This document shows, one piece after another, positions 1 through 53,366 of a stretch of 53,366 nt of DNA. Location of the stretch: contig PATE01000080.1 in the NCBI GenBank assembly GCA_002712305.1, forward strand, positions 5,305 through 58,670, given 5' to 3'. The notes beneath the pieces are model-generated. The model saw nothing but the letters and a program-made list of their open reading frames with translations. It searched no databases and was not told the origin of the DNA. The position numbers and the translations under genes were made by a program. Source of the DNA: Gemmatimonadota bacterium (GTDB taxonomy: Bacteria > Latescibacterota > UBA2968 > UBA8231). Each line of letters begins with the position of its first letter. The stretch's first letter is position 1.

Positions 1-115
1 CTCACATCTTCTCACAGATCTCGCGTTGGAGTAGTCCGCCGTAGTTCGTATCGTTGGCCCACGTGTGGACGCGTTGGTGCCCACATTCCATCACCCAGCA
101 CGAAAGGAGCCACCC

Positions 116-586
116 ATGGCGACGGACGTGAAAACGGCAGAGCAGATCCTCCAGGAAAAGGGAGGGGACTTGATCGCGGTGGGGGAGGAGACAGTCATAC
201 TCGAGGCGCTCAAGATCATGGTGGAGAGCAAGGTCGGCTCGATTCTGGTCAAAGAAGGAACGCGGGTCGTCGGTATCTATACCGAGCGAGATCTCAGCCG
301 CAATACGATCAACCCGGAGTTTGATGCGGCGACAACACAGATCAGCGAAGTCATGACCACCGGGCTGCGCTACGCCCCGCACACGGATACGGCCTTTGAC
401 CTGATGGACAAGTTTCTTGGCCTGCGTCTGCGACATCTGTTGATCGATCGCAACGGTGAATTCATCGGCATGCTGTCCATTGGAGATGTTGTGCGGTCTG
501 CCCTGCAGACCAGGACGGATGAGTTGGAACAACTGCAGGAGATTGCGAACTGGGAGTACTACGAGGAATGGAAACCCCGTTCCTGA
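116..586 (+). CDS. CBS-domain pair protein
   Basis: A 156-residue cytosolic protein made almost entirely of two CBS motifs, a tandem fold that usually binds adenine nucleotides and acts as a sensor module. The first repeat (about residues 20-75) has the typical VGIYTERDLSR end; the second (about 85-140) ends in FIGMLSIGDVV. There is no attached enzyme or channel domain, so its partner is unknown. ATG 116 is chosen because AAGGAG lies just upstream; a GTG at 65 in frame would add non-conserved residues. It reads toward the SGNH operon but is separated from it by about 100 bp. Family assignment is firm, the role is not. Confidence 0.9.
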   Translation: MATDVKTAEQILQEKGGDLIAVGEETVILEALKIMVESKVGSILVKEGTRVVGIYTERDLSRNTINPEFDAATTQISEVMTTGLRYAPHTDTAFDLMDKFLGLRLRHLLIDRNGEFIGMLSIGDVVRSALQTRTDELEQLQEIANWEYYEEWKPRS

Positions 587-687
587 TCAGCGCCTGACTG
601 ATCACACGATTCAGTTCGATCTCACCTTGACGGCGATGCTGGCGTTGGCCAGCATCGTCGTCGGCATTTCACCCAGGGCGAAGTGGG

Positions 688-1263
688 ATGAAGAGAGTGA
701 CGTTGATCGGTGACTCCATCCGGATGGGGTATCAACAGCACGTCGTGACGGCCCTGCAGGGACGCGCTGAGGTCTGGGGACCCGCAACCAATGGGGGTGA
801 TAGCAGCAAGGTTCGCACTCATCTGACCGAATGGATGCAGGAGGGCGCCGCAGACATCATCCATCTCAACTGTGGTCTGCATGACCTGCGAAAATCCTTC
901 GATACGGGCAAGGCACAGATCGACACAGAGAGCTATCGAGCCAATCTCTGCTACATCTTCGACGCTGTTGCTGCGACGGGTGTACCCCTGATCTGGGCAG
1001 CGACAACGCCGGTCAATGAGGCATGGCACCACGAGCGCAAAGGTTTCGACCGGTTAGAGGCCGATGTGGCAGCCTACAATGCCATCGCCTTAGAGGAGGC
1101 TCAGCAGCGCGGCATTCAGGTCAACGATCTGCATGCGGTCATCGAAAACGCCGGTCGCGATCGGCTGTTGTCAGAGGATGGGGTGCATTTCGGGGATCAG
1201 GGCTGTACTCTGCTGGGAGACCACGTCGCCACGTGTGTGCAACATTGTTGGGGAGACGAATAG
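688..1263 (+). CDS. SGNH/GDSL-type hydrolase
   Basis: A 191-residue intracellular esterase of the SGNH hydrolase superfamily; there is no signal peptide. The block I serine lies in LIGDSIRMGY near the N-terminus, the block III Asn in HLNCGLHD, and the C-terminal Asp/His pair in SEDGVHF. Such enzymes remove acyl groups from sugars or small molecules. It is the first gene of a compact operon: its TAG stop is 2 nt before the GTG of the GH3 gene. A de-acylating role on a sugar that the following glycosidase and dehydrogenases then process is inference from this arrangement. No strong ribosome-binding site is visible. Confidence 0.85.
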   Translation: MKRVTLIGDSIRMGYQQHVVTALQGRAEVWGPATNGGDSSKVRTHLTEWMQEGAADIIHLNCGLHDLRKSFDTGKAQIDTESYRANLCYIFDAVAATGVPLIWAATTPVNEAWHHERKGFDRLEADVAAYNAIALEEAQQRGIQVNDLHAVIENAGRDRLLSEDGVHFGDQGCTLLGDHVATCVQHCWGDE

Positions 1264-1265
1264 AG

Positions 1266-2324
1266 GTGGACGACAGCCTCAGACCGCTGATTCTACAGAC
1301 GGTGATGCGCGGCTTTCGTGGTGTGAGGGTGGGCGCAGATGACGCCGTCATGGCGGATGTGAAGCAAGGCTTGGGAAGTGTGGTGCTTTTCGATGTGGAC
1401 GGGCCAAGTGGAGGAACGATGGCCCGCAATGTGGAGTCCTCCGCTCAGATGGCTGAGTTGTGTGCGCATCTGCACCAAGCCGTGCCAGATCTACCCCTGC
1501 TGATCGCTATCGACATGGAAGGGGGCTTGGTGTGTCGTCTACACGAGCGTTACGGATTCCCCGCCACGATCTGTGCCCAGGATCTGGGGGCCACGGGCGA
1601 TCCTCAGCAGACCTACGATGCGGCGGCGGGTATTGCAGACACGCTCGCCACGGCGGGTATCAATCTGAATCTGGCGCCCTGTGTCGATGTCAACGTGAAT
1701 CCCGACAACCCGATCATCGGCAGCAAGAAACGCAGCTATGGAAGTGACCCCATGGCCGTCGCCGAGCATGCGGCTGCCTTCATCGGCGCTCACCGAGACC
1801 GTGGGATCCTGACGTGCCTCAAACACTTCCCCGGACATGGATCATCCCGTGACGACACGCACGTGGGGTTCACAGACGTGACCAAAACCTGGTCTGGCCA
1901 TGAACTGCTCCCTTTTCGTCGTCTGATCGAGCAAGGATTGGTGGACGCCGTCATGACGGCACACGTCGTCAATACACAACTCGACGACGTACCAGCCACA
2001 CTGTCGACATCGACCCTCGATACGCTTCTGCGTCAAGAGCTCGGATTCGAAGGTGTCGAGATCTCCGATGACATGGGGATGGGAGCCATTACCCGGCAGT
2101 ATGGCTTGGGCGAGGCCATCGTGAGCGCCTTGAATGCCGGCGTAGATATGTTCGCCCTCGCCAACCAGGGCAGTTATGAAGAGGACATCGTGGAACAAAC
2201 CATTCAAATCGTGACCGACGCGATCCGGGCAGGGACGCTCAAGCAGAGCCGTATCGAGTCCGCGGCTGGGCGAATACGCGCCCTGCGATCGCGTCTGGTG
2301 ACGAACCCACCGGAGGCGTCATGA
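1266..2324 (+). CDS. Glycoside hydrolase family 3 (NagZ-like)
   Basis: A 352-residue single-domain GH3 enzyme with the length of NagZ-type beta-N-acetylhexosaminidases. Visible motifs are AIDMEGG (substrate loop), KHFPGHG followed by DDTH (the NagZ-type His/Asp general acid-base loop) and ISDDMGM containing the nucleophile Asp. No signal peptide, so it acts in the cytoplasm. GTG 1266 is preferred because it directly follows the upstream stop and the residues before it are not GH3-like. Its TGA overlaps the ATG of the next SDR by 4 nt. It could serve muropeptide recycling, but its operon with an esterase and two dehydrogenases points to catabolism of another beta-glycoside (inference). Confidence 0.88.
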   Translation: MDDSLRPLILQTVMRGFRGVRVGADDAVMADVKQGLGSVVLFDVDGPSGGTMARNVESSAQMAELCAHLHQAVPDLPLLIAIDMEGGLVCRLHERYGFPATICAQDLGATGDPQQTYDAAAGIADTLATAGINLNLAPCVDVNVNPDNPIIGSKKRSYGSDPMAVAEHAAAFIGAHRDRGILTCLKHFPGHGSSRDDTHVGFTDVTKTWSGHELLPFRRLIEQGLVDAVMTAHVVNTQLDDVPATLSTSTLDTLLRQELGFEGVEISDDMGMGAITRQYGLGEAIVSALNAGVDMFALANQGSYEEDIVEQTIQIVTDAIRAGTLKQSRIESAAGRIRALRSRLVTNPPEAS

Positions 2325-3142
2325 GGTTTGAAGGAAGAGGTGTACTGGTCACGGGCGGCGGCTCCGGCATCGGTCGGTCGACGTGTTTGCGGGTGGCCGC
2401 AGAAGGAGCCCGTGTCGCCGTCGTTGACCTGCGGGCCGAACGAGCTCAGGAAACGGCACAGGAGATTGCCGCATCGGGTGGCCGAGCCATCGCATTGACG
2501 GCGGATGTCTCAAAAAGTGCTTCGGTAGACAACATGGCAGCCAGCGCCATCGACGCTTTTGGACCAATCGACACCCTCGTCAACAATGCGGGCATCGCTG
2601 CGGGCGACGACATACTCACCTTTGATGAATCGACGTGGGATCTCAATCTGTCCGTCGTACTCAAGAGTGTGTTCCTGGTGAGCCGCGCGCTTTTGCCGGC
2701 GATGATCGAGGCAGGAAGTGGCACGATCGTGAATGTCTCTTCCGTGAATGGCTTGACCGGCATCGGCGAAGAAGCCTATTCGGCCGCCAAGGCGGGGATG
2801 ATCAATCTGACACAGAACATGGCCATCAAGTATGGACCTCGGGGTGTTCGAGTGAATGTCGTGTGTCCGGGAACGGTGCGGACACCCATTTGGGACGGTG
2901 TCGTGGCCGACAAGCCCCAGATATTTGACGAGCTCACCCGCTGGTATCCCTTAGGCCGGGTGGGAGAACCCGAAGACATTGCGGCAGCGATCCTGTTCCT
3001 GGCTTCGAGCGACGCCAGTTGGATCACGGGACAAACCCTCACGGTGGATGGTGGTCTCACCGCGGGGAACCCGAGACTCCTGGAAGACGTGGACATCGAT
3101 GCTGGCTTTCCAGATGCAGCCAATCAGAAGGAGGGATTGTGA
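2321..3142 (+). CDS. SDR-family NAD(P) oxidoreductase (operon copy 1)
   Basis: A 273-residue classical short-chain dehydrogenase/reductase. The cofactor motif is TGGGSGIG at about residue 11, followed by NNAG, a catalytic Ser in VNVSSVNG and the active site YSAAK. The Asp at the end of the second beta strand (VVDLRAE) suggests a preference for NAD. The C-terminal ITGQTLTVDGG is typical. It overlaps the GH3 gene (ATGA) and the next SDR (GTGA), so the three are translationally coupled. The substrate is unknown; a sugar or polyol is inferred from the neighbours. Confidence 0.88.
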   Translation: MRFEGRGVLVTGGGSGIGRSTCLRVAAEGARVAVVDLRAERAQETAQEIAASGGRAIALTADVSKSASVDNMAASAIDAFGPIDTLVNNAGIAAGDDILTFDESTWDLNLSVVLKSVFLVSRALLPAMIEAGSGTIVNVSSVNGLTGIGEEAYSAAKAGMINLTQNMAIKYGPRGVRVNVVCPGTVRTPIWDGVVADKPQIFDELTRWYPLGRVGEPEDIAAAILFLASSDASWITGQTLTVDGGLTAGNPRLLEDVDIDAGFPDAANQKEGL

Positions 3143-3888
3143 ATCGACTGGAGAATCGTGTCGCCGTCATCACCGGTGGTGCCACCGGTATCGGTGGCGC
3201 CGCGGCCGAACTGTGTGCGGCAGAGGGGGCCATCGTTCATCTGCTGGATGCGAATGCAGAGGATGGACGGGCGACGGAAGCACGGATTCGGGACCATGGA
3301 GGGGTGGCCCGTTTCCACGAGGTCGATGTGCGTGATGCCGAGCAGCTTCGCGCGACTTTTGAACGGATTCGAACCACAGACGAACAGATCCACGTGCTCG
3401 TATGCAGCGCGGGCGTTCTGCGCGGTGCCTATTGTGGCATCGACGATCTCGATGAAGAGGATTGGGATGCCACCCTCGATACGAACCTGAAGGGCACGTA
3501 TCTGACGACACGATTCGCAGCACCTGGCCTGCGCAAGGCGGACAAGTCAGTGATCCTGTTGATCTCCTCCGGCGCCGGCGTTCGAGGAGGGTCTTCCTCC
3601 TACGCCTATGCGGCAAGCAAGGCCGGTGTGCACGGGCTGCAGTACAACCTGCAGAGCGACCTGGGCGCCACGGGCAGTCGGATCCACGTGGTCTGTCCGG
3701 GAGGAATCGCCACGCCACTGAAGCTGAAGAATGTCGCTGAGGGCGCAGCCTCTCGAGGAGAGAACGTGGAAGCCGCCGTCGCCGGCGCCCGTGAGTCGCT
3801 CGGCGATCCCGTGGGCGTGGCGCGTGTGCTCACGTTTCTCGCTTCCGACGATGGAGACTACGTGCGCGGGACTATTTTTACGCGCTGA
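3139..3888 (+). CDS. SDR-family NAD(P) oxidoreductase (operon copy 2)
   Basis: A 249-residue classical SDR, clearly diverged from the one before it. It has TGGATGIG at the N-terminus, CSAG in place of the usual NNAG, a Ser in LLISSGAG and YAYAASKAG with the catalytic Tyr/Lys. Asp after the second strand (LLDANAED) suggests NAD. GTG 3139 overlaps the preceding stop. The protein stops at RGTIFTR, a little short of the usual SDR C-terminal strand. It ends the SGNH-GH3-SDR-SDR operon and is 6 bp from the convergent formamidase stop, with no obvious terminator between them. Confidence 0.85.
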   Translation: MNRLENRVAVITGGATGIGGAAAELCAAEGAIVHLLDANAEDGRATEARIRDHGGVARFHEVDVRDAEQLRATFERIRTTDEQIHVLVCSAGVLRGAYCGIDDLDEEDWDATLDTNLKGTYLTTRFAAPGLRKADKSVILLISSGAGVRGGSSSYAYAASKAGVHGLQYNLQSDLGATGSRIHVVCPGGIATPLKLKNVAEGAASRGENVEAAVAGARESLGDPVGVARVLTFLASDDGDYVRGTIFTR

Positions 3889-3894
3889 GGGTTT

Positions 3895-4785
3895 TCACGG
3901 GACCAGCTCACGAGAAACGACGGCTCGTGTCGTGACCGGAAATTCTCCCGGTTCGCAGCACTGGCAGATCTGAACGTCGACGGCTGCGCTCATCAGCATA
4001 TAGGCGTCTTCGAAGCTCAGACCGAGCCGCTGCTGCATGAGATCCACCATGGAGTCGGCCGCCATCCGGGCTGCGTCGCCCAGGTCATCCCCCTCTCCTG
4101 TAGTCACCCAGTGTCCGTCCGTTTCGACCAATGGCCGCTGGGTTTGGGCCCCCTTCACCAGACTGATGGTGGCTGTCACTTCCGCACAGATCTCCAGACC
4201 GATGAAGGTGACTTCCCCATCGCCCATGGCCCCATGGACGTCGCCTAACCCTAAGCCGGCGCCATCCACCTGAACCGGCAAATGCACCCGGCTGCCCTCG
4301 CCGATGAAACGATTGTCCATGTTGCCTCCATGAGGCCCCGCATACCCGGTAGAAACACCGTCGCCCTTCGGTGACGTGCCGATGACACCGACCATTGGGT
4401 TTGCAGCGAATCGCAGATCGCCGAAGTGCACGACACCGTCGACGACTGGCACGATTCGAGTGGCGTAGGTATCGGCTCGATGGGCGAGCAGCCCTTCTCC
4501 TTTTTTCACTGCGAGGAATCCTGCGTCGGCCAGCTCGATTGAGTCGATGGTCACACATAGACCGTCACCGGGCTCGGCCCCCCGAACGTAGACAGGTCCC
4601 GTCGCCGGGTTGGAGCCGACCGGATGAGGATGATCCAACAGGTGATCGTCGCTCTGGATCGTTCCGGAGCGTGCGTCGTACGTATCGAAGATGACCGTGT
4701 CCCCCGGCTCGACTTCTAAGGCAGGGGGCAGACTCTTGTCGAGGACGTAGACGATCTGTTCGCGGGACAGGTGATGTGTTGCCAT
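3895..4785 (-). CDS. Acetamidase/formamidase family protein
   Basis: A 296-residue cytosolic amidase of the FmdA/AmdA family, which hydrolyses formamide or acetamide to ammonia plus the acid. Recognisable parts are VEPGDTVIFDT near the N-terminus, NPATGPVYVRGAEPGD, the GPHGGNMDNR segment and a central GDVHGAMGDGE, all characteristic of the family. ATG 4785 is chosen for the upstream GGAG; an in-frame extension to 4893 adds unrelated residues. It stands alone on the minus strand. It may supply nitrogen from small amides; the true substrate cannot be read from the sequence. Confidence 0.9.
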   Translation of the reverse strand: MATHHLSREQIVYVLDKSLPPALEVEPGDTVIFDTYDARSGTIQSDDHLLDHPHPVGSNPATGPVYVRGAEPGDGLCVTIDSIELADAGFLAVKKGEGLLAHRADTYATRIVPVVDGVVHFGDLRFAANPMVGVIGTSPKGDGVSTGYAGPHGGNMDNRFIGEGSRVHLPVQVDGAGLGLGDVHGAMGDGEVTFIGLEICAEVTATISLVKGAQTQRPLVETDGHWVTTGEGDDLGDAARMAADSMVDLMQQRLGLSFEDAYMLMSAAVDVQICQCCEPGEFPVTTRAVVSRELVP

Positions 4786-5079
4786 GAAGTTGACTCCAAT
4801 GCTGGTGAGGGCGATCGGGGCAAACCTATGGCGACGGTCGTTACCGAGATAGTCGTTGAGATAAAGATCGGTCGTGTTTGAGGCCAGAACCAAATGATCC
4901 CTCCGGTGAGGGCCACCGGAAGGATCAAAGGGCGCGGTGCTGATCGATAATGACGAAGTGTCGGCGAAGATCCCTCGTCATCATCCTCTTCAAGCGAATA
5001 GGTCGTTCGCTTCGAAGGGTGCCTCCAGGATGGCTGGACCGCCGCACGATGCGGGGCTGATCCGGCTCAGTGCGGGGCC
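4786..5079. other. Non-coding stretch before the GHMP remnant
   Basis: About 290 bp with no convincing gene. It should hold the formamidase promoter on the minus strand. Where the N-terminal half of the following GHMP kinase would be expected, none of the three forward frames shows kinase motifs, so that half appears deleted rather than merely frameshifted. Confidence 0.4.
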
Positions 5080-5697
5080 GTGTCTTGGAAGCGACAGAAG
5101 ATCGGAACCGAGAAACTTGGTCAGCAGTGTGGGATTCAGGACCAGCTGTGCTCTGCCTTCGGTGGCATCAACTACATCGAGATGTTTCGCTATCCTCATG
5201 CTGCCGTATCGCAGATCCACATCGCCAACGACGTTTGGTGGGAATTGGAGCGTCGGTTAGTCCTCATCTTCCTCGGAAAGGCCCATTCCTCTTCGGCCGT
5301 CCATGAGAAAGTCATCGCTGAACTGGAGGGAGCCGGCCCCGGCAATCCGAAACTCGATGCACTGAGACAAACGGCAGACACTTCGCACGACGCTGTCTAT
5401 GCAGGTGACTTTTCGGCCCTGGGCAAGGCGATGGTGAATAACACGGCTGCCCAGGCCCAACTCCATCCGGATCTGGTAGGGTCCGATGCACAGAAGGTCA
5501 TCGAGATCGCTAGGGCCCATGGCGCGTTGGGTTGGAAGGTAAACGGTGACGGAGGTTCTCTTACGCTTCTGACAGGCGATGTATCGCATCAGCGACGCGA
5601 GATGGTGACCGCCATTGAGGCCGCCGCACCTGGCTTCCGTGCACTGCCTATTTATTTGAGTCGCCACGGGTTGCGACAGTGGGAGTCGATTTGCTGA
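5080..5697 (+). pseudogene. Truncated GHMP kinase (HddA-like C-terminal half)
   Basis: About 205 residues match the C-terminal half of GHMP-superfamily sugar kinases of the D-glycero-D-manno-heptose 7-phosphate kinase type: TEKLGQQCGIQDQLCSAFGG, then FLGKAHSSSAVHEKVI, then a conserved C-terminal region ending near ALPIYLSRHGL. The N-terminal half with the ATP-binding GLGSSA motif is absent, and the reading frame enters conserved sequence within a few codons of the only possible start, a GTG. A kinase without that half cannot bind ATP normally, so this is most likely a decayed gene. A short stand-alone C-domain protein is a less likely alternative. Confidence 0.8.
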
Positions 5698-5820
5698 GTT
5701 ATTAACGGAAATGTATTTTGGAGAGATTGCCAGTTTTCATCGGTGACCCGGAGATACCGTTTGAACCATCCTTGTTTTAGACCGTGGTATTCAGGTCGAA
5801 CCTTTCCTGCTGATGAAGTG

Positions 5821-6882
5821 ATGGCCGTATTTGATCAGGACCCGCAACCACAGGTCCTCTACGACCAGACCGATTCGGCGGGAATTGAAGGCGCCTATGC
5901 AGACATCATGCGCGGTCTCTACGACAAGATGGACTCTCTCAAGCGTTCGCCCGATGACTTTCGCACGTGGACGGATGAAGACGGCTATCTGACGTTCTAC
6001 AACGCCTTGCTCGACTTCGCCGGTGACGAGACGAAGGACCGGGTTCAGGTTCTACAGCAACTTGGCGAGTTCAAATTCAGGGCGGGCTCCGGGCCCGATG
6101 AAAAGAAGAAACTGATCGAGGAGTGTTTCGCTGAAGCGACCGATCAGGAAGACCCAAGAATCGTGGCAACGTCACGGTCTCGTCGCCTGTCTCAGATCTG
6201 GTCGCCGAAGACAGATACCATCCTCGATTACATCGTCAGTCGACCGGCCCAGGCGGGGCGGGTCCTGTCAGATCGACTCAATCCGACCAACACCGAACCT
6301 CTGCAATTGGTGGGTCATCCCTTCAAGGATGTGCGCAGCACGGATCTGCAGCCGGTTGCCGATGCCAAGGTCATCGCTTTCGAGCGTGGATCTGAAATTC
6401 ATATCATCCCGGGGGTCAGCAAGACCCTTACGAACTGGGATGCGGACACGGCGTCCGTGGGCGGTGTCGAACAGGTGTCGTTGTTCGAGACATTGCTGCT
6501 GCACGAACTGGTCGAATTGGTGTCCCGTGAAGAAAACCCCGATTTACCGGCCCTCTACACGCACATGATCGCGTCGAGCTTCGAACGGTATCTCAAGGCC
6601 GACCTACTGTCGGTAGCCGTAGAGGATTTCTTTCTGGAGTGGCCGGTGCGTTCCGAGGCAGAGGAAGCGGAGCGCTACGAAGAACAGTTGAAGATGGACA
6701 TGGAGGAGGCGCGCGCCATGTTCGCCGAAGAAGATATTCCAGACACCTTCGATGACGACGACGATGACGAACTACCCGTCGACAGCGACGGCAAGGTGCC
6801 GGTGAAGAAGAAGAAGAAGATTGTGAAGAAGAAAGTCGTGAAAAAAAAGGTCGTGAAAAAGGTAAAAAAGAAGAAGGAGTAG
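5821..6882 (+). CDS. Unknown protein with acidic stretch and lysine-rich tail
   Basis: I do not recognise this family. It is about 353 residues from ATG 5821; a GTG at 5743 would add 26 atypical residues and neither start has a clear ribosome-binding site. The body looks globular and mixed alpha/beta, with a possible metal-binding HELVE near residue 230. The C-terminus is striking: a run of about six Asp and a Glu (near 320), then about 25 residues almost entirely Lys and Val arranged as repeats of KKKVV. Such tails are seen in nucleic-acid-binding proteins. A hairpin terminator follows. It converges on the BMC operon; a functional link is only possible. Confidence 0.7.
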   Translation: MAVFDQDPQPQVLYDQTDSAGIEGAYADIMRGLYDKMDSLKRSPDDFRTWTDEDGYLTFYNALLDFAGDETKDRVQVLQQLGEFKFRAGSGPDEKKKLIEECFAEATDQEDPRIVATSRSRRLSQIWSPKTDTILDYIVSRPAQAGRVLSDRLNPTNTEPLQLVGHPFKDVRSTDLQPVADAKVIAFERGSEIHIIPGVSKTLTNWDADTASVGGVEQVSLFETLLLHELVELVSREENPDLPALYTHMIASSFERYLKADLLSVAVEDFFLEWPVRSEAEEAERYEEQLKMDMEEARAMFAEEDIPDTFDDDDDDELPVDSDGKVPVKKKKKIVKKKVVKKKVVKKVKKKKE

Positions 6883-6958
6883 ACATCCCCAGAGCGGAGA
6901 GGTCAACTCCTTCAATGTACCAACTTCGCGAGCAGAAGCTCTCACACGATGATCGGAC

Positions 6959-6981
6959 AAGGCGCCTTGGGCGCCTTTTTT
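6959..6981 (+). terminator. Rho-independent terminator of the Lys-tail gene
   Basis: An 8-bp perfect stem (AAGGCGCC / GGCGCCTT) with a 3-nt TTG loop runs into six T, about 75 bp after the stop at 6882. On the minus strand the stem is not followed by T, so it serves the plus strand. Confidence 0.8.
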
Positions 6982-6990
6982 GTGGCCGAA

Positions 6991-7335
6991 TCAGTCTGTG
7001 GTCTGGCTGCGCTTCACATCGGCATGCGCTTCTTCTGCCACCTGAAGATCACCGGCCGCCTGCCGGATCTGGTCGCACAGCCCACCCACTTCATCCACCG
7101 AGACCGACTCTCCTGCTTCGAGGCGTGTGAACGCCACCGCACCCAACTCAGCCTGGAGACGACTCAAGCGAGTCTTCGCCGCAGCCACATCGAGGCGCGC
7201 ACGTCCGACCTGGGTCAACTCTTCCGCCTTGTTCATCGCCAACTCTGCGCCGTCCTGAAGACCCCGCTTCAGGTTATCCCACAGTCGGTCTACACCGGTT
7301 TCGTGCTCGTGAGAATCGGTCGTGTCTTCAGTCAT
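6991..7335 (-). CDS. Small coiled-coil protein (unknown), third gene of rpsR-BMC operon
   Basis: A 114-residue acidic, charged protein with no signal peptide or membrane segment. After a polar His/Asp/Glu-rich N-terminus (about 1-15), two long amphipathic helices are evident: about 17-68 and about 78-108, rich in Ala, Leu, Glu and Arg, consistent with a helical hairpin or coiled coil. I know no family for it. The ATG is 2 nt after the BMC stop and has GGAAG upstream, so it is co-transcribed and probably coupled with the BMC gene. It may be an adaptor or cargo for the shell protein, which is inference from position alone. Confidence 0.75.
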   Translation of the reverse strand: MTEDTTDSHEHETGVDRLWDNLKRGLQDGAELAMNKAEELTQVGRARLDVAAAKTRLSRLQAELGAVAFTRLEAGESVSVDEVGGLCDQIRQAAGDLQVAEEAHADVKRSQTTD

Positions 7336-7337
7336 GG

Positions 7338-7844
7338 CTATTCTTCCTCCGTGCCGAGCACGCGCTGCAACTCGGCCAGCAGTTGTCCCTTGTTCGCTCT
7401 CGAAACCTCACGGCCCTGCAGTTGAACGCCCGCCGTCCGGCGCGCCAGCTGACGAAGTCGGGTAACAGACATGCCTTCCAAGTCAGCAGGGTCTGTTGGT
7501 TCGGCCAGAGGCGCTACCGCGTTCACGGACATTGCAGCGGTTGTCGGTGGATGTTCGGACGAGGCGATCGTCGCCATCGGCAGGTGGGGAGCTGGGATCA
7601 CGTGAGAACTGATGAGCTCACCGACCTGCTTGGCCGCAGCGGAACCGGCCCGAACGGCGGCCTGCACGGCGGCTACATCACCACTCAAGCGTAGTGAAAC
7701 GAGTCCGCCGCCAATGCGCTCGATGCCCATCAACTGGACATCTGCGGCTTTGGCGGCGGTATCGGCTGCTTCTAGAACGCCGACCAGACCACGGGTTTCG
7801 ATGAGTCCTAGTGCAGGTGCGCCAGAGGACGCGGACTCACCCAT
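7338..7844 (-). CDS. BMC-domain shell protein with SAP/Rho-N-like C-terminal domain
   Basis: A 168-residue protein with one bacterial microcompartment (BMC) domain at about residues 10-90. It begins ALGLIETRGLVG and contains the pore-loop region GIERIGGGLVSL and the end AAAKQVGELISSHVIP, all hallmarks of PduA/EutM/CcmK-type hexameric shell proteins. After a Pro/Ala-rich linker the last 45 residues (MSVTRLRQLARR ... KGQLLAELQRVL) resemble a SAP or Rho N-terminal helical module, which in other proteins binds nucleic acid. ATG 7844 lies 10 nt after the rpsR stop; a GTG at 7904 would overlap rpsR. No other shell or cargo gene is in the window. The BMC call is strong, the tail assignment moderate. 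Confidence 0.9.
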   Translation of the reverse strand: MGESASSGAPALGLIETRGLVGVLEAADTAAKAADVQLMGIERIGGGLVSLRLSGDVAAVQAAVRAGSAAAKQVGELISSHVIPAPHLPMATIASSEHPPTTAAMSVNAVAPLAEPTDPADLEGMSVTRLRQLARRTAGVQLQGREVSRANKGQLLAELQRVLGTEEE

Positions 7845-7854
7845 CGTGGGTCGA

Positions 7855-8067
7855 TCAGCGGGAGTCGTTGATGGTATACGGTAAGAGACCGAGGTAGCGG
7901 GCACGCTTGATCGCGCGTACGATGCGCGCCTGCTGCGTGCGCGTCGCGCCCGTTCTGCGCGCCGGTTCGATCTTACCGATCGGCGTGAGAAAGCGAGCGA
8001 GGACGTCGAGACGCTTGTAGTCGATCTCCTCGGGCTTCAGCTTCGCCGTAAACTCTTTGCGATTCAC
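7855..8067 (-). CDS. rpsR: Ribosomal protein bS18
   Basis: A protein of the small ribosomal subunit. IDYKRLDVLARFLTP, then GKIEPARRTG, then QQARIVRAIKRARYLGLLPY follow the family pattern closely. From GTG 8067 it is 70 residues, slightly shorter than usual, and no strong Shine-Dalgarno precedes that codon. An ATC codon at 8076 has CAGGAG 9 nt upstream and would give an N-terminus I/M-ARVNRKEF, more like other S18 proteins; see findings. Its usual partners rpsF and rplI are absent. Instead it is the first gene of an operon with a BMC shell protein and a small coiled-coil protein. Confidence 0.93.
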   Translation of the reverse strand: MNRKEFTAKLKPEEIDYKRLDVLARFLTPIGKIEPARRTGATRTQQARIVRAIKRARYLGLLPYTINDSR

Positions 8068-8085
8068 CCTGGCGATGACGACTGG

Positions 8086-8091
8086 CTCCTG
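8086..8091 (-). promoter_or_regulatory. Shine-Dalgarno-like site of rpsR
   Basis: Reads CAGGAG on the minus strand. It is 9 nt from an in-frame ATC (8076) and 18 nt from the first standard start codon GTG (8067), so it bears on the start choice. Confidence 0.5.
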
Positions 8092-8166
8092 ATAGAGGCG
8101 TGGAAGTAGATTGAAGGGAAATAAATTACGGGCTCCAGAGGTATTCGTCAACGGGAGACGCGGGCC

Positions 8167-9475
8167 GTGACGTCCTTTCAACGTGTGATCATAGTATCCC
8201 GCCTCGGCGTCGCCCTGGGGGCGTCGGTGGGGATTCTCGGACTCCTGTTCATGCCTCCGGGATGGAATCGTGAGGCCTTCCTGCCGGTGCTGACTCTGGG
8301 TCTGTTGATACTGGGACTGTTCGTCGCCGTCGGCGAAAGAGGCACTCGTCCAGCCATGCCCCCGCGGGCCATGATCTGGGCAGCGGGTCTGTGGGTCTTG
8401 GTTCTCACGTTGTCGACCGCATCGGGCCAGCCGACGGCCCTGGGAGCAGGGACACAGGCCTGCTGGATGGTGATCCTGTGGCTCGGCTGGTGGATTGGAG
8501 GAGACCGGCGCATCCTCTCGATGCCGGTGAAGGCTGCGAGCATGGGTGCGCTGGTGGTCAGCGTCGTCGCCCTGTCCCAACTGTGGCACTTCGAGTTCTG
8601 GCCTCGTCGCGAACTCTTCGGATCGGATTCTGAGTGTGTTCTCCAATCCGAACCATCTTGGCAGCTTCTGCGCTCTGGGACTGCCCTTGGCTGACGGTCG
8701 GCTTCCTTCGCTGCCAACAGAAATGGCCATGCCTCCTGTGCGCCTCCCTCTACGCCTCCCTTCTGCTGGCGGCGAGTCGCGGTGCTTGGGTGGCAACCGT
8801 CTGCAGTCTGGGCCTGCTGATACCCGCCGTTGGATGGCCCGCGTCACCGCCTCAACGCGTGCTTCTCTTGCGACGAGGGGCGATCCTGCTGTCGACGTGG
8901 GCCATCACGACGGTCGCACTGCAGGCGACACCGGTGCTGGAGTCATCCGAGGGTGATGCGCTCTCTGTATCGGAACGAATGCAGCAGACCGCTGGCGTGC
9001 TGGACCCTACTGAGCGCAGGCAGGACTCGACGCTACAGCACCAACTTCTCTTGTGGACAGCGGCGATCTCGATGGTACGAGAATCGCCGGTGCTTGGCGT
9101 CGGCCCGAGAGGATATGCTTCAGCCTACCGGCAACTGCTGCCCGAATTGCGTGCAGCTCCACAGTTTCACAGGCTCAGCGAGGGTGCACAACTCGACCGG
9201 CCACGATTTGCACACAACGAGGTCCTGCACGTCGCCGCTGAGACAAGGCTTTTAGGATGGCTCGCCTTCTCAGCGGGTGTCTGGTGGTTCCGCTGATGGC
9301 AGGGATCCGGGCCGCTGCGCGCTGGCCGGAGCAACTCTCGTATCAGGGCGGTGTCGCAACGGTGATCGGTGTTCTGGTTCACGGCTGCGTGAGCTACCCA
9401 CTACACATGCCGGCGACAGCATTTCCTCTATTCCTGGTATCCTGCTTAGATCGCCAACTCCGGCCACTTCTCTGA
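8167..9475 (+). pseudogene. O-antigen ligase/Wzy-like membrane protein, multiply frameshifted
   Basis: Together the pieces give a multi-pass membrane protein of the O-antigen ligase/polymerase family. Frame 1 from GTG 8167 gives several hydrophobic helices up to about 8620. A second frame then carries VFSNPNHLGSFCALGLPLA, a third carries ASRGAWVA and VLGVGPRGY ... HNEVLHVAAETRLLGWLAF, and the last helices (VATVIGVLVHGCVSYPLHMP) return to the second frame. At least three frame changes are needed (near 8620, 8690 and 9285). Loss would affect polymerisation or ligation of surface polysaccharide. Sequencing error is possible, but three breaks in one gene favour decay. It is divergent from rpsR. 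Confidence 0.82.
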
Positions 9476-9605
9476 CCGTTCAAGATCGAAGTCAGATCTC
9501 ATAATCTGTTATTTATTCTCGCGTTACGGTCTTTTCTGTCAGTTTTTTACACCACTTGTCTTTTCCTGCTAAAGGATTTGACTTCACCGACGATAGTATT
9601 AGGGA

Positions 9606-9663
9606 AGACTACTTGATATCAAATCGGATCTCCGACACCTGTTCCGATCCGATCAAGTAGTCT
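9606..9663. repeat. Large imperfect inverted repeat
   Basis: The arms AGACTACTTGAT...CGGATC and GATCCG...ATCAAGTAGTCT pair over 18 bp, with a 7-nt ATCAAAT bulge in the left arm and a 15-nt loop. It is not followed by a T-run on either strand, so it is not a classical terminator. It could be a structured RNA, a protein-binding cruciform or a small repeat element. Confidence 0.6.
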
Positions 9664-9764
9664 CCTCTCGCCGGAATCCCCCGGGGCTCACAACTCCGCC
9701 GGCAACCAAGCCCTCGCTGCGCACGGCATGCGCTCGAGAGCGGCACAGATCGTCGAATGAGATC

Positions 9765-9788
9765 GCCCTGTCGGCTTTCCGGCAGGGC
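9765..9788. terminator. Hairpin downstream of creatininase gene
   Basis: A 10-bp stem (GCCCTGTCGG / CCGGCAGGGC, one G-T pair) with a CTTT loop, extended by GAGAT/ATCTC with one bulged base. It lies 60 bp beyond the minus-strand creatininase stop. The lack of a T-run makes the terminator reading uncertain. Confidence 0.4.
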
Positions 9789-9849
9789 ATCTCGTGTTCT
9801 GGGCCCTGGCTCGAGCTAGGCCTGTGTTACAAGAAACGCGTTTTGCCAC

Positions 9850-10665
9850 TCAGGTGCAGTGGCTACCAAACTCGCGATAGTGACGCACAGGCAGTTCGTG
9901 ATATCGACGAGACAGGTCTTCGAGTCGCTGACAAGCCAGGTCATAGATTCGCTTGCCTTTCTCTGCCGTGGCCACCGTCGCATCTCCCATGACACCTGTT
10001 TGATCTCGAGTGTCACGGCGTCGCTCCGCGAACGTGGCAAACTCCAGCGGTGCCTCGAAGGGGTTTGTGAGACTGTCATCATTGACGCGCCGCGTGTCAT
10101 CGACCAGGTGCGGCCTCAGATGCAGCTGCACAGCCGTCTCCCATTCGCCACCGTGTCCGACACCCTCGTCGGTGGCCGACCATTCGTGAAGTTCTTCTTC
10201 CACCATGTCCCACCAGCTAAAGCTGAGGGTGAAGATGTCTTCTTCTGCCAACTTCCAACTCACCGCCCGGCAAGGCGCTGCATTGCCACCATGGCCGTTG
10301 ACGGTGATGATGCGTTCGAAGCCATTGGCGTGGATACTGCGACAGATGTCGGCGATCAAGGCCTGGAATGTCTCCAACTGCAGCGAGATGGTGCCGGCAT
10401 GGCCCATGTTGTAGTGGGTAAACCCCGACCACACCGGCGGCGCCACGATCACCGGGAAGTCATCTATCCTGCGGGCTACCTCCGCCGCCATGTGAAAGGG
10501 CGCGGAGATATCCACATCCATCGGATTATGGGGTCCGTGTTGTTCGACCGACCCCACGGGGACGACGACGACGGGGTTCTGTGGAATCGCCATCTCGAAT
10601 TCGTGTCGCAACATCTCCTGCCACATGATTTTCTTGTTGGTGCCATCGTGAGATACAGAATACAT
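9850..10665 (-). CDS. Creatininase-family amidohydrolase
   Basis: A 271-residue cytosolic metal-dependent amidohydrolase of the creatininase superfamily, which includes creatininase, formamide hydrolases of riboflavin/F420 pathways and mycofactocin MftE. The metal-site motifs are visible: GSVEQHGPHNPMDVD near residue 38, TVNGHGGN in the middle and HGGEWET, where the Glu would be the third ligand region. The start has an excellent GGGAGG. It is the last gene of a Gfo/Idh-DUF4336-creatininase operon, 24 nt after the broken DUF4336. In this setting lactam or amide hydrolysis of a sugar-derived compound is plausible but unproven. Confidence 0.9.
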   Translation of the reverse strand: MYSVSHDGTNKKIMWQEMLRHEFEMAIPQNPVVVVPVGSVEQHGPHNPMDVDISAPFHMAAEVARRIDDFPVIVAPPVWSGFTHYNMGHAGTISLQLETFQALIADICRSIHANGFERIITVNGHGGNAAPCRAVSWKLAEEDIFTLSFSWWDMVEEELHEWSATDEGVGHGGEWETAVQLHLRPHLVDDTRRVNDDSLTNPFEAPLEFATFAERRRDTRDQTGVMGDATVATAEKGKRIYDLACQRLEDLSRRYHELPVRHYREFGSHCT

Positions 10666-10689
10666 AGCCTTATCCTCCCATCCCGGTGA

Positions 10690-11249
10690 TCAGGTACGGA
10701 TCCACTCGGTCGCTTCGGTGAGTTGTCGATGTCCATCGGCAGCGACCTCACCATGCCCGACGATCAGTCGCTCGAAGGGGGTGGCGAGGACCTGGTCGAG
10801 ACTTCGTCGGAATGCGTCTGCGTCCCTGATCATGAAACGGAACAGGCGTGACACGGCCATCTTGCCCTTGGCCCCTGTCATGGTCAGGATCATTCGAGTG
10901 CCGGTGGTCAGTTCTTCCACGCGCGGATAGTTGAACACGAGATCCGCCACGATGAGGCTGCCGCTGACGCAAGCCGACGGGGGCATGGAAACGCGCCTCA
11001 GGTATACTGGCCGCGCCATTGGTTCCAGTGCAGGTCGTGGAAGATGGATGGCGCAACCAAATCGGTGACATCGCCCAGTTCTGCCAGAGCCGCACTCAGT
11101 TCGTCAGTGTAAGCGACGGGAGAGTGCACCCACAGTCTTCCATCCGACAGACGCACGACCGTTATTCTGTGATTCAGTCGCGCCGGACCCAGCTTCAGGG
11201 GTTCCTCCGTCACCCAAAGGTTGGGCGACAGACTGGTCAGATCCGTCAC
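10690..11249 (-). pseudogene. DUF4336 (metallo-beta-lactamase-like) gene with internal deletion
   Basis: The N-terminal part (GTG 11249, about 83 codons, with LWVTEEPLKLGP, WVHSPVAYTDEL and LVAPSIFHDLHW) and the C-terminal part (SLIVADLVFNYPR to FERLIVGHGEVAADG) are both DUF4336-like, but lie in different frames. A short third-frame piece, PEARFHAPVGLRQR, follows the N-terminal part. The central portion that normally separates these segments is missing, so the fold cannot be complete. This combines a deletion with frame changes around 10950-11000. The GTG overlaps the stop of the Gfo/Idh gene by 4 nt (GTGA), so the operon organisation survives. Confidence 0.8.
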
Positions 11250-12403
11250 GATGTCTCCTCGTGGAGTTGCCTCATCGCCTGGTGGTGACCGATTCCTTGG
11301 TCCCGCAGTTCTCGGTACGCATCCCGGTCGATCCCCTTCCAGCTGAGGAAGCTGCGGATATCGTAGCGCCCCTCCTCACGAACAGGGAGCTTGCCTTCCC
11401 CAATCATCAGTTCGAGGGGATATCCCTTTTCTTCCAGGGGAAGTCTGACAACCTCGTTGCGACGGGCTGACTCATAGAGCGCCATCATTACTTCGACCGT
11501 GTCGCGCGCCTTGTGCCCCGAGCCACGATGCTCCGGCCCTCCCTCGAGCCAGGCGATCAGTTCCTGTACTTGGGCAGCATTCGTACTGCCCCCGATCCCC
11601 TGGTAGTTATCATCGAGTTCGACGTCGGCATCTCGCCAACCGTCACCATTGAGAATCCGCACGGTCGTCTCGGTCACCTCCATGTGGCCGTCGGTGCCGC
11701 GTATCTGAAAGGCCCCCGCCGTGGCGCCCTCAGCCATCAGGTCGGACTGGATGAACAGCTGCACACCGCCCTCAAAATGGATCAGGCCCATACAGGCGTC
11801 CTCGATCGCCGTATCGCGTTCGAAGCGATCGGTGCGACGTTCGACAGCGCCCATCACCCATTCGGCCCGGGGATCACCGATCACAAAGCGCGATCCATCG
11901 ATGGTGTGGGTTCCCCAGTTGGTCAACCCCTCGCGAACCTTGTTCGTCACAAACTGCGGGGCTCCAATCACCCCTTCGGCAATCAGTTGTTTTGCGCGCT
12001 CCCATCCGGGTGTGAAGCGACGTTGATGGCTGATGATGAGCTTGGTGCCAGAAGCATCACAGGCTTCGACCATGCTGTCGGCGGCGCCCATGCCGATGGC
12101 CATGGGTTTCTCGCAGATTACCGCCTTCACGCCGGTTCGGGCCGCGGCGATTGTGGGAGCAGGGTGGAGCAGGTGCCAGGTACAGACACTAACGATGTCG
12201 GGTTTTGCTGTCTCTATCATCTCTTCGACGGTGCCGAAAGCCTGGAGGGATAGATCCGGATACTGCTCCAGGTAGTGTTCGCGTGCTTCGAGTACGGGGT
12301 CAGCGATGGCGACCACGTCGACGCCGTCGACGAGTCGATAGCCATCCATGTGGGCGTGACCGATGGAACCGCAGCCGACAATGGCGGCTCGGTATGGGGC
12401 CAT
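11246..12403 (-). CDS. Gfo/Idh/MocA-family oxidoreductase
   Basis: A 385-residue NAD(P)-dependent dehydrogenase of the glucose-fructose oxidoreductase/inositol dehydrogenase family. The N-terminal Rossmann domain has VGCGSIG and the family signature CEKPMA near residue 95; the C-terminal alpha/beta domain follows and contains GTHTIDG with the His typical of the active site. ATG 12403 is preferred for its GGAG ribosome-binding site. No signal peptide, so it is cytosolic. It heads an operon with DUF4336 and creatininase. Substrates of this family are sugars, inositols or their amino or lactone derivatives; none can be chosen here. Confidence 0.9.
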   Translation of the reverse strand: MAPYRAAIVGCGSIGHAHMDGYRLVDGVDVVAIADPVLEAREHYLEQYPDLSLQAFGTVEEMIETAKPDIVSVCTWHLLHPAPTIAAARTGVKAVICEKPMAIGMGAADSMVEACDASGTKLIISHQRRFTPGWERAKQLIAEGVIGAPQFVTNKVREGLTNWGTHTIDGSRFVIGDPRAEWVMGAVERRTDRFERDTAIEDACMGLIHFEGGVQLFIQSDLMAEGATAGAFQIRGTDGHMEVTETTVRILNGDGWRDADVELDDNYQGIGGSTNAAQVQELIAWLEGGPEHRGSGHKARDTVEVMMALYESARRNEVVRLPLEEKGYPLELMIGEGKLPVREEGRYDIRSFLSWKGIDRDAYRELRDQGIGHHQAMRQLHEETS

Positions 12404-12511
12404 GGGTGAGAATCTCCTTGTGCCTGATGAAGAGGGAGTGGAGGTTTGTCGACGGCCGGAACCGGCTGCCAATGACCACTCCCGTGGCAAGCGCAAAGTA
12501 TACGAAAGCCG

Positions 12512-12952
12512 ATGAACGACTCACCAGACGGCCTGCCCATTGCGGGCGGCCCTACCATCCCCTCCGCTGAACTGGTGTTCTCTTACGGGCGAAGCCCCGG
12601 TCCGGGAGGACAGCATGTCAACAAGAGCAACACGCGCGCACAGCTACGTTTCGATGCCATGGGGAGCCCTACACTTACCGACGAACAGCGTCGCCGCCTT
12701 CGGCAGCGTCTCGCTTCGAGATTGACCGCAGAGGGGCACGTGATTCTGCATTCGTCCTTCAGTCGCTCGCAGACGCGCAACCGACAGGATTGCCTGCGGC
12801 GCCTCGCCAAGATGTTGGCCGAGGCCCTTCGTCCGCCACCTCCTTCGCGTCGTAGAACGCACCCCGGGAGGGCCGCCATCGCCCGGCGATTGGATGGAAA
12901 GACTCGTCACGCCAAGAAGAAGGGCCTGCGGAAACGGCCACCCCTGGACTGA
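12512..12952 (+). CDS. arfB: ArfB-like alternative ribosome-rescue factor
   Basis: A 146-residue protein with the catalytic domain of class I release factors but no codon-recognition domain. GRSPGPGGQHVNK carries the GGQ tripeptide that triggers peptidyl-tRNA hydrolysis. The C-terminus is a basic tail (RRLDGKTRHAKKKGLRKR) like the ArfB/YaeJ extension that enters the empty mRNA channel. It therefore probably rescues ribosomes stalled on truncated mRNAs. It diverges from the Gfo/Idh gene and precedes the sigma-factor promoter. Confidence 0.92.
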   Translation: MNDSPDGLPIAGGPTIPSAELVFSYGRSPGPGGQHVNKSNTRAQLRFDAMGSPTLTDEQRRRLRQRLASRLTAEGHVILHSSFSRSQTRNRQDCLRRLAKMLAEALRPPPPSRRRTHPGRAAIARRLDGKTRHAKKKGLRKRPPLD

Positions 12953-12955
12953 ATC

Positions 12956-12984
12956 TTGCAGGTGTTATGGGGCATTTATATATT
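12956..12984 (+). promoter_or_regulatory. Sigma-70-type promoter of the sigma factor gene
   Basis: TTGCAG (12956-12961), a 17-nt spacer and TATATT (12979-12984) make a good housekeeping promoter starting near 12991, about 63 nt before the GTG. It begins directly at the end of arfB. Confidence 0.65.
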
Positions 12985-12992
12985 GCACCTTT

Positions 12993-13005
12993 ACGTTAAC
13001 GTTAA
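12993..13005 (+). promoter_or_regulatory. Palindromic ACGTTA repeat at the predicted start site
   Basis: ACGTTAACGTTAA contains two overlapping perfect 10-bp palindromes (ACGTTAACGT and TTAACGTTAA). It sits exactly where the transcript should begin, a classical operator position. No binding protein can be named. Confidence 0.4.
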
Positions 13006-13053
13006 AATTGGACCCTGAAAGCCCAACCCTACTTCCTACATAGAGAGGCAATC

Positions 13054-13896
13054 GTGGCCACCCGCGCTACTCCGGTCGTGGATTCAGTCGAGGTTTACTG
13101 GCAACAGATCAAGAACACCGAGCCCCTTTCACGGGCTCAGGAGTTCGATCTCTTTGCCCGCGCAAAGGCGGGGGACGAGGACGCCCGCCAGCAGATTATC
13201 GAGTGTAATCTCCGTTTCGTCGTCAGCGTCGCGCGGGAATATCGGGACTACGGCCTCAGCCTGTCCGAGCTGATTTCCGAAGGCAATGTGGGCCTCATGG
13301 AAGGGGTGAAACGTTTCGATGAAACGCGGGGCTTCAAGTTCATCACCTACGCGGTGTGGTGGATTAGACAGGCCATCTTGAAGGCCCTCGCCGAGCAGGG
13401 CCGAATCGCTCGTCCACCCATGAGCCAGATCAACGATCTACAAAAGTTGGAGAAGGAAGCCGGCATCCTGTCCCAGCGACTGGGCCGCTCGCCCACGGCT
13501 TCGGAGCTTTCCGAGCAGGTCGACATCAGTCCAACACGGACACGGAATGCGATGGAGGTGGGCCAACCAGATGTGTCCTTTGACGCACCCGCCTACCCAG
13601 GAGAAGAGGCGACCCTTCATGGGATCTTCGCCGGACCGCAGGATGAACACGACGAAGTGTACGACGAGGACGAAATGAAGCGTGCGATTCGTAGCTGCCT
13701 GCTCGTTCTTGATGAACGAGAGGTTCAGATCGTCCGTTCGTATTTCGGGTTGGGGGACAATGATCCGATGACGCTGGAGGAGATTGGTGACGACCTCGGC
13801 GTGACGAGAGAGCGTGTCCGACAACTACGCAATCGCGCACTGTCGAAGCTGCGGGACAACTGCGGCGAATTGCTGGGCGAGTTTTCGCGCAACTGA
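13054..13896 (+). CDS. RNA polymerase sigma factor, sigma-70 (RpoD-type)
   Basis: A 280-residue sigma-70 factor without region 1.1. Region 1.2 is SVEVYWQQIKNTEPLSRAQE; region 2 spans about 45-120 with NLRFVVSVAREY, GNVGLMEGVKRFDETRGF and the -10-binding FITYAVWWIRQAI; region 3 follows (KLEKEAGILSQRLGRSPTASEL); region 4 near the end has the -35-binding helix-turn-helix TLEEIGDDLGVTRERVRQLR. Its size matches the compact principal sigma factors of FCB-group bacteria, so it may be the housekeeping factor, although a group 2 sigma cannot be excluded. GTG start with AGAGAGG upstream. Promoter and terminator frame it as a single-gene unit. Confidence 0.93.
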   Translation: MATRATPVVDSVEVYWQQIKNTEPLSRAQEFDLFARAKAGDEDARQQIIECNLRFVVSVAREYRDYGLSLSELISEGNVGLMEGVKRFDETRGFKFITYAVWWIRQAILKALAEQGRIARPPMSQINDLQKLEKEAGILSQRLGRSPTASELSEQVDISPTRTRNAMEVGQPDVSFDAPAYPGEEATLHGIFAGPQDEHDEVYDEDEMKRAIRSCLLVLDEREVQIVRSYFGLGDNDPMTLEEIGDDLGVTRERVRQLRNRALSKLRDNCGELLGEFSRN

Positions 13897-13919
13897 AATC
13901 GACTCAGAGCGAAGTGGAA

Positions 13920-13958
13920 AGCGGCGCCGGAGATAACACCGGCGCCGCTTTTTTTTTT
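13920..13958 (+). terminator. Strong Rho-independent terminator
   Basis: A perfect stem of at least 10 bp (GCGGCGCCGG / CCGGCGCCGC) with loop AGATAACA is followed by ten T, 24 bp after the sigma-factor stop. On the other strand the stem is followed by TTTCC, so it may also stop transcripts of the convergent Omp85 gene. Confidence 0.92.
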
Positions 13959-13976
13959 GTGATTGCAGCTCACCAG

Positions 13977-15278
13977 CTAGCGCAGTCGCCAGCGTTGGGC
14001 CTGCATCTTCGAGAATGTAGCCAGATAGAAACGCCAGCCATCTTCGCCGTACCCCACCTCGAAGCGAGTCATGTCCACGGCGGGCATCAGCACTCGAAGG
14101 CCCGTACCGACACCGAGTTTCCCGCGCTGAAGATCGAACTCGTCGCGATCGGTCCATGCCAGCCCCCCGTCGACAAACAACGTGCCGCCAATTCCGATGT
14201 CGGCAGACAATCCGAAAATCGTGATCTCCCAGGGTCGCACGAGGGGGACGCGATACTCGAGGGTCGACAGGAGCTGGTGGGTGCCGAACAACTCGGGACC
14301 CAGATCATCGACGGCATACCCTCGCAGCGAGTTGGCACCGCCGAGATGGTAGTCCATGTAACTGGGAAGTTGGCGGCCGGACTCTCCGGGCTGAAGACTC
14401 ATCAGCCCCGCCAGCACGACGGTGTGGTCGCCCACGGGCTGGAATCTTCGGGCGTCGGCATGGACCGTCCAGAAATCACCATCGCCGGGTAGCAGACCCC
14501 CGGTCTTCGAGATTTCCAGCTCACTGAGCCATCCTCGATGGGGATTCCCCCACGCGTCGCGCGAGTCATAACCGACACTTCCACCCAGACGAAACAGCTG
14601 GTCGTCACCTTGCTGTGAGAGAAGTGCACTTTGTCGATCAGCACCGACGCGCATGTAGGAGGCCACCACAGAGGCACGCCCATGTTGGCCGATCCATACA
14701 CCGATGCGGGGCGTCAACACGGTTGTGGTCTCACGAAATCCATCGAGTTCGTTGTCGCGGATGTTGCGGGAGGCGTCCAGGTCAAAGGAAACGTGATTCC
14801 CCCCCCACCACGGTTGCGACAGATCGAGCAGAAAGGAATCCCGTCCACCAAAGAGCGCGTATCCGGCGAGGAAGATGTCCTGCCCGAGGAGGTTGACCGA
14901 TTTCATCGCTGGCCCGAAGGACCAGCCATCCTGGTCGTTGACGTCGTAGCTGATGTAGGGGACCATCGGGGGCAACTCGCGCACGATGACCACGACGTGC
15001 ACAGAGTCCGCTGATGGATGCAGCTGGGTCTTGAGACTACTGAAGATGTCGAGGTTGTCGAGCCGTTGCAGGTCTGCGGCCAGGGTCACCGGGTCGAAAA
15101 ATTCACCGGCCCGCGTCTCCAACTCCCGGCGGATGACAAAGTCTCTCGTGTAGTGGGCCCCCCTGATCTCGACACCGGCCACGGGCAAGCCATGCACGAC
15201 CTCAGCCAGGGACTCGAAAGAAAACGCGAGTGACAGGAGAACTAGGACTTTCGGGATGGTCGTGATCCGCTTCAGCAT
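13977..15278 (-). CDS. Omp85/BamA-TamA family outer-membrane protein
   Basis: A 433-residue protein with an N-terminal signal peptide (basic start, then a hydrophobic core KVLVLLSLAFSF, cleavage near residue 25). One POTRA-like domain follows (about 30-105, with IRRELETRAGEFFDP and LQRLDNLDIFSSL), then a 16-strand Omp85 barrel of about 320 residues. The barrel contains GYDSRDAWGNPHRG and LGGANSLRGY, the conserved VRGY/F-type loop. With a single POTRA it is shorter than BamA and closer to a minimal Omp85 of the TamA/FadL-like surface antigen group. It probably inserts or exports proteins at the outer membrane. ATG 15278 is chosen so that the signal peptide begins the protein. Confidence 0.88.
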   Translation of the reverse strand: MLKRITTIPKVLVLLSLAFSFESLAEVVHGLPVAGVEIRGAHYTRDFVIRRELETRAGEFFDPVTLAADLQRLDNLDIFSSLKTQLHPSADSVHVVVIVRELPPMVPYISYDVNDQDGWSFGPAMKSVNLLGQDIFLAGYALFGGRDSFLLDLSQPWWGGNHVSFDLDASRNIRDNELDGFRETTTVLTPRIGVWIGQHGRASVVASYMRVGADRQSALLSQQGDDQLFRLGGSVGYDSRDAWGNPHRGWLSELEISKTGGLLPGDGDFWTVHADARRFQPVGDHTVVLAGLMSLQPGESGRQLPSYMDYHLGGANSLRGYAVDDLGPELFGTHQLLSTLEYRVPLVRPWEITIFGLSADIGIGGTLFVDGGLAWTDRDEFDLQRGKLGVGTGLRVLMPAVDMTRFEVGYGEDGWRFYLATFSKMQAQRWRLR

Positions 15279-15336
15279 TCGCCAATGATGGGCAGGCGAT
15301 GCCGATCTTACAAGCAGACGAACCCGTGCTCCGTGC

Positions 15337-16290
15337 TCAGGCGAGAAGATCCAGAAGTCCCTGCATGCTGGGCGAAGAGCCAGATGACGAAGGACCGGGC
15401 GCTGAGGCATGCGACCCGACGAAACCGGCGTTGGGTTCTGAGTCCGACGAAGGACCGGAGCCGGGTAGATCGATGGATGCGGGACCTTCCGATGGTTCCT
15501 GAGTGGCAGGTGTGCCCTCTTCGGCGGCAGAGCCCTCCGCGCCGAGTGTCCCCTCTTCGTCCTGCTGCTCCCTCAACTCGGAGCGAGCCTCCACCTCCAT
15601 CTTCTTGGCCTGCGAGGCCACACTTCGGTCCTGAGAGGATGGCTCGGCAGGCGCCAGGGCAGCCCGATAGATCTGCTGCGCCTTGCGGATGGTCGCCTCG
15701 GGATCGCTCTCTTTGGACGTGTCGATCTGCACTTCGCCACCGACGGCATACCTCTTGCCATCGGGGCCGCGTGTGTACTCGTAGCTCGGACCACCTTTGG
15801 CGTAGGGACCGGCGGCGGCCATGTGGGCCTGTTCGTGCTGACGCACTTCGCGATCACGATCCTTGAGCTCGTCGACCTCGGCTTTTTCCTCGTCCGTCAG
15901 TTCCTGCTCGGTGTCCAACCCCTTCGACTCCTCAGCCTCATCCCCAGCTGCCGGACCAACCGAGGGTCCGGCGGTGCCTTCCTGGGCGCCCAGTTGGGAC
16001 GCCTCAGTGGATGTCGAGCCGGCGCCGACACCTGCCGGCTCTTCAACACCGGGTAGCAGAGATGGAGGAGGTAATGCGGCACCCACGGCGGTCCCCAGAC
16101 CGCCGATGGCGACATCGAAGGAGACAGGGCCCTTGTCGTGTGTGTCCGACTCAGGTTCTGGAGCACCCACTCGATGGGAAGATGACAGAGGCGCCAGAGG
16201 CGCAAAGGAGTTGATCTGCAAGGTCTGGGCGACGACGAGCCAGGAAAAGAGGAAGCGTTCTCTCGCTTTTTCGGCACCGCCACAGTCCAA
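15337..16290 (-). CDS. Putative metalloprotease of the CJM1_0395/SprA-related family
   Basis: About 317 residues, mostly low-complexity Pro/Ser/Glu-rich sequence around one conserved core. The core [17 protein letters not shown] has a HExxH-like HEQAH and is followed by [22 protein letters not shown] and a [10 protein letters not shown] helix, the signature of the family annotated as putative metalloprotease CJM1_0395. The flanks are highly variable, as is usual there. The start is uncertain: TTG 16290 has AGGA upstream, while TTG 16221 begins with LQINSF and has none. The function is unknown; catalysis is predicted only from the motif. Confidence 0.78.
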
Positions 16291-16336
16291 CTTTAATCCT
16301 GCACAAAAAAGAACCTCCCGAGAACGAAAACTTTTT

Positions 16337-17227
16337 TCAGGGATCTACGCGGAAGGACGTGGGACCCGGATTGTCGAAAACACTGGCCGGCAGGTCGTCG
16401 AAAACACCGACCTCGGAATGCCGGCGACCACCAAAGTCTGAGGCAAGCCAGATCCGGCCGTACGACTGCCAGTCCTGCCAGGGCCTCACGAAACGCGGTT
16501 CCGAATCGTCGGCCTGCCGATAGAATGACCACTGCCGCACGAGCGACTCGTGGATGTCCACCCACACCTGGTATCGATTCTGTGGTGTTACACCCACGTC
16601 CTGGAAGGTCAAATCGAGCACGTGTGCGGGAATGCCCTCTTCGGTCATGTCCTGCCCTTTGTAGCGCAGGGTCACACCTGAATCCTTCAGCTTGTAGGGC
16701 ATCACAAGCCAGTACGAATCTTTGATCCAGGCTCGATAGGCGCCATCGACGTCTGCCGCCACCGTGTCCGGATCTTCGACCAGCAGCCCTGAACGCCACG
16801 AACGACCGGTGCGGTCGTTCAGATTCATCAGAACCGTTCGGTCGCCCGCCTCGAAGCGCAGATCTCCCGTCCACTTGTCCCACACATGTCGACGTTTGCC
16901 GAAGAACCTCCAGGTCAGATAGCGGGTGTGTTCCCAGCCCTCTCGTCCACCCAGACGCGCCATCACACGGTCCGCGATTTCTACGGCCCGGTGATCTGAT
17001 CCGCTGAGATCAAACCCTGGAGCCATTGGGTTTCCGACGACGACGGGGGCGATCATTTGTGTCGAACCTACCGCCGTGGGTGCCTCGACGGGCGCAACTG
17101 CCGCGGGCGGCGGCTGGCACTGGAGGGTGTAGGTGACAGCACACATGCACAGAAGCACTCGAGAAAACCTGAAAGCGAGACGACTCAACCTGGCACGTGT
17201 AGGGCGGGTGTTGAATCGGGTCATCAT
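16337..17227 (-). CDS. Predicted lipoprotein (unknown function)
   Basis: A 296-residue protein with a long basic N-terminus, a hydrophobic segment ([11 protein letters not shown]) and a lipobox-like LQC, so the mature protein probably begins at Cys37 and is anchored to a membrane by lipid. The mature part has [19 protein letters not shown], repeated Trp/Tyr-rich beta-strand patterns and [12 protein letters not shown], reminiscent of periplasmic lipoproteins of the LolA/DUF6503 type; this resemblance is weak. Its ATG overlaps the PepF stop (ATGA), so it is the second gene of a pepF operon. Confidence 0.75.
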
Positions 17228-19029
17228 GAGCCTCCTTTTCCTCGAGCCAGCAATTCTTCGAGCTGCTGGACGGGCTCCAGCAACGTGTCGATGGCGTCCA
17301 TCCAGAATTCGGGAGACGTAAGGTCGACGCCGATCGAATCACGCGCGACACCCTCTGCCATATCCTGTCCTGTACGCCGAAGAAACTCCTCGTAGCGTGG
17401 GAGGAATGCGGCACCCTCCTGCTTGAATCTGGCAAACAACCCACGACTCAACAGGAATCCGAAGGTGTAGGGGAAGTTGTAGAAGGTGACGCCTGTGATA
17501 TAGAAGTGCAGCTTGGACGCCCAGAAGAAGGGGTCCTCCCCGCCCTCCTCCAGACAGTCTCCAAACAGGCTGCGTTGGGTCTCTACCATCAGTTCCTTAA
17601 GCCGGCTGACCTCGACCTCTCCCTGCGCACGCTCTTCGTGAAAGGCCTTCTCGAATTCGAAGCGCACGGGCAAGTCGGTGAGAAACACGGCACCGTTGCC
17701 CGTCTCGGTGTCGAGGATCGCCAGCTTCTGTGCGTCGCTCAGATCCGGATCATTGAGTTGACCTTCGGTGAGAATCATCTCCGCAAACGTCGAGGCCGAC
17801 TCGGCGAGCGTCATTGGATACAGGTGACCGAAGGGGCGCGTCTGGCGCAGAATGTGATGGTGAAATGCGTGTCCCAACTCATGGGCCAGGGTGCGGACAT
17901 CACCGCTGGACCCATTGAATGTCATATACACACGGGGTTCCACCGTCAGCAGTGACCCGGTGCAGAAGGCTCCGGGGCGCTTGGCCGAGCGGGGCTCCCA
18001 TTCGATCCACTGCTTTTCGTAGGCCGACTCGGTGAAGCGCGCCAGGTCCGGATAGGTCTGAGCGAACGCGTCTCGTACCTGGGTCTTGCCCGCCTCCCAG
18101 GTCAGACTCTCCTTGTCCCCCTCCTCGGTTGGCAGAGGCGCTTCCAGATCGTACCAGGCGACGCCTGCTGTCCCCTGTGCCTGCGCCTTGATCTGCAGAA
18201 CCTTCTGAGCCACGTGCCGTTTCTCGTGGATCGCGCTGAACATCGCGTCGAGCGAGGCTCGTGTGATCTTGGATTGATACAGGGCCACATCGAGAAAGTG
18301 CTCGATGCGCCGATGCTCATTCAGGGACAATCGGGTTCCGCCGATGGCGTTGATCGCTGCCGCCGTGACATCGATGACACCTTCCCAGGCCGCGTTGCCC
18401 CCATCGAAGGCGGCCCTGCGAACCGCCCGATCTGGATTCGAAAGCAGCGAACGACGCTGTGACATGGGCAGTCGTTCGGTTCGACCATCGGGCCAGGCCA
18501 TATCGAATTCAAGTTTTCCGGAGACATTGTCGTAGAGACGACCCCAGGCGTGCAGACCATTCACACCCAGATCTGCCGCCAGATGCTCCTCTGGGAGGCT
18601 CATTGTCTTCTCGGCCGCCTCTCGCAGCCGACCGACGTAGTGTGCACAGCCGGCCAGAGATGGACGCGACAGCAACGCCTCGACGTCGGCATCGCTGACA
18701 CCCTTCAGTCCTCGCTTGAACTCCACATCCAGTTTCTCACCCTCTGCGTCAAGCAGTGCGAAGGCGGCCTCTTCCTTGCGAAACGCTTCGTTCGCCGTAT
18801 CGGCTGAGGTCAGGCACCCCAGATAGCTGCCCAAGTGGGATGCCCGTCGCAGAATATCCTCCGACGCGAGTAGGGCCTCTTCCCAGGTGTCGAGATTGGA
18901 CGTGGCCAGCGACTCGAGCTTCGATGCCTGTTTGAGAAGGGTCGCCAAATCGGTCTTGAGTTTCTGCTTGAAGGCGGCCGTGTCGGCGTGGTCGGGGGAA
19001 GGGAAATAGCTGGAGAGATCCCAGTTCAT
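17224..19029 (-). CDS. pepF: Oligoendopeptidase F-type M3 metallopeptidase
   Basis: A 601-residue cytosolic zinc peptidase of family M3B, the usual length of PepF. The zinc motif HELGHAFHHH begins at His383; the third ligand Glu follows about 25 residues later in TLAESASTFAE. The N-terminal helical domain and the substrate Tyr/His region near the C-terminus (FYITGVTFYNFPYTFG) are intact. It degrades short peptides from protein turnover. It is followed by an overlapping lipoprotein gene. No breaks were seen over 1.8 kb. Confidence 0.95.
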   Translation of the reverse strand: MNWDLSSYFPSPDHADTAAFKQKLKTDLATLLKQASKLESLATSNLDTWEEALLASEDILRRASHLGSYLGCLTSADTANEAFRKEEAAFALLDAEGEKLDVEFKRGLKGVSDADVEALLSRPSLAGCAHYVGRLREAAEKTMSLPEEHLAADLGVNGLHAWGRLYDNVSGKLEFDMAWPDGRTERLPMSQRRSLLSNPDRAVRRAAFDGGNAAWEGVIDVTAAAINAIGGTRLSLNEHRRIEHFLDVALYQSKITRASLDAMFSAIHEKRHVAQKVLQIKAQAQGTAGVAWYDLEAPLPTEEGDKESLTWEAGKTQVRDAFAQTYPDLARFTESAYEKQWIEWEPRSAKRPGAFCTGSLLTVEPRVYMTFNGSSGDVRTLAHELGHAFHHHILRQTRPFGHLYPMTLAESASTFAEMILTEGQLNDPDLSDAQKLAILDTETGNGAVFLTDLPVRFEFEKAFHEERAQGEVEVSRLKELMVETQRSLFGDCLEEGGEDPFFWASKLHFYITGVTFYNFPYTFGFLLSRGLFARFKQEGAAFLPRYEEFLRRTGQDMAEGVARDSIGVDLTSPEFWMDAIDTLLEPVQQLEELLARGKGGS

Positions 19030-19084
19030 CGGTCAAAGCCCTGCGGAGTGGGTGAGGTCGGCGTGTTGTCGATAGGTAGATACA

Positions 19085-19126
19085 CAACGGGGCCGGTGAC
19101 CGCCAATGTGACCACCGACCCCGTTG
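19085..19126 (-). terminator. Hairpin after parC
   Basis: AACGGGG-CGGTG pairs with CACCG-CCCCGTT (12 bp, one mismatch, 14-nt loop) between the parC stop and the pepF start. There is no T-run, so termination is only probable. Confidence 0.5.
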
Positions 19127-19147
19127 CTGTCTTGCTGTGAAGAAGAC

Positions 19148-21037
19148 TCAGCCTACGCGTACGGTCTTGGTTTCCTTTTTCGACAGACGGATGCCGCCTG
19201 CCTTCAGGCCCCGCACGGGATAGTCGGCGATCTTGAAACTCTCCTCGAGCACGCGCAGCCGTGGTACTGGTTTGTATTCCAACTCGACCGTCGCGTCGGA
19301 GTCGAGACTGAGTTTCAGCAATTTTCCCCCCTCGGGGACCAGATCGTATCCGCGATTCAGGATGTACTTGTCGATGGAGCACCGCTTCAGACAGGTGGCA
19401 CCCGATTTGTCGCGATAGACGACATTGAAGATCTGCTCCTTGTCGGGAAAACCTCCGTAGAGCATTCCCTTGCCGACAAAGAGCTTGTCCGGCGCATCCA
19501 TCACGGAGTAGGAGCCATCCTTGCGGACCACCAGGACGCGATCGTAGAGAGACACATGCGCTACATGGGTGCCTTCCACCTGGTAGCCGATGTAGCCGGT
19601 GGCCTTGTCGTAGTCGAGTTTGAGATCACGCTTGGCCGCCTCTCGGGCATCAACCTGATCAAACGTGGTGATCTCGGTGCGGCGGGGGAAGGCATCGCGC
19701 TGTTGATCGATGAGATTCTTCAGGTAGGCGATCGTGAATGCAACGATTTCCTTCAGATCGTGGCGCACCTGCTTTAGACGCGCCTTGATCTCCCGCATCT
19801 CCTTCTTCGCGCGTTCGATGTCGTAGAGGGAGATCCGCCGGATGGGAATCCGCAGCAGTATGTCCACATCGTCGCGCGTCACCTCGCGTTTGATCTGCTT
19901 CTTGTGTTTCTCCAGACCGTCGAAGACCGCCTGAATCACACCTTCCGACGTCTTCTCTTCCTCGATCGCCTTGTAGATGCGGTTCTCGATGAAGATCTGC
20001 TCCAGCGTCTTCGCATGGAGTCGGTCGTTCAGCGAACCTTCCTCGATCCGCAGCTGCGCCTTCAGAATGTCGACGAGACGATCGACATTGTGCTGCAGGA
20101 CTTCCGTCACCGACATTACGCGGGGTGTTTCACCGTCGATGACGAGCAGATTCAGAGAGATCGACATCTCACAGTCGGTGAAAGCATATAGCGTATCCAC
20201 CACGTCTTTGGCGTAGACACCCCGCGGCAGTTTGATCTCGATCTCGACATTCTCTGCCGTGTAGTCCTGGATCGAGGCGACTTTCACCTTGTTCTTGCGC
20301 GCCGCATCCTCAATCGAACTGATGAGCGCTTCCGTCGTGGTGCCGTAGGGAATTTCCTTGACGAGAATCCGCTTGTCATCCGAAGTGGGCTCGAGTTTGG
20401 CGCGTACCAGAACCTTGCCGTTGCCGTCTTCATAGCTGGACACATCCACCATGCCACCTGTGGGAAAGTCCGGAAAGACCTGGAACGGTTTGTCCTGCAT
20501 GTAGGCGACCTGCGCCTCGAGCAATTCTATGAGATTGTGAGGAAGGATCTTCGTCGCCATCGCCACAGCGATGCCTTCCGCCCCCTGCGCCAGCAGCAGA
20601 GGAATTCTGACGGGCAGAACGACGGGTTCCTTATTACGACCATCGTAGGAGTCGACGTAGTCGGTGATCTGCTTGTCGAAAATGACCTCGCGCGCCAGAT
20701 CGGTGAGACGACACTCGATGTAGCGGGCCGCCGACGCCATGTCGCCAGTGTAGATGTTTCCGAAGTTCCCCTGCTTGTCGATGGCGAGATCTTTGTTGGC
20801 CAGCACGACCAGGGCTGAATAGATGGATGCATCGCCATGGGGGTGATACTTCATGGTGGATCCCACGACATTGGCCACCTTGTGAAAACGCTCGTCGTCG
20901 AGTTCGTACAGCGTGTGCAGGATTCGCCGCTGTACCGGCTTCAAACCATCGTCGAGATGCGGAATCGCACGCTCTTTGATGTAGTAGGAGGAGTACTCGA
21001 CCCAGTTGCGGTCATAGATCTGCTTGATGTAGGCCAT
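19148..21037 (-). CDS. parC: DNA topoisomerase IV subunit A
   Basis: A 629-residue type IIA topoisomerase cleavage subunit. The winged-helix/CAP region holds KPVQRRIL and the active-site Tyr106 in SAARYIE, which forms the phosphotyrosyl link with DNA. The tower and coiled-coil regions follow. Only a short C-terminal part remains after the coiled coil, so no full GyrA-type beta-pinwheel with a GyrA box is present. That, and the neighbouring ParE-like gene, favour topoisomerase IV over gyrase. It starts immediately after the parE stop (TAG then ATG), so expression is coupled. Confidence 0.9.
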   Translation of the reverse strand: MAYIKQIYDRNWVEYSSYYIKERAIPHLDDGLKPVQRRILHTLYELDDERFHKVANVVGSTMKYHPHGDASIYSALVVLANKDLAIDKQGNFGNIYTGDMASAARYIECRLTDLAREVIFDKQITDYVDSYDGRNKEPVVLPVRIPLLLAQGAEGIAVAMATKILPHNLIELLEAQVAYMQDKPFQVFPDFPTGGMVDVSSYEDGNGKVLVRAKLEPTSDDKRILVKEIPYGTTTEALISSIEDAARKNKVKVASIQDYTAENVEIEIKLPRGVYAKDVVDTLYAFTDCEMSISLNLLVIDGETPRVMSVTEVLQHNVDRLVDILKAQLRIEEGSLNDRLHAKTLEQIFIENRIYKAIEEEKTSEGVIQAVFDGLEKHKKQIKREVTRDDVDILLRIPIRRISLYDIERAKKEMREIKARLKQVRHDLKEIVAFTIAYLKNLIDQQRDAFPRRTEITTFDQVDAREAAKRDLKLDYDKATGYIGYQVEGTHVAHVSLYDRVLVVRKDGSYSVMDAPDKLFVGKGMLYGGFPDKEQIFNVVYRDKSGATCLKRCSIDKYILNRGYDLVPEGGKLLKLSLDSDATVELEYKPVPRLRVLEESFKIADYPVRGLKAGGIRLSKKETKTVRVG

Positions 21038-22939
21038 CTACAGAAGGTTCTCCATGATGTACTCGCGGCGCTCGGGCGTGTTCTTGCCCATATAGAATTC
21101 GAGGGTAGAGGTCACGGCCGACATCTTGTCGATCGTTACCTTCACCAACTTGATGCCGTCGCCGATGAATTGGCCGAACTCCTTCGGCGAGATCTCGCCC
21201 AGCCCCTTGAAGCGGGTCACCTCCGGGCTCTTCACCTTCTTCAACGCCCCGTCACGCTCTTTCTCTGAGTAGCAGTAGACGGTGTCCTTTTTGTTGCGCA
21301 CTCGAAACAGAGGCGTTTCGAGGATGTAGACGTGCCCCGCAACCACAAGATCTTCGAAATAGGTGAGGAAGAAGGTCAGCAGGAGGTTGCGGATGTGGAA
21401 GCCGTCGACGTCAGCGTCGGTGGCGAGTACGACCTTGTTGTAGCGCAGACCTTCGACGCCATCTTCAACGCCGAGAGCCATCATCAGATTGAAGAGCAAC
21501 TCGTTTTTGTAGACTTCAGCCTTGCCACGGCCAAAAGCATTCTGCGGTTTGCCCGTCATCACGAAGATGGCCTGCGTATTGGGATCGCGAGAGGATACGA
21601 TCGATCCCGCAGCCGACTGGCCCTCGGTGATAAAGATCGTCGACTCGTCGCCGCCTTTCCGATCACCCAGATGATACTTACAGTCGCGAAGATTCGGATT
21701 CTTGATCGAAATCTTCCGCGCATTCTCCTTGGCTTCCTTCTTCACCGCATTGAGATCTTTTCGCAGCTTCTCGTTGTTGACGATACGCTGCTCCAAGGTG
21801 TCTGCGGCCGTCTTGTTCTTGTGGAGAAAGTCGACGACAGCCTCTTTCACGTCGTTGACGATCCAACCACGCACATCCGTATTGCCAAGCTTGTTCTTCG
21901 TCTGCGATTCGAAGACGGGATCCTTGAGCTTCACGGCAACGGCGCCAGCGATTCCGTCACGCACATCGACGCCATTGTAGCTCTTGCGAAAGAATTCGTT
22001 TACACCCTTCAGGACGCCCTCGCGAAACGCCGACTGGTGGGTTCCGCCATCGGAGGTGTACTGACCGTTGACGAAGGACCAGTACGTCTCGCCGTATCCC
22101 TCCACGTGGGTGAAGGCAAACTCGAGACGATCGCCGCGATAGTGAGCCGGTTCGTAGGATGCCGCTCCATCTTCTGTCCCGACCTCGCGCCCCAACAGGT
22201 CGAGCAATCCGTTCTTGGACTCGTACTTCTGACCGTTGAGATAGAGAGACAGGCCGCTGTTCAGGCAGGCGTAGTTCCACAGTCGTCGCTGCACGAAATC
22301 GAGATTGAACTCGAAGTCACCGAAGATCTCTGGATCGGGGTGGAACTCGACGAGTGTGCCATCGGGCTCCTTGGCGGCCTTCCCTTTCTTTGTCTCCTTC
22401 TTCAGATCTCCGCGTTCGAAAAGTGCTTCGGCGTATACACCTTTCCGGTAGGCCACTACACGGAACAGATCGGAGAGAGCATTGACCGCTTTGGTGCCCA
22501 CACCGTTGAGACCCACCGAGAACTGGTAGATCTCGTCGTTGTATTTGGCACCCGTGTTGATGACCGAAACACACTCGACGAGCTTGCCCAGGGGGATGCC
22601 GCTGCCGAAGTCGCGGATCCGAACACAGTTGTCTTCAATCCTGACGTCTACCTTGCGACCGTTGCCGGTGATGAACTCGTCGACGGCATTGTCGATCACC
22701 TCCTTCAGCAGCACGTAGATACCGTCATCGGGATCACTACCGTCGCCGAGACGGCCGATATACATCCCCGTCCGCAGCCGGATGTGCTCGAGAGAGCTGA
22801 GCGTTTTGATCTTGCTCTCATCGTAGCCACCGTTGCCGTTGGCAGCGCGTTTCTTGCCAGTGGACGCGGGCTTCTTGCCGTTGCCTGTGCCACCATTCTT
22901 GGCAGCAAATAGATCATTCTGTGCTGTTGCCGTCGTCAT
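21038..22939 (-). CDS. parE: DNA topoisomerase IV subunit B
   Basis: A 633-residue ATPase subunit. The GHKL domain has EVIDNAVDEF (Glu80 general base, Asn84 Mg ligand), DFGSGIP and the lid GLNGVGTKAVN. A transducer domain follows, then a TOPRIM domain with TEGQSAAG and DADVDGFHIR (acidic Mg site), and a closing segment RFKGLGEI. An extra Gly/Lys/Asn-rich N-terminal tail of about 40 residues (GGTGNGKKPASTGKKRAANG) precedes the ATPase, which could add DNA affinity. ATG 22939 has GGAG 6 nt upstream. It forms a two-gene operon with parC. Confidence 0.92.
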   Translation of the reverse strand: MTTATAQNDLFAAKNGGTGNGKKPASTGKKRAANGNGGYDESKIKTLSSLEHIRLRTGMYIGRLGDGSDPDDGIYVLLKEVIDNAVDEFITGNGRKVDVRIEDNCVRIRDFGSGIPLGKLVECVSVINTGAKYNDEIYQFSVGLNGVGTKAVNALSDLFRVVAYRKGVYAEALFERGDLKKETKKGKAAKEPDGTLVEFHPDPEIFGDFEFNLDFVQRRLWNYACLNSGLSLYLNGQKYESKNGLLDLLGREVGTEDGAASYEPAHYRGDRLEFAFTHVEGYGETYWSFVNGQYTSDGGTHQSAFREGVLKGVNEFFRKSYNGVDVRDGIAGAVAVKLKDPVFESQTKNKLGNTDVRGWIVNDVKEAVVDFLHKNKTAADTLEQRIVNNEKLRKDLNAVKKEAKENARKISIKNPNLRDCKYHLGDRKGGDESTIFITEGQSAAGSIVSSRDPNTQAIFVMTGKPQNAFGRGKAEVYKNELLFNLMMALGVEDGVEGLRYNKVVLATDADVDGFHIRNLLLTFFLTYFEDLVVAGHVYILETPLFRVRNKKDTVYCYSEKERDGALKKVKSPEVTRFKGLGEISPKEFGQFIGDGIKLVKVTIDKMSAVTSTLEFYMGKNTPERREYIMENLL

Positions 22940-23247
22940 CGACGCTCCATCGCTTCCCTGACTGAACACCGGTGCCACCGAGAACTCGGTGACCAGGTGC
23001 GATTGTTAGGTCATTCAGAAAGAAGTCACCGTTCCAAGCCAGTGCTGGTGTCACAGAACACCGACGGAACAAATGGAACGGCTTCTGGAGGGGAGAGATC
23101 GGCAGAGTCCGGCGAGAGGGGGGATGTCGGACACCAGCCGCATGGGGAGCCCACTTCATGGCGCCCATGCCAAGATAGAAACGACACGCATCCGGCGCGA
23201 GTGCCGGATGCAAATATGGGGAAAGGCCTGTCGACCCCTGATCGAGA
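22940..23247. other. Intergenic region between helicase and parE
   Basis: About 310 bp without a gene. It must hold the parE promoter on the minus strand and contains the helicase terminator-like hairpin. No clear -35/-10 pair could be chosen by eye. Confidence 0.4.
23188..23211 (-). terminator. Hairpin after the DEAD-box helicase gene
   Basis: A perfect 8-bp stem GCATCCGG / CCGGATGC with an 8-nt loop lies 36 bp past the helicase stop. On the minus strand it is followed by GTGTCGTTTCT, a moderate T-rich stretch. Confidence 0.55.
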
Positions 23248-24507
23248 CTAGGCCGAGCGGCGCCGACCCTTGCTCGATGATTCTCGGTGGTGCTCGCGGT
23301 GGTGTGGGGGGCCACTGTGCTGCTGACGACCGCCTTGGGGGCCGGTTTTGGGTCGTCCGGGCCGACCCCGCCCCTTGCTCGAGCGGACCTTGGACAGATC
23401 CGGCGCCAGACCCCGCCATTGCGCGTCGATCTCCCTCACCTGGATCAGACGCTTGAGACCTGGCAGATCTCGATCGGTTACCATGGTCAGTGCAATTCCA
23501 CGTCGGCCCATCCGCCCCGTACGCCCTGTTCGATGTGCGTAGATCTCTGGATTGAACGGGAAATCGAAATTGATGACGTGGGTCACATGCGAAAAATCGA
23601 GACCTCGACCCGCCACATCGGTGGCGATCATGTATTTGATTTTGCGGTCTTTGAACCGATCGAAAATCGACATGCGTCGGCTCTGGTCGAGCCCGCCGTG
23701 GATGTACTCACAAGAACGAAACTTGCGATTGACCTTGCGGTAGAGATCACCACCCTTGTCCCTGGAATTGCAGAAGATGATCACCTGATCGACGTCCTCT
23801 TCATCGGAGAGAAAACGGAGGAGGGTGTCGAGGCGATCGCCGCGTGTGTGTAGAAAATGGTGCTCCAGCGAGCTGGGTGCGCCCTGATCGCTGTTGAGCT
23901 CGATCTTGACCGGATCAGTCAGATACTTGCTCGTCAGTTTCGCGATCTCTGGTGGCATGGTCGCAGAAAACAGGAGTGTCTGGTGCTCCTGGAGCAGACA
24001 CGAGCAGATAAAGTCCACATCCTCGATGAAACCCATGTCGAGCATCTCGTCCGCCTCATCAAGGATGACGGTCTTAACATGGGTCAGGTCGAGCTTCGTA
24101 TTCCAGATCAGATCGATGAGTCGGCCCGGTGTGGCCACAAGAATGTGCACACCGTGATTGAGCTTGGCCTTCTGAATGCTGATATCGAAGCCGCCGAAAA
24201 CGGCGAAGGGTACAACGTCTGTATGTTTGGCGACATCATCGATCTCCTGCACATATTGCAGGGCCAGTTCTCTGGTTGGCACGAGGATGATGTGCTGAAT
24301 GACGCGTTCGTCGGGCTCGGTGAGTTCGACGATGGGGATGGCGCAGGCCGATGTTTTTCCAGATCCGGTCTCGGCGAGACCGATCAAATCCCGTTTTTCC
24401 AGGATGTGCGGAATCGCCTGCTCCTGGATGGGTGTCATGTCGACATAGCTCATTTCAGTGAGCGCATCGACGATGCTTTTCTGGAGATTGCACTCCGTAA
24501 ACTTCAT
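23248..24507 (-). CDS. DEAD-box ATP-dependent RNA helicase
   Basis: A 419-residue helicase of the RhlB/CsdA-like superfamily 2 group. Visible motifs: Q-motif TPIQEQAIPH, Walker A AETGSGKT (45-52), PTRELALQ, DEAD (150-153), SATMPPE (181 on), then domain 2 with IIFCNSRDKG, IATDVAGRGLD and HRTGRTGRMG. The last 50 residues are a basic Gly/Arg/Pro/His-rich tail typical of RNA-binding extensions. It unwinds RNA in ribosome assembly or mRNA decay. ATG 24507 is preferred; an in-frame ATG 177 nt upstream would add a non-conserved stretch. It diverges from gltX. Confidence 0.93.
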   Translation of the reverse strand: MKFTECNLQKSIVDALTEMSYVDMTPIQEQAIPHILEKRDLIGLAETGSGKTSACAIPIVELTEPDERVIQHIILVPTRELALQYVQEIDDVAKHTDVVPFAVFGGFDISIQKAKLNHGVHILVATPGRLIDLIWNTKLDLTHVKTVILDEADEMLDMGFIEDVDFICSCLLQEHQTLLFSATMPPEIAKLTSKYLTDPVKIELNSDQGAPSSLEHHFLHTRGDRLDTLLRFLSDEEDVDQVIIFCNSRDKGGDLYRKVNRKFRSCEYIHGGLDQSRRMSIFDRFKDRKIKYMIATDVAGRGLDFSHVTHVINFDFPFNPEIYAHRTGRTGRMGRRGIALTMVTDRDLPGLKRLIQVREIDAQWRGLAPDLSKVRSSKGRGRPGRPKTGPQGGRQQHSGPPHHREHHRESSSKGRRRSA

Positions 24508-24795
24508 ATGTGGTTGGTACCTTTCGCGGCGGACGCGGGCAGATTCGGGCCGGTGACCGGCTCGGCGCGTCGAGAGAGGCGGTGTCATTTGGAGAGGGAC
24601 AACCGCCAAGGGATGTGTCGCGGGGCTCGCGGCACTGTCCCGGCCGCGATTTCTCTTGAAGACAGGTAAAGGTAGGCCTTTCACCGGGATTCGGAAAGCG
24701 ACGATCCCTTCGGGGCTGCCGAAGCGTTGCCAGAGACAGGGTCTGGCCTATCTTAACTATCTTCTTTGTTCACCCATACTTAGAGCGATTTCACC
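24508..24795. other. Long leader region between helicase and gltX
   Basis: About 290 bp shared by two divergent genes. On the helicase side an open frame without conserved residues runs for 59 codons, so a long 5' leader is likely, as in cold-shock helicases (known for other species). I see no strong promoter for either gene. Confidence 0.35.
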
Positions 24796-26310
24796 ATGTC
24801 AGATGAGCGGGCCGTGCCCCCCGTCAGAGTCCGAGTGGCCCCTTCACCCACGGGAGCCCCTCATGTGGGCACCGCCTTCGTCGCTTTGTTCAATCTTCTC
24901 TTCGCGCGTGTCCATGGCGGCAAACTGCTGCTCCGCATAGAGGACACGGACCAGGCTCGATCGCGCCCGGAACACGAGCACGTTCTCATCGAGGCCTTGG
25001 GCTGGCTTGGGTTGTCCTGGGATGAAGGCCCTGACGTGGGCGGAGAGGTTGGCCCCTATCGGCAGAGTGAACGGCTCGAGATCTACCACGAGCACGCACT
25101 TCAGTTGGTAGAGGCGGGTCACGCGTACTACTCCTTCGCAACGCCGGACGAATTGGATAGCTGGCGAAGCAGTGGTCAGCGGGGGGGTGCCCCCCCACCA
25201 TACGCGGCTGAGCGCGATGGCGACCCGGGTGCAGCCCGTGAGCGAGCGGAGAAGGGCGAGCCTTATGTGATCCGCATGAAAGTGCCGCGGGAGGGACAAT
25301 GCGTCGTTGAGGATGTTCTGCGCGACAATATTTCCTTTGAGTTGGATCAGATCGACGACCAGGTGTTGGTGAAGTCAGACGGCTTCCCGACGTACCACCT
25401 TGCCGTCGTCGTCGACGATCATCTTATGGGTGTGACACACGTGATCCGCGGCGAAGAGTGGATCAACTCCACGCCCAAACATCTGCTCCTGTACAAGTGG
25501 TTCGGCTGGCAGCCCCCCAAACACGCGCACCTGCCGCTGTTGCTGAATCCCGACCGCAGCAAGATGTCCAAGCGCCGCAATCCGACTTCCATCGACTTCT
25601 ATCGGCGGGCGGGGTTCCAACCAGAGGCCCTGCTCAACTACCTGGCGTTGATGGCGTATCCGCCGGCACCGGTCGAGGGCGGAGAAGGGGAAGAGAAATT
25701 CACGCTGTCCTCCTTGACGGATCGTTTCGACTTGGAGAGGATCAACCTCGGTGGATCGGTATTCGATCTGGAGAAGCTGCGCTGGCTCAATGGCCGCTAT
25801 CTACGCGAGGACATGGATCCAACGTCCATCGTCGCCGCATTAAAGGAATGGGCCATCAATGACACATCGTTGTCAGCAATGGCACCCCTCATGCAGTCGC
25901 GCATGGAAACCCTCGGTGATTTCATCCCTCGATGCGCCTTCTTCTTCGCCAGCGATGTCGATCCGGCGGTGGAGGATCTTGTACCGAAGAAGCGCGCCGC
26001 TGAGGAGGTTGCCCAGATCTTGCAGACCGTCATCTGGTCGCTGGAAGCAGTGGATCCATGGGAATCGACGGGCGTAGAAGCTGCCGTGCGCAGCGTCGCC
26101 GACTACTGGGACTGGCCCGTCCGCGATGTGACACGCCCTCTGTATGCGGCGATCATGGGGCAGCCCGTCGGCCCGCCGTTGTTCGAATCGATCGCACTCT
26201 TGGGTACCGACATATCCCGCGTTCGGTTGCAGAAGGGCGTCGACCTGCTCGGCGGTGTGTCGAAGAAGAAAGCGCGCAGCCTCGAAAAGGCGTGGACGAG
26301 TCGGAGTTAA
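24796..26310 (+). CDS. gltX: Glutamyl-tRNA synthetase
   Basis: A 504-residue class I aminoacyl-tRNA synthetase that charges tRNA-Glu. The HIGH-box variant is HVGT at residues 23-26, within APSPTGAPHVGTA; KMSKR begins at residue 256. The Rossmann fold and the helical anticodon-binding domain at the C-terminus are complete. A second glutamate-family synthetase, GlnRS, lies 2 kb away, so this enzyme is probably discriminating and need not mischarge tRNA-Gln. A terminator follows. Confidence 0.96.
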   Translation: MSDERAVPPVRVRVAPSPTGAPHVGTAFVALFNLLFARVHGGKLLLRIEDTDQARSRPEHEHVLIEALGWLGLSWDEGPDVGGEVGPYRQSERLEIYHEHALQLVEAGHAYYSFATPDELDSWRSSGQRGGAPPPYAAERDGDPGAARERAEKGEPYVIRMKVPREGQCVVEDVLRDNISFELDQIDDQVLVKSDGFPTYHLAVVVDDHLMGVTHVIRGEEWINSTPKHLLLYKWFGWQPPKHAHLPLLLNPDRSKMSKRRNPTSIDFYRRAGFQPEALLNYLALMAYPPAPVEGGEGEEKFTLSSLTDRFDLERINLGGSVFDLEKLRWLNGRYLREDMDPTSIVAALKEWAINDTSLSAMAPLMQSRMETLGDFIPRCAFFFASDVDPAVEDLVPKKRAAEEVAQILQTVIWSLEAVDPWESTGVEAAVRSVADYWDWPVRDVTRPLYAAIMGQPVGPPLFESIALLGTDISRVRLQKGVDLLGGVSKKKARSLEKAWTSRS

Positions 26311-26335
26311 ACATCGACGCAGCGATGAGCTACGA

Positions 26336-26374
26336 AAGAAGGCCCCGACGATCTGTCCATCGTCGAGGCCTTTC
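26336..26374 (+). terminator. Terminator of gltX
   Basis: GGCC-CGACGAT pairs with ATCGTCG-GGCC around a CTGTCC loop, with flanking AAAG/CTTT pairs and one mismatch, and is followed by TTTCTC. It is 30 bp after the gltX stop. Confidence 0.7.
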
Positions 26375-26408
26375 TCATGGGCTGGTTGTTTGGGTCTGGT
26401 TTGTCAGG

Positions 26409-27540
26409 TCAGTGCACGACCATCGATTCGCCGCGCATTTCAAAGCGCGCACTCTGCATGGGCGATTTCACCTGCCGCTGTGAGTCCCCTATCCGCACGT
26501 TGACGCCCGGGAACATGGCGTCGGCGGCTTCGATAAAGACAGTGCGTAAGGCGGTACCCACCTTGGCATCGATGTCTTTCCGCTCGTTGAGGATCTCCTG
26601 GTGCGCCTGTACCAGTTTCCCTATGTGCCTGACTGCGCGGGCAAGCAGCTTCTTCTGCGGCCCCGTTGAGACACCGAGCCTTTTCTGAATCGCCGCCACA
26701 TCCAGTTTTTGCAACTGAAAACGGGACAGGTGACGAGGATGAGCTTGTTGCTCTCTTCAAGTTTCCGATTGAGCAGATCGAGTTTCTTGGCCCCTTCTGG
26801 GTCCATCCCTGCTGTCAGATTCGTCATGTTGTGGGCGTTGGACCCGGCGACCTGCATCTGTATACCTGCCAATCCCCAGACCTCGCCGCCACTGATGCCA
26901 CCACTTTTCGGCCCTTCGCCTCGTTTGACACCGATCACGCCGTCGGCATGCAGGAGCGCTTGCGCGGAGTGGCTGCCGATCAGGATGTCACCGCCAGCGC
27001 GCACGCGGGCCTCTTCGTTATAACCGACCCTGACCTCACCACGAGCGACAACTCGCGTGCGGCGTCCACCGATCCCGTGGCCGATGACGACATTGCCTCC
27101 TGCCACCATCGTCGCCCCCGCGTCGATGGACCCAAAGACCAAGACATTTCCCGTGGCTTCGACGGTGAAGCCCTGACCGACGGAACCCTTGATGACGATC
27201 TCACCGTTGAATTTGAGGTTGCCCGTGTCAAAGCCGACATCGCTGTCGATGACTAACGTGTCGACTACGGCGATCTCACCCGGAATCGACTTGATGGCTC
27301 CGTCGGTTTCTGCGTAGAAGTGGGTGACACCACGTACACCGTCTTCTGCACGGACATTGAAAACGGCTTTCACCTCGAGAGGACGACCGGCGCGGGCCGA
27401 AACTCGATTGCCCATCAGATCACGACCGTCGGCTCCATCGGTGGGCGGCATCAGGCGAGCGATCTCGGAGCCCTCCTCCACATTGGCATCATAGGAGGCT
27501 TTTGTCAGATCGATGATCCCCTCTGCCGTCAGTCGACCAT
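26409..27540 (-). pseudogene. FapA/DUF342-family polymer protein, N-terminally truncated and frameshifted
   Basis: The larger part (27540 to about 26720) reads RLTAEGIIDLTKASYDANVEEG ... PPTDGADGRDLMG followed by a Gly/Val-rich beta-solenoid (GEIVIKGSVGQGFTVEATGNV and similar), the FapA (DUF342) core. The C-terminal coiled-coil part (LQKLDVAAIQKRLG to VNVRIGDSQ) is in another frame; one extra T at the run at 26718-26721 would restore it. The usual N-terminal domain of about 120 residues is missing, as the frame closes just before 27540. FapA proteins act in flagellar or polar signalling in some bacteria; here it is probably dead. Confidence 0.78.
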
Positions 27541-28209
27541 ATCGCGCCGATTCTCCGGTCCCACTTTACCGATTCGGCGGCCCCACGCAACCCAGGAGAA
27601 CGACCCGTCTACATCGTAGTCGCATACAACGGCATCGGCACTCAGCGTACGACCTGCAGAAAGGTTCTTGAGCAGTGCGGGATCCAGGTCGATGCGCCAC
27701 TCGTAGTGTTGCTGAGTGCCCTTTCTCTGCCAGGCGACGGCGACCTCGGCGTCTGGATCAACCTGACGCTGGGCGTTTGGTTCCGTCTCCGCGCAGCGCG
27801 AATTGACGGATCGTCTCACCATTGTGAGCTAAGTCGAGATAGACCTCGACGCCATCCTCGGTGTCCCAACTGCGGTCCGGGCGGGTGCTGATCTGGACGT
27901 CGTCATCTTCGACCTCGAAGGCGATCAGCAGTGCGGACTCGTCAGGGTCGTAGGCGAAACGCACCGATGCGCCCAGATCGGTGGCATCGAGAGGGGCTGC
28001 CCCGTATTCGGCATTCAACACTGGATAGCTCGGAATCGCCGAGGGCCAGTCCTCCAGATTCCCGTCGATGACAATGCCGTCAACGGGATGGGCAAGGCCG
28101 ACGGCACCGTTGTGCGCAACAGCGACGGAGAGCAGAACCAGCAGCCGACAATGGCAGCCAGGACGGCGGTGCCCAGGTGGTGGGTGCAGGAGCGAGGGGG
28201 ACGATTCAT
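27529..28209 (-). pseudogene. Secreted CBM9-like carbohydrate-binding protein, frameshifted
   Basis: Starts MNRPPRSC with a hydrophobic segment typical of a signal peptide. The mature part, in a different frame, reads HPVDGIVIDGNLEDWPSAIP, then FAYDPDESALLIAFEVEDDD and WDTEDGVEVYLDLAHNGE, the pattern of CBM9-like domains of outer-surface sugar-binding proteins. A further shift near 27790 leads to VAWQRKGTQQHYEWRIDL and DVDGSFSWVAWGRRIGK. The domain then runs into the truncated FapA gene near 27540. Two shifts plus a missing 3' end mark it as decayed. Confidence 0.75.
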
Positions 28210-28250
28210 CTCACGCCCTGCGGCCGTCCCCTCTTGGGCGGTACACACCC

Positions 28251-29963
28251 TCATCCGCCCTTCTTCTTGACTTTCGACCAGGCATCGCGCAGGGCGACGG
28301 TCCGATTGAACACGAGGCGTTGTGATGTCGAGTCAGGATCGACGCAGAAATATCCCAGTCGCTCAAACTGACATCCTTCGCCGACCTTCAATTCAGCCAG
28401 AGCAGGCTCGAGGTAGCAGGTCTCCAATGTCTGCAAAGAATCAGGGTTCAAGTTGTCGAGCCAGTCTTCATCGTCGGCAACGTCGGTCGGGTTCTCCACC
28501 GTGAAGAGTCGATCATATAGGCGCACTTGAGCCTGCAACGCCGTCGAAGCCGCAACCCAGTGGAGAGTGGCCTTTACCTTGCGGCCGTCGGGCGAGTCAC
28601 CGCCTTTGGTGGCCGGATCGTAGGTGCATCTGATTTCCACGATCTGGCCGCTCTCATCCTTCACAACTTGTGTGCACGTGATGAAATAGGCATAACGAAG
28701 GCGCACTTCGCGACCCGGTGCCAGGCGGAAGAATTTCTTCGGCGGATCCTCCATGAAGTCGTCGCGCTCGATCCACAGTTCCCGACCAAACGGGATCTGG
28801 CGAGTTCCCGCCGACGGATCCTCGGGGTTGTTCACACCCTCCAGATGCTCAACGTCACCTTCCGGGTAGTTCTCGATGACCACCTTCAACGGATTCAGAA
28901 CACCCATAAAACGGGGCGCCACCTTGTTGAGATGGTCGCGCATATAATACTCCAGCAGAGACACTTCCACATTGTTCTCGCGTTTCGCCACGCCCACCTC
29001 CCGCCAGAAACGACGAATGGCCTCGGGTGGCACACCGCGACGGCGCATGCCCTGCAGGGTGGGCAATCGAGGATCGTCCCAATTGCTAACCAGGCCCTTC
29101 TCGACAAGCTGGAGCAGTCGACGTTTGCTGGTCACGGTGTAGGTGATGTTCCCGCGGGCGTATTCGATCTGCCGAGATGGGAAGATCCCCAACTGCTCGA
29201 TATACCAGTCGTACAGCGGGCGATGGTCCTCGAACTCCAGCGTGCACAGAGAGTGGGTCACGCCCTCGATCGAGTCGCCCTGGCCATGGGCCCAGTCGTA
29301 CATCGGATAGATGCACCATTCATCTGCAGTGCGATGGTGTGTCGCTCGCAGAATCCGATACATCACAGGATCGCGCAGATTCACATTCGGGGCCGCCATA
29401 TCGATCTTGGCACGTAGCACCTTCTCCCCATCGGCGAATTCTCCCGCGCGCATGCGCTTGAACAGATCGAGACTCTCTTCAGCTGCACGATCGCGGTGTG
29501 GACTGTTCTGTCCTGGCTCGGTCAGTGAACCTCGCGTCGCCCGGATCTGATCGGCGGACTGATCGTCCACATAGGCCAGTCCCTTGTTGATCAGTTCACA
29601 GGCCCAGTCGAAGAGCTGTTCGAAGTAATCGGAGGCGTAGAGCTCACGCTCGCCCCAATCAAACCCAAGCCAGCGAATATCCTCGATCATGGAGTCGACG
29701 TATTCCTGCTCTTCGCGAACGGGATTGGTATCGTCGAAACGCAGATTGCATCGCCCGCCGAATTGCTCCGCGATCCCAAAATTCACGCAGATCGCTTTGG
29801 CGTGACCCACGTGCAGGTAGGCGTTCGGTTCAGGTGGAAACCGCGTGACGACACCATTCGAGGTGCGGCCATCAGCCATGTCCGTATTGATAGCGTCACG
29901 CAGGAAGTCGTTCGGCCCGTCGTCGGTGTCGTCTGCGACAGGAGAATCGGTGGTCGCTGTCAT
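28251..29963 (-). CDS. glnS: Glutaminyl-tRNA synthetase
   Basis: A 570-residue class I synthetase that charges tRNA-Gln directly. The HIGH box is HVGH at residue 51, after RFPPEPNAYL; the second signature is VTSKRR at about 277-282, the GlnRS form of KMSKR. The C-terminal anticodon-binding beta barrels are complete (RLAPGREVRLRYAYFITC, TLHWV). Bacterial GlnRS is thought to derive from eukaryotes by transfer and occurs in only some phyla; its presence suggests that the GatCAB amidation route is not needed for tRNA-Gln. ATG 29963 is chosen because conserved sequence begins shortly after it. Confidence 0.95.
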   Translation of the reverse strand: MTATTDSPVADDTDDGPNDFLRDAINTDMADGRTSNGVVTRFPPEPNAYLHVGHAKAICVNFGIAEQFGGRCNLRFDDTNPVREEQEYVDSMIEDIRWLGFDWGERELYASDYFEQLFDWACELINKGLAYVDDQSADQIRATRGSLTEPGQNSPHRDRAAEESLDLFKRMRAGEFADGEKVLRAKIDMAAPNVNLRDPVMYRILRATHHRTADEWCIYPMYDWAHGQGDSIEGVTHSLCTLEFEDHRPLYDWYIEQLGIFPSRQIEYARGNITYTVTSKRRLLQLVEKGLVSNWDDPRLPTLQGMRRRGVPPEAIRRFWREVGVAKRENNVEVSLLEYYMRDHLNKVAPRFMGVLNPLKVVIENYPEGDVEHLEGVNNPEDPSAGTRQIPFGRELWIERDDFMEDPPKKFFRLAPGREVRLRYAYFITCTQVVKDESGQIVEIRCTYDPATKGGDSPDGRKVKATLHWVAASTALQAQVRLYDRLFTVENPTDVADDEDWLDNLNPDSLQTLETCYLEPALAELKVGEGCQFERLGYFCVDPDSTSQRLVFNRTVALRDAWSKVKKKGG

Positions 29964-30092
29964 CGTCTTTTTCAATATCCGTATTGGTCTTTGAAGGCTT
30001 GCAGCCGTCGATGTCGACCATCGACGCCGCGATGCCATGGGCCAGAGGTGCCAGCGCCAGGAGCAGGTGATCCGTTCGCCTTGACGGAGCGA

Positions 30093-31022
30093 TCAGCGGA
30101 TACGCCAGGGCTCCTTCGCCGGCTGGGCCTGCTGTCGGTCCGGCAACAGTTGTCGCAGATGTCGTCCTGCGAAGGCGAACCCTTCCAAGCCTGGCATCCC
30201 GCGGTCTTCGTTCTCTACGTCGAGCACATAGTTGTAGCCTGACTCACCGAGGGCGTGGATGATCTTTGACCAATTGAGGTCGCCGCGGCCGCAGACACGG
30301 TATTGCCACCACCAGTTGCCGATGATGCCCTGACGGTAGAGCATGCGCGGACTCACTTCACAATCCTTCAGGTCAGCGTAGAACCACTTGCCGGCATACT
30401 CACGGATCACGTCTTCGGCGGGCATGATCATCATCCAGACCCAATGCGACGGATCGCATGACAGTCCGATGTGGTCCGATGGAACCGCGTCGAGCAGGCG
30501 ATCCCACATGTCAGGATTGCACCCGATGTTGCCCATTCGTACAGCCACGTCCAGCGCAACCCGGATATTGCGGTCTCGCGCGTGGTCCGCGACAGGGGTA
30601 AACATCTTCCGATATCGCTCGACAAGCTCATCGGTGCGATCCGAACCATTGCCCGGCGGCGATGAGAACATGCCGTAGAACTGCCCGTTCTTGACGGGTG
30701 CACCGCTGCCGGTTAGCACGACGGGGCACTCAAGTGCAGCCGCTGCGTCAATCGCACGCAGGAGTCGCTGTTGCTCTTGTTCGCTCGCGGACTCATCATC
30801 ATCGAGGAGGTTGCAGTGTGCCGTCAAACAAGCCAGGTAGAGTCCGTGGTTCTTCAGACTCTCTTGGAGAGGCGCCGAATCTTTGAGGATCTGCACCGGA
30901 TCGGCGGCACCACGATCGGTGAGGCGGACACAGTCAAAGTCGTGTGCCCGCGCCCAGGTAGCGCATTCCTCCAGGGACCAGGAGTTGTCCGCGCCTGCAG
31001 TGGTGAAGAATCCGATGTCCAA
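30093..31022 (-). CDS. Sugar phosphate isomerase/epimerase (AP-endonuclease-like TIM barrel)
   Basis: A 309-residue TIM-barrel protein of the xylose isomerase-like/AP endonuclease 2 superfamily, common in catabolism of inositols and rare sugars. Metal-binding segments are visible: a Glu/Asp strand end (RVALDVAVRMGN), LSCDPSHWVW, the YADLKDCEVSP strand and a final YVLDVENED. There is no signal peptide. The start is uncertain: TTG 31022 with a weak AGG is the best in-frame option. It is minus-strand, upstream of glnS with a 129-bp gap, and divergent from dapL. The substrate is unknown. Confidence 0.82.
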   Translation of the reverse strand: MDIGFFTTAGADNSWSLEECATWARAHDFDCVRLTDRGAADPVQILKDSAPLQESLKNHGLYLACLTAHCNLLDDDESASEQEQQRLLRAIDAAAALECPVVLTGSGAPVKNGQFYGMFSSPPGNGSDRTDELVERYRKMFTPVADHARDRNIRVALDVAVRMGNIGCNPDMWDRLLDAVPSDHIGLSCDPSHWVWMMIMPAEDVIREYAGKWFYADLKDCEVSPRMLYRQGIIGNWWWQYRVCGRGDLNWSKIIHALGESGYNYVLDVENEDRGMPGLEGFAFAGRHLRQLLPDRQQAQPAKEPWRIR

Positions 31023-31227
31023 ACCGACCTGCGCCTTGTTTGACTGCGGGAGAGTCGTCTTGCCCCCGACATCCCCGACCGTAGATTCAGGCCCGCCCGA
31101 ACTTGGGCCGTCGGGTCCAGATGTTGGATCCTTACACGGTCTCTGGTCCCTGTGCGGGAAAGCAGGAAGAGACGTGACGGTGGGCCGACCTAATAATATA
31201 GATCGCTGAGAAGGATAGAAGACACTG

Positions 31228-32454
31228 ATGGCAACGTTGAACGAAAACTATCTGAAGCTGAAAGCCGGGTATCTCTTTCCAGAGATCGGCCGACGAACCC
31301 AATCCTTTGCCGATGCCCATCCCGATGCTGAGATCATCAAGATGGGAATCGGTGACGTGGTTCGCGGGATTCCACGCCCCGTGGCGGATGCCATGAAGGA
31401 TGCCTGTGAGGAACTGGCCCACGATGAGACATTTCGCGGCTACCCACCGGGACAGGGGTATGACTTTCTCCTGGAACACATCGCGGAGCACGAGTTTGGC
31501 AGCCGGGGCGTGCAGATCGAAACCGACGAGATCTTCCTGTCCGACGGCGCCAAGTGCGACTCGGCCAACATCCAGGAGATCTTCGGTCTCGACAATGTGG
31601 TGGCCATGACCGACCCGGTGTATCCCGTGTATTGCGACTCCAATGTGATGGCGGGACGCACGGGCAAGGCCGATGACGAGGGTCGTTATGCGGGCCTCGT
31701 CTATTTGCCCTGCCTGGAGGAAGCAGACTTTGCTCCACCGTTACCTGACCGTCATGTCGATCTCATCTATCTGTGCTCGCCGAACAATCCCACGGGCGCC
31801 GTCCTCACCCGGGCAGACCTGGCGCGATGGATCGACTACGCTCGTTCCGAGCAAGCCATCATCATTTTCGATGCAGCCTACGAGGCCTACATCACGGATG
31901 ATTCGATCCCCCACTCGATCTACGAATTGGATGGGGCGAAGGATGTGGCGATCGAGATGCGGTCCTATTCCAAGACCGCCGGATTCACCGGTGTCCGCTG
32001 TGGCTTCACCGTCGTGCCAAAACAGGTGCAGGTCGTGTCGGCCGATGGCGCCCAGCACAGCCTGCACGGACTATGGAACCGACGTCAGTCGACCAAATAC
32101 AATGGCGTGAGTTATCCCGTTCAACGGGGTGCGGCGGCCTGTTACACGCCGGAGGGAAAGAAGGCGGTACGGGAGCTCGTGGACTTCTATCTGGCCAATG
32201 CCACCATCATGCGCAAGCGTCTGACAGAGGCTGGGTATACGGTGTTCGGTGGGGACAATGCCCCCTATTTGTGGATCACCTGTCCCACCGGACTCGACAG
32301 TTGGGGATTCTTCGACAAGCTGCTGAACGAGGCGAATGTCGTCAGCACGCCCGGAGCAGGTTTCGGCGCCGCCGGCGAGGGTTATCTGCGCCTGTCGGCG
32401 TTCCAGCATCGCCATCTGGTGGAAGACGCGATGAATCGGATCTGCGCCTTGTGA
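31228..32454 (+). CDS. dapL: LL-diaminopimelate aminotransferase
   Basis: A 408-residue PLP enzyme of aminotransferase class I/II that converts tetrahydrodipicolinate directly to LL-diaminopimelate with glutamate as donor. N-terminal [17 protein letters not shown] and [12 protein letters not shown] are diagnostic of DapL, and the PLP lysine is Lys249 in [10 protein letters not shown]. This gives lysine and peptidoglycan diaminopimelate by the short route found in plants, Chlamydiae and several uncultured phyla. AAGGA lies upstream of the ATG. The stop TGA overlaps a tiny ORF that leads into pyk. Confidence 0.95.
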
Positions 32455-32531
32455 TGAATGCTCCGTCGGTCGAAATCGAAGACTCTTCGATCGAAAGAGA
32501 AGCTCCCAAGATCGAAAGCCGCGCCTCATGA
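32454..32531 (+). CDS. Tiny ORF bridging dapL and pyk (25 residues)
   Basis: ATG 32454 lies inside the dapL stop (TGATG) and its own TGA lies inside the pyk start (ATGA). The predicted peptide is Glu/Ser/Ile-rich ([12 protein letters not shown] then REAPKIES). Exact overlap at both ends suggests that ribosomes may pass from dapL to pyk through it by termination-reinitiation. It could be accidental; no relatives are known to me. Confidence 0.4.
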   Translation: MNAPSVEIEDSSIEREAPKIESRAS

Positions 32532-33970
32532 AGGCGCAGAAGCGACGGGCCAAGATCGTTTGCACCATCGGGCCGGCGACGCAATCAGAGTCTCAATTGC
32601 GTGAGCTTGTGGAGGCGGGTATGGATGTGGCGCGTCTCAATTTCTCCCATGGCAGCCACTCCGACCATGCCGAGGTCGCGGGGCGTCTTCGTCGAGTTTC
32701 CGAGACAACCGGTCGTTCCGTTGCCCTTCTGCAGGACCTTCAGGGCCCCAAGATCCGAATCGGCCGCCTGCCGGGAGGGGCTCTCCATCTTACCGACCAA
32801 CAGCGGATCCGCCTGGTCATCGGAGAATCGACCGACCAGGAGGGCTGCATCGCCACTCCCTACGAGCCGCTGTTGGGAGAATCTCGGCGGTCCGACCCGA
32901 TCCTGTTGAGTGACGGCCTGATTCGATTGGAGATCACCGACGTCAGCTCCGATGGCATCGACACGGTCGTTGTGGAGGGCGGCATCCTTCGCGAACGAGC
33001 GGGCATGAATCTGCCGGGCGCCGGGACGGCCGTCGCGGCCCTGACGGCGAAGGATATCGACGATCTGGAGTTTGGCCTGCAACTCGGTGTCGACTACGTG
33101 GCCCTGTCCTTCGTACGGCAGTCGGCAGACGTCGAAGATCTGCGGCGCCGGATCGCTGAGCAGGGAAGCCACGCAGCCACCATTGCAAAGCTGGAGAAAC
33201 CGCAGGCGATCGAACATCTGGATGACATCCTGAACGTGGCGGATGCGGTGATGATCGCGCGGGGTGATCTCGGCGTCGAACTGTCACCGGAGCGGGTGCC
33301 CTTTGTGCAGAAGGAGATCATCCGACGCGCCGCAGAGCGGCAGGTGCCCGTCATCACAGCGACACAAATGCTCGAATCGATGGTCGACCACCCGCGTCCG
33401 ACGCGGGCGGAGGCATCGGACGTGGCCAATGCCGTGCTCGATGGGACAGATGCCGTCATGTTGTCTGCCGAGACCGCCATCGGCGAGCATGCGGTGGCAA
33501 CGGTGGGCATGATGCATCGCATCATCGTTGAAACCGAGACCCATGCCAGCTACCTGCCGGGCCGAGGTCACCGGCGCAGGGCTGACGATCGCGAGTCGCC
33601 CTTTGCCGATGCCATCGCCGAGGCGGCCAGTGGAGCCGCCGCCGATACTCGAGCTCGAGCGATCGTTGCTTTTACCCAGTCCGGGTTCACAGCCCGGTTG
33701 ATCTCCAAGTATCGGCCGTCCACGCCTATCATCGCCTTCACCCCCCATGAGGCGATTCGACGACGCATGGCCCTGTTCTGGGGTGTCGAGCCCCGACAGA
33801 TAGAATTCGTGGAGGAGGCGGAGAAGATGATCGCCACCATCGACGACGCCTTGCTGAGCGATGGCACCACATCTACGGGAGATCGTCTCGTCTTCATCGC
33901 CGGCACTCCATCCACCCGCCAGGGGACGACAAACCTGCTCAAGCTCCACCGGGCAGGTGATGAGGAATAG
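32528..33970 (+). CDS. pyk: Pyruvate kinase
   Basis: A 480-residue glycolytic enzyme that makes pyruvate and ATP from phosphoenolpyruvate and ADP. Motifs: KIVCTIGPAT and RLNFSHGSH at the start, LQDLQGPKIR leading into the B domain, then the active-site stretch TIAKLEKPQAI, MIARGDLGVE and TATQMLESM. The C-terminal allosteric domain is complete. The ATG overlaps the preceding tiny ORF by 4 nt. A short GTCGC/GCGAC hairpin followed by seven T lies just after the stop (33970-34000) and may terminate it. Confidence 0.96.
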   Translation: MKAQKRRAKIVCTIGPATQSESQLRELVEAGMDVARLNFSHGSHSDHAEVAGRLRRVSETTGRSVALLQDLQGPKIRIGRLPGGALHLTDQQRIRLVIGESTDQEGCIATPYEPLLGESRRSDPILLSDGLIRLEITDVSSDGIDTVVVEGGILRERAGMNLPGAGTAVAALTAKDIDDLEFGLQLGVDYVALSFVRQSADVEDLRRRIAEQGSHAATIAKLEKPQAIEHLDDILNVADAVMIARGDLGVELSPERVPFVQKEIIRRAAERQVPVITATQMLESMVDHPRPTRAEASDVANAVLDGTDAVMLSAETAIGEHAVATVGMMHRIIVETETHASYLPGRGHRRRADDRESPFADAIAEAASGAAADTRARAIVAFTQSGFTARLISKYRPSTPIIAFTPHEAIRRRMALFWGVEPRQIEFVEEAEKMIATIDDALLSDGTTSTGDRLVFIAGTPSTRQGTTNLLKLHRAGDEE

Positions 33971-34254
33971 TCGCTGCCGACCGTTTTGCGACCTTTTTTT
34001 CCCATTCATTGGTTCAGACGACATAAATGTAGTTTTCTGTGAGGAGTGGTTTTGCGACACTGGGTCCCAACCGAACGGGGGAAACATCCTTCGGCTGAAG
34101 GCGGGTGAGCGTTGTAGCAGCTGATCACCAGTCGGCCTGACGCTGAAGATTTCGGTTGACATCTGGAAACGGACTCTCTACAGTATCTAAGCACGACTTA
34201 TTTCGATGTTAATTAATTATTGACAATTATCCACTCTCTGTTTGGGCCTAATCT
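33971..34254 (+). other. Intergenic region upstream of the RHH-nadA operon
   Basis: Holds a weak terminator-like hairpin after pyk, a good promoter (34156-34184) and, between promoter and start codon, an AT-rich stretch with TTAATTAA and a second TTGACA (34220) that lacks a -10 at proper distance. No Shine-Dalgarno precedes the ATG at 34255. Confidence 0.45.
34156..34184 (+). promoter_or_regulatory. Sigma-70-type promoter of the nadA operon
   Basis: Consensus TTGACA (34156-34161), a 17-nt spacer and TACAGT (34179-34184). The predicted start near 34191 leaves an untranslated leader of about 64 nt. Confidence 0.6.
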
Positions 34255-34470
34255 ATGTCGACCGCAACAAACCCTCCACGCGATCGAGCCCGTCCTAGGA
34301 CATTCTCGGCCACAGACCGCGACTTCGGGATGTTAGAGGCGATTGCGCACTATCACGGTATCAGCAAGAGCGCTATGATCACCGGACTGATCCGCAAGGA
34401 ATTCTGGCGCGCCTTCCCCAATGGCACTGACGCTGTCCCCCTGGATGCCGGGGCGAAGGTGACGGAGTAA
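34255..34470 (+). CDS. Small ribbon-helix-helix-like protein upstream of nadA
   Basis: A 71-residue protein. After a basic tail of about 16 residues comes TFSATDRDFGMLEAIAHYHG, a beta strand and helix, then ISKSAMITGLIRKEFW, a second helix. This strand-helix-helix layout resembles MetJ/Arc/CopG-type DNA-binding proteins; the family match is by pattern only. It sits 4 nt before nadA, so they share a transcript. A DNA-binding regulator of NAD synthesis or of its own promoter is a reasonable guess. The ATG has no visible ribosome-binding site. Confidence 0.65.
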   Translation: MSTATNPPRDRARPRTFSATDRDFGMLEAIAHYHGISKSAMITGLIRKEFWRAFPNGTDAVPLDAGAKVTE

Positions 34471-34474
34471 ACCC

Positions 34475-35452
34475 ATGAAAGACACGTCCCTCGTCGGCCA
34501 ACCGCCCGTAGCAGACGTTCCTGAAGAGGAACTGATTCGGCATATCCAGCGCCTGCGTGCTGAAAAGAATGCCGTCATCCTTGCACACAACTACCAGATC
34601 CCTTCAGTCCAGGATGTGGCTGACTTTACCGGCGATTCGCTGGGGCTCTCGGTGGAAGCATCACGAACCGATGCCGACCTCATCGTCTTCTGCGGTGTTC
34701 ACTTCATGGCCGAATCAGCCAAAGTGCTCAGCCCGGAGAAGTCGGTCTTTCTCCCTCACCTGGGTGCCGGTTGCGCCCTGGCCGATGCCATTACGGTGGA
34801 AAGCCTCGAAGAGTGGAAGGATCGGTATCCCGATCACACGGTGGTGACCTATGTGAATTCAACGGCGGAGGTGAAGGCGGAGTCAGACATCTGTTGCACG
34901 TCCGCCAATGCCGTGTCCGTCGTGCGCAGCCTTGATACGGACAAGGTCCTCTTTACTCCCGACAAGAATCTCGCGCGGTGGGTCGCCAAACAGGTTCCCG
35001 AGAAGGAAGTCATCGCCTACGATGGCGTATGCCCGACACACGACGTGTTGCGCAACGCGAGTGTGGACCGAACGCGCAAGGACCATCCCGAAGCAATCAT
35101 CATCGCCCACCCCGAATGCCGCGAGGACGTCGTCGATGCTGCCCACGAGGTGTGTTCAACGACGGGGATGCTGGATGCAGTCGGTCGTTATCCTGACGCC
35201 AAGACCTTCATCATCGCCACCGAAGAGGGGATGATCCACCAGCTCCGCCTGCGTTATCCCGGCAAGGAATTCGTCCCTGCCGATGGCTGCATTGGATGTC
35301 GTCTCCACTGCCCGTATATGAAAGTGACGGGGCTGCAGGATGTGTATTTCTCTCTTGCAGACGAGCGCTTCGAGATCACTCTTGATGACGATGTGATCGA
35401 TGGAGCACGGATGGCACTGGACCGTATGATGGCCGTTCCGCGAGATCATTGA
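34475..35452 (+). CDS. nadA: Quinolinate synthase A
   Basis: A 325-residue 4Fe-4S enzyme that condenses iminoaspartate with dihydroxyacetone phosphate to quinolinate, the first committed NAD precursor. Cluster cysteines are visible: Cys100 in GAGCALAD, the one in AHPEC and the one in GCIGCRLHCPYM. Substrate motifs HNYQIPSVQD and TYVNSTAEVK are intact. nadB and nadC are not in the window. The extreme C-terminus (VPRDH) overlaps the remnant of a histidine-kinase gene, so the 3' end of nadA lies at a probable deletion junction. Confidence 0.95.
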   Translation: MKDTSLVGQPPVADVPEEELIRHIQRLRAEKNAVILAHNYQIPSVQDVADFTGDSLGLSVEASRTDADLIVFCGVHFMAESAKVLSPEKSVFLPHLGAGCALADAITVESLEEWKDRYPDHTVVTYVNSTAEVKAESDICCTSANAVSVVRSLDTDKVLFTPDKNLARWVAKQVPEKEVIAYDGVCPTHDVLRNASVDRTRKDHPEAIIIAHPECREDVVDAAHEVCSTTGMLDAVGRYPDAKTFIIATEEGMIHQLRLRYPGKEFVPADGCIGCRLHCPYMKVTGLQDVYFSLADERFEITLDDDVIDGARMALDRMMAVPRDH

Positions 35453-35594
35453 CAGCGGCCCGGGACTCGATCTGGAAACGAACCTGCTGAACAACATGCA
35501 GGCTCGGGCCGACCTAGCCGGTGGCAGACTGGAGATCGTACCTGAATCGGATGGCGCCGGTTGTTTGAGATTGCGCCTTCCCTGCAGACGTTAG
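35442..35594 (+). pseudogene. Histidine kinase remnant (end of HATPase domain)
   Basis: In a frame overlapping the last codons of nadA, about 50 codons read EIIDSGPGLDLETN, then LLNNMQARADLAGGRLEIVPE and a closing LRLRLP, which match the G-box and final strands of the HATPase domain of NarX/DegS-type sensor kinases. There is no start codon and nothing kinase-like before it. The rest of the kinase has evidently been lost. It directly precedes a response regulator gene, its natural partner. Confidence 0.7.
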
Positions 35595-35607
35595 GTAAGC
35601 TGAAAAC

Positions 35608-36263
35608 ATGACGACACCCATTCGTGTCATGCTTGTCGATGATCACCCGATCGTTCGAGACGGCCTGCGGGCGATGCTGACCGCAGAGGAAGCGATGAAC
35701 GTCATCGGCGAAGCCACCGACGGGGCCGGTGCCATTGAACTGGCCCCGACTTCGGCCAGATGTCGTGGTCACGGACATTGGCCTTCCCAATATCAACGGT
35801 CTGGAAGCAACCCGTCAGCTTCGAGCAGATCACGCTGAGATGCGTATTCTGATTCTCACGGTATACGAGAATCATGAGTATGCCCTGCGCGCCGCTCGCC
35901 TTGGCGCCAGTGGATACCTGATGAAGAATGTATTTTCCCCAGGATCTGTGCAGCGCGATACAACCGATTCACGAAGGCGAAACGATCTTCCCCCCTTCGC
36001 TGGGTCCACTGATCGATACAGAACCCGCCGAAGCGCCTGCCGTCGAAGAGGTCCAGAATCTGAGTCGACGCCAGCGTGAGGTGCTCAGTCTCATTGCGGA
36101 GGGACTCAGTAGCCAGGCGATTGCAACCCGCCTGGACCTGAGTCAGAGGACGGTTGAGACTCATCGTCGACACATCTGTCATCGACTGCAGATTCGCACC
36201 GTCGCCGGTCTGACCAAGTATGCCATCGCCACGGGACTGACACGACTGGACTGGCGGCCATGA
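35608..36263 (+). pseudogene. NarL/FixJ-family response regulator with two frameshifts
   Basis: The pieces give a complete LuxR-type response regulator: receiver start IRVMLVDDHPIVRDGL in frame 1; phospho-acceptor strand VVVTDIGLPNINGLEATR and the LGASGYLMK end in frame 2; then, in frame 3, a linker and the helix-turn-helix LSRRQREVLSLIAEGLSSQAIA ... TVETHRRHI. Removing one C from the CCCC at 35744-35747 and one T from the TTTT at 35933-35936 would give one continuous protein. Either recent decay or consensus error; loss of its kinase supports decay. Confidence 0.82.
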
Positions 36264-36298
36264 CAGATCTACGTTGATCTGAGGCTCCATGTCGACCG

Positions 36299-37336
36299 AT
36301 GTGGGGCCTTTTCTTCAACTGCGACCGGGTTTCGATTCGCTTGAGTGCACCCATCCTGATCACCGGCGCGACGGGCTTCATCGGCCGCTATCTCGTTCGA
36401 CGGCTGAGTGCCGCCGGTGATCCGGCTCGCGTGCGATGTCTGGTGCGATCCGGTAGTGACGTTGCAGAGTTGGAACACCTCGGTGTCGAACTAATACGGG
36501 GCGACGTCACGGATTGGGAAGCACTCAGGGCCGTCACACAGGGCTGTCAGCAGGTCGTTCACCTGGCCAATCTGTATTCCTTCTGGGAACCAGACCCCAG
36601 CATCTACCGGCGAGTGAATGTTGAGGGGACCCGGCTGACCGCACAGGCCGCGATCGAAGCCGGAGTTGAGCTTTTCCTGCACGTGTCGACTGTGGCCATC
36701 TTTGGCCGTCCCACGGAGGTGCCGTTCAACGAGGCGTCTGCACCTGGACCGCGACGGTTTAGCGAATATGCTCGAACGAAATACGAAGGGGACCTCATCG
36801 TGGAGCAGATGGCTCGAGAGGCCGCACTTCCCCTTGCCGTCCTCTATCCCGGCTCGGTTCTCGGGGCTGACGATCCCAAGTCGTCAGGGCGCTATATCGC
36901 CGACGTCGTCCGCCGCAGAATGCCGGCCACCCTGTTCGCGGATCGTGTCATCACGTGGGTTCACGTGAACGATGTTGCCCAAGCCCTTGAGAGACTACTG
37001 GATGTGGAGGACGCGGTGGGACGGCGATACATCGTCGGCAGCGCCCGAATGACCTTCCACCAACTTAACCGCCTGATCTTCGAAGCCAGCGGCGTCCGCC
37101 CACCTCGCCTTGAAGTTCCAGATTGGATCTCCGGACTCAGCGCACGGCTGCTGACGGCAGTCTCCGACCTCACCGGCCATGCTCCGCCCTTTGGTCTGTC
37201 GGCCGATGTGGCGCGCACGATGATCGGTGGTGTACAGGCGGACGGATCCAGAATCTGTCGTGATCTTGGACTGACGTACACCGATGTTCGAGTTGCCGTG
37301 GAGGAGGCTGTGGCCGCCCTGGAGGATGGAGCTTGA
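36299..37336 (+). CDS. NAD-dependent epimerase/dehydratase (extended SDR)
   Basis: A 345-residue extended SDR. LITGATGFIGRYLV is the nucleotide-binding motif and the active site is Ser in HVSTVAIFG with YARTKYEGD (Tyr/Lys). The pattern fits the dihydroflavonol-4-reductase/3-beta-HSD-like group that acts on sugars, sterols or polyketides. The true start is uncertain: ATG 36299, or TTG 36341 giving the more usual MSAPILITG; neither has a strong ribosome-binding site. The DUF3604 gene begins 4 nt after its stop, suggesting one operon. Confidence 0.85.
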   Translation: MWGLFFNCDRVSIRLSAPILITGATGFIGRYLVRRLSAAGDPARVRCLVRSGSDVAELEHLGVELIRGDVTDWEALRAVTQGCQQVVHLANLYSFWEPDPSIYRRVNVEGTRLTAQAAIEAGVELFLHVSTVAIFGRPTEVPFNEASAPGPRRFSEYARTKYEGDLIVEQMAREAALPLAVLYPGSVLGADDPKSSGRYIADVVRRRMPATLFADRVITWVHVNDVAQALERLLDVEDAVGRRYIVGSARMTFHQLNRLIFEASGVRPPRLEVPDWISGLSARLLTAVSDLTGHAPPFGLSADVARTMIGGVQADGSRICRDLGLTYTDVRVAVEEAVAALEDGA

Positions 37337-37340
37337 AGCG

Positions 37341-38846
37341 ATGATTCCAGGTCGACTGTTGTGGGGAGACCTGCACAATCACAACGAGATCGGGTATGCG
37401 CAGGGATCTCTCGAACGCAGCTACGACATCGCCGAATCTCACCTCGATTTCTATGCGTTCACACCCCACGGTCAGAACACCGACGGATCGAATCTGACCC
37501 ACTATCCCGTCGTCGATGATCGTTGGTCCGAGGTTCAGGAGGCGGCCAAGTCGCGGAATCGACCTGGTGAATTCACCAGCTTCCTCGCCTATGAATGGCA
37601 TTCCACACCTTGGGGGCATGTGCACGTCGTGTATGGTGACGACGACATGCCGCTGGAAAAGACGACCACCCTCACCGAGTTGCTGACCATCATGCGGTCC
37701 CGGGACGCGATACTGATTCCGCACCATACGGCCTACAGAGGTGGTGTCGATTGGGAATTGCGCGATGCTCAGCTGAGCCCACTCGTGGAGATCTTCTCAG
37801 AGCATGGGAGTAGTGAGCGTGACATCGGACTACATGCGATGCTCGGTCACAGCGGCGGGCCCGGTGATCATCGATTCACAGTCCAGGCAGGGCTCGAGGC
37901 AGGGCACCGCGTGGGCTTCACGGCCGGTACGGACAACCACGATGGGTATCCCGGGGGCTACGGTCTTGGGCTGACCGGGGTCTTCGCCGACAGCAACTGT
38001 CGAGAGGACATTCTGCGGGCGCTGCGACAGCGTCGAACAGTCGCTGTCACGGGTGATCGCATCGAGATCCAGTACTTCTGTGGTACCGCCCCGTTGGGAT
38101 CGGTGGTCGAGCCGGGCCATGGCGATCTGACCTACACCGTTCGCGGGTGGGACTTCATCAAGACCGTCGAGTTGCTCCGCGACGGCGTCCCCGTGGCGGT
38201 GCGCGTCCCCGACTACCAAAGCGAGATCCCCGAGGTCGGGCGGTATCGTCTTCGACTGGAATACGGTTGGGGGCCGATGAAGGGATATCAGGTCTACGAC
38301 TGGCGAGGACAGATCGAAATCGACGCGGGTGTGATCGAACACGTGGCTCCCTGTTTCGTGTCGGATCCTTTTGATGAAGCTCGGCGCAAACGAATCGACG
38401 GCTGGTCGCCGGCGCAGGTGTCCTGGCAATCCCACACCTCTCGGGGCGGCTGGCTCACGACGCGCAATGGGACTCCGTACTGCAGCACCAATGACGCGAT
38501 CTGTCTCGAGATCACGGGCACACCTGAGACCGTCCTGCGGCTGCACCTCGACAACAAGACGGTCACCTCGCTGGTGGCGACCCAGCCGGACTGGACACAT
38601 ACACCGCGTCCGGGCGCCCTCGACGTTGAGGTGACCCTGGGTGATCTGCTGGCAGGTCGGCGTGGATTCTCAATGGAAGGCTCGCCAAACTCTGTCGTGT
38701 TCCACCGTGCCGTGCCGGAGGCGCTCTACTCCATTCACGGCGCTCACACGCCGAGACCGACGGATGCCGCCTGTTACTACCTGCGCGTGACGCAGGAGAA
38801 TGGACAGATGGCGTGGGCAAGCCCAATCTGGATCGACGCGGGGTGA
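37341..38846 (+). CDS. DUF3604/PHP-like metal-dependent hydrolase
   Basis: A 501-residue protein of the DUF3604 family, related to PHP phosphoesterases. Metal-site histidine segments are WGDLHNHNE at the N-terminus, AYEWHSTPWGH, IPHHTAY, FSEHGSSE and TAGTDNHDG; a beta-rich C-terminal part follows. No signal peptide. The reaction is unknown for the family; in uncultured bacteria it often sits with sugar or amide catabolism genes (general knowledge). ATG 37341 is preferred, with GGAG 9 nt upstream; ATG 37326 would overlap the epimerase. Its stop overlaps the GTG of the following deacylase by 4 nt. Confidence 0.85.
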   Translation: MIPGRLLWGDLHNHNEIGYAQGSLERSYDIAESHLDFYAFTPHGQNTDGSNLTHYPVVDDRWSEVQEAAKSRNRPGEFTSFLAYEWHSTPWGHVHVVYGDDDMPLEKTTTLTELLTIMRSRDAILIPHHTAYRGGVDWELRDAQLSPLVEIFSEHGSSERDIGLHAMLGHSGGPGDHRFTVQAGLEAGHRVGFTAGTDNHDGYPGGYGLGLTGVFADSNCREDILRALRQRRTVAVTGDRIEIQYFCGTAPLGSVVEPGHGDLTYTVRGWDFIKTVELLRDGVPVAVRVPDYQSEIPEVGRYRLRLEYGWGPMKGYQVYDWRGQIEIDAGVIEHVAPCFVSDPFDEARRKRIDGWSPAQVSWQSHTSRGGWLTTRNGTPYCSTNDAICLEITGTPETVLRLHLDNKTVTSLVATQPDWTHTPRPGALDVEVTLGDLLAGRRGFSMEGSPNSVVFHRAVPEALYSIHGAHTPRPTDAACYYLRVTQENGQMAWASPIWIDAG

Positions 38847-39595
38847 CCACCACCGAGCTGCGCGATTTCAGCCAGTTGGTCGATCGTTACGAAGCTCTCC
38901 TGCGGACGGTCTACACAGGAGCTGTCGTCGGCAACGTCGAGGGGTATCCCTTCTATCACCTGTCCCCGTCCGGAGATTCCGCTGCCCCTCAGCGTTGACT
39001 GTTGAGGCAGGTATGCATGGCGACGAGCCAGCAGGGCACCTGGCACTGTTGGAGTTCCTCGAGACGGATGCGCAGAGTCTGCAGGGGCGCGTCGATCTGA
39101 ACATTCTGCCCTGCATCAATCCGTGGGGCTACATCCACGATCGCCGTGAGAATGCACAGGGAATCGACATCAATCGGGCCTTTGAGGATAAGGATCTCGC
39201 CGAGGTCCGATTGTGCAAGACCGGGATAGAAACTCAACACTTCGACTTGTTTCTGGAGTTTCACGAGGACTGGGAATTCGATCGAACTCCGTCTGGAAGA
39301 GACCGAGCGAGTCGGACCCGATCTGATCGACGCCGTGCGTCCATCACCGATCTACGAAGCATCGGAGGTAGAGGAGCTTCCCATCTCGGATGGAGTTGTC
39401 GACGGGACACCCGCCCAGTTGGATACCTTCGACATCGGCACTCAGCCTCTGCCGCTATGGCTGTTCCGGACCGGACGGTGTACCCGATCCATCACATCAG
39501 AGACGCCCTCGAAGGCGTGGGATCTGGCAGAGCGAGTGGCCGCGCATCTGCGCGTGGCGAGAGCCTGTGTGCGGTTGCTGGCCCCGCCCAGTTAG
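38843..39595 (+). pseudogene. M14/AstE-like zinc deacylase or carboxypeptidase, frameshifted
   Basis: GTG 38843 overlaps the DUF3604 stop and begins TTTELRDFSQLVDRYEALL. The next frame carries the zinc site EAGMHGDEPAG, then ILPCINPWGYIHDRREN, GIDINRAF and FLEFHEDWEFD, the signature of succinylglutamate desuccinylase/aspartoacylase-type M14 enzymes. A third segment (RVGPDLIDAVRPSP to PLPLWLFRTG) returns to the first frame. Breaks lie near 38985 and 39290. The intact enzyme would remove an acyl or amino-acid group from a small molecule, probably together with the DUF3604 protein. Confidence 0.8.
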
Positions 39596-39617
39596 GGCAG
39601 ATACTCGCGCATCAGCG

Positions 39618-40066
39618 CTATGAAAGAAACTTGTCGACCTTCTCGCGGATCTTTTGGGGCCGCACAGGTTTTGATAGATAGTCGGTGACGCCAAAACGGG
39701 CCGCCGCCGTCAACATATCGGGGTCCGTCTCCGATGTCAGCAGGACCACGGGTACTTTCCCCAAGACTTGGTGGCGTGACCACTTCTTGAGCATCGAAAG
39801 TCCATCCATTTCGGGCATGTGGATGTCGAGAAAGACGAGATCCGGGCGATTCGCCATGGCTGCACCGAGAGCGACCACGCCATTCTCCGCTTCATCGACC
39901 CGATGGCCCAGCCCGACGATGACCGTGCGCAAAACCTTTGGATCATCGGCGAGTCGTCGATGACGAGGACCAGCTTCGCTGGCCCCTTCTTCGTGGGTTT
40001 GCTGGCCGGCGCGGGGGCTTCACTTGTCGAAGCGAACAGGTCTTCGACGGATTCTGATGGTGTCAT
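39618..40066 (-). pseudogene. CheY-like receiver protein with one frameshift
   Basis: ATG 40066 begins a 45-residue Ala/Pro/Ser/Lys-rich leader, then AKLVLVIDDSPMIQRF, the start of a receiver domain. The rest is in another frame: phospho-acceptor LVFLDIHMPEMDG, VVLLTSETD and the switch lysine in YLSKPVRPQKI. One more base in the AAAA run at 39931-39934 would join them. A stand-alone receiver acts by phosphorylation-dependent protein contacts. It starts 8 nt after the xylA stop, an unusual partner. Confidence 0.82.
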
Positions 40067-40074
40067 GGTTGTCC

Positions 40075-41388
40075 CTACAGATAGCTGTTGATCAGAGCTT
40101 CCAACCACTCCTCCCGACCACTTGTCTTGGCCGCCTCTCCGTGCTTGTGCACATAGGCCTCCATATCCTCAAAACTGGCTTTACCGGCCAGGACCTGTCG
40201 CCCCATACCCCGTCGCCATCCGGCGTAACGGCGTTTGACGAAGTCTCCCACCTGGCCGTCTTCCATGATTCGATGGGCGATCTTGAGTCCGCGCGCGAAG
40301 GCATCCATTCCACCAATATGGGCGTGGAATAGATCTTCCAGGTCAAAGGATCCACGACGAAGCTTCGCGTCGAAGTTCACGCCACCCGGCTTCAATCCGC
40401 CCTGCTTGAGAATCACCATCATCGCATAGGTCGTGCTGTACAGGTCGGTGGGAAACTGGTCTGTGTCCCAACCGAGAAGCAGATCGCCTCGATTGGCATC
40501 AATGCTGCCAAGCCGACCGGCAGCGGAAGCGACGGTCAGGTCGTGCTCGAAGGTATGTCCGGCGAGGGTTGCGTGGTTGGCTTCAAGATTGAGACTGAAT
40601 TCATCGATCAGATCGTATGTGCGCAGAAAACTGAGCACTGTCGCCGCGTCATAGTCGTATTGGTGTTTCGTCGGCTCTTTGGGTTTGGGCTCGATCAACA
40701 GCGTACCCTTGAAGCCGATCTTCTTCTTGTGCTCCACAGCCATGTGGAGGAGCCGCGCCATCTGATCCTGCTCTTGTTTCAACTCCGTGTTCAGCAGGTT
40801 CGAATAACCCTCGCGTCCACCCCAGAACACGTAGTTGACGCCACCGAGGTCCTTGGTGCATTCCATGGCCTTCTTGATCTGTGCGGCGGCCCATGCGAAT
40901 ACATGGGGATCTGGATTCGTGCCCGCGCCATGGGTGAAGCGCTCGTGGGAGAAACAGTTGGAGGTCCCCCACAACAGCTTGATCCCCGTGTCTCTCTGGA
41001 GCTTCTTGGCCAGCCGCACGATCTGATCGAGACGTGTGTTCGATTCGGCGAGTGTGTCCCCCTCGGGCGCGATGTCTCGATCGTGGAAGGCCCAGAAGGG
41101 CGCGCCGAGCTTCCCGGTGAATTCGAAGGCAGCTCGCATCGTGTCCTCGGCCCGCTGCATTGGGTCGGTGGCTACGTCCCACGGGCGATCGTACACGGGA
41201 GTGGGTCCGAAAGGATCGGTGCCGCCCCCTTTCATCGTATGCCAATAGACGACGGAGAACCGCAGATGCTCCGCCATCGTCTTCTTTCCTACCTTCTCCC
41301 CTGCATTGTAGCAGCGGAACGCGAGGGGATTCTTCGTCTTGGGCCCTTCGTATTTGATCCGGCTTATGCCGGGAAAAAATTCTTTCAT
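40075..41388 (-). CDS. xylA: Xylose isomerase
   Basis: A 437-residue TIM-barrel isomerase that interconverts D-xylose and D-xylulose (also glucose/fructose). Diagnostic motifs: FHDRDIAPEG with the catalytic His/Asp, NLEANHATLAGHTFEHD with metal ligands, WDTDQFPT and NFDAKLRR. The length matches class II xylose isomerases. No xylulokinase is in the window. It follows gph with a 66-bp gap and is trailed by a receiver gene, so it may belong to the puuA-gph transcript or have its own promoter. Confidence 0.96.
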   Translation of the reverse strand: MKEFFPGISRIKYEGPKTKNPLAFRCYNAGEKVGKKTMAEHLRFSVVYWHTMKGGGTDPFGPTPVYDRPWDVATDPMQRAEDTMRAAFEFTGKLGAPFWAFHDRDIAPEGDTLAESNTRLDQIVRLAKKLQRDTGIKLLWGTSNCFSHERFTHGAGTNPDPHVFAWAAAQIKKAMECTKDLGGVNYVFWGGREGYSNLLNTELKQEQDQMARLLHMAVEHKKKIGFKGTLLIEPKPKEPTKHQYDYDAATVLSFLRTYDLIDEFSLNLEANHATLAGHTFEHDLTVASAAGRLGSIDANRGDLLLGWDTDQFPTDLYSTTYAMMVILKQGGLKPGGVNFDAKLRRGSFDLEDLFHAHIGGMDAFARGLKIAHRIMEDGQVGDFVKRRYAGWRRGMGRQVLAGKASFEDMEAYVHKHGEAAKTSGREEWLEALINSYL

Positions 41389-41454
41389 CGCTCCCTGTCT
41401 CCCTGCATCCGGGACATTTGTCGTTCAGCGCCTGGGGATAATCAACGGTGAGGC

Positions 41455-42108
41455 CTACGTCAGGTCGAGTAGCTGACCCGGTTCGTGGATGATATGCTGA
41501 GCGTGATGGGTGCGCAGTTCCTCTTCGTCACGGAATCCCCACGTGACACCGACAGATATCATGCCTGCTGCCTGGGCCGTCATCATGTCGATGCTTGTAT
41601 CGCCCACATACAGGCAGCGGGTAGGATCTACCCCGAGAATGCTGCTGACAGCGAGAGCGCCTGTGGGATCGGGCTTGGGCGGAGTCGCCTCATCGACGCC
41701 GCGCACGTGCGCGAAAGCCCAATCCGCGAGCAATCGTTCAACGGTAAGGCAGGTGAAGTCGTGGGGCTTGTTGGACAACACGGCGAGAGGAATCCCCTCG
41801 GCAAACAGCGAGTTCAGCATGGACGCAATTCCATCGTAGGGACGGCTCGTGGCGTCCCAGCGACGGCCATACTCTTCTCGCAGGATGGTCAGGCATTGCT
41901 CATGCTTTGCCTCACTGTCCTGTTTCGGTAGGATGCGCTGCACCAAAGCCGACATTCCACTGCCGACAAAATGCCGGTAGGCCTCGACAGGGTGGGGTGC
42001 GAGTCCCAACCGTTCCAGTGCGGCGTTGCTTGAATCGGCCAGATCCTGGAGAGTATCGAGGAGCGTCCCGTCCAGGTCGAACAACACGGCCGCCACTCGA
42101 GTCTGCAT
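41455..42108 (-). CDS. gph: HAD phosphatase, phosphoglycolate phosphatase-like
   Basis: A 217-residue HAD hydrolase. The nucleophile motif is FDLDGTLLDT (Asp11, Asp13), motif II lies in AVLSNKPHDFT, the motif III Lys in PPKPDPTG and motif IV in YVGDTSIDMMTA. A helical cap is inserted after motif I. It resembles Gph, which removes phosphate from 2-phosphoglycolate, but this group has broad specificity. Its ATG is 4 nt after the SDR stop, so it is the fourth gene of the puuA-puuD-SDR-gph unit. Confidence 0.88.
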   Translation of the reverse strand: MQTRVAAVLFDLDGTLLDTLQDLADSSNAALERLGLAPHPVEAYRHFVGSGMSALVQRILPKQDSEAKHEQCLTILREEYGRRWDATSRPYDGIASMLNSLFAEGIPLAVLSNKPHDFTCLTVERLLADWAFAHVRGVDEATPPKPDPTGALAVSSILGVDPTRCLYVGDTSIDMMTAQAAGMISVGVTWGFRDEEELRTHHAQHIIHEPGQLLDLT

Positions 42109-42112
42109 GCGG

Positions 42113-42901
42113 TTAGTCTTCCGGGGTCACGTAGGCGGCGGTGATGCCGCCATCGACGGTAAAGCTGGTCCCTGTCACGAAACTGGATTCGTCGCTGGCC
42201 AGATAGAGCGCTGCACGGGCAATCTCTGTGGCCTCGCCGAATCGACCCATGGGAATATGCACCAACCGCCGCTGACGTTTTGGTTCCGTGTCCAGATACT
42301 TCATCAGAAGCTCCGTGCGCAGAGGCCCGGGACACAGAGCATTGATGCGTATCTCCTCGCGCGCATGGATCACTGCCAACTCCCGCGTCATGGCCAGAAC
42401 CCCGCCCTTGCTCGCCGTGTAGGCCAGTTGTGGCGTCGCCGCACCGAGCAAAGCGACAAAAGATGCCGTGTTGATGATCGAGCCTCCACCCGCCCGGCGC
42501 AGGGCGGGGATGCCATACTTGCACCCCAGAAACACGCCTTTGAGATTGACCTGCATCGTCAGATCCCAGATGGCCTCCTCCGTCGACTCGGCATCCCCAT
42601 CATCAATGTGGGATATCCCGGCATTGTTGAACATGACGTGGAGAGCACCGAAATGCTCTTCTGTATCGGATACCATGCGGGCGCAGTCCGCGTCCCGACT
42701 GACATCGGCGACGATACTGACTGACTGCCCCCCAGAGTCTGCGATCTGAGCCTGTGCTGCTTGGGCCGCACCCGCGTCGACATCAACGATGGCCACGTGC
42801 GCACCCTCGGCTGCAAAGAGACGACTCGTCTCCAGACCAATCCCGCTGCCGCCACCGGTGACCAGTGCCACCTTCCCCTTCAGTCTGCCTTCAGTGCTCA
42901 T
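42113..42901 (-). CDS. SDR-family oxidoreductase in the puuA operon
   Basis: A 262-residue classical SDR with TGGGSGIG, NNAG, a Ser in INTASFVAL and YTASK. Asp at the end of strand 2 (VDVDAG) suggests NAD. It ends FVTGTSFTVDGG as usual. It begins 6 nt after puuD and is 4 nt before gph. In this company it could oxidise or reduce an alcohol or aldehyde made from the gamma-glutamyl amine pathway (inference). The substrate is not visible. Confidence 0.88.
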   Translation of the reverse strand: MSTEGRLKGKVALVTGGGSGIGLETSRLFAAEGAHVAIVDVDAGAAQAAQAQIADSGGQSVSIVADVSRDADCARMVSDTEEHFGALHVMFNNAGISHIDDGDAESTEEAIWDLTMQVNLKGVFLGCKYGIPALRRAGGGSIINTASFVALLGAATPQLAYTASKGGVLAMTRELAVIHAREEIRINALCPGPLRTELLMKYLDTEPKRQRRLVHIPMGRFGEATEIARAALYLASDESSFVTGTSFTVDGGITAAYVTPED

Positions 42902-42907
42902 TGTCGA

Positions 42908-43630
42908 TTAGCCACCTTCTATCACCTGTTGTCCGCTTGCCGCCTCCACGAGGCGATTGAATAACGCTTGCTGACGAGGATCCTCCTCGGCCGTCAACTC
43001 AGGATGCCACTGCACGGCCAACATCCATGACGCCGGCTCCCGTAGTTCGAGTCCTTCGATCGTCCCGTCTGGTGCCCGTGCACTGACCCGCAGATTAGGA
43101 GCCAGTTCATCCACCGCTTGATGGTGCCACGATGCCGACCAGAGGGTTCCTTCACCTACGACCGATGCGAGCAGCGTCTGAGGTTCGATGACGATATCGT
43201 GCATCGCCGGACGCCGAGGCGCCGTTCGATGGGCAACGGCTGTGCCTTTTTGATCGGGAACATGGCCCACGAGGGTTCCGCCGAGCGCGACATTGGCGAC
43301 TTGAAGACCTCGGCAGATACACAGGAGAGGGAGCCCCGATTCAAGGGCCGACTTCGTCAGCGCCAGTTCGGTGCCGTCCCGGGACAGATCAGTCATGTAC
43401 ATCGTATCGTGCGACGTTCCTGCATAACAAGACGGGTCGATGTCGCCACCGCCGGCAAGCACGAGGCCATCGATCTGTGCCAGCCAGTGGGAAGGCTCAC
43501 AGGCGCCACCGGGTGGCAGAAGTACGACATCTGCTTCTGCACGGCGCAGGGCGTCGACGTAATTGGCGGGCAGCGTGTAGTTGTCGTCTTCAGCGCGTCC
43601 GTATGTGGTGATGCCAATACGCACCGGCAT
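42908..43630 (-). CDS. puuD: Gamma-glutamyl-GABA hydrolase-like class I amidotransferase
   Basis: A 240-residue peptidase C26 enzyme. The nucleophile Cys is in LCICRGLQ, and the His/Glu pair in QWHPE; N-terminal LAGGGDIDP is typical of PuuD. PuuD splits gamma-glutamyl-GABA or related gamma-glutamyl compounds to release glutamate. ATG 43630 (GAGG upstream) is chosen; an ATG at 43657 would overlap the preceding gene. It lies 13 nt after a PuuA-like ligase, the enzyme that would make its substrate. Confidence 0.88.
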   Translation of the reverse strand: MPVRIGITTYGRAEDDNYTLPANYVDALRRAEADVVLLPPGGACEPSHWLAQIDGLVLAGGGDIDPSCYAGTSHDTMYMTDLSRDGTELALTKSALESGLPLLCICRGLQVANVALGGTLVGHVPDQKGTAVAHRTAPRRPAMHDIVIEPQTLLASVVGEGTLWSASWHHQAVDELAPNLRVSARAPDGTIEGLELREPASWMLAVQWHPELTAEEDPRQQALFNRLVEAASGQQVIEGG

Positions 43631-43643
43631 CCGTCCGCCCGCC

Positions 43644-45038
43644 TCAGCCGCGCTCAAAGTAGCGCGCCCGCTCCCAGGTGGTCACAGCCTGGTCGGATTT
43701 CAGCTGCTCGGTCCTGAAAAAGTGCAGATAGTGATCCACGACGCGATCCGAGAAAGTCTGGCGCAGAAAAGCGGACGAATCCATGGCATCGATCGCCTCG
43801 TGGAGTGTCGTGCAGACGCGTGGAAGTTCGGCTGCACCGTACACGTCTCCCTCAAAGATGGGTGGCGGTTCGTGCCGTTTCTCAATCCCGTCCATTCCAG
43901 CGGCGATCGTGGCGGCCATCGCCAGATAGGGGTTGGCATCGGCACCTGGAATCCGGCATTCGATCCGCAGACTGGGGCCGTCACCCACGATACGGAAACC
44001 GGCTGTCCGGTTGTCGCGACTCCAACCCAGAACCGTCGGTGCCCAGGACTGGTGGATGTATCGCTTGTAGCTGTTGGGATAGGGAGCATAAAAGGGCATC
44101 AACTCGGGTGCATGCTTCATCCATCCCCCGAGAAAATGTCGAAAGAGGGGGGAGACGCCCAAGGCCGTCTGGGTGTCGATTCGAACATCCCCGACGAACT
44201 GATTCGTCGAGATCTCCGGATCCCAGAGACTCAGATGCAGATGCATACTGGACCCGGCCAGTTCTGAATCCCATTTGGCCATGAAGGACACGGACACATC
44301 TTGCTGCCAGGCGATCTCCTTGCACCCGTGTTTGTAGATCACGTGACGATCCGCCATCTCGAGAGCGCCCGCGTATCGCAGATTGATCTCGTGCTGCCCG
44401 GGCCCCCACTCGCCCTTGCTGAATTCGATGGGAATGCCGCTGGCGTCCATCTGCCGACGAACGGCTCCGTGATACGCTTCTGATTTGGTCCCCTGCAGGA
44501 TGTGGTAGTCCTCGATGTAGCTGCCCGACGTCTCCAGATCCTGGTATCTCTTCGCCGTCGCTTCATCGTAGGAATCCTTGAACAGATAGAACTCCAACTC
44601 GGTCCCCACCTTTGCTGCATATCCGGCCTCAGCCAGGGCCTGTAATTGTTGCCGCAGCATCGAACGCGGGGCTTCTGGAACCAGTTCATGATCGGGCGTG
44701 TGCAGATCACACAACACCATGGCACTGCGTTCCAGCCAGGAGATCTGGCGCAGGGTGCTCAGGTCAGGAACACAGTGAATGTCGCCGTAACCAGATGCCC
44801 AGTTGGCAAACTCATATCCTTCGACAACATCCATCTCCATATCGACGGTGAGCAGATAGTCACACGCATGCATCCCAGCCCCTAGGGTCTGCTCGAGGAA
44901 GAACGCCGCCGTGATTCGTTTGCCCATGAGCCGACCGTAGAGATCGGGAAACACGGCCAGAACCGTGTCGATCTGGCCATCAGCCACCAGCTGACGCAGC
45001 TCGTCGATGTGCAGGCAGCCACGGGGTCGGTTCGTCAT
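43644..45038 (-). CDS. puuA: Glutamine synthetase-like gamma-glutamyl amine ligase (PuuA-type)
   Basis: A 464-residue member of the glutamine synthetase family, not the housekeeping GlnA. The beta-grasp domain contains ANWASGYGD, and the catalytic domain has GTELEFYLF, GPGQHEINL, HLHLSLWD and RIECRIPGADANPY, carrying the ATP, glutamate and metal ligands. PuuA-like proteins join glutamate to putrescine or other amines. It leads a minus-strand operon with puuD, an SDR and gph, and diverges from the creatininase-HOT pair. Classical puuB and puuC partners are absent, so the amine may not be putrescine. Confidence 0.87.
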   Translation of the reverse strand: MTNRPRGCLHIDELRQLVADGQIDTVLAVFPDLYGRLMGKRITAAFFLEQTLGAGMHACDYLLTVDMEMDVVEGYEFANWASGYGDIHCVPDLSTLRQISWLERSAMVLCDLHTPDHELVPEAPRSMLRQQLQALAEAGYAAKVGTELEFYLFKDSYDEATAKRYQDLETSGSYIEDYHILQGTKSEAYHGAVRRQMDASGIPIEFSKGEWGPGQHEINLRYAGALEMADRHVIYKHGCKEIAWQQDVSVSFMAKWDSELAGSSMHLHLSLWDPEISTNQFVGDVRIDTQTALGVSPLFRHFLGGWMKHAPELMPFYAPYPNSYKRYIHQSWAPTVLGWSRDNRTAGFRIVGDGPSLRIECRIPGADANPYLAMAATIAAGMDGIEKRHEPPPIFEGDVYGAAELPRVCTTLHEAIDAMDSSAFLRQTFSDRVVDHYLHFFRTEQLKSDQAVTTWERARYFERG

Positions 45039-45213
45039 TTACCAACTCGATCGCGAGGGGGAGTTGCACAGTGTACGTCCTGCCCTCGGCGAGCCGCAAG
45101 CTGGCTCGCAGCGCCGGGTTTCCGCTTCTTACTGCATTGACCGACGATCACTGGCAGGGTGCCTGGGAGTGTGCAGATTCCAGGACCATTCCAATCCGAA
45201 AGAGCGAGAAACC

Positions 45214-45999
45214 ATGACGGTACTGTTCGAGGAGATGACACGTGAGCAGATCAAAGCGGTGGCGCCCCGTGCCGTCGCTGTGATGCCCACGGCAGCGACG
45301 GAGCAGCACGGACCTCACATGGCTGTGGGCACCGATACTCTGCTGTGCACGACAGTCGCCAAGCGGGCGGCGGATGCGGTGGCAGACGAAGTCCCCGTTG
45401 TGATCACACCACCGCTGCCCTTCGGCTCCTCCCATCATCACTATCCCTTTGGTGGGACTTTATCTCTGACGAGTGCCACCTTCGCCGGAGTCGTGGCCGA
45501 GGTGCTCGAAGGGCTCGTGCGCACCGGCTTTCGCCATCTGGTGGTTCTGAATGGGCACGGAGGCAACAAGGATCTGGTCGGGATGGCCAGCCAGGACCTG
45601 GTCAATCGTCTCGACTTCCCTGCCACCGTCGCCTCCTGCAACTACTGGGACATCGCCAAACCTGCTTTGGTAGAAGCTGATCTTCTGCCGGCACCGCGAA
45701 TCCCGGGCCATGCAGGCCACTTTGAGACATCGGCGATTCTTGCGTTGCGACCTGACTGGGTCGATGAAGAGGCACGCGGCAAGGTCCGAGACATGGCCGA
45801 AGAAGGATCCGGCCTAGACGTCGACCTAACGGGCGCCGTCGTGCAGACCTATGGTGCATGGGGAAAAGGTCCGGGACACACGGACAATCCAGCTGAGGCA
45901 ACGGCCCAGCTGGGTGAGAGCATGCTGGAGATCATCGTGGCTGAGGTCGCCCGTTTTTATCGGGACTTCGCCAAGGTTCCCGGCCCGACGCTAGGCTAA
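45214..45999 (+). CDS. Creatininase-family amidohydrolase (second copy)
   Basis: A 261-residue creatininase-superfamily enzyme. Metal motifs: PTAATEQHGPHMAVGTD near residue 30, VVLNGHGGNKD, and GHAGHFETS with the final Glu ligand. It is clearly diverged from the copy at 9850. ATG 45214 follows a GA-rich ribosome-binding region; the longer frame upstream is not conserved. It is 13 nt before the HOT-like dehydrogenase and opposite the puuA operon. Hydrolysis of an amide or lactam that feeds the same pathway is inferred. Confidence 0.9.
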   Translation: MTVLFEEMTREQIKAVAPRAVAVMPTAATEQHGPHMAVGTDTLLCTTVAKRAADAVADEVPVVITPPLPFGSSHHHYPFGGTLSLTSATFAGVVAEVLEGLVRTGFRHLVVLNGHGGNKDLVGMASQDLVNRLDFPATVASCNYWDIAKPALVEADLLPAPRIPGHAGHFETSAILALRPDWVDEEARGKVRDMAEEGSGLDVDLTGAVVQTYGAWGKGPGHTDNPAEATAQLGESMLEIIVAEVARFYRDFAKVPGPTLG

Positions 46000-46012
46000 G
46001 ATCGGAGGAGCC

Positions 46013-47311
46013 ATGGGCAACCCTGATACTGCAATGCGTGACACAGCTTTTGAGATGGCCACGTCCAACATTCGTTATGGCCAGGGGGTCACGGCGGAAG
46101 TAGGAATGGATGCGGCCGACCTCGGGCTGCGGCGAGTGCTCGTCGTCACCGACGCGAATCTCGCGCAACGATCACCCGTGGCCGTCGTGCGTCAATCTCT
46201 CGAGGATGCGGGGGTGACCCATGAACTGTTCGATGGCGTACGGGTGGAACCGACGGACGCGTCCTTTCAGGAGGCGATTCGCGTGGCCACGCCAGGCGAG
46301 TTCGACGGCTACATCGCCGTCGGAGGGGGCTCGAGCATCGATACCGCCAAGGCGGCCAATCTCTACGCCACCCATCCGCCCGATGACTTTCTCGACTACG
46401 TCAATGCCCCGATTGGCGCCGGAAAGCCCCCACCTGGTCCTCTCAAACCGTTGATCGCGATTCCCACCACGGCGGGAACAGGATCGGAGACGACGGGGGT
46501 CGCCATTTTCGATCTGGTAGAGATGGAGGCCAAGACGGGGATCGCCCATCGGCGTCTCAAACCCATCTTGGGGATCGTCGACCCCGACAATACACGCCAG
46601 TTGCCCCCCGCCGTAGCTGCTTCGTCGGGACTCGACGTTCTCAGTCATGCCCTGGAGTCCTACACGGCCATTCCCTACGACGAGCGCCCCCGACCCGAAC
46701 GGCCCATCTTGCGGCCTGCCTATCAGGGAGCCAATCCGATCAGTGATCTGTGGTCGCTTGAAGCCCTTCGACTGGTGTCGGCGTATCTGCCACGAGCCAT
46801 CAACGGAGAGGACGACGTCGAAGCGCGAGGTCAGATGCTCCTTGCCGCTGCCTTTGCAGGCATCGGCTTTGGCAACGCCGGTGTACACCTACCCCATGGT
46901 ATGTCCTATCCGGTGGCCGGAAAGGTTCGTGATTACCGACCGCCGGGGTACGATGTGGACCATGCGATGGTGCCGCACGGGATCGCCGTGATCGTCAACG
47001 CCCCGGCCGTATTTCGCTTCACGGCGCCGGCGAATCCCGGGCGGCATCTGCGGGCGGCTCAGGTTCTGGGAGCCGAGACGACAGGCGTGAGCGACGCTGA
47101 TGCGGGACAGGTGCTGGCGGACCGGATCATCGAGATGATGAGAGATCTGGGCATGCCGAATGGCCTCCAGGAGATCGGCTACACCGGCGCCGATATCCCT
47201 GCCCTGGTGGAGGGCACCCTGCCGCAACACCGGGTGACGAAGTTGTCTCCACGTCCGGCAGAGTCAGAACACCTGGCCCAGCTCTTCGAGGATGCGCTGC
47301 GGTACTGGTAG
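46013..47311 (+). CDS. Hydroxyacid-oxoacid transhydrogenase-like iron alcohol dehydrogenase
   Basis: A 432-residue iron-containing alcohol dehydrogenase of the ADHFE1 (HOT) type. Motifs: GGGSSIDTAKAANLY, PTTAGTGSETTG, and metal-ligand segments GLDVLSHALESY, HLPHGMSYP and HAMVPHG. The long YDERPRPERPILRPAYQGANPISD insertion is particular to HOT. That enzyme oxidises gamma-hydroxybutyrate to succinic semialdehyde while reducing 2-oxoglutarate to 2-hydroxyglutarate, without free NAD. GGAGG precedes the ATG. Co-transcription with creatininase is likely. Confidence 0.88.
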   Translation: MGNPDTAMRDTAFEMATSNIRYGQGVTAEVGMDAADLGLRRVLVVTDANLAQRSPVAVVRQSLEDAGVTHELFDGVRVEPTDASFQEAIRVATPGEFDGYIAVGGGSSIDTAKAANLYATHPPDDFLDYVNAPIGAGKPPPGPLKPLIAIPTTAGTGSETTGVAIFDLVEMEAKTGIAHRRLKPILGIVDPDNTRQLPPAVAASSGLDVLSHALESYTAIPYDERPRPERPILRPAYQGANPISDLWSLEALRLVSAYLPRAINGEDDVEARGQMLLAAAFAGIGFGNAGVHLPHGMSYPVAGKVRDYRPPGYDVDHAMVPHGIAVIVNAPAVFRFTAPANPGRHLRAAQVLGAETTGVSDADAGQVLADRIIEMMRDLGMPNGLQEIGYTGADIPALVEGTLPQHRVTKLSPRPAESEHLAQLFEDALRYW

Positions 47312-47318
47312 CCTTGGT

Positions 47319-48059
47319 TCACGGCGCTCGACGCTCACTGGCGGCAAGCACTAGAGACAACCAGTTGCTGAACACAACCCGGCCGAGTCCGTTCACCGTG
47401 GGCAAACGCGTTGTGGCATCTTTGAGAAGGGACGCCGACGTCTGCTGCGTCGCGACCACATCGGCGGCGAACAGATCGGCCATCTCCCGAATCTGGTGTT
47501 CGTCGATCTCCATGTGGAACAGAGTGCCGTAGATAGCGCGTCCGTAGACGAAGGCCTGGCAGGCCGTTTTCTCCGAATGCGCCAATGGCACTGCGCCATC
47601 CGGCACGTCAAAGACATCGCCGTGCCAATGAAACGCCGAGAACTGGCCCTGCTGCTCGGCATGGACCGTAGACCACACCGAGTCGGCTGCCGCCAGCTCT
47701 GACAAGAGAACATCGTGCCACCCGATTTCTGGGCCGATCTCGTTGCGATGCACGCTGGCACCCAGGGCGGCGGCCAGCAACTGGCTTCCGAGACACACGC
47801 CGAACACCGGCGAGTCCGACTTCACGGCTCGATCGATCAGACGCAGTTCGTCGGCCAGATAGGGAAACTGGGTCTGTTCGTACACACCCGCAGGCCCACC
47901 CATCACGACGAGACCGTCGAAACCTCGCATGCGTTGCGGAATCGCTTCTCCGTCGTATCCGTGGACAATCTGTACCTCCACGGAAAACTGGGTCAGCACC
48001 TGCGCATAGATGCCAAGAGTTTCGGCGAGATGATGCTGTAAGACGAGCACTTTCGGCAT
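47319..48059 (-). CDS. Class I glutamine amidotransferase-like protein
   Basis: A 246-residue stand-alone GATase1 domain, similar to the glutaminase part of GMP synthase. The oxyanion strand is VVMGGPAGVYE, the nucleophile Cys89 lies in GVCLGSQLL and the catalytic His/Glu in LFHMEID. It probably hydrolyses glutamine or a gamma-glutamyl bond in the cytosol; the acceptor domain is absent. The ATG is 2 nt after the murB stop, so the two are coupled; this pairing is not one I recognise. It converges with the HOT gene. Confidence 0.87.
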   Translation of the reverse strand: MPKVLVLQHHLAETLGIYAQVLTQFSVEVQIVHGYDGEAIPQRMRGFDGLVVMGGPAGVYEQTQFPYLADELRLIDRAVKSDSPVFGVCLGSQLLAAALGASVHRNEIGPEIGWHDVLLSELAAADSVWSTVHAEQQGQFSAFHWHGDVFDVPDGAVPLAHSEKTACQAFVYGRAIYGTLFHMEIDEHQIREMADLFAADVVATQQTSASLLKDATTRLPTVNGLGRVVFSNWLSLVLAASERRAP

Positions 48060-48061
48060 CG

Positions 48062-49192
48062 TTATGACCTCGGTTCGTTGTCATCAGAGGGCAAAACGGT
48101 GCCTTCACGGGCAACGCGGACGGGCTCTCTTTGTAGACGAACTCCGAAAACGTCTTCCACAGTTCGTTGGATCTGATGAGCCAGTGCCAACAGGTCCTGC
48201 TCTTTGCCCGATCGACTGACGAGCGCCAGGGCGTGTCGATCTGAAACAGCAGCACCCGAATGCTGAGTACCCCGAACGAATCCTGCCTGCTCGACCAGCC
48301 AGGCTGCAGGTAGCTTGTGACCTGATTCCGAGTGCGAATCCGACGAAGGATAGGAGGGGATCTCAGAAGCCGGATCTCCGGTGTGAGATCTCCATCTCAT
48401 GACGGTTTGCTCGTATTGGGCCGACGTGAGAATTGGATTCAGGAAGAATGACCCCGCTGAACGCGTGTTCGGATCGGAAGGATCCACCACCATCGCCTTG
48501 CTGCGACGAAGTCCGAGCACAACATCTCGCACCGCCGCGGCGGCTCGACCCCCGTCGAGACGGTCCAGTTCAACGCCGGCCACCTGCAGTTGCTGGGCTA
48601 ATTCAGGATACCGAATCGTGGGGCGCGTGTCGCGTTCGAGCCGATAGGTAACACGTGTAACGATATATCGATCTCGATCGCGACCCTTGAATCGACTGTC
48701 GCGATAGGCGAATTCGCAGGCTTCGTTGTCGAACACGACCGTCTTCAACGTCGTGCGGTCAATCGCCTCGACCTGGACGAGGACGTCGCTCACCTCCTGG
48801 CCGTAGGCGCCCACATTCTGTATTGGCGTGGCCCCCACATAGCCGGGAATTCCGGAGAGACATTCCAGTCCAACCATGCCCGAGGCAATGGTGGTCTGAA
48901 CCAGACCATCCCAGTCCTGACCGGCAGCGACACGCAACTCAGCCTTCGCCTGGCTCATGTCGGTATCGACGCCTGCCAACTCGATTCGAAGAACGAGCCC
49001 GTCCAGTCCTGCATCTGAAAACAGGGTGTTGCTGCCGCCGCCCAACACGTGGACAGGAATCGACTCTGTCGCCGCCCACTCCAGGGCCCCGAAGATCTGC
49101 TCGATCTGCCTGCAACGCACCAGATACCGAGCCGGACCGCCGATCCCGAGGGTTGTGAGGGGTGCCAGTGAAACCTGTTCGTCAATATCCAT
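48062..49192 (-). CDS. murB: UDP-N-acetylenolpyruvoylglucosamine reductase
   Basis: A 376-residue FAD enzyme that makes UDP-N-acetylmuramate for peptidoglycan. FAD-binding GGGSNTLFSD, IPGYVGATPIQNVGAYGQE, the catalytic Ser in SAGSFFLNP and the C-terminal LVEQAGFRG-like segment followed by HALALV are all seen. The longer length, with a linker of Ser/Asp/His residues near 295, is of the E. coli (type I) kind. No mur or ddl gene is nearby, so it lies outside a cell-wall cluster. Divergent from serB. Confidence 0.95.
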   Translation of the reverse strand: MDIDEQVSLAPLTTLGIGGPARYLVRCRQIEQIFGALEWAATESIPVHVLGGGSNTLFSDAGLDGLVLRIELAGVDTDMSQAKAELRVAAGQDWDGLVQTTIASGMVGLECLSGIPGYVGATPIQNVGAYGQEVSDVLVQVEAIDRTTLKTVVFDNEACEFAYRDSRFKGRDRDRYIVTRVTYRLERDTRPTIRYPELAQQLQVAGVELDRLDGGRAAAAVRDVVLGLRRSKAMVVDPSDPNTRSAGSFFLNPILTSAQYEQTVMRWRSHTGDPASEIPSYPSSDSHSESGHKLPAAWLVEQAGFVRGTQHSGAAVSDRHALALVSRSGKEQDLLALAHQIQRTVEDVFGVRLQREPVRVAREGTVLPSDDNEPRS

Positions 49193-49315
49193 GCGTGGGA
49201 TCGTCTCTTCGGATCGGGCCGTCGGTTGCCGGACGGGCGCCGGCCCGGGTATCTTCCCGACTCACCCTGCGCCGGACGGCAAGCTCAAGGTAGTGGGCAA
49301 AGCAACTTTGTGCAT

Positions 49316-50530
49316 ATGAACGATATCTTCCTCGTCAACCTGTCGGGACGCGACCGGCCCGGGCTGACAGCGCAGGTGATGGACATCCTCGCTCACCACG
49401 ATGTGGGAGTTCTCGACGTGGGTCAGTCGGTCATCCACGACACGTTGTCTCTGGCCCTGTTGATCGACGTGGCACAGCAATCCGAGGCGGGTGTGATGAA
49501 GGATCTCGTCATCCACACTTCGGGCCTCGATCTCGACCTGCGTCTCACGCCTGTTTCAAGGGACGACTACGAGGCGTGGATTCCCCATCAGCGGCAGGGT
49601 AGATACATCGTCACTTTGCTGGGGCGGCGCATCAACACGCGGCAATTGGCATCCATTGCCCGTATTGTTTCTGAGCAAGGACTGAATATCGGAGACATGA
49701 CCCGCTTGTCTGAGCGTCAGCCGCTGGCGCCCGACACCACAGGTCCGCGATCATGCGTCCAGCTCAGTGTAGTCGGACAACCGGTTGATCTGGCCCAGAT
49801 GCGCAGTCGATTTCTTCAGATCTCCTCAGAGTTGGACATGGACGTCGCTTTCCGGGTCGATGACATCTATCGCCGTCACCGGCGAGTTGTCGTGCTGGAT
49901 ATGGACTCAACCCTGGTGCAGGGCGAGATCATTGATGAATTGGCTATCGCCGCCGGTGTCGGTGAGCAGGTGGCGGCCATTACGAAGCGGGCGATGCATG
50001 GAGAACTGGATTTCTCCGCCAGCTTTCGGCAACGTGTGGCCTTGTTGGCCGGTCTACCGGCTTCGCGTCTCGATGAGATCGCCGCACAAGTTCCGTTGAC
50101 GGAGGGCGCTCAGCGTCTGATAGATACACTGAAGAGGCTCGGGTACCGTGTGGCGATCCTCTCCGGGGGGTTCACATATTTCGCTCACCATCTACAGAAG
50201 GCACTTGGGATCGACGAGGTCTTCGCCAACGAGCTCGACATCGTGGACGGCAAGGTGAGTGGACAAGTTGTGAGTGACATCGTCGACGCTCAACGAAAAG
50301 CAGATCTGTTGTGTCAGATTGCCGAGGCAGAGGGTGTCGGTCTCGAGCAGGTCGTGGCTGTGGGAGACGGAGCAAACGATCTGAAGATGTTGAGCCTGGC
50401 GGGACTCGGCATCGCCTTCCGTGCCAAGCCGGTGATTCGACGCGAAGCGGGTCAGTCTCTGTCGACCATCGGGTTGGATGGAATTCTGTATCTGATGGGG
50501 ATTCGCGATCGGGAGATCATGAGCGAATGA
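49316..50530 (+). CDS. serB: Phosphoserine phosphatase with tandem ACT domains
   Basis: A 404-residue enzyme of the last step of serine biosynthesis. Residues 1-80 (NLSGRDRPGLTAQVMDIL) and about 96-180 form two ACT domains that would bind amino acids; the HAD domain follows with DMDSTL (Asp195, Asp197), GELDFSASFRQRV, LSGGFTYFA and VGDGANDLKML. ATG 49316 is chosen because the ACT domain begins there. This layout is that of actinobacterial-type SerB2. Its TGA overlaps the glcF ATG by 4 nt. Confidence 0.94.
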   Translation: MNDIFLVNLSGRDRPGLTAQVMDILAHHDVGVLDVGQSVIHDTLSLALLIDVAQQSEAGVMKDLVIHTSGLDLDLRLTPVSRDDYEAWIPHQRQGRYIVTLLGRRINTRQLASIARIVSEQGLNIGDMTRLSERQPLAPDTTGPRSCVQLSVVGQPVDLAQMRSRFLQISSELDMDVAFRVDDIYRRHRRVVVLDMDSTLVQGEIIDELAIAAGVGEQVAAITKRAMHGELDFSASFRQRVALLAGLPASRLDEIAAQVPLTEGAQRLIDTLKRLGYRVAILSGGFTYFAHHLQKALGIDEVFANELDIVDGKVSGQVVSDIVDAQRKADLLCQIAEAEGVGLEQVVAVGDGANDLKMLSLAGLGIAFRAKPVIRREAGQSLSTIGLDGILYLMGIRDREIMSE

Positions 50531-51861
50531 GGACCGCCATTCCGGAACAGAAGCGGACGCTGCCCGGCGTTGCAGATGCCGAGACGATCCTGCGAACCTG
50601 CGTACACTGTGGGTTCTGCAACGCCACCTGCCCCACCTACTTGCTCACCGGCAACGAGTTGGAGGGGCCTCGTGGACGCATCTACCTGATGAAGAATGCT
50701 CTTGAGAATCAGGACGGGGCAAGTGCGCGCACGTTGGAGCATATCGACAATTGCCTCGGGTGCCTGTCCTGCGAGACCACATGTCCCAGCGGTGTGAACT
50801 ACGCTCACCTGCTGGAAGATGGGCGGACCCGGCTCGAACCTCTGCGACGCAGAGCCGTCGGCGACCGTCTGCAACGCGCCCTGCTGGCCAGACTCCTGCC
50901 CAGCCCACGGCTCTTGAGACCTGCTCTGCATCTGGCACGATGGCTCCGTCCTCTGCGACATCTACTGCCTTCGAAGGCTGCAAGGATGCTGGGCGCCGTT
51001 CCCACACAGTTGACGAGGGCACAGATTGCCACGCCAGGTGTCCATCGCCCCGCGGCCGAGACGAAGGCACGGGTCGCCTTGCTGACCGGTTGCGCTCAGC
51101 AGGTCCTGGGTGCACAGATCAATGACGCCGCCGTGCGCCTGCTGACACGGATGGGGATGGAAGTAACGATCCCATCCAACACGTCCTGCTGTGGGGCGCT
51201 GACCCATCACATGGGAGAGCGCACCCGCTCACAGGAGATGATGGCGAGGGCCGTCGATCAGTGGGAGGAACTGCTGAACGCTGGGGTCGAGGCGATTGTG
51301 CTCACGACATCGGGATGTCAGACGGCGGTCGCCGACTACGGACACCTGTTCACAGGTTCAGACCGCGCCGCAGCCGCGCAACGCGTGTCTGCCGTGGCGT
51401 GTGACATCACACAGTTCCTGGACCGATGGACGCTACCCGAAATCCGAGAGATGCGTTCCATTCGTCTCGCCTATCATGATGCGTGTTCGATGCAGCACGG
51501 GTTGCGGTGGACACAGACGCCACGTGAACTTCTACGTCGAACGGGCGCCCATGTCCTCGAGATTCCGGAAGGCCACATCTGCTGTGGCAGTGCGGGGACG
51601 TACCATCTCTTGCGAGTCGACTTTTCGACCCAACTGCAAGAGCGAAAAGCCATTCACATACGGGAACAGAAACCGGATGTGGTCGTCTCCGGGAACATCG
51701 GCTGTCTTGAGCAACTGGCCAGCGCCGTTCCGGAGACACCTTTTGTGCACACCGTGCAGTGGCTCGACTGGGCGACGGGAGGACCGTGCCCACCCGGACT
51801 GGAGGAGCTCCTCGCTGGCCCACAGATCACTCCCTCTTCGACGACGGAAGCGGCATCGTGA
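50527..51861 (+). CDS. glcF: Glycolate oxidase iron-sulfur subunit
   Basis: A 444-residue protein with two 4Fe-4S motifs, Cys25-28-31-35 (CVHCGFCNATCP) and Cys76-79-82-86 (CLGCLSCETTCP), followed by two cysteine-rich CCG domains (SCCGALTHHMG and CCGSAGTYHLL). GlcF carries electrons from the flavin subunits GlcD/GlcE of glycolate oxidase to the membrane chain; those subunits are not in the window. With gph and serB nearby it fits two-carbon and serine metabolism. Start and stop overlap both neighbours, so the operon is tight. Confidence 0.93.
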   Translation: MRTAIPEQKRTLPGVADAETILRTCVHCGFCNATCPTYLLTGNELEGPRGRIYLMKNALENQDGASARTLEHIDNCLGCLSCETTCPSGVNYAHLLEDGRTRLEPLRRRAVGDRLQRALLARLLPSPRLLRPALHLARWLRPLRHLLPSKAARMLGAVPTQLTRAQIATPGVHRPAAETKARVALLTGCAQQVLGAQINDAAVRLLTRMGMEVTIPSNTSCCGALTHHMGERTRSQEMMARAVDQWEELLNAGVEAIVLTTSGCQTAVADYGHLFTGSDRAAAAQRVSAVACDITQFLDRWTLPEIREMRSIRLAYHDACSMQHGLRWTQTPRELLRRTGAHVLEIPEGHICCGSAGTYHLLRVDFSTQLQERKAIHIREQKPDVVVSGNIGCLEQLASAVPETPFVHTVQWLDWATGGPCPPGLEELLAGPQITPSSTTEAAS

Positions 51862-52829
51862 CCAACCGTGGCCCCTCCTCTCGCCTTGTACGTTCAGTGT
51901 TCTTGATGTTCTTGGTGGTGCCCACCCTCTGGACAGTCGGTCGCTGGACGGAGCCCCCCATCGGTGTGGACGCCGTGTCTGCCGTGACGCCGGGTCATGT
52001 CTCCGTCGTGGGCGCTCGGATGCTGCCAGAAACGTTTGATGCGGCGGCGGCAGACTCTCTCGTGCGCAGAACCATGTACTTCAGCGGTGGCGTGCACAAG
52101 GCGTTTGACGGAGATACGCGTTGGGTCCTCATCCGTGCTGCCCACGATGTCGCCCCGGCCGCCCGTGCGTCTCATCTGCTGATCCTTGAGGCGACACTGT
52201 TGGCGATTCGAAATGCGGCGGCTGAAGCGGACCTGGCCTTGCTGGTGGGGAAATTGGACGGCGGCGATGACACCTGGCACACCCAGATCGCCCAACAGCT
52301 TCAGGGCCCTCGGTTGGCATCGATAGGCGTAGAACTGCTTCTGGTTTCAGAAGAGGAGACTGAGGCCATCGACGTCCCGGACAGCGGGATGGCAGCCGAC
52401 TTCTACGATTTACCCATTGCCCTGTTGGAATGTGATGCCGTGATCAACATCGCCCATGCCAGAACGCCTCTTGCCGCCCTGAAGAATCTGAGTGGGCTCG
52501 CACGTCCGACGTCTCAGACCACCGATGCCGATGCGGTATTGGTCGACCAGGCGCTGCTGGCAGAGGTGAGTTACACACTCAGCCATCTGCAAGTGCCGGG
52601 CGGTCAGCAGATGATCTTGGCCAGCCGTGATGGTGTCGCGATCGACCGTGTGGCCGCGCAGGTCACGGGAGCCGCCAGCGACAGTGCCTCGCTGGCGGCG
52701 CTGCATCTTGCTCACACGCGTTTTCTGGGACAGTCAGACCTGGCGGACATCAAGGTCAGCGGAGCCGACGTGCCAGGAACCTGGGTCGCCCCCAAAGAGG
52801 ATAACCCAGAAGAAAATGAAACTGAGTAG
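51858..52829 (+). CDS. Secreted or membrane-anchored DUF362-like protein
   Basis: A 323-residue protein with an N-terminal hydrophobic segment (SVFLMFLVVPTLWTV, about 14-28) that is a signal peptide or anchor. The rest resembles DUF362: ALLECDAVINIAHARTPLAALKNLSGLA matches the GALKNLFG region, and the end GVAIDRVAAQVTG is similar, though cysteine clusters of some DUF362 ferredoxins are absent. GTG 51858 overlaps the glcF stop (GTGA). The role is unknown; it may relate to electron transfer with GlcF. It converges with the DUF1854 gene. Confidence 0.7.
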   Translation: MTNRGPSSRLVRSVFLMFLVVPTLWTVGRWTEPPIGVDAVSAVTPGHVSVVGARMLPETFDAAAADSLVRRTMYFSGGVHKAFDGDTRWVLIRAAHDVAPAARASHLLILEATLLAIRNAAAEADLALLVGKLDGGDDTWHTQIAQQLQGPRLASIGVELLLVSEEETEAIDVPDSGMAADFYDLPIALLECDAVINIAHARTPLAALKNLSGLARPTSQTTDADAVLVDQALLAEVSYTLSHLQVPGGQQMILASRDGVAIDRVAAQVTGAASDSASLAALHLAHTRFLGQSDLADIKVSGADVPGTWVAPKEDNPEENETE

Positions 52830-52838
52830 TCGTGTCGC

Positions 52839-53366
52839 CTACAGAACCATCTCGACAAGACCAAGACTCTTGCTGTCCAGTCGGTTGAGATCTGGAATCT
52901 CAAATCGATTGCCATCGACGTCCACCAGCAGCAGTCTGTGCTCGCCCAACCACTGAGCGTTCTCAGCCGCATTCTGTACGACGAATTCGCGTTCGCCTCG
53001 ATTCGTTGTGACTTCCCAGTAGGAGGTTCCGAACTCGTTGCGGACCGTGTCGACGCGTTCAATCGTCGACGTCAGGTATCGTCGATCCAGCTCTTCTTCG
53101 ATGATCTGCAGCATCTGTTCATCGACCTGCTTGAGATCTGGGAACATGCAGATCTCTTCGTCCTTGGCGTCGAGAAAACAGACATACCGCTGTGGGTGCG
53201 ACAATGGAGCGGCGCGCACGATCTTGACCCGCGTGTAAGACCGATCCCCATCGATGGGGAGTCGCAGAGTCCAGGCCGGCTCCCTGAACAGTCGCACTGA
53301 CGCCAAATCGACGTTCTCCGGATGGGTGACCGTGATAGGCGTAACGGCATGTTTCTTTGCCGGTTT
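52839..53366 (-). CDS. DUF1854-domain protein (5' end beyond the window)
   Basis: The frame is open to the last base of the window, so the gene is incomplete at its 5' end; at least 175 codons are present. VRAAPLSHPQRYVCFLDAKDEEI, the acidic helix EEELDRRYLTST, FGTSYWEVTTNRGEREFVV, and RLLLVDVDGNRFEIPDL follow the DUF1854 pattern closely. Such proteins occur beside cyanophycin genes or ABC exporters in other bacteria, but their function is unknown. Which context applies here lies outside the window. Confidence 0.8.
   Translation of the reverse strand, partial: KPAKKHAVTPITVTHPENVDLASVRLFREPAWTLRLPIDGDRSYTRVKIVRAAPLSHPQRYVCFLDAKDEEICMFPDLKQVDEQMLQIIEEELDRRYLTSTIERVDTVRNEFGTSYWEVTTNRGEREFVVQNAAENAQWLGEHRLLLVDVDGNRFEIPDLNRLDSKSLGLVEMVL

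Follow-up and report, generated by a model that had tools for sequence, protein, structure and literature searches.

Why should a microcompartment (BMC) shell protein be encoded directly behind the gene for ribosomal protein S18, and what might the extra domain that it carries be doing there? The question is raised by a stretch of DNA of 53,366 nucleotides, here called the window, from a Gemmatimonadota bacterium (GTDB phylum Latescibacterota; contig PATE01000080.1). The features of concern, in window positions, are as follows:

6959..6977 (+): weak terminator-like hairpin plus T-run, between the operon and a convergent polylysine gene
6991..7335 (-): helical-hairpin (coiled-coil) protein, 114 aa (ORF; AF2 helices)
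7338..7844 (-): BMC-H shell protein with C-terminal Rho_N/SAP-like domain, 168 aa (ORF with ATG start; Pfam BMC)
7341..7496 (-): Rho_N/SAP-like tail of that protein, residues 117-168, four helices in the model
7497..7586 (-): variable linker of the same protein, ~30 residues, net negative and with no conserved sequence
7587..7814 (-): BMC domain of the same protein, residues 11-86 (Pfam BMC)
7855..8076 (-): rpsR, ribosomal protein S18 (Pfam S18, E 6e-18), with its stop at 7855-7857

Along the minus strand the order is rpsR, then the tailed BMC gene, and then the helical gene, with gaps of 10 nt and 2 nt respectively, the ORF coordinates here bearing out what an earlier note on this DNA had reported. 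The rpsR gene is the single S18 match in the whole genome; it lacks an ATG at its conserved N-terminus, and its start codon therefore is not settled. The operon region yielded no sigma-70-like promoter, and the terminator-like hairpin is weak, as two such were found versus 1.1 expected in shuffles. Convergent with the rpsR-BMC operon, and outside of it, is a gene (5743-6882) for a protein with a polylysine tail, which the earlier note had put forward as a possible partner of the BMC protein. That proposal is unsupported, and the candidate was rejected given its convergent orientation and the terminator-like hairpin that stands between. The polylysine protein matches no Pfam family, possesses an acidic stretch and a HELVEL motif, and recurs beside the operon, again in convergent orientation, in part of the family.

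Is the BMC protein an orphan, as that note also held? Within the window there is no other BMC gene and no vertex gene. The rest of the source genome (146 contigs, 90.9% complete), when searched for these domains, yielded 13 further BMC domains along with 4 vertex (PF03319) domains. Contig C11 bears a compact metabolosome locus, where AldDH, PduL and a DHDPS-family aldolase are encoded together with numerous BMC domains and four vertex domains, while on contig C86 a BMC-H gene adjoins a class II aldolase. With AldDH, PduL, vertex and BMC genes thus present as a normal metabolosome on C11, the orphan reading was rejected, and the window gene is instead a satellite shell gene. The note had named, as speaking against its own reading, a metabolosome elsewhere in the genome that uses this shell protein, and it is the first half of this, i.e., the metabolosome itself, which C11 supplies. 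Also on C11 (G000:C11:14481-15590; L013:9940-11199, minus) is one protein of about 380-419 aa with four BMC domains, conserved beside a DHDPS-family aldolase in G054, G056, G059 and G050. To our knowledge, no more than one or two BMC domains are found in any known shell protein.

The BMC domain of the window protein is single and scores 92.2 bits versus PF00936 (E 2e-26; curated cut-off 24.5), and by family membership the protein is predicted to form hexamers. Motif comparison shows that its edge motifs, KAAN and PRPH, have decayed to KAAD and PAPH. The Asn of KAAN and the Arg of PRPH, which belong to the hexamer edge, have been lost from almost every tailed member in Latescibacterota, and the tailed BMC-H therefore is not a bulk facet tile but a specialised, rather than basal, BMC-H. 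A tree divides the BMC domains of tailed from those of plain BMC-H proteins almost completely, and that tree is compatible with a single origin of the tail (AU p 0.38, 95 columns).

The tail itself is far more constrained across the family than is the linker, with V, LR, R and GR.S as the invariant positions in aligned tails. Its 42-residue core has a net charge of about +5 in the window protein and carries a net positive charge in almost every member, the linker being net negative in most. Searched alone against Pfam, the window tail reached no family, though among the tails of relatives 7 of 19 matched Pfam Rho_N (PF07498; best E 5.8e-7) and 5 of 19 matched Pfam SAP (PF02037; best E 1.8e-4). 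A template-free AF2 model of the window tail (pLDDT 88.5) consists of four helices and matches the Rho N-terminal domain in many entries (Z 4.8-7.5; best rmsd 1.7 over 47 residues) as well as SAP domains (Tho1, Z 5.7; 1h1j, Z 3.9), where Z values below 8 may reflect merely a common arrangement and 7.5 is moderate. Foldseek with this model ranked Rho first, with weak E-values (best 1.8), and hmmsearch of the PDB with the tail returned no credible match, i.e., Rho emerged by fold only. As the Foldseek E-values are weak and Z stays below 8, the assignment rests on Pfam and structure agreeing. The tail, as modelled, is on this basis of the Rho_N/SAP-type fold, and the SAP/Rho-N-like tail that the earlier note had discerned is upheld as to fold, by the relatives' Pfam Rho_N matches together with the likeness of the AF2 model to Rho. 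Binding of nucleic acid by this tail is putative. The main RNA-binding surface of Rho is its OB fold rather than its Rho_N helical domain. With Rho_N (PF07498) and SAP (PF02037), then, the window module shares a fold plus weak-to-moderate sequence similarity, but it differs from them in being found at the C-terminus of a shell protein, and its GRxISRAN motif occurred on BMC proteins only in the scan described below.

How regularly does this protein accompany S18? Across the phylum, BMC matches occur in 57 of 64 genomes and full-length tailed orthologues in roughly 45. S18 was found in 22 of the 25 genomes of the window's family, and in all 22 the tailed BMC gene, or a remnant, is found directly behind it; the 3 family genomes without S18 are without the tailed gene as well. 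Since no family genome with S18 lacks the rpsR-BMC junction, this arrangement goes beyond chance. The intervening gap is 9-42 nt where measured, and about 145 nt in G052, and in G044 the tailed gene behind rpsR is cut by the contig end. In one locus (L110; G042:C266, ~2500-2650) the BMC domain appears to be gone from between rpsR and the helical gene, with only the last tail codons remaining, owing either to a real deletion or to an assembly artefact. In the sister families f2-f4 the BMC and helical genes stay paired but without rpsR, so that the synteny which the earlier note had proposed for checking is conserved in the whole family and absent from its sisters. At f3 loci, as in one genome of f4 (L057), an entire BMC operon (PduL, BMC-H, vertex genes, AldDH, class II aldolase and acetate kinase) comes before the pair, and genes for a PDZ serine protease and for an RpoD-like sigma factor come after it. 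Families f8 and f9 have no BMC genes and no tailed gene. In the source genome the rpsF...rplI operon, on contig C72, is without rpsR.

Sigma-factor genes recur near these loci. An RpoD-like sigma gene is found just downstream of the BMC-helical pair in sister families (L033-L046, L053-L065), in family f1 a sigma gene is a few kb from the pair, and in some genomes of genus g5 a second, diverged S18 lies behind an RpoD-like sigma factor (L113; G057:C59:13176-13328).

The helical-hairpin protein is modelled by AF2 (pLDDT 88) as helices spanning residues 6-73 and 80-113; its N-terminal tryptophan is invariant in the alignment, and no Pfam or other family was matched. Its gene adjoins the tailed BMC gene in 32 of 38 Latescibacterota loci. 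In this phylum the two proteins probably work together. BLAST did not find the helical gene beside the tailed BMC gene in genera g5 and g6, nor did the searches made in f5/f10 and in other phyla.

The tailed protein is not confined to Latescibacterota. A collection of 84,980 species genomes was scanned with the tail pattern [QR]GR[EQ][IV]SRAN[RK], a narrower pattern being used as the first tail alignment was too diverse for such a scan; relatives with other motifs are missed, and as the pattern itself requires the motif, conservation of that motif among the matches is partly a matter of selection. Of the 32 loci confirmed, 31 are long enough to judge, and each of these encodes a BMC-H protein or, where that is masked, a tail fragment of one; the last is a contig-end fragment beside AldDH and PduL. 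The hosts are Ignavibacteria, Bacteroidetes-labelled MAGs, Neomarinimicrobiota, KSB1, Caldithrix, GN15, Desulforamulus and other Firmicutes. Outside of Latescibacterota a plain BMC-H gene is directly upstream of the tailed gene in nearly all cases, with exceptions in decayed loci, and in several such genomes the two BMC-H genes of this pair are, together with vertex genes located elsewhere, all that is found. In KSB1 and Caldithrix the BMC pair lies upstream of SpoVG-Prs-L25-Pth-HppA-S6-SSB-S18-L9, 7 kb from rpsR, and the rpsR link of Latescibacterota may be a remnant of an arrangement such as this one. In Ignavibacteria the pair instead is between RelA/SpoT-RuvX and YbbR-Tmk. Among open-access papers we found none on BMCs with SAP, Rho or rpsR.

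Does the tailed protein require a shell? In a sample of 80 genomes of one Ignavibacterial family, vertex (BMC-P) proteins are missing from 22, and 13 of those 22 retain the tailed gene, which wherever it was inspected is found at RuvX-YbbR; no PduL was found in these 13. Mean BMC-domain scores are 68 bits in vertex-less versus 130 bits in vertex-bearing genomes (p 5e-6), while the tail shows little loss (65 versus 75 bits), and in most of the vertex-less genomes the adjoining plain BMC-H is diverged or gone. That the missing BMC-P are simply assembly gaps was rejected for most of the Ignavibacterial cases, as the BMC domain has diverged in step and as one vertex-less genome which keeps the tailed gene, G123, is a single 3.57-Mb contig. 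Incomplete assembly is a possible explanation in G025, G052, G053, G058 and G069, and in G069, with its BMC domain of 127.6 bits, it probably is all that is involved. In Latescibacterota, gaps alone predict 4 of ~45 genomes without BMC-P at 84-90% completeness. Nor are the vertex-less tailed genes relics, a reading which was rejected upon finding purifying selection on both tail and BMC domain: Pairwise dN/dS (NG86 only, several pairs having saturated dS) is, for unsaturated dS, 0.04-0.10 for the tail, 0.10-0.22 for the BMC domain and 0.22-0.64 for the linker. As vertex-less lineages keep the gene under selection, the tailed protein would have a shell-independent role, that is, a function outside of a shell is likely somewhere in the tailed BMC family. 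The loci L135-L146, from vertex-less Ignavibacterial genomes, contain BMC-fold genes that are diverging under purifying selection, some of them keeping a diverged plain BMC-H.

Among described shell proteins it is EutK that comes closest. A protein search of plasmid-labelled records turned up BMC-H proteins of Listeria and of Acetoanaerobium that bear this tail (tail profile E 3.6e-6 and 2.5e-6, respectively, for a database size of 20,000); another match, H1 from E. coli, was rejected as an EutM-like protein without a tail. In Acetoanaerobium the gene order is EutL, tailed BMC, AldDH (EutE) and EutM, and in Listeria the tailed gene is upstream of AldDH. EutK has been placed in the Listeria Eut operon (PMC8547011), and by gene order the tailed BMC-H of that operon is EutK. 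Listeria-type EutK thus resembles the window protein in consisting of a BMC-H domain, a linker and a C-terminal domain homologous to the window tail, though the Listeria tail has diverged, having PKSKIKYANK where the family has GREISRANK, and goes unrecognised by Pfam. The settings differ as well, with Firmicutes EutK belonging to a substrate-induced Eut operon whereas the window protein is found with rpsR and the helical-hairpin gene. Against the NCBIfam EutK equivalog (cut-off 218) the window protein scores 52.9 bits, and the Listeria protein, at 72.2, also falls below.

Enterobacterial EutK (Salmonella, E. coli) likewise has, C-terminal to BMC-H, a small helical domain that is nucleic-acid-binding-like, but that domain is PF16365 (EutK_C), which is unlike the window-family tail and which gave no match to window-family tails up to E 5. 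Homology of the tail consequently holds, as judged from sequence, for Firmicutes-type EutK only, enterobacterial EutK being comparable by analogy. Deletion of EutK in Salmonella leaves BMCs polar and static, i.e., EutK is needed for their spatial distribution, and it has been suggested to act in a ParB-like, nucleotide-binding manner (PMC12487888). As the Salmonella tail is another domain, this evidence on positioning serves as an analogue for the fold found here. By themselves, EutK and PduK were monomers in one study (PMC12058022). What is known already, then, is an EutK-type BMC-H with a nucleic-acid-binding-like tail; what is new is the Rho_N/SAP fold, the ribosomal operon and retention after shell loss.

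Two other systems invite comparison. In FRAG BMCs, which are known from candidate phyla as well as from Ignavibacteriae and Gemmatimonadetes, the shell genes are spread across as many as six loci (PMC8217296). Scattered shell genes, a BMC-P triplet elsewhere and the same host phyla are what relatives of the window gene have in common with this type, but the FRAG description makes no mention of a Rho_N/SAP tail, of ribosomal linkage or of shell-less retention (PMC8217296). The typical FRAG pattern is seen in the Ignavibacteria, Caldithrix and KSB1 relatives; in the source genome the fit is equivocal, with shell genes scattered over C11, C86 and C101 and 4 BMC-P domains on C11, but with a main locus that is compact and includes enzymes. 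Carboxysome positioning by McdAB resembles the outcome proposed here, spacing of organelles on the nucleoid, and likewise has a small coiled-coil partner, but here the tether would be in the shell itself, and no ParA-type ATPase was recognised within the inspected gene neighbourhoods of tailed BMC loci.

The reading that we favour, if with confidence slightly short of even, is that this is an EutK-like BMC-H hexamer whose Rho_N-like modules tether shells to nucleic acid, in a role that can outlive the shell. A specialised BMC-H hexamer would bear, on a flexible C-terminal linker, a module of Rho_N/SAP fold, and the resulting six basic modules per hexamer could provide a multivalent grip on nucleic acid, whether nucleoid DNA or RNA. 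In recombinant shells the termini of BMC-H face the cytosol, though native orientation is debated (PMC6109187, PMC9052549); with termini facing the cytosol, the modules would therefore be outside, where DNA and RNA are. In bacteria with a metabolosome the protein would act as an EutK-like minor shell tile, its tail tethering organelles and spreading them in the cell, with the helical-hairpin protein as a likely partner in Latescibacterota. Placement behind rpsR would make for growth-linked rather than substrate-induced supply, and the hexamer would go on serving a separate function where no shell exists.

Counting against such a nucleic-acid tether are the ability of SAP and Rho_N folds to bind proteins, the seat of Rho's main RNA-binding surface in its OB fold, and the monomeric behaviour of EutK and PduK noted above. 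Small helical tails can indeed be protein-binding modules, and the tail might then bind cargo, another shell protein or the helical-hairpin protein, making of the window protein an EutQ-like aid to shell-cargo assembly. The adjacency of the helical gene in most Latescibacterota loci agrees with this, as does a past proposal that concave-face BMC termini meet cargo (PMC6109187). We nevertheless consider it unlikely, as the fold matches Rho_N and SAP and has a basic core, as BMC-P-less genomes keep the tail with no shell to fill, and as no helical gene was found alongside in g5, g6, f5/f10 or other phyla. Very unlikely, in our judgement, is a plain minor shell tile, that is, a FRAG satellite BMC-H whose extension tunes the facet and whose proximity to rpsR is an accident of rearrangement. 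FRAG BMCs do scatter their shell genes, in the same kinds of phyla (PMC8217296), and proximity may be ancestral, given that rpsR has left the rpsF...rplI operon here and that the KSB1/Caldithrix pair is 7 kb from rpsR, but the constraint on the tail relative to the linker, the tail's retention after vertex-protein loss and the loss of the KAAN and PRPH edge motifs are not what a plain tile would lead one to expect.

Closest to the earlier note is a housekeeping oligomer that binds nucleic acid, whose chief task would be to regulate translation, transcription or the chromosome and whose link to metabolosomes would be secondary. Such an oligomer, which we regard as somewhat unlikely, would suit an operon with the only rpsR of the genome, the positions of the pair before SpoVG...L9 in KSB1/Caldithrix and between RuvX and YbbR-Tmk in Ignavibacteria, and the retention under purifying selection where vertex proteins and PduL are missing. 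BMC-P nonetheless co-occurs in most genomes, the tailed gene is within BMC operons in f3/f4 and in Firmicutes, f8 and f9 lack the tailed gene along with BMC genes, and neighbourhoods vary by phylum, so that no single housekeeping partner is conserved.

The EutK-like tether, if correct, bears on the spacing and inheritance of metabolosomes. In the literature consulted, no shell protein but EutK was found to combine a nucleic-acid-binding-like tail with a localisation phenotype (PMC12487888), and with the present tail occurring in Bacteroidota/Latescibacterota-type phyla as well as in Firmicutes, the nucleic-acid hypothesis becomes testable in more than one lineage, cultivable hosts including Listeria, Acetoanaerobium and Desulforamulus. 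More doubtful is that proteins with the BMC fold and a Rho_N-like tail form a family of nucleic-acid-binding hexamers which in several lineages are independent of microcompartments, which in Latescibacterota are co-expressed with S18, and which may serve as a docking point for BMCs on nucleoid or RNA. The dozen vertex-less lineages, if confirmed, would be instances of shell-fold proteins working without a shell.
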